NCBI GenBank assembly: GCA_025937235.1
Contig: JAICRU010000026.1
Coordinates: 1 to 36,386 of the forward strand
Direction: 5' to 3'
Length of the DNA stretch: 36,386 nucleotides
Source of the DNA: Acidimicrobiia bacterium
GTDB taxonomy: Bacteria; Actinomycetota; Acidimicrobiia; Spongiisociales; ZC4RG35
Position 1 is the stretch's first letter. The number at the start of each line of letters is the position of its first letter. The notes beneath the pieces were generated by a model. That model did no database searches. It saw only the letters and a list, made by a program, of their open reading frames with translations, and was not told the origin of the DNA. Shown here piece by piece: positions 1-36,386 of the stretch. The translations under genes were made by a program, and so were the position numbers.

Positions 1-557
1 GGGAGGCGGTTGACCGCGGCCAACTCCAAGAAGAGATCGACTACGTGGGGATCGAACTGGGTCCCGGCATGCCTGCGGATCTCGTTGACGGCGAACTCGA
101 CGGGGAGGGCACGCTGATACGCCCGGGTGGAGGTCATCGCGTCGAAAGCGTCGGCGACGAGGATGATCCGGCTCAGGATCGGGATCTCCTCACCGGTCAG
201 CCCGAACGGATAACCCCGGCCGTCGTACCTCTCATGGTGGTACAGGATCGCCTCGGCCACCCCGGGATCGAGACGGTTGCGTGTCATGGCGAACCCGAGC
301 TCGGGATGGCGGTTCATGAGCTCACGCTCGGACTCGTCCAGCGGGCCCGGCTTGCCCAGGATGCCCGGATCGAGATGGATCTTGCCCACGTCGTGGAGGA
401 CACCGGCGAGGGCGAGCCGATCGAGGTCGATGTCACCCAGGCCGATGCCGGTGCCGAGGTTCACGGCGAGATCGGAGACCCTGTGCACATGCCCGTGCAG
501 GTCCTCGATCACATCCACCATGACCTCGATCAGAATGTCCCTCGGCAGTTCCCGCAT
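1..557 (-). CDS. HD-GYP domain phosphodiesterase, 3' end cut off by window edge
   Basis: Probable cyclic-di-GMP phosphodiesterase of the HD-GYP family. Translating the minus strand from ATG at 557 gives 185 codons with no stop before the window edge. Visible family motifs are HVHRVS near residue 23, the HD dyad HDVGK at 55-59, NRHPE at 82-86, HHE at 107-109 and DGRGYP at 112-117, followed by VADAFDAMTS near 134-143. An in-frame TGA lies two codons before the ATG, so no longer N-terminus is possible and the protein starts directly with the catalytic domain, with no visible sensor or receiver domain. No good ribosome site is seen. A TATAGT hexamer (minus, 623-618) could be a distant -10. Hydrolysis of cyclic di-GMP is inferred from the family; some HD-GYP proteins act on other nucleotides. 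Confidence 0.88.
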   Translation of the reverse strand, partial: MRELPRDILIEVMVDVIEDLHGHVHRVSDLAVNLGTGIGLGDIDLDRLALAGVLHDVGKIHLDPGILGKPGPLDESERELMNRHPELGFAMTRNRLDPGVAEAILYHHERYDGRGYPFGLTGEEIPILSRIILVADAFDAMTSTRAYQRALPVEFAVNEIRRHAGTQFDPHVVDLFLELAAVNRL

Positions 558-661
558 TTGAAATCACCCGCCGGGAAGTCTCGTGGGAGTGGGCCCGCTG
601 GGGTATGGGCCGTATGGACTATATGCTCCTGGCCTTCCGGACTAGCCACGTAGGTCGCGAC

Positions 662-691
662 TTGGAAGCCCCCTAGGCAATTGGCTAAGTT
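662..691 (+). promoter_or_regulatory. Possible promoter for the riboswitch-metY transcript
   Basis: TTGGAA (662-667) and TAAGTT (686-691) are separated by 18 nt and would start transcription about 10 nt before the first paired base of the SAM riboswitch. Each hexamer matches consensus at four of six positions, so this is only a candidate. The rest of 558-709 holds nothing I can assign. Confidence 0.25.
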
Positions 692-709
692 TGCGCCAAG
701 CGAATGACG

Positions 710-792
710 CGCTCATCAAGAGCGGTGGAGGGACAGGCCCTGCGAAACCGCGGCAACCGACACGAACGGTGCCAATGCCTGAACGATGAGTG
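710..792 (+). promoter_or_regulatory. SAM-I type (S-box) riboswitch aptamer
   Basis: The stretch carries the conserved S-box core: AAGAGCGGTGGAGGGA, then GGCCC, GAAACC, GGCAACC and GGTGCCAATGCC. P1 forms from 710-717 with 785-792; P2a from GCGGT (722-726) with ACCGC (747-751), with a kink-turn-like internal loop; P2b from GGG (730-732) with CCC (738-740); P3 from GGCA (752-755) with TGCC (770-773). The P2b loop GG (736-737) can pair with CC (778-779) as the family pseudoknot. The P4 hairpin is almost absent, which recalls SAM-I/IV variants, although the kink-turn favours SAM-I. It lies upstream of a homocysteine-forming enzyme, the expected target of S-adenosylmethionine feedback. No T-rich terminator follows, so control is probably translational. 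Confidence 0.85.
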
Positions 793-851
793 GCCGAGGA
801 CGGCTATCCGTCGCGGTGCTCGGAAGAGCGCGTAGGACAGGAGAAACCGTT

Positions 852-926
852 ATGGCACAACTCGCCCGACCATCACACCCTGGCGACGCTTCGGCGCCAT
901 CCCTCCCGGCGCGGGGGAGACCATGA
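852..926 (+). CDS. Candidate 24-residue upstream ORF coupled to metY
   Basis: An ATG at 852 is preceded by AGGAG (839-843) with 8 nt spacing, one of the best ribosome sites in this region. It reads 24 codons and stops at TGA 924-926, overlapping the metY start codon as ATGA. The peptide begins MAQLARPSHPG and ends ARGRP. It is rich in Pro, Ala and Arg and has no Cys and no internal Met, so it does not look like the poly-Cys or Met attenuator peptides known from other actinobacteria. It lies between the riboswitch and metY, so ribosomes finishing it would be delivered to the metY start. Whether it is translated is inference. It could also be a chance frame in GC-rich leader RNA. Confidence 0.45.
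   Translation: MAQLARPSHPGDASAPSLPARGRP
881..919 (+). promoter_or_regulatory. Leader hairpins, the second hiding the metY ribosome site
   Basis: Two small stems precede metY. The first closes a TTCG tetraloop: CGC (887-889) with GCG (894-896), extended by TGG (881-883) with CCA (897-899) across a bulge. In the second, CTCCC (903-907) pairs with GGGAG (915-919), which is part of the GGGGGAG ribosome site of metY. Translation of the upstream ORF would open both. Pairing is read by eye and no folding energy was computed. Confidence 0.35.
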
Positions 927-2233
927 AAGATCACGACTTTGGATTCGACACCCGTCAGATCCATGCCGGGCAACGTCCCGATCCTGAGACCGGGGCGCGG
1001 GCCATGCCGATCTATGCCACGACCTCATTCGTCTTCGAGGACGCCCAGCAGGCTGCCGACCTGTTCTCGTTGCAGAGCTTCGGGAACATCTACTCCAGGA
1101 TCGGCAACCCGACCAACGCTGCCTTCGAGGAGAGGATGGCCTCACTGGAGGGAGGTTTGGGGGCGCTGGCTACCAGCTCCGGGCAGGCCGCCCAGCTGAT
1201 AGCCATCTTCACGCTGTGCAACTCGGGTGACGAGATCGTGGCCTCCCGGTCACTCTATGGAGGCACCTTCACCCAATTCGACGTGACGTTGCGCCGGATG
1301 GGGATCAACGTGACTTTCGTCGACATCCATGACCACGGTGCGGTCAAAGAGGCGATAACGGCGAAGACGAAAGCGATCTACGGGGAGACGATCGGCAACC
1401 CGGCGGCGGACATCCTCGACATCAGGGCCATCGCAGACATCGCCCACGACAACGGGATTCCCCTGATCGTCGACAACACCTTCGCCACTCCCTACTTGTG
1501 CCGGCCCATCGAGTACGGGGCCGACATAGTGGTCCACTCGGCGACGAAGTTCATAGGCGGGCACGGCGTCGTAATCGGCGGCGTCATCGTGGAATCCGGC
1601 CTCTTCCCCTTCGACAATGGGAACTTCCCGGGTCTGACCGAGCCCTCCCCGGCCTACCACGACCTGATGTTCTGGGAGAATTTCAGGGAGTACGCCTACT
1701 TGATGAAGGCCCGTGTCGAGTCCTTGCGTGACATCGGGGCCGCCATGTCGCCGTTCAATGCCTTCATCCTCCTGCTCGGGCTCGAGACGTTGTCACTGCG
1801 TATGGCCAGACACACCGATAACGCACGCAAGGTGGCCGAGTTCCTCGCCGGGCACCCGGACGTCGCCTGGGTCCGGTTTCCGGTATTCGACGACAACCCA
1901 TGGACCGACCTGGCGAGGAAGTACGTGCCGGAGGGCCCCGGGGCAGTGTTCACGTTCGGCGTCGAGGGAGGCTTCGATGCCGCCGCCGCGTTCATCGCCG
2001 GCGTGGAGCTCGCCTCCCATCTGGCCAATGTGGGTGATGCGAAGACCCTGGTCATACACCCGGCCAGCACCACACATCAGCAGGTTCCCGTCGAGGAGCG
2101 GAGAGCGGCCGGGGTCGGTGACGAGATGATCCGGATCTCGGTGGGAATGGAGGACGTGGATGACATCATCTGGGATCTGGGCCAGGCCCTGGGAGGGGGG
2201 GTGGGGGATATCACTGAAGGGGGCCGGCGATGA
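923..2233 (+). CDS. metY: O-acetylhomoserine aminocarboxypropyltransferase (sulfhydrylase)
   Basis: PLP enzyme of the Cys/Met-metabolism family that makes homocysteine from O-acetylhomoserine and sulfide (direct sulfhydrylation). The 436 residues are the usual MetY length, longer than MetB or MetZ. The N-terminus reads FDTRQIHAGQ, with YSRIGNPTN at 57-65, the PLP-nitrogen Asp in LIVDNTFATP (D184) and the Schiff-base lysine in HSATKFIGGHG (K209). The start ATG has GGGGGAG 3-9 nt upstream. A SAM-I riboswitch and a small ORF precede it, which fits feedback by S-adenosylmethionine. It overlaps the next gene by 4 nt (ATGA), so the CoA-binding protein is co-translated. O-succinylhomoserine as substrate cannot be excluded from sequence. 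Confidence 0.93.
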   Translation: MKDHDFGFDTRQIHAGQRPDPETGARAMPIYATTSFVFEDAQQAADLFSLQSFGNIYSRIGNPTNAAFEERMASLEGGLGALATSSGQAAQLIAIFTLCNSGDEIVASRSLYGGTFTQFDVTLRRMGINVTFVDIHDHGAVKEAITAKTKAIYGETIGNPAADILDIRAIADIAHDNGIPLIVDNTFATPYLCRPIEYGADIVVHSATKFIGGHGVVIGGVIVESGLFPFDNGNFPGLTEPSPAYHDLMFWENFREYAYLMKARVESLRDIGAAMSPFNAFILLLGLETLSLRMARHTDNARKVAEFLAGHPDVAWVRFPVFDDNPWTDLARKYVPEGPGAVFTFGVEGGFDAAAAFIAGVELASHLANVGDAKTLVIHPASTTHQQVPVEERRAAGVGDEMIRISVGMEDVDDIIWDLGQALGGGVGDITEGGRR

Positions 2234-2712
2234 CCGCTGTGCTGCACGAGACGACCGCCCTGGAGCGTCTTCAGATCATCCAGGCGGCCCGGAGCGTGGC
2301 TCTGGTCGGGGTCTCAGCCAACATCCTCAGGTCGTCCAATTTCGTGGCCACCTATCTGGTGCGCACCGATCTCGACATGTACCCGGTGAACCCGATGTAC
2401 GACGAGATCCTCGGGCTGAAGAGCTACCCGTCGCTTGCCGACTTGCCGGTGGTGCCGGACATCGTCGATGTCTTCCGCCGACGAGACGAGCTGCCCAACG
2501 TGGTCGATGAGGCGATCGCGGTTGGTGCCAAGGTGGTGTGGTTCCAGCTGGGCCTGCGTCACGACGAGGCTGCGGCCAGGGCGGAGGAAGCCGGTCTCCA
2601 GGTCGTCCAGGACCGCTGTCTGAAGATCGAGCATGCCCGGTTCTCGGGGAAGCTGCACCTGGCCGGTTTCAACACCGGGGTGATCTCGTCCCGCCGGCGG
2701 CGACCGATCTGA
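2230..2712 (+). CDS. CoA-binding domain protein (YccU-like)
   Basis: A 160-residue single-domain Rossmann protein of the CoA_binding_2 type. Visible family features are ARSVALVGVSAN at about 20-31 (the dinucleotide-type loop), YPVNPMYDEILG, and the C-terminal DRCLKIEH segment. Homologues bind CoA or acyl-CoA, and no enzymatic reaction is firmly known for the stand-alone form. It overlaps metY by 4 nt and is therefore probably expressed under the same SAM riboswitch. The metY-CoA-binding pairing recurs in many bacteria, which suggests a link to O-acylhomoserine or sulfur metabolism, but that role is inference. Confidence 0.85.
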   Translation: MTAVLHETTALERLQIIQAARSVALVGVSANILRSSNFVATYLVRTDLDMYPVNPMYDEILGLKSYPSLADLPVVPDIVDVFRRRDELPNVVDEAIAVGAKVVWFQLGLRHDEAAARAEEAGLQVVQDRCLKIEHARFSGKLHLAGFNTGVISSRRRRPI

Positions 2713-2718
2713 GTCAGA
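2708..2718. repeat. Dyad containing both convergent stop codons
   Basis: TCTGA-G-TCAGA: the CoA-binding protein's stop (TGA 2710-2712) and the opposing stop of the BtpA-family gene (2716-2714) sit in the two 5-bp arms. Too short and without a T tract to be called a terminator alone. Confidence 0.4.
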
Positions 2719-3505
2719 CGAGACCGTGGTGCCGGGCCGCCTCGATGAAGGCGGCAACCCGCCCCGGGTCGAGCCGGCCGGTGGCCACGCCGTCGACTTT
2801 GAGCGAAGAACCGACGATGACGTTATCTGCGATCTCGGCCAGAGAGCCCAGGTTGTCGACACCTGCGCCCGATCCGATGACCAGACGTGTCCCCTTGGGG
2901 AGCACGGAACGGACCGCGGCCACCTCGGTGGCATCGGGCCCCACGCCGGTGCCGGGCCCGGAGACGATCACGGCATCTGCTCGCCCTCTCCCAACGGTGT
3001 CCTCCACCGCCTGCTCGAGCACCAGACCGGGCGGAGGGGTGGCGTGTTTCACCATCACATCCGCCCAGATCTCGACCTCCGGCGCCAGCCATGCCCGACG
3101 CCGGGCCAGTTGGTCGGCATGCCCCGTGATCGGCCCCTGATCGGTGTACATCACACCGGTCAACACATTGACTCGTATGAACGCCGCCCCGGTCACCGCG
3201 GCAATGCCCAGCGCCGACAAGGCATCGTTTCGCAGCACGTTGACTCCCACCGGGAGGCGGGTCTCCCGGACGACCCCGTCGACGGCGATACCCATGGCGG
3301 CGATGGTCTCGGGGTCGGATGAGTCGGGGTGGAAGGGGACATCGCCGAAGTTCTCCACGAGGAGGGAGGGGAAACCGGCCTTCGCCAGTGTGGTGGCCTC
3401 GGTGATCGATGTCTCGAGTACTTCGGCCATCGAGCCCCCATACCCGGGGGAGCCGGGCAGCGGGAGCAGATGGATCATCCCCACCAAACGGGGGACAGGG
3501 CTCAC
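2714..3505 (-). CDS. BtpA/SgcQ family TIM-barrel protein
   Basis: A 263-residue protein of the BtpA family, named after a cyanobacterial photosystem I biogenesis factor but widespread in non-phototrophs, where the function is unsettled; relatives are predicted TIM-barrel phosphosugar-binding proteins. The family signature is seen in GMIHLLPLPGSP at 9-20, LLVENFGDVPF, GVNVLRND, FIRVNVLTGVMYTDQG, IVSGPGTG and NVIVGSSLKVDG. The start is taken as GTG at 3505 because the family begins just before GMIHLLPLPG and this GTG overlaps the stop of the upstream gene as GTGA, a coupling arrangement. A longer reading to 3661 would run through the neighbour's coding sequence. A sugar or nucleoside catabolic role is only possible, not shown. 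Confidence 0.85.
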   Translation of the reverse strand: MSPVPRLVGMIHLLPLPGSPGYGGSMAEVLETSITEATTLAKAGFPSLLVENFGDVPFHPDSSDPETIAAMGIAVDGVVRETRLPVGVNVLRNDALSALGIAAVTGAAFIRVNVLTGVMYTDQGPITGHADQLARRRAWLAPEVEIWADVMVKHATPPPGLVLEQAVEDTVGRGRADAVIVSGPGTGVGPDATEVAAVRSVLPKGTRLVIGSGAGVDNLGSLAEIADNVIVGSSLKVDGVATGRLDPGRVAAFIEAARHHGLV

Positions 3506-4233
3506 AGATAGGCCCTGGCCACCTGCATCGCCTTCTCGGCGTAGTCTCCCGAGACCTTGAGGTTGGTCTTGGCCGGACTGATCCTGCGCACCGCGACCCG
3601 TGCCCACTCCGAAGCCGAGCCCTTGATCAACTGGTCGGTGTCCTCGGGGCCGTACACCCATTTGGCGTAACCGGGGCCGATGAGCTCGACGCGGACCGGC
3701 TCGTAGTCCTCACCGGCGTGCTTGAAGGCGTGAGGCAGCGTTTTCCAGCCCAGCCAGCAGACGTGGCGGATGCGAGGGGTGTCCTCGACTTCGATCCCCA
3801 GTGTCGCATAGATGTCGAGACCGTGCATCCAGGTCTCCATGAGTCTGAAGGTGGCGAAGGTGCGGGCGCTCATGTCGCCCTCGATCCACTCGATCCGGTC
3901 CTCCGCCTCCATGTGAGACAAGGGCTCGACTACCTTCGCCCGCCCGCCGCGCCACCACTCGATGACGTCTTGAGGGCGCATCTCCCGGCCCTTCTTGATC
4001 GCCTCGGCGCGAAGCGGGCCGAGCTTGGGGGCCGTCTGCCATCGTTTGAGCTTGTCACCCCCGGCGATCGTGTCGGCGGCGAGCTCCTCGAAATCGGCGA
4101 GGTGGGCAATAGTGTCGCGAACCGTCCACGGTTTGGCCGGCGTGACCATGTCCCAGATCTTGATGGGAATCCTCTGCAGCGACTGATCGAGGAACTGTTG
4201 TTCGGCTACCAGATCCGAAAGGATGTCTCGCAC
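3502..4233 (-). CDS. TIGR03084-type DinB/MDMPI metal-binding protein
   Basis: A 243-residue protein of the actinobacterial TIGR03084 family, within the DinB/YfiT/mycothiol-dependent maleylpyruvate isomerase fold. The expected metal triad is visible: H44 in TIAHLADFE, then E133 and H137 in ETWMHGLDIYATLG. PWTVRDTIAHL is the usual N-terminal helix. Members are thought to be thiol-dependent transferases or isomerases using mycothiol, but the substrate is unknown. Start is GTG at 4233, with TACCAT 6 nt upstream, which suggests a leaderless message. The stop overlaps the GTG of the BtpA-family gene (GTGA), so the two proteins are translationally coupled. Confidence 0.82.
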   Translation of the reverse strand: MRDILSDLVAEQQFLDQSLQRIPIKIWDMVTPAKPWTVRDTIAHLADFEELAADTIAGGDKLKRWQTAPKLGPLRAEAIKKGREMRPQDVIEWWRGGRAKVVEPLSHMEAEDRIEWIEGDMSARTFATFRLMETWMHGLDIYATLGIEVEDTPRIRHVCWLGWKTLPHAFKHAGEDYEPVRVELIGPGYAKWVYGPEDTDQLIKGSASEWARVAVRRISPAKTNLKVSGDYAEKAMQVARAYL

Positions 4234-4239
4234 CCGCCA

Positions 4240-4245
4240 ATGGTA
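4240..4245 (-). promoter_or_regulatory. -10 element for a leaderless start
   Basis: Reading leftward, TACCAT (4245-4240) is followed by 6 nt and then the GTG at 4233, so transcription would begin at or next to the start codon. No ribosome site is present. No clear -35 was found. Confidence 0.45.
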
Positions 4246-4284
4246 GCCCCCGAGCAGGGTTTATACCCAGGCCGAAACAGCCTG

Positions 4285-5409
4285 TCACCAGGGTCTTTCG
4301 GCGTGCTCCTCGGTCATCGGCTCAGGCAGATGGGAAGGCTTGGGTGCAGCTACCAGGTCGTTGAGGGTGTCGATCATCGCCCGGAGGCGGCCGAAATGAC
4401 GACGGTCGAACACGAAGGCGATCCGATGCAGGTGCAGCGCGTCGCTGTCCTCGGTCTCAGCCGCGGTCGCGGCCACCTTCTCGATCCGACCGTCCACGAC
4501 GATGTCTGAGTACTCATCGTTGAGACGCTCGACGGTGGCATCGGAGGGATCCTCGTTGAGGCGGAGAACGAGCCTGCCGCCCGAGTAGCGCTGGGAGTGA
4601 TAGTTGCCATAGAAATGCCAGATGTGCTCCGCCGCCGCCTGGTGGTCGGTCGTGTGCAGGAAGAGGTTCAGGTCGGACTCGCTGATCAGCCCTCGGGCCA
4701 GCTGCTGATCTGTCATGAACTCGATCATGGGGCCCCAGTATTCGGTTCCTTCGGCCTCGAGCAGGACGATCGGATGTAGGTCGCTCTTCCCGGTCTGGAC
4801 CAAGGTGAGAAGCTCGAAGGTCTCGTCGAGAGTGCCCCAGCCACCAGGGAGGAGGACGAAGGCGTGGGCCTCCTTCACGAAGCCCAGCTTCCTCGTGAAG
4901 AAGTACTTGAAGTTGACGATGCGGTCGGGCGAGATGTGGAGGTTGGCCTCGTCCTCGAAGGGGAGCCTGATGTTCACGCCGTAGGCGTGGTCGATCCCGG
5001 CGCCCCTGCTCCCTGCCTCCATGATCCCCGGGCCGGCCCCGGTGATGACCCCCCAACCGCTTTCTGCCATGGTCTCGGCGAAATCCGCCGTAATGAGATA
5101 GTTGGGGTCGTCCTCCCCGATCCGGGCAGACCCGTAGATCGTCACCTTTGGCTCCTCGTGCCGGGCAAAGACGAGGTTGGAGTACCTCATCTCCTTCAAC
5201 GAGGTGTTGATCAGCTTGAGATCGGCCTTCGAGGCGCCGTCTCTCCCCAACTTGAGGGAAGTGACGATCATCTCGGCGATCAGATCGGCATGCTCCGATG
5301 TGGTGGCGCCGGCGACGAGCTCACCAACCATTGCATCGAGCTCTGGGTTGCCCAGGTCGTACGGCATCGTCGCGACGCTAACGGGTTCCCGCAGGGAGAA
5401 CGGTCCCAC
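4285..5409 (-). CDS. LOG-family (TIGR00730, lysine-decarboxylase-like) protein
   Basis: Long-form member of the TIGR00730 / LOG family, 374 residues from GTG 5409. The Rossmann core shows VTIYGSARIGEDDPNY, WGVITGAGPGIMEAGSRGA and the hallmark PGGWGTLDETFEL motif. Short LOG proteins release cytokinin-type bases from their ribotides by phosphoribohydrolase action. The long bacterial form with an extra C-terminal region (about residues 260-374 here) is related to nucleotide 5'-monophosphate nucleosidases, so nucleotide salvage is the likeliest role. An ATG at 5367 (MPYDLGNPELD) would give 360 residues and neither start has a good ribosome site, so the exact N-terminus is open. It lies downstream of the CobS-like gene after a 96-nt gap containing competing hairpins. 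Confidence 0.85.
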   Translation of the reverse strand: MGPFSLREPVSVATMPYDLGNPELDAMVGELVAGATTSEHADLIAEMIVTSLKLGRDGASKADLKLINTSLKEMRYSNLVFARHEEPKVTIYGSARIGEDDPNYLITADFAETMAESGWGVITGAGPGIMEAGSRGAGIDHAYGVNIRLPFEDEANLHISPDRIVNFKYFFTRKLGFVKEAHAFVLLPGGWGTLDETFELLTLVQTGKSDLHPIVLLEAEGTEYWGPMIEFMTDQQLARGLISESDLNLFLHTTDHQAAAEHIWHFYGNYHSQRYSGGRLVLRLNEDPSDATVERLNDEYSDIVVDGRIEKVAATAAETEDSDALHLHRIAFVFDRRHFGRLRAMIDTLNDLVAAPKPSHLPEPMTEEHAERPW

Positions 5410-5419
5410 GGGCCGGCCA

Positions 5420-5459
5420 CCGTCGTCGGCTGACGGGGTGGGCGGACGACGGGTCGTCC
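5420..5459 (-). promoter_or_regulatory. Mutually exclusive hairpins in the leader of the LOG-family gene
   Basis: In the minus-strand transcript, GGACGAC (5459-5453) pairs with GTCGTCC (5450-5444) across a 2-nt loop. The same middle strand can instead pair through CCGTCGTC (5452-5445) with GACGACGG (5427-5420). Three-strand competition of this kind is how attenuators work, but no T-tract or known ligand motif is present. Confidence 0.3.
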
Positions 5460-5505
5460 CAGGCGGATTCTCGGCACGAGCGCCTTCTCGATCCGAGTAG
5501 ACCCG

Positions 5506-6495
5506 TCAAAACGGCCGGACGGTGGGTCCCTTTCTCACCACGGCGTTCCAGACCGTCTCGTAATGGTCCCGGTCGAAGGGATCGACATGGGGGAGCACGT
5601 ACTCCTCCCACGCCAGCCGGAGCGGATCCGGCCGGTCCGCATAGACCAAGAGCCCGGTGGGGATCCGGTCGAGGACCGAACGTAGCGACAGCGGCGTCTC
5701 TACCCGGACCCCCGAGTCTTGCGCCTCGAATGAAGCATTGACCTCCACCGCGAGCCGGGCGATCGCCACCACGTACTCCGGGTGGAGATGGGGATAGCGA
5801 CGTGACAGCATCGTCTCGACCTGGTCACCGCCCGGGAAGCTCTTCTCCCAGATCACCCAGCGGTCGGCGAACGCCTTGTTCAGGGTTTGGGTGCCTGCGT
5901 AGTCGCGGAGGTCCGTCGGGTTCATCGTCCCGAAGATCCGTACGTCATCACGCAATCGGACGGTCTCCCCCGTGGGGAGGTCGAGAGACGAATAGCGGTC
6001 GAGGAGCCCGTGCAGCGCGAAGAGGGTCTCCGCACCCGCCGCATTCAGCTCGGAGAGGTTGAGCAGCGCCGGGCCACGCAAGGCCCGCGTGATGTCGCCG
6101 TCCTCCCAGCGGCTCTCCGTGCCTCCCTTCCCGTCCCCGTGGAGCCGGGTGGAGCCGATCAGTGTCACATCCCGGACCTCGCCGGTGAGGGGGATGCGGA
6201 AGTAGGGCAATCCCATAGCGGCGCCGAACTGTTCGATGTCGTGGTCCTTCCCCGTCCCCATGTGGCCGCGCACGGCGACATGGAGGGGCACGAGGCCCTC
6301 CGCCCCCGACATCCGGGCCTGCTCCAGCTGGGCAAACCTGTAGAGCATCCCGAGATCGACGTAGTGGGGGTCGGGCTCGGGGATTTTCCGCGATCTCAGC
6401 TCGAACTCCGCGGTGTCCTCCGGCACCTCGAATTTCTCGAGGACGATCGGGACGCCTTCTCCCGAAGGATCTTCGAATGTCACTTTCTCAGGCAA
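5506..6495 (-). CDS. CobS-like AAA+ ATPase with degenerate Walker motifs
   Basis: MoxR/CobS-type AAA+ protein, 329 residues from TTG 6495. That start is chosen because AGGAGAG lies 5 nt upstream and it overlaps the VWA gene stop by 8 nt; GTG at 6483 is the alternative. The P-loop GHMGTGKDHDIEQF (77-90) resembles the CobS form GTGKSTHIEQ but has Asp at the Mg-coordinating Ser/Thr. The Walker B equivalent LLNLSELNAA has Ser where DE is expected and keeps only the Glu (S148-E149). Sensor Asn (GTMNP, N192) and the GTQTLNKAFADRW arginine region are present. Such ATPases remodel targets with a VWA partner, here the gene immediately upstream. Whether this one hydrolyses ATP is doubtful. No cobaltochelatase CobN is in the window. 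Confidence 0.85.
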   Translation of the reverse strand: MPEKVTFEDPSGEGVPIVLEKFEVPEDTAEFELRSRKIPEPDPHYVDLGMLYRFAQLEQARMSGAEGLVPLHVAVRGHMGTGKDHDIEQFGAAMGLPYFRIPLTGEVRDVTLIGSTRLHGDGKGGTESRWEDGDITRALRGPALLNLSELNAAGAETLFALHGLLDRYSSLDLPTGETVRLRDDVRIFGTMNPTDLRDYAGTQTLNKAFADRWVIWEKSFPGGDQVETMLSRRYPHLHPEYVVAIARLAVEVNASFEAQDSGVRVETPLSLRSVLDRIPTGLLVYADRPDPLRLAWEEYVLPHVDPFDRDHYETVWNAVVRKGPTVRPF

Positions 6496-8569
6496 CTGAA
6501 CTCTCCTGGTTGATGTCGATCTCCGACGCCCTGAGCCACCATGTGTCCATTCCCCAGAGAGCGAGGCTCCGGCGCAAGGCATTCCTGGTCCCGTCGATCA
6601 TGGCCTGGGCGAGGTCCTCGGGTCGCGAGACGACCTCATGGCGTCGGTAGGCCTCGTCCACCGTGTGGTCTCCGATCCCGATTCCTATGACCGTCGTCCC
6701 CCCGGCCTCGACCGCGGTCACGGATCTGGCCAGGGCCTCGAGTGAGCCCCGCGTCATCCCGTCCGCCAGCACCATCAGCACCCTGACCTGGGCACCCAGA
6801 CGGGCCATCCGCTCGGCGGCATGGATGATGTTGAACTCGTCGACGTTGGCGGCCTTCTCGAAGAGGGAGACAGGTGGCGCCGACCTGGGGTCGCGGCGGG
6901 CGAGAGTGGAGGCCATCCTCGGCTCGGCGGCGGTGTAGAACACCCCGGCCAGAGTCGCCTCTGCATCGCGCCACCGCCGCTCGAACGGCTTCACCACGTA
7001 GTGATTCACGGTGGAGGTGAGCCGATCGGCGGCGGCTCCCTGAGTCCGTTTCAGGCCGGCCGTGGCCGCCGAGCGCTTTCTCCGGTACGAGTCCTCGGTG
7101 TCGTCGACGCGCGCGGCAAACCCCCGGTTGAAGAGGGCTACTTCGAAGTCGACCTGTAGCTCGTCGCAGAGTCGGGCCATGGTCCACGCCCCGAGCATGG
7201 CGGCGGACATCGCCCAGGAGCTCCCGCCCCGGCCCGGGCTGAGCATCGAAGCCGAGGCGTCGACGAGCAGGGACACCGCATAGGTCCGACGCGTCCGGGC
7301 GGCCCTCCTCTCGTAGAGACGCTGATAGAGGCCGGCGCCGATGAAGAGGGCAGAGTGGGGTGAGACATCGCCCTGGTCGAAACCGGATCGCAGCCCTCTC
7401 CGCTGATTGGCGACGAAGAGCGGGAACAACTCTCCCGACACCCGGCGCTGGGCGAGCTCCCAACGTCTGGCCTTCTCGGTGAGCGCGGCCAGGCCCTCGC
7501 CCGAGAAACGGGAGAACGACGTTGGGATGGGGCCAACCACCAGCTTCCCGCCCTGACCGGTGGGGAGGAAGACATCGGGTGCCTGGCTGACCCGAAGCAG
7601 CTGGTCGGTCGATTCCTCGTCGGCGACATCGGACGCTCCCTTGCGGTCGGAAGCACCGGAACGTGACTCGGCGGATCTCCTGGTGTCCTGGTAGGACTGG
7701 GCGTCGGTGAGGATGGGCGAAGTCATCCGAACTGCGTCGACGCCCTCCTGTGCCTTCTCGGCGTCGGCCTGCGCCCCATGCTGGCGCTTGGCGTGGGTCG
7801 TATTCGCCTGGACCTCGCTGATGAGGCCGTGGGATCGAGCAATGGCCTCGAGCTCCAGGGCCAGCTGGGCGACGTCCCAGGGGTCATCGGCCTCCGCAGC
7901 CAGCTCGCAGTGATGGGTTGCATCGTCGAGAGCGGCCGTGGCCCTCGCCTCGAATCGTCGTTCCAGCACGTCACGATCCACATACCCGCCCACGAGGAGG
8001 AAGCAGCCCAGGACGAACTGGCTAAGGGCCCCGGAACGGGCAATCGCCTGGCTGAGGGAGGACATGTAGAGGTCGGACAGCACGGATCTGGCTCCCGGGT
8101 AGACCGAGAGGCATTGGAACTCCTGGCGCGCGTCCTCGAGGGAGAAGAAGAGCACCTCTGCCACGGGCTTGTTGGTCCGGTCCAAGGCGGTGAGCAGGTC
8201 GATTTGGGCGCCGGGCGTCACCTCTCCCTCGACCGGCCACCCTGCGGGCAGCTCTCGGGTCTCGTCGAGGTCGGTCGACACCAGATGCATCACCTCGTGG
8301 AGGGCCGATGCGATTGCCACTTCGTCCGGGGTCACCGGAGCGTTGCGGTGATAGGCAGCCTGGAAGATGCGGGGGTCACAGACGACTTCGTCGGCCGAGG
8401 CGGATGGCTCGGAACCGAGTCGCACCCTGAGGTTTGGGTTCTTGGAGAGGGTGCGGGCGAAGCGGGTCACTGCGGGCGCGACCCGCTGATAACGACCCAC
8501 CACGGCCTCTATCGCCTGGTCTTCGGGCCTGATCAGGTCGGTGAGAACGGTTTGGTCGCGTCCGCGCAT
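6488..8569 (-). CDS. VWA protein with N-terminal HExxH metallopeptidase-like domain
   Basis: A 693-residue soluble protein. Residues 60-160 contain HEVMHLVSTD (HExxH at 91-95) and the downstream EDARQE (145-150), the layout of a small gluzincin-type zinc domain as found in CobT-like and VWA-associated predicted peptidases. A polar linker (about 255-330) follows. The C-terminal VWA domain has an intact MIDAS, DASASM with D437, S439, S441, and later VLMVLADGMTRGS. The layout resembles CobT, and with the CobS-like ATPase it forms the classic AAA+/VWA pair; the two genes overlap by 8 nt. MoxR/VWA pairs act as chaperone-like remodellers that insert metals or assemble enzymes. The substrate here is unknown. 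A TTGACA (minus, 8596-8591) upstream lacks a matching -10. Confidence 0.85.
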   Translation of the reverse strand: MRGRDQTVLTDLIRPEDQAIEAVVGRYQRVAPAVTRFARTLSKNPNLRVRLGSEPSASADEVVCDPRIFQAAYHRNAPVTPDEVAIASALHEVMHLVSTDLDETRELPAGWPVEGEVTPGAQIDLLTALDRTNKPVAEVLFFSLEDARQEFQCLSVYPGARSVLSDLYMSSLSQAIARSGALSQFVLGCFLLVGGYVDRDVLERRFEARATAALDDATHHCELAAEADDPWDVAQLALELEAIARSHGLISEVQANTTHAKRQHGAQADAEKAQEGVDAVRMTSPILTDAQSYQDTRRSAESRSGASDRKGASDVADEESTDQLLRVSQAPDVFLPTGQGGKLVVGPIPTSFSRFSGEGLAALTEKARRWELAQRRVSGELFPLFVANQRRGLRSGFDQGDVSPHSALFIGAGLYQRLYERRAARTRRTYAVSLLVDASASMLSPGRGGSSWAMSAAMLGAWTMARLCDELQVDFEVALFNRGFAARVDDTEDSYRRKRSAATAGLKRTQGAAADRLTSTVNHYVVKPFERRWRDAEATLAGVFYTAAEPRMASTLARRDPRSAPPVSLFEKAANVDEFNIIHAAERMARLGAQVRVLMVLADGMTRGSLEALARSVTAVEAGGTTVIGIGIGDHTVDEAYRRHEVVSRPEDLAQAMIDGTRNALRRSLALWGMDTWWLRASEIDINQESSVA

Positions 8570-8640
8570 AGCCCGTCATTGTCTCACAGGTGTCAAACAG
8601 GGCTTTGCGACTTACGTTCTGTGTTTCGCGCCAGGGCCCA

Positions 8641-8646
8641 TACACT
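8641..8646 (+). promoter_or_regulatory. -10 element for a leaderless start
   Basis: TACACT is followed by 6 nt and the GTG at 8653. No ribosome site is present. A weak -35 candidate TTCTGT lies 18 nt upstream (8617-8622). Confidence 0.45.
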
Positions 8647-8652
8647 CCCGAC

Positions 8653-9906
8653 GTGCACTATGACCTGACCACCCTCCCCAACGGGCTCCGTGTCATAAGC
8701 GAGCCCATGCCCTCGCTTCGCTCTGTGGCGCTCGGCTGCTGGATCGACACCGGGACCCGCGACGAGCTACCCAACGAGCACGGCGCATCCCATTTCCTGG
8801 AGCATCTGTTGTTCAAGGGCTCTGAGAAGCTGTCGGCCCGCCAGGTGTCGGAGATCTTCGATTCGATCGGAGCCGAGTCGAACGCCTTCACCTCGAAGGA
8901 GAGCACCTGTTACTGGGCACGTCTCCTCGATCAGGACCTCGGCACGGGTTTCGACGTCTTGTCCGAGATGCTGCAGCGCCCGGCGTTCCGGCAGAACGAG
9001 ATCGACGCGGAACGTCAGGTGGTCATCGAGGAGATCAACATGAACGACGACGATCCAGACGACGTCGCCTTCGAGAACTTCACGACGGCGGTGTTCGTCG
9101 ACCACCCGCTGGAAGCCCCGGTCCTCGGGACTCGCGAATCGATCAGGGGGATGTCGCGAGACGACATCCTGGGCTACTGGAAGAGGCGATACGGCGCCGG
9201 TTCGATGGTGGTGGCGGCAGCTGGATCGGTGGACCACCAGGCTCTGGTCGACATGGTGGCCGAGCGGTTTGGAGACTGGTCCGGGGACAACGTGGAGCAC
9301 GAATTCGGCGAGGCTGCACCGTGGCCCGTGGTGAGGATCACCCGGCGGGAGACCGAACAGGCCCACATCGTCATCGGGGGCAAGGGCCTGACCCGGAGCG
9401 ACGAGAAGCGTTGGGCGTTCGAGGTGCTCAATCATGTCCTGGGCAGTGGGATGTCGTCCCGGCTGTTCCGGGAGATCCGTGAGGAGCGGGGCCTGGCCTA
9501 TGCCGTCTATGGGTTCAAGATGGCCTATGCCGATGCCGGGGCGTGGGGGGTCTACGTCGGGACCACTCCGAGTCAGACGGAAACGGCCATGGATGTGATC
9601 CGGGAAGAGCTCTCCAAGGTCGTCTCCGACGGGATCACCGAAGAGGAGCTCGACCGGGCCAAGGGATCGATGCGTGGCGGGCTCGCCCTGGCCATGGAGG
9701 ATCCGAACAGCCGGATGGTGAGATTGGGACGCGACGAGCTGTCCGGGATGCCACACCTGTCGGTGGACGAGCGGTTGGCCAAGCTTGAGGCGGTGACCCT
9801 CGATGAGGTGAAGTCCATCGCCGCGGAGCTGTTCACCGGACAGCGGATGATTGGTGCGGTCGGGCCCTACGACGAGGGCGACCTGGATGCCTTCCTGGCC
9901 GTTTAA
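8653..9906 (+). CDS. M16 family zinc peptidase (PepR/mitochondrial processing-like)
   Basis: Single-unit M16B-type zinc protease of 417 residues. The inverted zinc motif HFLEH lies at 47-51, with the third ligand in the ERQVVIEEI segment (E126/E127). The C-terminal half carries the RLFREIREERGLAY signature. No signal peptide, so cytoplasmic. Short bacterial M16 proteins usually work as dimers on peptides or partly unfolded proteins. The GTG at 8653 is preferred because the conserved start YDLTTLPNGLRV follows it at once and TACACT sits 6 nt before it; a longer reading to 8590 adds unconserved sequence. The gene's usual neighbours (pnp, dapB, dut) are not in this window, although dapA and RNase J lie 13 kb away. 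Confidence 0.9.
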   Translation: MHYDLTTLPNGLRVISEPMPSLRSVALGCWIDTGTRDELPNEHGASHFLEHLLFKGSEKLSARQVSEIFDSIGAESNAFTSKESTCYWARLLDQDLGTGFDVLSEMLQRPAFRQNEIDAERQVVIEEINMNDDDPDDVAFENFTTAVFVDHPLEAPVLGTRESIRGMSRDDILGYWKRRYGAGSMVVAAAGSVDHQALVDMVAERFGDWSGDNVEHEFGEAAPWPVVRITRRETEQAHIVIGGKGLTRSDEKRWAFEVLNHVLGSGMSSRLFREIREERGLAYAVYGFKMAYADAGAWGVYVGTTPSQTETAMDVIREELSKVVSDGITEEELDRAKGSMRGGLALAMEDPNSRMVRLGRDELSGMPHLSVDERLAKLEAVTLDEVKSIAAELFTGQRMIGAVGPYDEGDLDAFLAV

Positions 9907-10247
9907 CCGCTCTCGATCTCGAAGCTGACCGAGCGCGGCTTCTCACCGAAGTCGATGACCCCCGCGGTGCCGTCGGCGGGTCGCTCCATCACCACCGCAC
10001 CGCCCAGATCGTTCCCGCTCACCGTGACGGGCCAACCCTCGACCCGATAGAGGCTCACCGAGCCGGAGAGGGCGGTCCACAACACGGTTCTGTTGCCCTG
10101 GAGCACCTGGACCAACGAATCGGCACCGTCAACAGGCCTCAGGTCGGCGCCGGGCCCGGCGGATCGGAAGAGTGCGGTTCCACCAACGGACGCTGCCATT
10201 AGCAGGAGGCCAGCGGCGAACGGTGCGAATCGGCGAAGGACGGTCAC
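9903..10247 (-). CDS. Small secreted or membrane-anchored hypothetical protein
   Basis: A 114-residue protein of unknown family from GTG 10247. The N-terminus FAPFAAGLLLMAASVGGTALF (about 7-27) is a signal anchor or signal peptide without a lipobox. The rest is a small, polar, beta-rich looking domain ending FGEKPRSVSFEIESG. It converges with the M16 peptidase gene, sharing 4 nt so that the two TAA stops interlock in GTTTAAC. Codon use matches the surroundings, which supports it as a real gene. No function can be proposed. Confidence 0.6.
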   Translation of the reverse strand: MTVLRRFAPFAAGLLLMAASVGGTALFRSAGPGADLRPVDGADSLVQVLQGNRTVLWTALSGSVSLYRVEGWPVTVSGNDLGGAVVMERPADGTAGVIDFGEKPRSVSFEIESG

Positions 10248-10292
10248 GCCCCATCATTGAAGCCAGATCGCGATCGCTTCCTATCCGATTCG

Positions 10293-10664
10293 TCAGGCCA
10301 ATTCCACTAGCTGCGAAAGGACTAGTCCATAGGCCAGGAAGAAGAGCAACAGGGCCAGGAGCGGCCCCCGGGGGCGGACGCGGCGATTCTGGGAGAAGCG
10401 AGCGACCCCGAACCCGAGCGACACCCACAGGATCAGATCGAGGGGCCAGGCGACTATCACCGAATCGGTGAAGATCCCGAACAGGGCAGACACCGGCCCG
10501 CCGGCGTAGAGCGCGGTGAGGCCGAAGGTCTCGCATAGACCGGTACAGGTCTCCCGGTTGATGGTGGTCAGCCCGATGGCGAAGGACACGGCTCCGAAGC
10601 CGAGCAGGAAGATCGTGGTGAGCGCCGCGTCCCTGCACCCGATCCCATCGTTCTTGCTCGTCAC
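10293..10664 (-). CDS. Small multi-pass membrane protein, unknown function
   Basis: A 123-residue hydrophobic protein with about three membrane segments: LTTIFLLGFGAVSFAIGL, VIVAWPLDLILWVSLGFGVA and LLALLLFFLAYGLVLSQL. Between the first two is a Cys-bearing loop (RETCTGLCETFG) that could form a disulfide outside the membrane. The start is set at GTG 10664 (VTSKNDG): the reading frame continues upstream but into sequence overlapping the divergent gene. No family recognised. TACCAT lies 10 nt upstream of the GTG, a possible -10. It is tandem with the small secreted protein downstream. Confidence 0.55.
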   Translation of the reverse strand: MTSKNDGIGCRDAALTTIFLLGFGAVSFAIGLTTINRETCTGLCETFGLTALYAGGPVSALFGIFTDSVIVAWPLDLILWVSLGFGVARFSQNRRVRPRGPLLALLLFFLAYGLVLSQLVELA

Positions 10665-10716
10665 GTGGCCGGCGATGGTAAGGCCACGCAGAGCCCGTCC
10701 GGCCAGGTAGCTTTGT

Positions 10717-11190
10717 ATGGACCGAACGGACCCTATGGAGCTGAAAGACGTCCTCCTGATCCTCCACATCGCAGGCGCCGGGACATGGCTCGGGGCCAAC
10801 GTCGTGCAGGCCATGGCCCCTTCGCTCGCCGCCAGACAAGGGCCAGCCGCACAAGCAGGTTGGTATCGCGTGGCGGCGAAACTCTCGTCGCGCCTGTACA
10901 TGCCGGCGGCGATCCTCCTGCTTGCCACCGGGATCTGGATGGTTCTCCTCGTCGACGCCTACGGGTTCGGGACGCTGTTCGTGACCATCGGCTTCGCCAT
11001 GGTCCTGATCGGGGCCGTACTCGGGATCCTGGTCTTCGATCGCGGGTCTGAGCGAGCGGCGACTGCCATCGATGGGGGCGACCAGGCCGCGATCCGATCG
11101 GCCACAGGCAGACTTGCCGCCTTCGGCGTGCTCGACACAGCGCTGCTCCTGTTGACGATCACGGCCATGGTCCTCCGTCTCGGGGCGTGA
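10717..11190 (+). CDS. Integral membrane protein, DUF2269/CopD-like
   Basis: A 157-residue protein with four predicted membrane helices, 157 codons from ATG 10717 or 151 from ATG 10735 (MELKDVLL), which I find slightly more natural because the first helix follows directly. The first helix contains LHIAGAGTWLGANVVQ, a pattern typical of DUF2269 and CopD-like heme or copper membrane proteins, with one conserved His. Further helices are MPAAILLLATGIWMVLL, LFVTIGFAMVLIGAVLGIL and FGVLDTALLLLTITAMVL. It overlaps the DUF4015 lipoprotein gene by 4 nt (GTGA) and is probably co-expressed with it. The biochemical role is unknown. Confidence 0.7.
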   Translation: MDRTDPMELKDVLLILHIAGAGTWLGANVVQAMAPSLAARQGPAAQAGWYRVAAKLSSRLYMPAAILLLATGIWMVLLVDAYGFGTLFVTIGFAMVLIGAVLGILVFDRGSERAATAIDGGDQAAIRSATGRLAAFGVLDTALLLLTITAMVLRLGA

Positions 11191-12482
11191 ACCGGAGACG
11201 TGGCCCGGTGGGGGGACGAATCGCTCTGGTCGCAACCTTGGCCCTCGTCGTGGCTGCCTGCAATGGCGACGGGGAAAATGCAGGAACGGGCCCAGAGCAG
11301 GCTGCTCAAGGGATTGCCGGCACCACGATTCCCTTGTTCCAGCTCCTGGGCAAGGTGGTCGACGAGTCGGGTGCCCCAGTGCCCAGGGCAGAGGTGATGG
11401 TAGGGGAGCATGTCGCGCTGACCGCGGCCGACGGCTGGTTCGACCTGATGACCTCCCCCGGTCAGCTGACGGTCGACAAGCCTGCATGGCTGGCCACGGA
11501 AGGGACCTGGGACGGCTCGCCCGCCTTCACCGAGTGGCGCATACAGCCTCGCAAGATCCGGGCCCTCCGGGTCGGCGCGGAGGCAGCAGGCAATGATGAG
11601 CGATTCGCAGCAATTCTCGCGCTCGCCGACGAGACGGCCATCAATGCCCTCGTCTTCGACACGAAGCAGGAGGGCGGCAAGGTCTTCTACGACACGGGTG
11701 TGACAGAAGCCCACGACGCCGGCGCCGTGGTCGATGTCTATGACCCGGCCGAGCGTCTCGCCCAGGCCCGAGAGCACGGTCTATACAACATCACACGGAT
11801 CGTGACCTTCGAAGACTCTTATCGGGCCGCATTTCGCCCCGAGGAGGCATACGACGGGAAGTGGATCAACCCGACCAAGGTCGCATCATGGGAGTACCCG
11901 ATAGCCCTCGCCGAGGAGGCATGCCGGCTCGGCTTCGACGAGGTTCAGTTCGACTATGTCCGGTTTCCGTCCGAGGAGGCGGCCCAGATCAGTGGCCAAC
12001 TGGAGATGACCGAGGAACAGCGCACGTCCACGATCGAGGGATTCCTGGACGCGGCACAGGCCCGGGTCCATGCGGCGGGCTGCGCGATGAGCGCTGATGT
12101 GTTCGCCATCGTGGTGTCCGCTGACAACGACCAGGGAATCGGGCAGCGCCCGGAGGTGCTGACCCAGCACCTCGACGCGTTCAGCCCCATGGTCTATCCC
12201 AGCCATTACTCGCCGGGCTGGCTCGGGTTCGATGACCCCAATGAGCACCCGTACGACGTGACCGAGGACGCCATCCTCGATGCCAAGGAGCGGCTGGAGC
12301 CCGGTGTCGTGCTCCGTCCCTGGCTACAGGCCTTCTGGTGGACCAACGAGCAGATCAAGAGGTCGATCCAGGCCGCCGAGGACCAGGGCGTCGGTTGGAT
12401 CCTGTGGAACGCGGTCAGCAATTTCGACCGGGCCGCGCTGCCCACCGACGAGGAGCTGGCGGCGGCCGTCACTCCCGAGTGA
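11187..12482 (+). CDS. DUF4015 putative glycoside hydrolase lipoprotein
   Basis: A 431-residue exported lipoprotein. A signal peptide ends in a lipobox, LALVVAAC with C25, followed by a short linker and a carboxypeptidase-regulatory-like beta domain (GKVVDESGAPVPRAEV, about 54-90). The rest is the DUF4015 TIM-barrel-type domain, predicted glycoside hydrolase: NALVFDTKQEGG, YNITRIVTFED, GFDEVQFDYVRFPS and FSPMVYPSHY, ending with GVGWILWNA. The acidic residues in the VFD and FDYVRFPS strands are the likely catalytic positions. The start is GTG at 11187, overlapping the membrane protein gene's stop. The substrate is probably an exopolymer or cell-wall glycan outside the membrane; this is inferred from the family. 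Confidence 0.83.
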   Translation: MNRRRGPVGGRIALVATLALVVAACNGDGENAGTGPEQAAQGIAGTTIPLFQLLGKVVDESGAPVPRAEVMVGEHVALTAADGWFDLMTSPGQLTVDKPAWLATEGTWDGSPAFTEWRIQPRKIRALRVGAEAAGNDERFAAILALADETAINALVFDTKQEGGKVFYDTGVTEAHDAGAVVDVYDPAERLAQAREHGLYNITRIVTFEDSYRAAFRPEEAYDGKWINPTKVASWEYPIALAEEACRLGFDEVQFDYVRFPSEEAAQISGQLEMTEEQRTSTIEGFLDAAQARVHAAGCAMSADVFAIVVSADNDQGIGQRPEVLTQHLDAFSPMVYPSHYSPGWLGFDDPNEHPYDVTEDAILDAKERLEPGVVLRPWLQAFWWTNEQIKRSIQAAEDQGVGWILWNAVSNFDRAALPTDEELAAAVTPE

Positions 12483-12488
12483 TCACTC
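12477..12488. repeat. 12-bp palindrome spanning two abutting stop codons
   Basis: GAGTGATCACTC is a perfect palindrome. Its centre TGATCA is the stop of the DUF4015 gene (12480-12482) directly joined to the stop of glpD on the other strand (12485-12483), so the convergent genes have no intergenic base. Confidence 0.5.
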
Positions 12489-14120
12489 GCTTCGGCCGGT
12501 CCTGACGTCCGGGGCACCCATCCTCGCCGCGTCGGCCGTGCTGTCGTCGGGCTGACGCTGCGAGTCGCGCTCGGCTTCGACACGGGCCCGGTAGTGGGCG
12601 ACCTCCCGAAATGCTGCAGCATCATCCCAGCCCAGGATCGGCGCCAGGATCTCGGTCGCCGCGCTGGAAGCCTCGAGTCCCCGGTCGGCCGTCTCTATGG
12701 AGATCCTGGTGCGACGGGTCAGGACGTCGTCCAGATGCAGGGCGCCCTCTTCGAGGGCGGCAAACGCGATCTCGGCCCTCAGATATGGGGCATCCCCCAC
12801 CAGCGGGGCTGCCAATGACGGATCGGAGGCCACCAGGGCGGCGAGCTTCGCCGTCTCGGACCCGTACCGGCGCATCAGGCGGATCGGGTCGGGCAGCCCG
12901 AGTCGAGCGGGATCCTCCATCATCTCCGCCCATCCCCTGGCACCCACCAGCGCGATCTGCTCCGTGGCGGAGGCGGCCACCCGCCCTCCCAGATCGGAGA
13001 CGGCGGCGTCCACGGCATCACGGGCCATGATCCGATAGGTGGTGTACTTCCCACCGGCGACGGAGATCAGACCGGTGTCGGAGACTATGACGGCGTGCTC
13101 GCGGCTCAACATGCTGGTGTCGTCCGACTCGCCGGTGAGTAGGGGTCGGAGCCCGGCGTACACGCCGACGATGTCACCGTGGTCGAGGGGCTCGGAGAGG
13201 ACGGTGTTGACTCGACCGAGGAGGTAGTCGATATCGCTCCGGCAGGCGGCAGGGTGGGCCCGACGGAGCTCCCAAGGTGTGTCGGTGGTTCCGACGATCC
13301 AGTGCCGGTCCCACGGGATCACGAAGAGCACGCTCTTCTCCGTGCGGAGGATCAGTCCGGTGTCGGACCGGATCCGGTCTCTGGGAACGACGATGTGGAT
13401 CCCCTTGGATGCCTCCACGTCCAGACCGCGATCCCCGGCCATCGCTTGGATGTCGTCGCTCCAAACGCCGGTGGCGTTGATCACACGGCGCGCCCTGACC
13501 CGGAATTTCCTGCCGGCCTCGAGGTCGATCGCCTCGGCTCCGTGCACCCGCCCGTCCGCCATGACGAGCCCTGTCGCCCTGACGCTGCTGGCCAGCAGCG
13601 CCCCATGGGCCACTGCGGTCCGCGCCAGCGTCAGAGTGTGCCGTGCGTCGTCCACCAGCGCATCCCAGTACTTCACCGCGCCCACTAGCCCTCGATCACC
13701 GAGCGCTGGTGCGATCTGCAAGGCGGCCGAGCGACTCAGGTGGGCGTGGCGGGGGAGCGGGTTGTCGGCGACGGAGGCCATGAGGTCGTAGATCAAGACA
13801 CCGGCCCCGACATAGAGCCGCTCCCAGAATCGGTGACGAAGCGGGTAGAGAAAGGAGACCGGGCGGGCGAGGTGGGGGCAGACGTGGTTGAGCATCAGGT
13901 TCCGCTCGGCCAAGGCCTCACGGACCAGCGAGAAGTTGCGATGCTCGAGATAGCGGAGCCCACCGTGGAACAGCTTGCTGGAGCGGCTGGACGTCCCGGA
14001 GGAGTAATCCCTCTGCTCGATGAGCGCCACGCTCAACCCGCGAGATGCTGCATCGAGGGCCGCGCCGCATCCGGTCACGCCGCCACCGATCACGACGATA
14101 TCGAGGTCGTCGGTCGCCAT
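12483..14120 (-). CDS. glpD: Glycerol-3-phosphate dehydrogenase, FAD-dependent
   Basis: Oxidises sn-glycerol 3-phosphate to dihydroxyacetone phosphate at the membrane, passing electrons to quinone. The 545 residues from ATG 14120 fit GlpD. The FAD Rossmann motif is VVIGGGVTGCGAALDAASRG near residue 10, followed by the family block SSRSSKLFHGGLRYLE. Further conserved stretches are PWDRHWIVGTTDTPW, YAGLRPLL and VAGGKYTTYRIMARDAVD, and the C-terminal cap domain is present. The ATG is chosen because the FAD motif follows within 8 residues; the frame stays open upstream only through the divergent gene. No glpF or glpK lies nearby, so the gene stands alone. Confidence 0.93.
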   Translation of the reverse strand: MATDDLDIVVIGGGVTGCGAALDAASRGLSVALIEQRDYSSGTSSRSSKLFHGGLRYLEHRNFSLVREALAERNLMLNHVCPHLARPVSFLYPLRHRFWERLYVGAGVLIYDLMASVADNPLPRHAHLSRSAALQIAPALGDRGLVGAVKYWDALVDDARHTLTLARTAVAHGALLASSVRATGLVMADGRVHGAEAIDLEAGRKFRVRARRVINATGVWSDDIQAMAGDRGLDVEASKGIHIVVPRDRIRSDTGLILRTEKSVLFVIPWDRHWIVGTTDTPWELRRAHPAACRSDIDYLLGRVNTVLSEPLDHGDIVGVYAGLRPLLTGESDDTSMLSREHAVIVSDTGLISVAGGKYTTYRIMARDAVDAAVSDLGGRVAASATEQIALVGARGWAEMMEDPARLGLPDPIRLMRRYGSETAKLAALVASDPSLAAPLVGDAPYLRAEIAFAALEEGALHLDDVLTRRTRISIETADRGLEASSAATEILAPILGWDDAAAFREVAHYRARVEAERDSQRQPDDSTADAARMGAPDVRTGRSE

Positions 14121-14183
14121 GCGGTGGATGTGATCCTGGCGCTGGGCCCGGTTGAGGCTGGAGGAGGCCGATTCGGTGTTCCG

Positions 14184-14189
14184 TACCAT
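14184..14189 (+). promoter_or_regulatory. -10 element for a leaderless start
   Basis: TACCAT is followed by 7 nt and the ATG at 14197, which would place the first transcribed base at or beside the start codon. No ribosome site or good -35 is visible. Confidence 0.45.
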
Positions 14190-14196
14190 CGCAGTC

Positions 14197-15102
14197 ATGA
14201 CTGAAGCGATGAAGGTTGGCATACAGCTGCCCGAAGTCGAGCGAGTGGTCGCCTGGCGTGAGATGAGGGAGATCGCGACGACCGCCGAGAACACGGGGTT
14301 CGACTCGATCTGGGTCGGAGATCATCTGCTCTTCCGAGACCCCTCGACCGGGGTGCGTGGGCCCCTCGAGGCTTGGTCGACTCTGGCGGCGCTGGGAGAG
14401 GCGACCGAGCGAGTCCTCATCGGGCCACTCGTGGCTGCCACCTCGTTCCACAGCCCGGCGATGATCGCCAAGAAGGCGGCCACCGTGGACGACATCAGTG
14501 GAGGCCGTCTCATCCTCGGGTTGGGTGCCGGTTGGAACCGCGCCGAATACGACGCCTTCGGGTTCCCGTTCGACAGCCGGGTGTCGAGGTTCGAGGAGGC
14601 CTTCGAGGTGATCCGCACGTTGATCCGAGAGGGCTCGATCGACTTCGAGGGGCGTTTCTACACACATCGTGAGGTGGAGATCCTTCCCCGGGCCCGGAGC
14701 GACATGCCGCTCTTGATCGGCTCGAATGGCGACCGCATGCTGCGAATTGCAGCGCCCCATGTCGACTTGTGGAACAGCTGGTACACCGGTTTCGACAATC
14801 GGCCCGAGGGTCTCGCCCCGCTCAACGAGAGAGTCGACGCAGCTTGCCGGGAGGCGGGGCGGGATCCCGGAGAAATCGCTCGAACGGCTGCGGTGCTGGT
14901 CCAGCTCAGCCGGGGCAAGGGCCGCATTGCCGGCAGTGGCGAGCGACCCGAGGTGGAGCCGATCAGGGGATCGACTCAGGAGATGGCCGAAGCCCTGGCC
15001 CGATTCGGCGAGAAGGGGATCTCCCACCTCCAGATCGTGCTCGACCCCATCGATGCCCCCGCCGTTGCCGAGCTGGCCGAGGTGGTCAACCTGTTGAGAT
15101 GA
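14197..15102 (+). CDS. LLM-class F420-dependent oxidoreductase
   Basis: A 301-residue luciferase-like TIM-barrel protein of the actinobacterial F420-dependent group, which transfers hydride to or from coenzyme F420; the substrate is unknown. Family features include KVGIQLPEVE at the N-terminus, AENTGFDSIWVGDHLLF, the non-prolyl-cis-type turn after VLIGPLVAATSFHSP, GGRLILGLGAGWNRAEYDAFG and DMPLLIGSNGDRMLR. The start ATG 14197 is preferred to an in-frame start at 14152 because of the leaderless-type TACCAT 7 nt upstream and because the family begins just before the first strand. It is divergent from glpD and precedes the VOC and UPF0173 genes on the same strand. Confidence 0.88.
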   Translation: MTEAMKVGIQLPEVERVVAWREMREIATTAENTGFDSIWVGDHLLFRDPSTGVRGPLEAWSTLAALGEATERVLIGPLVAATSFHSPAMIAKKAATVDDISGGRLILGLGAGWNRAEYDAFGFPFDSRVSRFEEAFEVIRTLIREGSIDFEGRFYTHREVEILPRARSDMPLLIGSNGDRMLRIAAPHVDLWNSWYTGFDNRPEGLAPLNERVDAACREAGRDPGEIARTAAVLVQLSRGKGRIAGSGERPEVEPIRGSTQEMAEALARFGEKGISHLQIVLDPIDAPAVAELAEVVNLLR

Positions 15103-15121
15103 TTAGGTTTGGGCACCGCCC

Positions 15122-15496
15122 ATGAAGCCCCAGGGATACAACTCGGTGTCGCCCTACCTGATCGTCGATGACGCCGCTGCCGTGATCGACTTCCTGGTCA
15201 CAGTGTTCGACGCGGTGAGCCTCCGCAGATACCCGGACGAGTCTGGCCGGCTGACGCATGCCGAGGTGCGCATCGACGACACGGTCGTGATGCTCGCCGA
15301 TGAGGTCGAGGGATGGCCCGCGTCGTCCGCCCAGATTCACGTCTACGTACCGGACGTCGACGAGACATACCGTCGGGCGCTCGCCGCGGGAGCCACGTCG
15401 GTCCAGGAGCCGGTGCAGAAGGAAGACGAGGACAAACGAGGTGGGGTGAGGGGCCCGGGAAATGTGACCTGGTGGATCGCGACCCGTGTGGGCTGA
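15122..15496 (+). CDS. VOC-family (glyoxalase/PhnB-like) protein
   Basis: A 124-residue vicinal-oxygen-chelate protein of the PhnB-like type. It shows the paired beta-alpha-beta-beta-beta modules: SVSPYLIVDDAAAVIDFL, LTHAEVRIDDTVVMLADE, IHVYVPDVDETYRRALAAGA and the closing GPGNVTWWIAT. Metal ligands of VOC enzymes would include the His of LTHAEV; others are not clear, so catalytic activity is uncertain. Such small proteins often act as resistance or isomerase-like enzymes or have no known function. The gene lies 19 nt after the LLM oxidoreductase and 17 nt before the UPF0173 hydrolase, a likely operon. Confidence 0.8.
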   Translation: MKPQGYNSVSPYLIVDDAAAVIDFLVTVFDAVSLRRYPDESGRLTHAEVRIDDTVVMLADEVEGWPASSAQIHVYVPDVDETYRRALAAGATSVQEPVQKEDEDKRGGVRGPGNVTWWIATRVG

Positions 15497-15513
15497 CTGA
15501 GGAAGGAGACCGG

Positions 15514-16224
15514 ATGGCGAATCTGCGCATCACCCGTCTGGGCCACGGTGGGGTCCTCTATCGCTCACCGGGCGACTCCTGGATCTGGGTCGATCGCTGG
15601 TCATCGGCTCCGAACTTCGCCGACGAGTACCGCGAGCCGGAGAAAGTCGATGTCATCGCTCCCACCCACTGCCACTTCGACCATGTGGGGGACGACTGCG
15701 TCGACCTCATCGAGCTCGCCGGGATAGTCGGCTCAGCCGTCGTCGGATCACACGAGATGTCCATCTTCATGGGCGCCCGTGGCATCGAGGCGATAGGGAT
15801 GAACAACGGCGGGACGGTGGAGTTGGCCGGGGTCAAGTTCACCATGGTGCACGCAGACCACACCGGTGGCGCCACCCTGGGCACTGGCGGCGACCAGGTG
15901 ACCCGTGATCTCGGCTGCTGGGGGTGGGTGATCGAGTTCGAAGACGGCACCATCGTCTACCAATCGGGCGACACCGACCTATTCGGGGACATGAGCCTCA
16001 TCGGGGAGCGCTTCTCCCCAGACATCGCCGTGCTCCCGATCGGTGGGCACTATACGATGGGCCCCCGGGACGCCGGGAGGGCCGCCGACATGGTGGGGGC
16101 ATCAACCGTGATCCCCGTGCACTACGCCACCTTCCCCATTCTCCGCGGAACACCCGAAGAGCTCGCCGAGAACACGCGGGCCGGGGTGGCCACGCTGGAG
16201 CCGGGCGAGACCTGGAGCGGCTGA
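15514..16224 (+). CDS. UPF0173-type metal-dependent hydrolase (MBL fold)
   Basis: A 236-residue metallo-beta-lactamase-fold hydrolase of the UPF0173/UlaG-like group. The dinuclear metal motif is THCHFDHVGD (H52, H54, D56, H57). The other ligands follow in VHADHTGG, SGDTDLFGDM and IPVHYATFP, and PIGGHYTMGPRDA is a family hallmark. The start ATG has a strong AGGAAGGAG ribosome site, and a longer frame to 15313 would overlap the VOC gene. The substrate is unknown; relatives open lactones or cleave phosphoesters. Possibly co-transcribed with the F420 and VOC genes upstream. Confidence 0.87.
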   Translation: MANLRITRLGHGGVLYRSPGDSWIWVDRWSSAPNFADEYREPEKVDVIAPTHCHFDHVGDDCVDLIELAGIVGSAVVGSHEMSIFMGARGIEAIGMNNGGTVELAGVKFTMVHADHTGGATLGTGGDQVTRDLGCWGWVIEFEDGTIVYQSGDTDLFGDMSLIGERFSPDIAVLPIGGHYTMGPRDAGRAADMVGASTVIPVHYATFPILRGTPEELAENTRAGVATLEPGETWSG

Positions 16225-16235
16225 CTTGATCAGCC
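16219..16235. terminator. Hairpin holding both convergent stop codons
   Basis: GGCTGA (16219-16224) and TCAGCC (16230-16235) form a 6-bp stem with a 5-nt loop. The hydrolase stop TGA (16222-16224) and the znuB stop (16232-16230) lie in opposite arms. There is no T tract, so at most a weak bidirectional terminator or mRNA-end structure. Confidence 0.35.
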
Positions 16236-17072
16236 AGGCATCATCGAAGAGGAAGGGGCCGGTCGCCGCAGCCGTCTGACCGCGAGCACCACGAAGAAGA
16301 GCACGATCGGCACGACGGCCATGGTCGCCGAGCCCGAGGTGTTGGCGTGGTAGCTGATGATCAGGCCTGTGACGACGGATGCCATCCCGATCAATGCCCC
16401 GGTGGCCATCATCGAGGGCACCCGTTTCACCAATAGGGCAGCAGTGGCGGGTGGCCCCACCAGTAGGCCGAACACGAGGAGGGTCCCCACCGTCTGGAAA
16501 GAGCCGACGATCGACAATGTGACGAGAGCCAGAAGGGCGAGATGGCTGGCTCCGGGACGAAGCCCGAAGAGATGCGCCTTCTGCTCGTTGAAGGCGAGGA
16601 CCAGGAAGTTCCGGTAGAAGAGAGCGGACACCGTGGCTACCACGACGACCACTATCGAGAGCCCGACCAGGTCGGTCACGGTGACCCCGAGCACGTCGCC
16701 GAACAGGATCGATGTGAGATCGGTGGCGAACGAGTCCGTGCTCGACACGAGGATTACTCCGAGGCCGAGCATCCCGACGAAGAGAAGACCGATCCCGGTG
16801 TCCTCGCTGAACCCGGTCTGCCGGTGCACCAGGTTGATGCCACCGATCATCACGACGGAGGCCAGGAGTGCCCCGACCACCACGTTGAAGCCGAATATGA
16901 CGGCAAGGGCTATGCCGGGGACGACACCATGGACCAGGGCGTCGCCGAGGAAGGTCATCCCCCTGATCACGACCCAGGTCCCGACGACGGCCAGCGCCAC
17001 CGCGGCCAGGAGCCCTGCGAGCAGGGCACGCTGCTGGAAGGCGAGCTCGAACGGCTCGATCAGCCAGCCCAT
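16230..17072 (-). CDS. znuB: Zinc/manganese ABC transporter permease
   Basis: A 280-residue integral membrane protein of the ABC-3 family with about eight to nine helices. It is the membrane channel of a metal-type importer and pairs with the lipoprotein upstream and the ATPase of the divergent operon. Family stretches are VIRGMTFLGDALVHGVVPGIALA near the N-terminus, FGDVLGVTVTDLVGL, and VGSFQTVGTLLVFGLLVGPPATAALL. The start ATG 17072 follows the znuA stop by 19 nt. An ATG at 17096 overlapping that stop is in another frame. Zinc rather than manganese is inferred from the binding protein and Zur context. Confidence 0.9.
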   Translation of the reverse strand: MGWLIEPFELAFQQRALLAGLLAAVALAVVGTWVVIRGMTFLGDALVHGVVPGIALAVIFGFNVVVGALLASVVMIGGINLVHRQTGFSEDTGIGLLFVGMLGLGVILVSSTDSFATDLTSILFGDVLGVTVTDLVGLSIVVVVVATVSALFYRNFLVLAFNEQKAHLFGLRPGASHLALLALVTLSIVGSFQTVGTLLVFGLLVGPPATAALLVKRVPSMMATGALIGMASVVTGLIISYHANTSGSATMAVVPIVLFFVVLAVRRLRRPAPSSSMMPG

Positions 17073-17091
17073 GACTCCGTGGTGGAATGGG

Positions 17092-17985
17092 TCATGCCAG
17101 CGCCTCCGAGATGCTCCGGGCGTTGCTGAGAAGCATCCCGGACAAGGTCCCGGCCTCCGACCCCGGCTCACCCAGTGACTCGGTGTAGAGCTCGACGACC
17201 CGGGCGTCGGCACCGAGCTCCGAGGTGATCGCCTCGGCGAGTGTTGCCGGCTCGGTGGTCTCTGCGAAGACTACGTTCGCTCCGGCTTCGTCCATGATCT
17301 CGACCAGCTCGGCGAGATGCGCAGAGGACGGCTCGGCCAGGGTCGAGCCACCGGGAACGACCACTCCGAGGATTTCGAATTCGTACCGGTCGGCGAAGTA
17401 GCCGAGCGATTCGTGATTGGTCACCATTATCCGGCCTGGAGCCGGGATCACCGAGAGGAGCTCGGACACGGTGACGTCCGTCGCTTCCAACTGCAAGGCA
17501 TAGGCACCGGCCCTCTCCTCCCATCCTCCCTCAGTTCGAGCGGCGAGCGCCTCCGCGATCTCACGCGCCGCTTCTCCGGCCCGGAGCGGATCCATCCAGA
17601 AGTGTGGATCCAATGTTGTCTCGTCACTCCGGAGAGGGATCGGGTCCAGCAACGGCGCCACCTCCAGCACCTCGACGCCATCTGCGGCGGCAGCGGTGAT
17701 GAAGTCCCCGAGGCCAGCCTCCAGACCCAGACCGTTGGCGACGACCAGGTCGGCGCCGGAGATCACACTGGCTTGTTGGGCGGAGGGAGAGAAATCGTGT
17801 GCGTCGACGCCGATCGGGATCAGGATCTCCAATCGCGCCTCGTCACCGGCCACGAATTGGACGATGTCCCCGAGGACTGAGGTGGTGGCGACGATCACGA
17901 TCCCATCGTCCGGGCCGCTCGGCGCGGTGTCGCAGGCGGCAAGGGCGAGGGTGAGCCCGCCGACGATCAAGAGCCTCCGCCTCAT
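17092..17985 (-). CDS. znuA: Metal ABC transporter substrate-binding lipoprotein, zinc type
   Basis: A 297-residue cluster A-I solute-binding protein tethered as a lipoprotein: LTLALAAC with lipobox C18. Metal ligands are H63 (GVDAHDFSPS), H128 (LDPHFWMDP) and H191 (VTNHESLGYFADRY). His at the third position is the zinc pattern, whereas manganese binders have Glu there. The usual final Asp ligand near LYTDSL is Glu here (LYTESLGEP, E269), an unusual but conservative swap. There is no His-rich loop. GAAGGG lies 6 nt before the ATG. The gene leads the leftward operon with znuB and shares the 18009-18027 operator with zur. Confidence 0.9.
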   Translation of the reverse strand: MRRRLLIVGGLTLALAACDTAPSGPDDGIVIVATTSVLGDIVQFVAGDEARLEILIPIGVDAHDFSPSAQQASVISGADLVVANGLGLEAGLGDFITAAAADGVEVLEVAPLLDPIPLRSDETTLDPHFWMDPLRAGEAAREIAEALAARTEGGWEERAGAYALQLEATDVTVSELLSVIPAPGRIMVTNHESLGYFADRYEFEILGVVVPGGSTLAEPSSAHLAELVEIMDEAGANVVFAETTEPATLAEAITSELGADARVVELYTESLGEPGSEAGTLSGMLLSNARSISEALA

Positions 17986-18014
17986 TTGGCCCTTCACCGT
18001 CTCCGGCCTATAAT
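17986..18014 (+). promoter_or_regulatory. Strong promoter reading into zur-znuC
   Basis: TTGGCC (17986-17991), 17 nt, then a perfect TATAAT (18009-18014). It is the best sigma-70-type promoter I see in the window. It predicts a start site near 18021, which is downstream of the ATG at 18013. Confidence 0.6.
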
Positions 18015-18027
18015 GAGAATCATTATC
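18009..18027. promoter_or_regulatory. Fur/Zur-type operator shared by znuAB and zur-znuC
   Basis: The 19 bp match the classical Fur box GATAATGATAATCATTATC at 17 positions and contain a perfect dyad, ATAATGA-GAA-TCATTAT (18010-18026). TGAGAATCATTATC also fits actinobacterial Zur boxes. It covers the rightward -10 TATAAT and, on the other strand, GATAAT (18027-18022), a possible leftward -10. Bound regulator would therefore silence both operons in zinc-replete cells. Confidence 0.78.
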
Positions 18028-18489
18028 GGTAAGGCTACTCAATATCCCTCTCATGCGCCAATCTCCGAGCGTGAGATCGAAGAGCGGTTGGCCACCAGCG
18101 GAGCTCGATACACATCCGGCCGTCGCCTGGTGGTGGCGGCCCTGTCCGTTGTCGACGGGCCGCGCTCGGCTGCCGAGCTCCACCAAGAGATGGGCGGAGA
18201 GGTCCCCGTCTCGTCCGTGTACCGGAGTCTCGCCGTTCTCGAGCAGGCGGGCGTCGTCGAGCCACACCACGGGGCGAGAGGCCTCACCCGGTACGAGATG
18301 GCGGAGTGGCTGGCCGGTCATCATCATCACCTCGTCTGTGAGAGCTGTGGTGCCGTCGAAGACATCGAGCTACCCAAGGATCTCGAAGTCGAGTTGGAGC
18401 GTCTGGTCGGCAAAGTCTCCCGACTGTCCTCTTTCTCGGCCAGTGGCCACGCACTGGAGGTCGACGGGCGTTGCGCGAGCTGCCGATGA
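18013..18489 (+). CDS. zur: Fur-family metal regulator, probably Zur
   Basis: A 158-residue Fur-family repressor. The winged helix covers about 20-95 (SEREIEERLATSGARYTSGRR, recognition helix VPVSSVYRSLAVLEQAG). Then come the metal site HHHHLVCESCG (103-113) and the structural zinc pairs C109/C112 and C154/C157. Zinc sensing is inferred from its znuABC neighbours. The N-terminus is uncertain. ATG 18013 is the only canonical start before helix 1, yet it lies inside the TATAAT and operator, so a transcript from that promoter would not contain it. ATT at 18022, seven bases after the -10, would fit a leaderless start but is a rare codon. The stop overlaps znuC (ATGA). Confidence 0.88.
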   Translation: MRIIIGKATQYPSHAPISEREIEERLATSGARYTSGRRLVVAALSVVDGPRSAAELHQEMGGEVPVSSVYRSLAVLEQAGVVEPHHGARGLTRYEMAEWLAGHHHHLVCESCGAVEDIELPKDLEVELERLVGKVSRLSSFSASGHALEVDGRCASCR

Positions 18490-19286
18490 GATCGGCCGCG
18501 GTGTGTGCCGAACAACTCGCTCTCGGATACGGGGCCAGATCTGCGTTGACAGCATCCTCGTTCGAGATACCGCGGGGCGGGATCACGGTGCTGATCGGGC
18601 CGAATGGGTCGGGCAAATCCACTCTCTTGGGCGCCATCGCCGGCCTCATCGAGCCGATCTCGGGGTCGATATCGGTTCAGGCTGACAACGGCGAGGGACG
18701 CAGCCGGATCTCCTACGTCCTGCAGAGCACGAAGGTGAACGACACCCTTCCGGTCACGGTGAGGGAAGTCGTGGCCATGGGGCGGTACGCCGGCAGCGGC
18801 AAGGTCCGGCACCGACTCGGCCCCGATGACCAGGCTGCGGTGGACGACGCAATGGCGAGGATGGGCATCACCCATCTCGCCGGTCTGCATCTTCGGGAGC
18901 TGTCCGGGGGCCAGCGCCAGCGTGCGCTTGTCGCCCAAGGCCTGGCCCAGGACCACGACATCTTGCTCCTGGACGAGCCTCTGACCGGGCTCGACCTGCC
19001 CTCGGCACAGGCGATCGACCAGGTCATCCACGACGAGACCAGCACCGGTTGCACCATCGTGATGACGACCCATGACCTGGCAGAGGCCCAGGTCGCCGAT
19101 CACGTCATTCTGCTGTCAGGCCGTGTGGTCGCCTCCGGGCCGGCGGAATCGGTTCTCACGGTTGAGAACCTGACCTCCGCCTATGGGCCGAATCTGCTCC
19201 ACGTCGAGGGTGAGCGGCTGTTCATCGATGATCCGGCGCATCGGCCCGTCCCGGGACGACATGTGCACCGCGATCGATCGGGGTGA
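18486..19286 (+). CDS. znuC: Zinc ABC transporter ATP-binding protein
   Basis: A 266-residue ABC ATPase that powers the metal importer. Walker A is GPNGSGKS (38-45), the Q-loop is SYVLQSTKVND, the signature LSGGQRQRAL is at 139-148, Walker B ILLLDEPLTGLD at 159-170, and the switch His is in MTTHDLAEA. The C-terminus ends with a short His-bearing tail (HRPVPGRHVHRDR), which might contact metal. The start ATG 18486 overlaps the zur stop by 4 nt, so regulator and ATPase are co-translated. Its membrane and binding subunits are in the divergent operon, an unusual split of a znuABC system by direction. Confidence 0.92.
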   Translation: MRSAAVCAEQLALGYGARSALTASSFEIPRGGITVLIGPNGSGKSTLLGAIAGLIEPISGSISVQADNGEGRSRISYVLQSTKVNDTLPVTVREVVAMGRYAGSGKVRHRLGPDDQAAVDDAMARMGITHLAGLHLRELSGGQRQRALVAQGLAQDHDILLLDEPLTGLDLPSAQAIDQVIHDETSTGCTIVMTTHDLAEAQVADHVILLSGRVVASGPAESVLTVENLTSAYGPNLLHVEGERLFIDDPAHRPVPGRHVHRDRSG

Positions 19287-19361
19287 CTTGCCGGCCATTG
19301 CGTGCTGGCAGCTCCAGCGACTGCGATGATCGGCGTTGCTATCAGCGGCCCGGGAACATGG

Positions 19362-19377
19362 GCGCCGCTAGCGGCGC
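19362..19377. repeat. 16-bp perfect palindrome at the RRM gene stop
   Basis: GCGCCGCTAGCGGCGC is fully self-complementary and includes the stop TAG (19370-19368) of the RRM protein gene. It lies between the convergent znuC and RRM genes. It could form a GC-rich RNA hairpin but has no T tract. Confidence 0.45.
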
Positions 19378-19628
19378 GGACCGCGCTCCTCACGGGGACG
19401 GGCCTCGTTCACCTTCAGGTTGCGCCCGTTGTAGTCCTTGCCGTCGAGCTCCTCGATGGCCCTCGTCCCTGCGTCATTCGACATCTCGACGAAACCGAAT
19501 CCGCGGGAGCGCCCGGTCTCGCGGTCGTTGATGATGGCGGCCGAGTCGACCGGCCCGTACTCGCCGAACAGAGTCTCGAGATCGGCAGCGGTGGTGTTGA
19601 AGGGGAGGTTCCCCACATAGATGTTCAT
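19368..19628 (-). CDS. RRM-domain RNA-binding protein
   Basis: An 86-residue protein made of a single RNA recognition motif. RNP2 is IYVGNLPF (3-10), RNP1 is RGFGFVEM (42-49), and the C-terminal tail ARPREERGPRR is basic. It resembles the small bacterial RRM proteins (Rbp-like) first studied in cyanobacteria, where several are cold-induced. It presumably binds single-stranded RNA; the targets are unknown. The ATG 19628 follows GGGAAA. The 181 nt upstream (19629-19809) have no other gene and probably hold the promoter and leader, though no clear hexamers stand out. Confidence 0.9.
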   Translation of the reverse strand: MNIYVGNLPFNTTAADLETLFGEYGPVDSAAIINDRETGRSRGFGFVEMSNDAGTRAIEELDGKDYNGRNLKVNEARPREERGPRR

Positions 19629-19809
19629 GACTTTCCCGTCATCCTTTCCAATCAGGGCCTCTTGACAGCCCTTGCCATGTGTCCGGTACGACCCTGCCCT
19701 CTATCCGGTCGCAATGCGGGACGGGAAGCCAACGAGTCGCCGCCGAAGCAGCCGGCGGAACGGTAGTGGAATCTAGTGCATCGCGTCGCGTTTCGGACCC
19801 AATCCGCTC

Positions 19810-20319
19810 CTAGTCCTCGGTGATCGTCACCTGGTTGATAACGACATCCGATTCTGGGCGATCGGCCCGACTGGTCGGGGTCGTGGCGATGGAGTCCACG
19901 GTCTCCAACCCCGAACGCACGGAGCCGAAGATGGTGTAGGAGTGGGGGAGACCGACGTCGGTGTGGCAGATGAAGAACTGCGAGCCGTTGGTGTTGGGCC
20001 CCGCATTGGCCATTGCGACCGTGCCCCTGGAGTACTCCCCGGTGCCCTCGATCTCGTCACGGAACTTGTAACCGGGGCCACCCGTGCCCGTGCCGGTCGG
20101 GTCGCCACCCTGGATCATGAAGTTCTCGATGACACGATGGAAGATGACTCCGTCGTAGTAGCCATCCCGGGCGAGGAACACGAAGTTGTTCACGGTCAGC
20201 GGTGACCGCGCCGGGTCGAGCTCGATGACTATCTCACCGTGATTGGTGTCCAGCGTGGCGGTGTAGGCCCGGTCGAGATCGATGGTCATATCGGGCGCTG
20301 ATGGGTACTGCTTGGCCAC
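19810..20319 (-). CDS. Peptidyl-prolyl cis-trans isomerase, cyclophilin type
   Basis: A 169-residue cytoplasmic cyclophilin. Core motifs are VNNFVFLARDGYYDGVIFHR, the catalytic FHRVIENFMIQGGDP, GTVAMANAGPNTNGSQFFI, and YTIFGSVRSGLETVD. The N-terminal extension VAKQYPSAPDMTIDLD is typical of actinobacterial forms. The start is GTG 20319, six bases after AAGGA. The frame extends upstream to 20430 but only by running into the thioredoxin-like gene. It catalyses proline isomerisation in protein folding. It sits 41 nt after the thioredoxin-like gene on the same strand. Confidence 0.92.
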   Translation of the reverse strand: MAKQYPSAPDMTIDLDRAYTATLDTNHGEIVIELDPARSPLTVNNFVFLARDGYYDGVIFHRVIENFMIQGGDPTGTGTGGPGYKFRDEIEGTGEYSRGTVAMANAGPNTNGSQFFICHTDVGLPHSYTIFGSVRSGLETVDSIATTPTSRADRPESDVVINQVTITED

Positions 20320-20360
20320 TGGGGTTCCTTTCTTGTGGAACGTGAGACGGGGATCCTCGT

Positions 20361-20945
<585 letters not shown>

Positions 20946-20951
20946 GTAGCC

Positions 20952-20957
20952 AGTCTA
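20952..20957 (-). promoter_or_regulatory. -10 element for a leaderless start, overlapping a stop codon
   Basis: Reading leftward, TAGACT (20957-20952) is followed by 6 nt and the ATG at 20945. Its TAG is also the stop codon of the kinase-LLM fusion gene. Confidence 0.4.
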
Positions 20958-22442
20958 AGGGCGGGCCATGGCTCCGATCACCAGGCCGAAGGTCTCGATG
21001 CTCCCCTCGAGATGGGCGTCGGGCAGCACGACCATCGAATGATTGGCTCCCGCCTCGTGATAGGCGCCGAAGTGCTCCAGCTGGTCTTCGATCACACCTG
21101 CGTTGTATCTGGCCATGAAGGACTCGACGGTGGTGCTCCTGCCCCGAAGAAGCTCGACCCTTTCCCTGAGTGCGCTCCGGTCGGGGGCGACCATCACGTC
21201 GACCAGATGGGTGACCTCGATCTCGTCGGGGTCACGATCGATCTCGGAGCAGTGGCGACGGAGCACCTCGACCTTGCGCCGTATCACATCGGGTTTCCCG
21301 AAGAGATTGCAGGCGTCGGCGTAGCGCGCCACCAGACGCAGTGTCCGCCTCTCGCCGGAGCCCCCGATCAAGATCGGTATGTGCTCCTGGATGGGCCGGG
21401 GGTAACAGGTCAGGTGGGAAGCGGAGAAGGTCACGCCGGTGAATGGAGGTGAGCCCTTGCCCCAGAGCAGCGGCAGCATCCTCAGCGTGTCTTCGAGCGC
21501 GTCGTAGCGCTGTCCCATCGGCTGGAAAGGGATCCCATAGCCTTCTTGCTCTGCCTGGTCCCAGCCGATCCCGAGACCGAGGAGGGCCCGACCTCCGCTG
21601 AGGACATCGAGGGTGGCGACCATCTTGCCGAGGACGACGGGGTGACGGTGCCCGATGGAGCTCACCAGCGCCCCCAACCCGATGGACCCGGTCACCCCGG
21701 CGAGGAAGGACAACGACAGGTATGCCTCGGGCATGTCTTCCCAGGGCCGGCCCACTCGGGGGATCTGGCGGAAATGGTCCATTAGCCAGAGGTCGTGGAA
21801 CCCTGCCGCCTCCGCTCTACGAGCGATCGAGGCGAGGTTCTTGGCCAGTCCGGCCGGGTCGCCCCAGTCGAACCGGTTCACCACCAGGCCGAACCGGTGT
21901 CTCGCGGGTGATGCAGGGGACTCGGGGGACGCCCGATTCCCGGTGGCGACCACTGATGGTGTGACCATGACTATGGGTTGCTCCGTGATCACCTGGTCGA
22001 ATCCATCGTCTTCGATCTCGCCGTGAACGACTCGATAACGGCTCAACTGCTTGTCCAGCACCGTCCGTGGGATGGGTCGGGCTCGCGCCCAGTTGCGGGC
22101 ACGGATCTGAGCAGTCGGCGTCTCGAACACCACTGCATAGGCCGGGATCCGGGCTTCGTGGGCGATGCCCACCCACCGACGGCGGTTGTCCCTGTCCATC
22201 CCGAGGGTGTCGATCACCGTGGTCAGCCCACGACTCATTCGCTCGGAGACCACCTGCTCGAGGATGGAGAAGGCGGCGGTCCCCGCTTGCCGATCATCCT
22301 CCCCGGCTCCAACCATCCCCCTGATCCGATCCGAGGAGACGATTTCGCTCTCGTGGAACATCGTGGCCGCCCAGCTGCTCTTGCCTGATCCCGCCGGGCC
22401 GACCAGGACCACCAGAGATGGCATGGGAAGACGTAGCTCCAT
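20955..22442 (-). CDS. Fusion of P-loop kinase domain and F420-type LLM oxidoreductase
   Basis: A single open frame of 495 residues joining two domains. Residues 8-165 form a polynucleotide-kinase-like P-loop domain: Walker A GPAGSGKS (15-22), SSDRIRG with D38, and VIDTLGMDRDNRRRW (76-90). A Pro/Ala/Ser linker spans about 166-180. Residues 181-495 are a luciferase-like F420-dependent oxidoreductase: RFGLVVNRFDWGD, AAGFHDLWLMDHF, GGRALLGLGIGWDQAEQEGYG and IPILIGGSGERRTLRL, close to the TIGR03560/Rv1855c-like group. The ATG 22442 starts just before the kinase. No frameshift or internal stop is seen. What the kinase phosphorylates and why it is joined to a redox domain is unknown. Confidence 0.85.
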   Translation of the reverse strand: MELRLPMPSLVVLVGPAGSGKSSWAATMFHESEIVSSDRIRGMVGAGEDDRQAGTAAFSILEQVVSERMSRGLTTVIDTLGMDRDNRRRWVGIAHEARIPAYAVVFETPTAQIRARNWARARPIPRTVLDKQLSRYRVVHGEIEDDGFDQVITEQPIVMVTPSVVATGNRASPESPASPARHRFGLVVNRFDWGDPAGLAKNLASIARRAEAAGFHDLWLMDHFRQIPRVGRPWEDMPEAYLSLSFLAGVTGSIGLGALVSSIGHRHPVVLGKMVATLDVLSGGRALLGLGIGWDQAEQEGYGIPFQPMGQRYDALEDTLRMLPLLWGKGSPPFTGVTFSASHLTCYPRPIQEHIPILIGGSGERRTLRLVARYADACNLFGKPDVIRRKVEVLRRHCSEIDRDPDEIEVTHLVDVMVAPDRSALRERVELLRGRSTTVESFMARYNAGVIEDQLEHFGAYHEAGANHSMVVLPDAHLEGSIETFGLVIGAMARP

Positions 22443-22468
22443 GTGAGGTGTTCTAGTGGATCGGTCGG

Positions 22469-22474
22469 TAACCT
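22469..22474 (+). promoter_or_regulatory. -10 element for a leaderless dapA start
   Basis: TAACCT is followed by 7 nt and the GTG at 22482. There is no ribosome site. The divergent gene's start has TAGAAC (22455-22450) 7 nt away, a weaker version of the same layout. Confidence 0.45.
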
Positions 22475-22481
22475 GGGTCAG

Positions 22482-23375
22482 GTGAGATCACCGACGACGG
22501 CCCCGTTCGGCCATGTCGCCACCGCCATGATCACGCCCTTCGCCGCATCCGGTGAGGTCGACCACGAGAGAGCCTGGCGGCTGGCCCGGTTCCTCTCGGA
22601 CAACGGCAGTGACGCTCTCATAGTCACCGGGACAACCGGTGAATCACCGACCCTCGACGATGTCGAGAAGGTGGCGCTGTACAGGACCGTGGTCGACGCG
22701 GTGGCGGAGAAGGACACCCGGGTCATTGCCGGGACCGGCACGTACAACACGGTCGAGTCGATCGAATTGACCGAGAAAGCCGCCGAGATCGGGTGTCACG
22801 GGGTCCTGGCCGTGACGCCCTACTACAACCGACCGGACCAGGCCGGGTTGGCCGAGCACTTCTCTGCGATCGCCGATGTCGGTCTGCCGGTCATGCTCTA
22901 CAACATCCCCGGGCGGACCGGGACCAGGATCGAAGTCGACACCATGGCCCGTCTTGCCGAGCACGAGAACGTCGTGGCGGTCAAGGACGCCGTGCTCGAC
23001 CTCGAGTTCTCCGGGCACACCATCAACCGGATTCCCGGCCTGGCGGTCTATTGCGGACAGGACTCGCTCACCTGGCCGATGATGGCGGTGGGTGCGGTCG
23101 GGGTGGTATCGGTCGTTTCCCATCTCGCCGGGCGGGCTGTGTCCGCGATGGTCCGTGCTGCTCTGGACGGTGAAGTGGCCGAGGCGAGACGCCTCCATCA
23201 TCTCCTCTTGCCCCTTTGTGAGGCATGTTTCCTCGAGACGAACCCAACCCCTGTGAAAGGGGCGATGGACCGGCTCTGGGAGCCTGTGGGTCAGGTCCGC
23301 CTCCCACTGGTGCCCGCGTCAGAGGAGACACTGGCCGCGGTCGAGAAGGCCGTCGGTGCCGTCCAGGGGCTGTGA
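22482..23375 (+). CDS. dapA: 4-hydroxy-tetrahydrodipicolinate synthase
   Basis: Condenses pyruvate with aspartate semialdehyde in lysine and diaminopimelate synthesis. The 297 residues match DapA length. Motifs are TGTTGES (50-56, with the pyruvate-contacting Thr pair), the catalytic Tyr in LYNIPGRTG (Y140) and the Schiff-base lysine in VVAVKDA (K168). An acidic KDAVLDLEF stretch replaces the commoner KEA form. GTG 22482 is chosen because TAACCT sits 7 nt upstream and the family begins just before FGHVATAMITPF; the earlier ATG at 22443 would add 13 unconserved residues and lie upstream of the predicted start site. It overlaps the RNase J gene by 4 nt (GTGA). Confidence 0.93.
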   Translation: MRSPTTAPFGHVATAMITPFAASGEVDHERAWRLARFLSDNGSDALIVTGTTGESPTLDDVEKVALYRTVVDAVAEKDTRVIAGTGTYNTVESIELTEKAAEIGCHGVLAVTPYYNRPDQAGLAEHFSAIADVGLPVMLYNIPGRTGTRIEVDTMARLAEHENVVAVKDAVLDLEFSGHTINRIPGLAVYCGQDSLTWPMMAVGAVGVVSVVSHLAGRAVSAMVRAALDGEVAEARRLHHLLLPLCEACFLETNPTPVKGAMDRLWEPVGQVRLPLVPASEETLAAVEKAVGAVQGL

Positions 23376-25006
23376 GCGTCTCCATCACCTTTCTCGGCGG
23401 TCTCGGTGAGATCGGCCGCAATTGCGCAGCGATCGAGGTGGAGAGCCGGATTGCGCTGATCGATTGCGGGCTCATGTTCCCCGAAGACGACATGCTCGGT
23501 GTCGACCTCGTCTTTCCCGACTGGTCGTGGCTGGTGGAGCGGCGCAATGACGTGGAGTGCGTGATCCTGACCCACGGGCACGAGGATCACACGGGAGCCC
23601 TGGCCTATTTCCTCAGGGATGTGAACGTTCCGGTCCTTGGCACCCGACTGACCATCGAGCTGGCCCGTGCACGAATCGACGAATTGGGGGTCGAAGCCAA
23701 TCTCCGTCATGTGCCGGTCAAGAAGTGGGTGGATCAGGGCCCCTTTCGTTTCCAGCTGATCCCGGTCAGCCACTCCGTGCCAGACGCCAGCGCAGTCGCT
23801 CTGGAGACGCCGGAGGGCGTCATTGTCCACTCGGGCGACTTCAAGCTCGATCCCACCCCGATCGACGGCGTGCCCACCGACCTTCCCGCCTTTGCCACAT
23901 TGGCCAGGAGGGGAGTGAGACTGCTCATGGCCGATTCGACCAACGCCGAGCGACCTGGCTTCGAGCCCTCGGAGAGCTCGGTGGGTCAGCCCATCTCCGA
24001 TGCCATCCGGGACGCGAGTGGCCGGGTCATCTCGGCCTGTTTCGCGTCACACATACACCGCATCCAACAGATCGCCGACGCCGGCATCGCCAATGGGCGG
24101 AAGATCGCCTTCTTCGGCCGTTCCATGCACCGGAACACCACCATCGCCTCCGATCTGAAGTCACTCGACATACCTCAGAAATCGGTGATCGACATCAAGG
24201 ACATGGACGAGTTACCGGTCGACCAACAGCTGTTGATCACCACGGGGAGCCAGGGGGAGCCCTTCGCAGCCCTCTCCCTGATGTCCCAGGGCCAGCACAA
24301 GTTCGTCGAGGTCGGGGAGGGAGACACCGTACTCATCTCGGCCAAGCCGATTCCCGGCAACGAGCGAGCAGTGTCCAAGGTGATCTCCAACCTGACGCGG
24401 CGCGGGGCCAAGGTGGTCCACGGGACCAATGCCCCGGTCCACGTCTCCGGTCACGCCAACCGGGACGAGTTGTTGACATTCCTCAACCTGCTGCGGCCAA
24501 ACGCCTTCGTTCCGGTCCACGGCGAGTATCGCCACCTCCACGCCCACGCAGAGCTGGCCCGGACCATGGGGGTGCGACATGTCGACGTCCTCGAAGACGG
24601 TGACCGGGTGATCCTGAAAGGCAAGAAGACCCAGGTGCTACGGAGGGCGGTCCCTGCCGGTTTCGTGTACCTGGATGGGTCATCCGTGGGCGATGTCCAG
24701 TCGGCGGTGCTGCGCGACCGATCACACCTGGCCGATGAGGGAGTCGTCGTCGTGACCGTCGGCATCGACCACGGCACGGGCGAGGTGGTCTACGGACCCG
24801 ACATGGACAGCCACGGCCTGATGGACGACCCCACTGTCGTTCTCGACAAGGCGGCCGAGGCGGTCAACGAGGCGATAGTCGAGCATGCGTCGGGGCGGTC
24901 CGACATCGGTGAGCTCCAGAAGACGATCCGCCAGGCAGCAGGGCGGGTCATCCGGGCCGAGACGGCACGACGCCCGGTGATCGTCCCCGTGGTGATGGAG
25001 CTCTGA
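23372..25006 (+). CDS. rnj: Ribonuclease J
   Basis: A 544-residue metallo-beta-lactamase/beta-CASP ribonuclease with 5'-3' exonuclease and endonuclease activity, acting in mRNA decay and rRNA maturation. Metal motifs are THGHEDHTGAL (H68, H70, D72, H73), HSGDFKLD and the beta-CASP elements ADSTNAERPG, FFGRSMHRNTTIA, TTGSQGEP and HVSGHANRDEL with VPVHGEYRH. The C-terminal domain is of normal length. The start is GTG 23372 within the dapA stop (GTGA). The frame is open further upstream only inside dapA. The dapA-rnj order is a common actinobacterial arrangement and implies co-translation of the two unrelated functions. Confidence 0.94.
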   Translation: MSVSITFLGGLGEIGRNCAAIEVESRIALIDCGLMFPEDDMLGVDLVFPDWSWLVERRNDVECVILTHGHEDHTGALAYFLRDVNVPVLGTRLTIELARARIDELGVEANLRHVPVKKWVDQGPFRFQLIPVSHSVPDASAVALETPEGVIVHSGDFKLDPTPIDGVPTDLPAFATLARRGVRLLMADSTNAERPGFEPSESSVGQPISDAIRDASGRVISACFASHIHRIQQIADAGIANGRKIAFFGRSMHRNTTIASDLKSLDIPQKSVIDIKDMDELPVDQQLLITTGSQGEPFAALSLMSQGQHKFVEVGEGDTVLISAKPIPGNERAVSKVISNLTRRGAKVVHGTNAPVHVSGHANRDELLTFLNLLRPNAFVPVHGEYRHLHAHAELARTMGVRHVDVLEDGDRVILKGKKTQVLRRAVPAGFVYLDGSSVGDVQSAVLRDRSHLADEGVVVVTVGIDHGTGEVVYGPDMDSHGLMDDPTVVLDKAAEAVNEAIVEHASGRSDIGELQKTIRQAAGRVIRAETARRPVIVPVVMEL

Positions 25007-25029
25007 GCATTCCACGACCAATTCCCGAC

Positions 25030-25056
25030 CCCATGTAGTGTTTCCGACTACATGGG
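25030..25056. repeat. 10-bp perfect inverted repeat spanning the ftsK start codon
   Basis: CCCATGTAGT (25030-25039) and ACTACATGGG (25047-25056) are exact reverse complements with a 7-nt spacer. The ATG of ftsK (25052-25054) is in the right arm, and TAGTGT (25036-25041), a possible -10, starts in the left arm. The repeat could be an operator or, if transcribed, a start-codon-masking hairpin. Confidence 0.65.
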
Positions 25057-27349
25057 AACCAGGACATCCACCCGGAAGGGTCCCTCCGGGCGGAGACGGG
25101 TGTCCACAGCGAAGAAGAAACCAGCACCGAAGAGCACGATCCGTCAGAAGCTGGTGGCGGTACGGAGCTCGGTGCGCAACACCCTGGGGCGTCAGACCGA
25201 CGACATCTGGGGTCTGATCCTCGTGGTCTTGGCCCTCCTGGTCTTGCTCGCCTTCGTCGACCTGGCCGGCCCGGTCGGTGAAGGGATGGCAAGCGGGAGC
25301 CGGCTCCTGTTCGGCGTGTGGAGATTCGCCCTCCCGATCGCATTGGCCGGAATCGGGGTGGCGATGATCCTCGGCAAGCCCCGAGATGGGGCCAAGCGAC
25401 TCATAGCCGGCGGTGTGATCACCTTCATCGGGTCCCTTGCTCTCTTCCATCTGATGACCGGGGCGGTGGCCCTGGCCCCGAGCATCGAGCTGGTCGAGGA
25501 GCGGGGCGGTGCCGTCGGCTCACTGATCGCCTTCCCGATGCGGCGCATCCTGGGCACATGGGGGGCATTCGTCGTGCTGGCCTCGGCGATGGGCATGGGG
25601 GTGCTGATCATGACCCAGACCAGTGTCCGTGAACTCGCCGCAGGCATCGCCGACATCTTCCGCTCGACACGAAGGCTGGCGGCGACGGCGACGACCGGAG
25701 CCCGGATGGAACGAGCCGGCAACGTGGCGGACCGGGTGGTCAATCCCGCACCCTCGGGCCGCGGGCGCCACGAGCGGCCCAAGATCGCTCGGCCCCAAAC
25801 CAAGAAGTCACAGTCGGAGAAGCCGAGCGAGCCGGCCGCACCGAAACCCAAGCCCCAGCCGGCATCTCTCGCCGTGACCCCCCAACCCAATGGCTACAGA
25901 CTCCCGCCCCTCAGCCTCCTCGACGGGGGCACCGGCGGAGAGATCAACAAGCGGGCGCTGGAGGACACCGCGCGGCAGCTCGAGGAGACGTTGACCCAGC
26001 ACGGGGTGGATGCCTCCCTGACCAAGATCGTCCCCGGGCCGACAGTGACCCGCTACGAGATCGAGCTTGCCCCAGGGGTGAAGGTCAACCGGATCTCCAG
26101 CCTCTCTCACGACATCGCATATGCCCTGGCCACACCGGACGTGCGCATCCTGGTCCCCATACCCGGCAAGTCGGCCATCGGCGTGGAGGTCCCCAACACC
26201 AAGCGTCGCCTCGTCTCACTCGGTGACATCCTCTCCAGCGCCGAGGCGGCGGTGGAGACCCACCCCCTGACCGTCGGCCTCGGGATGGACATCTCGGGCA
26301 TGCCCAAGTTGCTCAACCTGTCCGAACTGCCCCACGTTCTCATCGCCGGGGCGACGGGAGCGGGCAAGTCGTCCTGCATCAACTCCATCGTCACCTCGCT
26401 GTTGATGAGGACCCACCCCGAGGACGTCCGGGTGATCATGGTCGACCCGAAGCGCGTTGAGCTGGGCCAGTACAACGGGGTGCCCCATCTCCTCACTCGT
26501 GTGATCACCAACCCGAAGAAGGCCAACGACGCACTCAAGTGGGCCGTGGCCGAGATGGACCGTCGCTACGACCTCCTGGCCGATGCCAAGGTGCGCGACA
26601 TCGAGGGGTACCGGGCCAAATGGGAGGCGGGAGGCCTGGATCCGGAGGGTTTCGACCGCTTCCCATACATCGTGATCCTCATCGATGAGCTCAACGATTT
26701 GATGATGGTGGCCGGACGGGAGGTGGAGGAGTCGATCGTCAGGATCGCCCAGATGGCGCGTGCCGTCGGCATCCATCTCGTCATCGCCACTCAACGACCG
26801 TCGGTGGACGTGATCACTGGTGTGATCAAAGCCAACATCCCGAGCCGTCTCGCCTTCAGCGTCGCCTCGCAGACGGACAGCAGGGTGATCATCGACGGCG
26901 CGGGCGCCGAGAAGCTGATCGGGATGGGCGACATGCTGGTGGTAACGGCCAAGGAGCCGAGACCACAGCGGATCCAGGGAGCCTGGGTCCGTGAGGGCGA
27001 GGTCCATGCCGTGGTCGACTGGGTCCGCAAGCAGCAGGACGCCAGGTACGAGGACGAAGAAGTCCTAGTGGCCACCGCCGCTGCCGCGGCGGCCCTGGCG
27101 GAGGAGGTCGACGATGAGGAGGAGGCCTTGGTCCGCCAGGCTATGGACCTGGTGGTGCGGAGCGAGCTCGGGTCCACTTCGATGCTGCAGCGCAAGCTTC
27201 GGATCGGCTTTGCCCGTGCCGGCAGGGTGATGGACATCCTGGAGAGCCGGGGGGTGGTCGGCCCCTCACATGGCAGCAAGGCTCGCGAGGTGCTCATGAC
27301 GGTCGAGGAGCTGGATGAGCTGCTGGCGTCGGAGACCGCGGCGGTGTAG
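25052..27349 (+). CDS. ftsK: DNA translocase FtsK/SpoIIIE
   Basis: A 765-residue septal DNA pump that clears chromosome ends during division. A basic N-terminus is followed by about four membrane helices between residues 50 and 195 (IWGLILVVLALLVLLAFVDL is the first), then a Pro/Lys/Gln linker to about 270 (PKPKPQP). The RecA-like motor has Walker A IAGATGAGKSSCIN near 430-440 and Walker B VILIDELNDLMM near 540. The C-terminal gamma winged helix, which reads KOPS-type sites, covers about 690-755 (SMLQRKLRIGFARAGRVMDILE). The linker is short for the family. The start has no ribosome site; the inverted repeat and a TAGTGT 10 nt upstream suggest a nearly leaderless message. Confidence 0.95.
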   Translation: MGTRTSTRKGPSGRRRVSTAKKKPAPKSTIRQKLVAVRSSVRNTLGRQTDDIWGLILVVLALLVLLAFVDLAGPVGEGMASGSRLLFGVWRFALPIALAGIGVAMILGKPRDGAKRLIAGGVITFIGSLALFHLMTGAVALAPSIELVEERGGAVGSLIAFPMRRILGTWGAFVVLASAMGMGVLIMTQTSVRELAAGIADIFRSTRRLAATATTGARMERAGNVADRVVNPAPSGRGRHERPKIARPQTKKSQSEKPSEPAAPKPKPQPASLAVTPQPNGYRLPPLSLLDGGTGGEINKRALEDTARQLEETLTQHGVDASLTKIVPGPTVTRYEIELAPGVKVNRISSLSHDIAYALATPDVRILVPIPGKSAIGVEVPNTKRRLVSLGDILSSAEAAVETHPLTVGLGMDISGMPKLLNLSELPHVLIAGATGAGKSSCINSIVTSLLMRTHPEDVRVIMVDPKRVELGQYNGVPHLLTRVITNPKKANDALKWAVAEMDRRYDLLADAKVRDIEGYRAKWEAGGLDPEGFDRFPYIVILIDELNDLMMVAGREVEESIVRIAQMARAVGIHLVIATQRPSVDVITGVIKANIPSRLAFSVASQTDSRVIIDGAGAEKLIGMGDMLVVTAKEPRPQRIQGAWVREGEVHAVVDWVRKQQDARYEDEEVLVATAAAAAALAEEVDDEEEALVRQAMDLVVRSELGSTSMLQRKLRIGFARAGRVMDILESRGVVGPSHGSKAREVLMTVEELDELLASETAAV

Positions 27350-27393
27350 GCCGGCTGGTGTGGAATCGGCCGGTCGATAAGCTCATCGCCGGC

Positions 27394-28413
27394 ATGCTCA
27401 CCCTGATCAGCCCGGACGGGACCGTCCGCGACGGCCTATCGATCACTCTCGAAGAGACCCGAGAGCTGTACGCCGACATGGTCGAAGCCAGGACCTACGA
27501 CCACAAGTGCATGGCCATGCAGCGTCAGGGGCGTCTGGCCACCTACGCCCCGTTCGAGGGCCAGGAGGCAGCACAGATCGGCGCTGCAGCGGCGCTCCGG
27601 CCCGATGACTGGGTTGCCGCCACCTACCGTGATGCGGCCTTGATGTGGAGGGCGGGTTATCCCTGGGCCCTGCTCATCGCCGGGAGGACAGGTGACGAGC
27701 GAGGGGGCCAGGCACCCGATGGACTGAACGTCCTTCCTCCCTCGATCACCGTCGGCGGGCACATGATCCACGCCGTCGGCCTGGCCTGGGCGGAGGCGTT
27801 GAACGGCTCCGATCGGGTGGCCCTGACCTCGTTCGGCGACGGCGCCACATCCGAGGGTGACTTCCACGAGGCGATGAACTTCGCCGCCGTCTACACGACC
27901 CCGACCGTCTTCCTCTGCCAGAACAACGGGTTCGCCATCTCGTACCCGCGTGACGAGCAGACACGGTCGGAGTCGATTGCCATGAAGGCGGATGCCTACG
28001 GAATGCCAGGGGTCATCGTCGACGGTAACGACGTGGCGGCGGTCCTCACCGTGGTAGGAGAGGCTGTGGCCAGAGCCCGCTCGGGCGAGGGGCCGACCCT
28101 CATCGAGGCGGTCACTTATCGCCTCGGCCCGCACACGACCTCCGACGACCCCGCTCGATACCGGGACGAGGACGAAACCGGGGAGTGGCGCACACGGGAT
28201 CCCCTGGAGCGAGTCCGGGCGCTCCTGGAGCGGGCGGGAGCATGGACTCCCGAATGGCATGCAGAGTTGGAGGCCCGGTCGGCAGACGTGATCGAAGAGG
28301 CCGTTGCCGAGGCGGAAGCTCTGCCCCGGCCCACCGCGGCCGAGATGCTGTCCCGAATGTACGCACAGCCGACCGGGCCCCTCCGAGCGCAACTGGACGA
28401 GATCGGCGCATGA
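27394..28413 (+). CDS. pdhA: Pyruvate (2-oxoacid) dehydrogenase E1 alpha subunit
   Basis: Thiamine-diphosphate-binding alpha subunit of a heterotetrameric E1, 339 residues from ATG 27394. The ThDP motif runs from FGDGATSEGDFHEAMNF (GDG 148-150) to LCQNNGFAIS (NN 177-178). GRLATYAPFEGQEAAQIG, ATYRDAALMWRAG, GLNVLPPSITVGGHM and YRLGPHTTSDDPARYR follow the Bacillus-type PdhA closely, so pyruvate is favoured over branched-chain 2-oxoacids, though the substrate cannot be settled by sequence. A GTG at 27358 would add 12 residues. TAAGCT lies 10 nt before the ATG. It overlaps the beta subunit gene by 4 nt (ATGA). No E3 gene is in the window. Confidence 0.92.
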   Translation: MLTLISPDGTVRDGLSITLEETRELYADMVEARTYDHKCMAMQRQGRLATYAPFEGQEAAQIGAAAALRPDDWVAATYRDAALMWRAGYPWALLIAGRTGDERGGQAPDGLNVLPPSITVGGHMIHAVGLAWAEALNGSDRVALTSFGDGATSEGDFHEAMNFAAVYTTPTVFLCQNNGFAISYPRDEQTRSESIAMKADAYGMPGVIVDGNDVAAVLTVVGEAVARARSGEGPTLIEAVTYRLGPHTTSDDPARYRDEDETGEWRTRDPLERVRALLERAGAWTPEWHAELEARSADVIEEAVAEAEALPRPTAAEMLSRMYAQPTGPLRAQLDEIGA

Positions 28414-29387
28414 GCGAGCAGACCCTGGCCCAGGCGCTGAATGGCGCACTGGCCACCGCGCTCGAGACCGACGAGCGGGTCGTCCTCCTGGGTGAGGACA
28501 TCGGGCGCACCGGAGGTGTGTTCAGGATCACCGACGGTCTGCGGGCCAAGTATGGCGAGGACCGGGTGTTCGACACCCCGGTCGCCGAGTCGGGGATCGT
28601 CGGGGCGGCTTTCGGCATGGCGATAGCCGGGATGCGCCCGGTGGCGGAGCTGCAGTTCCTCGGGTTCTCCTACCCGGCCTACGACCAGATCATCAATCAC
28701 GTTGCCCGGATTCGGAACCGTTCGAACCACAGGTTCACTGCTCCGATGGTGATCCGTGTTCCTTACGGGGGCGGGATCGGCGCCGCCGAGCACCATTCGG
28801 AATCGACCGAGGCGATCTACGCCCACATCCCGGGTCTGAAGGTGGTGGTGCCGTCCACACCGTCCGACGCCCGTGGTCTGCTCCTGGCCGCCATAGAGGA
28901 CCCCGATCCCGTCCTCTTCCTCGAGCCGATCAGGCTCTATCGGGCGGTGAAGGAAGAGGTGTCGGAGCTCTATTACACGACCGAGATCGGCCCCATGCGG
29001 GTGGAGCGGGAGGGAAGGGACATCACCCTGATCTCGTGGGGAGCGATGATCAAGGAGACGAGGGCCGCGGCCGGCCAGCTCGAGGAGAAGGGGGCGTCGG
29101 TCGAGGTCCTCGACCTCCGCACTCTGTCTCCGATCGATCAGGACGGGATCGTCGCTTCGGCTGCCAAGACAGGCAGAGTGGTGGTGGTTCATGAGGCTCC
29201 GAGGACCGCCGGTCTGGGGGCCGAGGTGGCCGCGATCATCCAGGAACGCGTCCTGTACTCCCTCCTGGCACCGGTCCGGCGGGTCGCCGGGTGGGACACG
29301 GTGTTCCCGCTGAAACGGTCGGAGGCTCACTACCTTCCGAGTCCGGATCGGATCGTTCGAGCTGCGGAAGAGACGCTGGAGGCCTAG
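28410..29387 (+). CDS. pdhB: Pyruvate (2-oxoacid) dehydrogenase E1 beta subunit
   Basis: The 325-residue beta subunit (transketolase-like Pyr and C-terminal domains) that completes the E1 active site. Recognisable stretches are VVLLGEDIGRTGGVFRIT, VFDTPVAESGIVGAAFGMA with the conserved Glu that activates ThDP, VPYGGGIGAAEHHSES, VVVPSTPSDARGLLLAAI and VLDLRTLSPIDQD. Start ATG 28410 overlaps the alpha stop; the frame upstream is open only inside the alpha gene. The stop TAG overlaps the first base of the E2 start (TAGTG), so all three subunits are translated together in the order E1 alpha, E1 beta, E2. Confidence 0.94.
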   Translation: MSEQTLAQALNGALATALETDERVVLLGEDIGRTGGVFRITDGLRAKYGEDRVFDTPVAESGIVGAAFGMAIAGMRPVAELQFLGFSYPAYDQIINHVARIRNRSNHRFTAPMVIRVPYGGGIGAAEHHSESTEAIYAHIPGLKVVVPSTPSDARGLLLAAIEDPDPVLFLEPIRLYRAVKEEVSELYYTTEIGPMRVEREGRDITLISWGAMIKETRAAAGQLEEKGASVEVLDLRTLSPIDQDGIVASAAKTGRVVVVHEAPRTAGLGAEVAAIIQERVLYSLLAPVRRVAGWDTVFPLKRSEAHYLPSPDRIVRAAEETLEA

Positions 29388-30691
29388 TGGCGAGGGAGTT
29401 CCTGTTACCCGACATCGGCGAGGGCCTGACCGAGGCCGAGATCGTCCGCTGGCTGGTGCCCGAGGGTGGCCATGTCGCTGCGGACCAGCCAGTTGTCGAG
29501 GTCGAGACGGACAAGGCCGTGGTCGAGATTCCGTCACCGTATGCGGGGGTCGTCCTCCGTCACGGTGGAGCAGAGGGCGAGACGATCAAGGTCGGTGCGG
29601 TGCTGGTTGTGATCGCCGACGAGGGGGGCGAGGAGGAGGGCCGATCGGAAGTGGGGCTCACGGAAGCAGGCAGGGAAGGGAGCCCCTCGGGCGCCCTCGC
29701 CGAGACCCGGGGGGAATCACACCAAGCCGCCCCCATCGTCGGCACCCTGAGCGAGGAGGCAGAGGTCCTCGCCGCCTCCGCCCGCACAACGGCCGGTGCA
29801 GCCACCGGCACGGTGAAGGCGCTTCCGATCGTCCGCAAGCTGGCCCGGGACCTCGGCGTCGACCTGTCTTCGGTCCAGGGCACCGGCGCCGAAGGGCGGG
29901 TCACCCGCGAAGATGTGCTCGCGGCCGCCCCTTCCCGCGGGACCGCGGCGGCGGAGCCGGCCCAGGTGGCCGCAGCGGATACGAAGCTGGCGGTCGAGCC
30001 CGGAGAGGCAGAGGATCAGCGGCGCCCCTTGTCGCGTCTGCGTCGCACCATTGCGGCCAACATGGCGAAGAGCTGGTCCGAGATCCCGCACGTCACCACA
30101 TTCGACGAGGTGGATGCCGACCGGCTCGCCCCGGTCAGGGACGCTCTCGCGTCCAGACACGACGTGAAGATCCCCATGGAGGCGATGGTGATCAAGGCGG
30201 TGATCCCGGCACTGGAGGCCTTCCCGGAATTCAATGCGACTCTCGATGGCGACGAACTGGTCGTTCACCAGAGACACGACATCGGGATCGCTGTCGATAC
30301 TCCCGACGGTCTTCTCGTGGCTGTGATCCGTGACGCCGGCTCGAGAGGGATCCTCGACCTTTCCGGGGAGGTGCGCCGGATCGGCGAGGCGGCGAAGGCA
30401 CGTTCCCTCGCTCCAGACGAGCTCACCGGCCAGACGTTCACCGTCTCCAACATCGGGGCGGTCGGTGGGGGACAGGGGACTCCGATCGTGCCCTACGGCA
30501 CCACAGCCATCCTCTCGGTGGGACGTGTGCAGGAAAAGGTCATAGCCCGGGACGGTGAGCCGGTTGTCGCCCCTGTCATGCCCTTGTCGCTCTCCTACGA
30601 CCACCGGGTGATCGACGGAGCCCAGGGGCGCAGGTTCATTGCTCTGATCATCGAGAACCTGGAGGAGCCCGCCCTCTTCCTGGCCGGGTGA
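29387..30691 (+). CDS. pdhC: Dihydrolipoamide acyltransferase E2
   Basis: A 434-residue E2 core protein of the dehydrogenase complex. There is one lipoyl domain (1-80) with the lipoyl lysine in EVETDKAVVEIPS (K43), a flexible acidic/alanine linker, then a peripheral-subunit-binding domain at about 144-180 (ALPIVRKLARDLGVDLSSVQ) and the catalytic acyltransferase domain from about 212. The active site is SYDHRVIDGAQG (H406, D410, HxxxDG). GTG 29387 is the start because the lipoyl domain begins immediately (REFLLPDIGEG) and it abuts the E1 beta stop. With one lipoyl domain it resembles branched-chain E2s as well as some PDH E2s. Confidence 0.93.
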   Translation: MAREFLLPDIGEGLTEAEIVRWLVPEGGHVAADQPVVEVETDKAVVEIPSPYAGVVLRHGGAEGETIKVGAVLVVIADEGGEEEGRSEVGLTEAGREGSPSGALAETRGESHQAAPIVGTLSEEAEVLAASARTTAGAATGTVKALPIVRKLARDLGVDLSSVQGTGAEGRVTREDVLAAAPSRGTAAAEPAQVAAADTKLAVEPGEAEDQRRPLSRLRRTIAANMAKSWSEIPHVTTFDEVDADRLAPVRDALASRHDVKIPMEAMVIKAVIPALEAFPEFNATLDGDELVVHQRHDIGIAVDTPDGLLVAVIRDAGSRGILDLSGEVRRIGEAAKARSLAPDELTGQTFTVSNIGAVGGGQGTPIVPYGTTAILSVGRVQEKVIARDGEPVVAPVMPLSLSYDHRVIDGAQGRRFIALIIENLEEPALFLAG

Positions 30692-30705
30692 GGCGGTCTC
30701 AGCCC
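30686..30705. terminator. Hairpin holding both convergent stop codons
   Basis: GGGTGAG (30686-30692) pairs with CTCAGCCC (30698-30705) around a 5-nt loop with one bulged G. The E2 stop (30689-30691) and the regulator gene's stop (30701-30699) lie in opposite arms. No T tract follows. Confidence 0.38.
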
Positions 30706-32156
30706 TTCGAGTGGGACTCGACCAGGTCGAGGACCTCGGGCATGTCGAGCTCCGGGTAGGGATCCGGGGCGAGGAGACCCAGGATCCGGCCCTGGGACCG
30801 GGCGGAGACGATGATCTTGTCCGACCATTTCATCTGCAGCCCTGCGGGAGCCGTTCGGCAACACGTCGGGTCGGGGCAGGTGGAGGTCTCCCGGTTCTCG
30901 GTATCGCGGCCCCGGAACCAGCGAGCCTCGGAGAATGGAACCCCGATGGTGACGGCGGTCGCCGGCTCTCGCGCCGCCTCGACATGGGTGGTGCAGAAGA
31001 AAGTGCCGTCGGGGGTGTCGGTGTACTGATGATGGGTCCCGTAGCGCTCCGGCGACTCGAAGGTCATGCGGGCCCCCCATCTACGACATAGGCGCTGAGT
31101 CTCCATTCCCCCGTGTGCGTCCCGGGGGATAGGGGCCCCGTCGTTTGCATAGCCCTTCACCACGACTCCCATCTCGTCGCTCACGAGAAGGTGGGTGTCG
31201 ATCTCGAGGTGGTGGGTGGCGAGGTTGACCGTCCTCCATGCCGCCATCTCGTACGAGACGTAGAACAATTCCTTGACGTCTTCGACGTCGATGTCGTGGT
31301 TGTCCATGGCCGATCTGAGCCGGGCCAGGACCGGGTCTTCTGGAACCAGCACTGCTGCGGCGAAGTCGGCGGTCTCCACCCGCTGGCGGAGAAAAGTGTC
31401 GAGGTCCGGGTCGGTCTCGTGCCCGAGTAGGAACCCCGCCAGGGTCTGGAGGACGGCCTTTCGTGCCTGCCGGGTACGGAGCGAGTCACGCTGGGCGATG
31501 TAGACGCGGTGATGGTCGAGGTCGATTATGGATCGGGCGAAGGCAGGCATGTCCTCCACCGGGTGAAGCTCGAAGCCGGCTCGGTCAGTGAGATCGAGGA
31601 GGTTGCGTGATGAGAACGGCCCCTCCCCGGAGTAACCGCTGGAGGCCAGCGCCAGGCGCGCCTCCGCTTCGACCTCCTCCAGATAGCCCGATCGCCCCGC
31701 CAACCACATGGCGACATCGCCATTGGCCCTCCTCACCTCCTCCGAACCGGCGGTGTCGAGTGCCGAGCGCTCCCGCAACGCCTCGTGGAGGCCCACGAGG
31801 TGGGTCAGGGTCTCGTTGTCGAGCCTGGCACTCGGTTTCACCGGAGGAAGGTGCAATGAGTCGAAGAGCGCGGTGTCCTGGGAACGGAGGAGGGCGATCT
31901 CCAGGGCGTCACGCCGGTTGGGAGGATTCGGGTCGAGGAGCTCGGACATGTCGACTCCCAGCGCCGCCGCCAACTCCACAACCAGGTTGAGACGAGGCTG
32001 CTTCTTGCCGTTCTCGAGGAGGGAGAGATAGGGCGCCGGTCGTTTCACGATCGCCCCCCACTCGTCCAGGGTCATCCCCCACTCCCGCCGGTGATGGCGA
32101 AGTCTCCGCCCCAAAACCAGGGGGTCCAATGCCTGAGTTTCAGACGTTTGTGCCAT
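30699..32156 (-). CDS. ramB: RamB/ScfR-type transcriptional regulator of acetate metabolism
   Basis: A 485-residue regulator, the same length as corynebacterial RamB. An N-terminal XRE-type helix-turn-helix covers about 15-72 ([35 protein letters not shown]). The middle has an ImmA/IrrE-like domain whose HExxH is degraded ([12 protein letters not shown]). The C-terminal short-chain-fatty-acyl-regulator region has Cys-rich stretches (CPDPTCCRT) and TFFCTTHVE. Family members bind acyl-CoA and control glyoxylate or methylcitrate genes. Here it is divergent from aceB-aceA, matching RamB's known targets. ATG 32156 is used, with CAATAT 7 nt upstream. Repressor rather than activator action is inferred. 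Confidence 0.85.
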
Positions 32157-32163
32157 ACTGGAA

Positions 32164-32169
32164 ATATTG
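32164..32169 (-). promoter_or_regulatory. Weak -10 candidate for the regulator gene
   Basis: Reading leftward, CAATAT (32169-32164) is followed by 7 nt and the ATG at 32156. It repeats the leaderless spacing seen elsewhere in the window but matches TATAAT at only three positions. Confidence 0.25.
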
Positions 32170-32177
32170 CCTATTCT

Positions 32178-32206
32178 TTGGGTTCGTCCCGGTTTGGAAT
32201 GATAGT
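32178..32206 (+). promoter_or_regulatory. Promoter of aceB-aceA
   Basis: TTGGGT (32178-32183), 17 nt, GATAGT (32201-32206). The predicted start site near 32213 leaves a leader of about 18 nt before the aceB ATG, with no ribosome site in it. Confidence 0.45.
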
Positions 32207-32222
32207 GCCTTCGCAAGACACT
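32204..32222. promoter_or_regulatory. Imperfect 19-bp dyad over the aceB start site, candidate RamB-type operator
   Basis: AGTGCCTTCGCAAGACACT has symmetric outer arms AGTG/CACT and CTT/AAG, with 14 of 19 positions symmetric. It overlaps the -10 and the predicted start site of aceB. The core CTTCGCAA resembles the CTTTGCAA core reported for corynebacterial RamB sites. Confidence 0.4.
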
Positions 32223-32230
32223 TACATCTT

Positions 32231-33790
<1,560 letters not shown>

Positions 33791-33800
33791 GGGAGCAGAG

Positions 33801-35078
33801 ATGTCGCACGTCGCCAACGAGGCCGGCCGATTGGCCGATGATTGGAGGGCCAATCCTCGCTGGGAGGGCATGACCCGTGATTACACGGCGGAGGACGTGG
33901 TCAGGCTGCGGGGGAGCATCCGGGAGCAGTCGACCCTGGCCAACCGGATGGCGATCGAGCTCTGGGACCTGCTCGGCTCCGAGGACTATGTGGCCGCCCT
34001 GGGCGCCTTGAGCGGGGGCCAGGCCGTCCAGATGGTGAGGGCGGGCCTTAAATCCATCTATCTGTCCGGCTGGCAGGTGGCGGCCGACGGGAACCTGGCC
34101 GGGGACGTGTACCCCGATCAATCGCTGTATCCCGCCAACTCGGCTCCAGCCTTGGTGGAGCGGATCAACAACGCCCTGCGCAGGGCTGATCAGATCCACT
34201 GGGCCGAAGGCGACAGGTCGATCGATTGGTTCGTCCCCATCATCGCCGATGGAGAAGCCGGCTTCGGGGGCCCGCTCAACGTCTTCGAGCTGACCAAGCG
34301 CTTCATCGAGGCCGGCGCTGCAGGGGTGCATTACGAAGACCAGCTGGCGTCCGAGAAGAAATGCGGTCACATGGGGGGGAAGGTTCTGGTCCCGACCTCA
34401 CAGCATGTCCGCACCCTGCAGGCGGCACGTCTCGCCGCTGACGTGATGGACGTGCCGACGATCATCGTGGCCCGCACCGACGCCAACAGCGCGACCCTGC
34501 TCACATCCGACGTGGACGAGCGCGATCGCCCATTCCTCACCGGGGAACGGACCGCGGAGGGCTTCTACCGTGTCACCGGTGGGTTGGACTCGGCGATAGG
34601 CCGGGGACTGGCCTATGCGCCGTATGCCGACCTGATCTGGTGCGAGACTGCGCACCCCGATCTCGCCGAGGCCCGCGTCTTCGCCGAGGGGATCCATGCC
34701 GAGTATCCGGGGAAGATGTTGGCCTACAACTGCTCCCCCTCGTTCAACTGGTCGAAGCATCTCGACCCGGGGGGCATCGCCGGGTTCCAAAAGGAGCTCG
34801 GCACCCTGGGCTATCGCTATCAGTTCATCACCCTGGCCGGTTTCCACGCCCTGAATGCCTCGATGTTCGAGCTCGCCCGTGGTTACGCCGAGGCAGGGAT
34901 GCCAGCCTATGTGGAGCTCCAGAACCGTGAGTTCGATCTGGAGGGAGACGGATACACCGCCACCCGGCACCAACGGGAGGTCGGCGCCGGGTACTTCGAC
35001 CTGGTCAGCCAGGTGGTTGGCGGGGGTAGCTCGTCCACCCTCGCCCTGGAAGGGTCGACGGAGCGCGAGCAGTTCTGA
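33801..35078 (+). CDS. aceA: Isocitrate lyase
   Basis: Cleaves isocitrate to glyoxylate and succinate, the first glyoxylate-shunt enzyme, allowing growth on acetate or fatty acids. The 425 residues match the short bacterial isocitrate lyase. The catalytic motif is KKCGHMGGK with C188. Substrate and Mg binding stretches include [47 protein letters not shown] and YNCSPSFNW. The GGGAG before the ATG is a clear ribosome site, unlike aceB. It ends 74 nt before the GAPDH-like gene, a gap with a small GC hairpin (35113-35132) but no convincing terminator. Confidence 0.95.
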
Positions 35079-35152
35079 GAGTTTGGGAAGGGCCGGGGCG
35101 GGGCAAGTAATCTGGCGGCCAGCAGCGCCGCAGTTCTCGGAGGGAAGCTGTC

Positions 35153-36208
35153 ATGAACATCGTCCATGTGGTGGGCACTGGCACCATCGGTGAGCCGCTC
35201 ATCGGCCTCCTCGCCGACAACAAGGAGCACTTCGGCATCGACGAGGTGACGTTCCACAAGCGGACTCCCCTCCTCACCGAGAAGGCGAAGGTGTCCGACC
35301 TGGAAGGCCGTGGTGCGGTGCTCTCGGTAGATGAGGAGCGCTTCGAGTCCTTCCATGAGCTGGGCCACACCCCCAAGTACGAGGCGCGCGAAGCCATCGA
35401 GCGGGCGACTGTCGTGATCGATTGCACGCCGGTCGGCAACGGGATGAAAGCGGAGTTCTACAACTCTGCTGCGGGGCCCAGGGGATTCATGGCGCAAGGC
35501 TCGGAGTTCGGGTTCGGGAAGATGTACGCCCGAGGCATCAACGACGACGCACTGGTCGCCGATGAGGACAGGTTCCTCCAAATCGTCTCGTGCAACACGC
35601 ACAACATCGCCGCCCTCATTCGATCCCTGGCCTTCGACTCCGATGGCACGAGTCATCTCGAGGATGGCCGATTCCTCTGCATGCGCCGTGCCAACGACAT
35701 CAGCCAGGACGAGGGATTCGTCGCCAGCCCCACGGTCGAGGGGCACAAAGATGAGCGATTCGGCACTCACCACGCCCGTGACGCGCATGAGCTGTTCGGG
35801 ACGATGGGCTACGACCTGAACCTCTATTCCTCTGCGGTCAAGATCAACACCCAGTACATGCATTCGATCCAGTTCGCCATCAGGCTGGACGAGGAAATCA
35901 GCGTGGACCAGGCCAAAGAGCGGCTCATGGCCAACACCAGGGTGGCGGTTACCCACAAGAAGTCCGCCAACCAGGTCTTCTCCTTTGGCCGGGACCACGG
36001 CTACTTCGGCCGAATCCTGAGCCAGACGGTGGTTGCCCTGGACACACTGGCGGTCCGTAACGGCAACGAAGTGTTCGGGTTCTCCTTCACCCCTCAAGAT
36101 GGCAACCCCCTGCTTTCCACAGTGGCGGCGATGCTCTGGTACCTCGAGCCCGAGTCTGTGGACGAGAAGATCGACATCCTCCGCCGCTATCTGTTCCGAG
36201 AGATCTGA
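35153..36208 (+). CDS. Type II (archaeal-like) glyceraldehyde-3-phosphate dehydrogenase-like protein
   Basis: A 351-residue NAD(P)-type Rossmann dehydrogenase resembling the archaeal GAPDH class. The nucleotide loop is VGTGTIGEPLIGLL near 7-20. VVIDCTPVGNGMKAEFY and FMAQGSEFG follow the archaeal pattern. The candidate catalytic Cys is in VSCNTHNIAALIRSL (C147) and the general base in FGTHHARDAHELF (H206/H207), where archaeal enzymes have HHGPD. It differs from the ordinary bacterial Gap (ASCTTN). An SD-like GGAGGG lies 8 nt before the ATG, and TTGGGA-N19-TAATCT (35083-35113) may be its promoter. The true substrate may not be glyceraldehyde 3-phosphate. It overlaps the next gene by one base. 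Confidence 0.72.
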   Translation: MNIVHVVGTGTIGEPLIGLLADNKEHFGIDEVTFHKRTPLLTEKAKVSDLEGRGAVLSVDEERFESFHELGHTPKYEAREAIERATVVIDCTPVGNGMKAEFYNSAAGPRGFMAQGSEFGFGKMYARGINDDALVADEDRFLQIVSCNTHNIAALIRSLAFDSDGTSHLEDGRFLCMRRANDISQDEGFVASPTVEGHKDERFGTHHARDAHELFGTMGYDLNLYSSAVKINTQYMHSIQFAIRLDEEISVDQAKERLMANTRVAVTHKKSANQVFSFGRDHGYFGRILSQTVVALDTLAVRNGNEVFGFSFTPQDGNPLLSTVAAMLWYLEPESVDEKIDILRRYLFREI

Positions 36209-36386
36209 TGAACTCGAGGGCGGAGACCTTCGCCGAAGAGGCCATTCGCGCGGTCGCCATCCATGATGTCGCCGAGGCGCGGATCGCGGTGGCTCAGGCC
36301 TATGACCTCGACCATGCGCTTGGCCCCCTGGTCGATGCCGTCCATCTGGCTTGTGCCGAGATCGAGGAGGAGGGCTGGGTGAGCAC
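36208..36386 (+). CDS. Unknown protein, 3' end beyond the window
   Basis: From ATG 36208, overlapping the stop of the GAPDH-like gene (TGATG), 59 codons run to the window edge without a stop. The visible part (MNSRAETFAEEAIRAVAI, then LACAEIEEEGWVS) is soluble, acidic and helix-like. No family recognised. Overlap with the upstream gene suggests co-translation and perhaps a shared function. Confidence 0.6.
   Translation, partial: MNSRAETFAEEAIRAVAIHDVAEARIAVAQAYDLDHALGPLVDAVHLACAEIEEEGWVS

Follow-up and report, generated by a model that had tools for sequence, protein, structure and literature searches.

A MoxR-type AAA+ protein with Walker A Asp and Walker B Ser and its VWA partner: a candidate for a rebuilt Mg2+ site

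In P-loop ATPases the hydroxyl of the Walker A Ser/Thr directly coordinates Mg2+, and the Walker B Asp reaches the ion mostly through water and hydrogen-bonds the Walker A hydroxyl. Both residues are regarded as all but obligatory for Mg-ATP chemistry, and proteins are classed as active or dead by their presence. A 36,386-nucleotide stretch of DNA from an Acidimicrobiia bacterium (the window) carries a gene for an AAA+ protein that has neither residue, which raises the question of whether its product is a decayed ATPase, an ATP-holding switch, or an enzyme that manages its metal ion in another way. A family in which both ligands are replaced in a complementary manner, with the rest of the site kept in two lineages, would provide a direct natural test of the rule.

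An AAA+ gene with non-canonical Walker motifs and its VWA partner

The first-pass annotation, made from the DNA letters alone, described a CobS/CobT-like pair whose ATPase has the P-loop GHMGTGKD and the Walker B motif LNLSEL and has thus lost the Ser/Thr and the Asp. We find exactly these motifs in the open reading frame 6582..5506 on the minus strand. The ATG of this longer frame sits within the VWA gene, and judging from the sequence a TTG at 6495 is the likelier start: AGGAG is located 7 nt 5' of it, it agrees with the starts of homologues, and the AAA+ gene then overlaps the VWA stop by a few bases. Counted from this TTG the non-canonical residues are D84 and S148, as they had been numbered. 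The features of the pair are as follows.

5506..6495, minus strand: AAA+ protein (MoxR clade, AAA_5), 329 aa, assigned by a PF07728 match, with structure-model matches to NorQ/CbbQ
6244..6267, minus strand: Walker A GHMGTGKD, with Asp84 at 6246-6244 (DNA pattern match 6239-6267)
6046..6069, minus strand: Walker B ALLNLSEL, with Ser148 at 6054-6052 and Glu149 at 6051-6049
6488..8569, minus strand: partner protein, 693 aa, with an N-terminal HExxH region and a C-terminal VWA domain with MIDAS

PF07728 (AAA_5) matches the AAA+ protein with 46 bits against a curated cut-off of 22. Its AlphaFold2 model (mean pLDDT 74.6) superimposes on NorQ with Z 10.7 and on CbbQ with Z 10.3 at an rmsd of 13-14 Å, parts of the model being of low confidence, with pLDDT below 50 at residues 78-81, 105-128 and 196-217 in the P-loop/pore region; a NorQ/CbbQ fold with its helix-2 insert is a tentative assignment. 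Outside the two substituted positions the protein has a sensor-1 Asn (N192 in FGTMNP), an Arg at the arginine-finger position (R212 in NKAFADRW) and a sensor-2-like Arg (R272 in SLRS). All three are invariant in a 30-row alignment, which bears out the earlier statement that the sensor Asn and the arginine region are kept. The canonical Walker A Ser/Thr and Walker B Asp, which are usual for the MoxR clade and not strictly defining of it, are absent from every swapped member, where GKD and LSE or MSE are found instead.

The partner gene lies immediately upstream of the AAA+ gene on the same strand in 111/111 loci, and its product has no Pfam match. The VWA domain (about aa 329-666) resembles the NorD VWA domain (Z 19.4 over 228 residues at 2.9 Å) and the Rea1 MIDAS domain (Z 18.2); the comparison with PDB structures is dominated by this domain, and the matches concern it rather than the HExxH region. 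The MIDAS had been described as intact, and D437-x-S-x-S (S439, S441), T520 and D603 are indeed conserved. What the first-pass annotation overlooked is the HExxH motif of the partner, together with the operon partners discussed below. Within this sequence (HEVMH, aa 91-95) H91, E92 and H95 are invariant, and they are accompanied by a conserved acidic pair at 145-146; the motif and the pair are also kept in genomes of ~1 Mb. By resemblance, the N-terminal region is a putative zincin-type metallopeptidase-like domain.

Conservation and distribution of Asp84 and Ser148

Homologues came from 80 genome-contig loci, from 41 related genomes and, for the ~1 Mb genomes, from 8 regions. The P-loop GH[MR]GTGKD and the Walker B motif [NS][LM]SEL had no exceptions in the first 111 loci, and the ~1 Mb genomes have the same two motifs. 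K83, D84, S148 and E149 are all fixed in 97 distinct homologous genes, and the swapped proteins form a single clade with support of 100/99, so that the question raised by the first-pass annotation, namely whether D84 and S148 are conserved as a clade or give way to canonical residues in close homologues, is answered in favor of conservation. Across these 97 genes D84 is encoded by GAC or GAT and S148 by TCC, TCG, TCA, TCT or AGC. Silent changes are common and the serine comes from two separate codon boxes, which indicates that it is the amino acids that are under selection. Together with the constant presence of the partner gene, these data show a fixed, selected variant and not a decayed gene. 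Sequencing error, pseudogene formation or strain-specific decay can be set aside, as the substitutions are common to 97 distinct genes.

Relatives outside the clade look different. All 11 that were inspected, including phage, plasmid and nearest same-phylum proteins, have GK[ST], and the residue preceding the catalytic Glu is acidic (D or E) in all but one, where it is Asn. In six AAA_5 paralogues from the window's own genome, with sequences read from the loci, GK[ST] likewise goes with an acidic residue before the catalytic Glu. The nearest same-phylum relatives combine a canonical Walker A with an acidic residue at Walker B. A protein with the D84-type or the S148-type substitution alone was not found in this small sample of remote relatives. 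We also note some variation at Walker B among them. The nearest relatives (L129, L130 and L131), all from a single same-phylum family, have LLLEE[ML]N, in which Glu replaces the Mg-binding Asp (LLLEELN, family f62); the partner protein at L129 has HExxH and LEDARVE. In a Vibrio plasmid relative (L153, 2809-3765) Walker B reads LILNEID, with Asp changed to Asn, and the P-loop is canonical.

The AAA+ protein is present in 40/41 related genomes. In a profile search the VWA partner was detected in 61/62 genomes of two lineages of uncultured actinobacteria, comprising 53/54 genomes of the window's order and 8/8 of a second lineage with ~1 Mb genomes, and in 0/87 other sampled genomes of the class. 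The sole genome of the order with no match is a 410-contig assembly, and the partner gene therefore probably falls in an assembly gap. A DNA pattern for GHMGTGKDHD was matched in two groups, the window's order and one further family with ~1 Mb genomes; the other sampled families of the class gave no match. A broad sample of the phylum returned members of the order plus three distant canonical relatives, all of one family (E about 1e-29), and no canonical close homologues beyond these three. Viral contigs gave 33 pattern matches, of which none was a relative. The simplest history compatible with these sequences would be a single origin of the swap before the two lineages split. The pair has been retained even in genomes as small as ~1 Mb, which tend to shed dispensable genes.

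Possible states of the nucleotide pocket and possible clients

The first-pass annotation had suggested either a weakly or non-hydrolysing switch or an altered Mg site. We favor the latter in an active form, because the other catalytic residues are invariant in two lineages and the changes are reciprocal. With a probability of roughly 0.5, the protein would be a lineage-specific, active MoxR-type motor that acts with a metallopeptidase-like/VWA co-chaperone and whose Mg2+ site has been rebuilt by the reciprocal swap; the intact Lys83, Glu149, Asn192 and Arg212 make this the most likely state of the pocket. In the mechanism we propose, the Walker A hydroxyl is replaced by Asp84 and the Walker B carboxylate by Ser148, so that the metal would still have a carboxylate and a hydroxyl next to it in the pocket. 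ATP would be bound together with Mg2+ or a different divalent ion, and Glu149, Asn192 and Arg212 would hydrolyse it as in other AAA+ proteins. The AAA+ protein would presumably assemble into a hexamer, the power stroke of which may twist or pull the VWA partner, on the NorQ-NorD model, and the partner may in turn dock a client through its MIDAS. More tentatively, the naturally fixed exchange of the two Mg2+ ligands may keep the enzyme active, which would amount to an inverted Mg2+ site. Such a site appears to be new for AAA+ proteins: in the literature covered, largely open-licence papers with subscription journals mostly outside it, we found neither a description of one nor any mention of AAA+ proteins with a GKD Walker A or of this AAA/VWA pair.

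The next state in our ranking, which we regard as rather unlikely, is a protein that binds ATP and hardly hydrolyses it. Asp84 beside Lys83 would disfavor the phosphates or Mg2+, and the ring would be a scaffold that carries the VWA protein and is gated by nucleotide. That neither canonical Mg2+ ligand is left is what one would expect in this case, and a NorQ variant with its Walker B Glu mutated can still form a complex with NorD and retain ATP (PMC13036017). Against this, no variation is seen at Glu149, Asn192, Arg212 or in the sensor-2 region, and the two substitutions complement each other in type. Non-hydrolysing AAA modules usually lose the catalytic Glu, sensor and finger residues. A hydrolysis-dead switch could, all the same, likewise retain them.

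The genes around the pair bear on what the motor might act upon. Downstream neighbors were counted in loci with >4 kb of sequence downstream of the pair (n=67).

4285..5409, minus strand: LOG-type gene (PF03641/TIGR00730), downstream in 51/67 loci
3502..4233, minus strand: DinB/MDMPI-fold protein close to TIGR03084, downstream in 63/67 loci including ~1 Mb genomes
2714..3661, minus strand: BtpA/SgcQ-family TIM-barrel protein, downstream in 51/67 loci, for which translation probably begins around aa 59 of this frame
8590..9906, plus strand: M16-family peptidase, a divergent upstream neighbor in 57/71 loci, taken here as a neighbor of the system

The core shared by both lineages consists of the VWA, AAA, DinB-fold and BtpA genes. 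The BtpA family takes its name from photosystem I biogenesis, and within the class BtpA genes are nearly limited to carriers of the AAA/VWA pair. A plus-strand frame at 3412-4509 showed apparent conservation but is antisense to the DinB-fold gene, and PADLOC gave no match that would point to anti-phage defence. Elsewhere in the window, 20955-22442 (minus strand) encodes a small P-loop kinase-like domain (AAA_33) fused to a luciferase-like monooxygenase domain, and 11187-12482 (plus strand) encodes a DUF4015 putative glycosyl hydrolase that is near the pair in just 9/88 loci.

The DinB-fold protein is the best-linked candidate for a client of the pair, given its position after the pair in nearly all loci. 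An explanation compatible with an active motor is that the pair acts as a chaperone that inserts metal into this TIGR03084-like protein, whose presumed His/Glu/His metal triad is kept in most members and for which iron insertion by NorQD is a precedent (PMC13036017). Yet in the eight loci from ~1 Mb genomes (L132-L139) the first presumed metal His (the H44 position) has been lost and only the E-x-x-x-H pair is kept, and one or two presumed ligands are missing in several other loci, the AAA+ protein being unchanged in all of these. Similar DinB-fold proteins are also common in class members that do not have the pair. These ligand losses and pairless occurrences weaken the DinB-fold protein as a general target, and we consider metal insertion into it improbable and a poor general explanation of the pair.

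Least likely among the states of the pocket, and doubtful in our view, is that it no longer serves Mg-ATP at all and takes another divalent metal, another nucleotide or nothing, with the fold kept for assembly; a carboxylate at the end of a P-loop is unusual, and a LOG-type nucleotide enzyme and a BtpA/SgcQ TIM barrel are among the neighbors, but the remaining P-loop and the gamma-phosphate-sensing residues are intact. Taken together, a motor with a rebuilt Mg2+ site remains the reading that we prefer.

Comparison with known systems

Of the CobS/CobT-like label given in the first-pass annotation, a MoxR/CobS-like AAA+ protein paired with a MIDAS-containing VWA protein stands, and CobS itself does not. 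There are low-score matches to TIGR01650 and to CobS in the PDB, but the CobS equivalog model TIGR01650 scores 47.3 bits against a cut-off of 558.55, and CobS has GYHGTGKS and FDE where the protein described here has GHMGTGKD and NLSEL. The annotated CobT that we inspected has no HExxH, unlike the partner here. The earlier statement that no chelatase large subunit is nearby holds for the entire 3.08 Mb assembly (96.7% complete) as well, in which PF02514 (CobN) has no match. Membership in CobS/CobT is thus rejected on two counts, a score about tenfold short of the cut-off and the lack of CobN.

The window ATPase also matches PHROG 249, the CobS-like phage ATPases (1e-23). In the phage partners that we inspected, as here, an HExxH motif lies close to the N-terminus and a MIDAS in the C-terminal part, whereas the inspected phage ATPases are canonical at both Walker motifs and the partners resemble ours in the VWA region only. 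A metallopeptidase domain at the N-terminus is also on record for MoxR-vWA pairs of jumbo phages (PMC7824862). Midasin/Rea1 provides the top PDB sequence matches of the ATPase, and its MIDAS domain resembles the partner VWA as noted above, but the protein here is a single-module bacterial one. With TorsinA, an AAA+ protein (GxxxxGKN) that is functional although Asn takes the place of the Walker A Ser/Thr (PMC5628414), our protein shares a non-canonical residue at that position that is fixed in the family. TorsinA differs in having Asn rather than Asp and a canonical Walker B DE, and it belongs to another AAA+ branch.

NorQ and NorD resemble the pair in the VWA domain and, tentatively, in the AAA+ fold by structure match, in having adjacent genes, in the MIDAS and in the arginine finger position. 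NorQD, which inserts iron into cNOR, is reported to be an ATP-driven twisting machine (PMC13036017), and its VWA partner is thought to engage the client through the MIDAS (PMC13036017, PMC9976466). The system described here differs from NorQ/NorD in its swapped Mg2+ ligands, in the HExxH of the partner N-terminus, in the gene order VWA-AAA and in its other operon partners.
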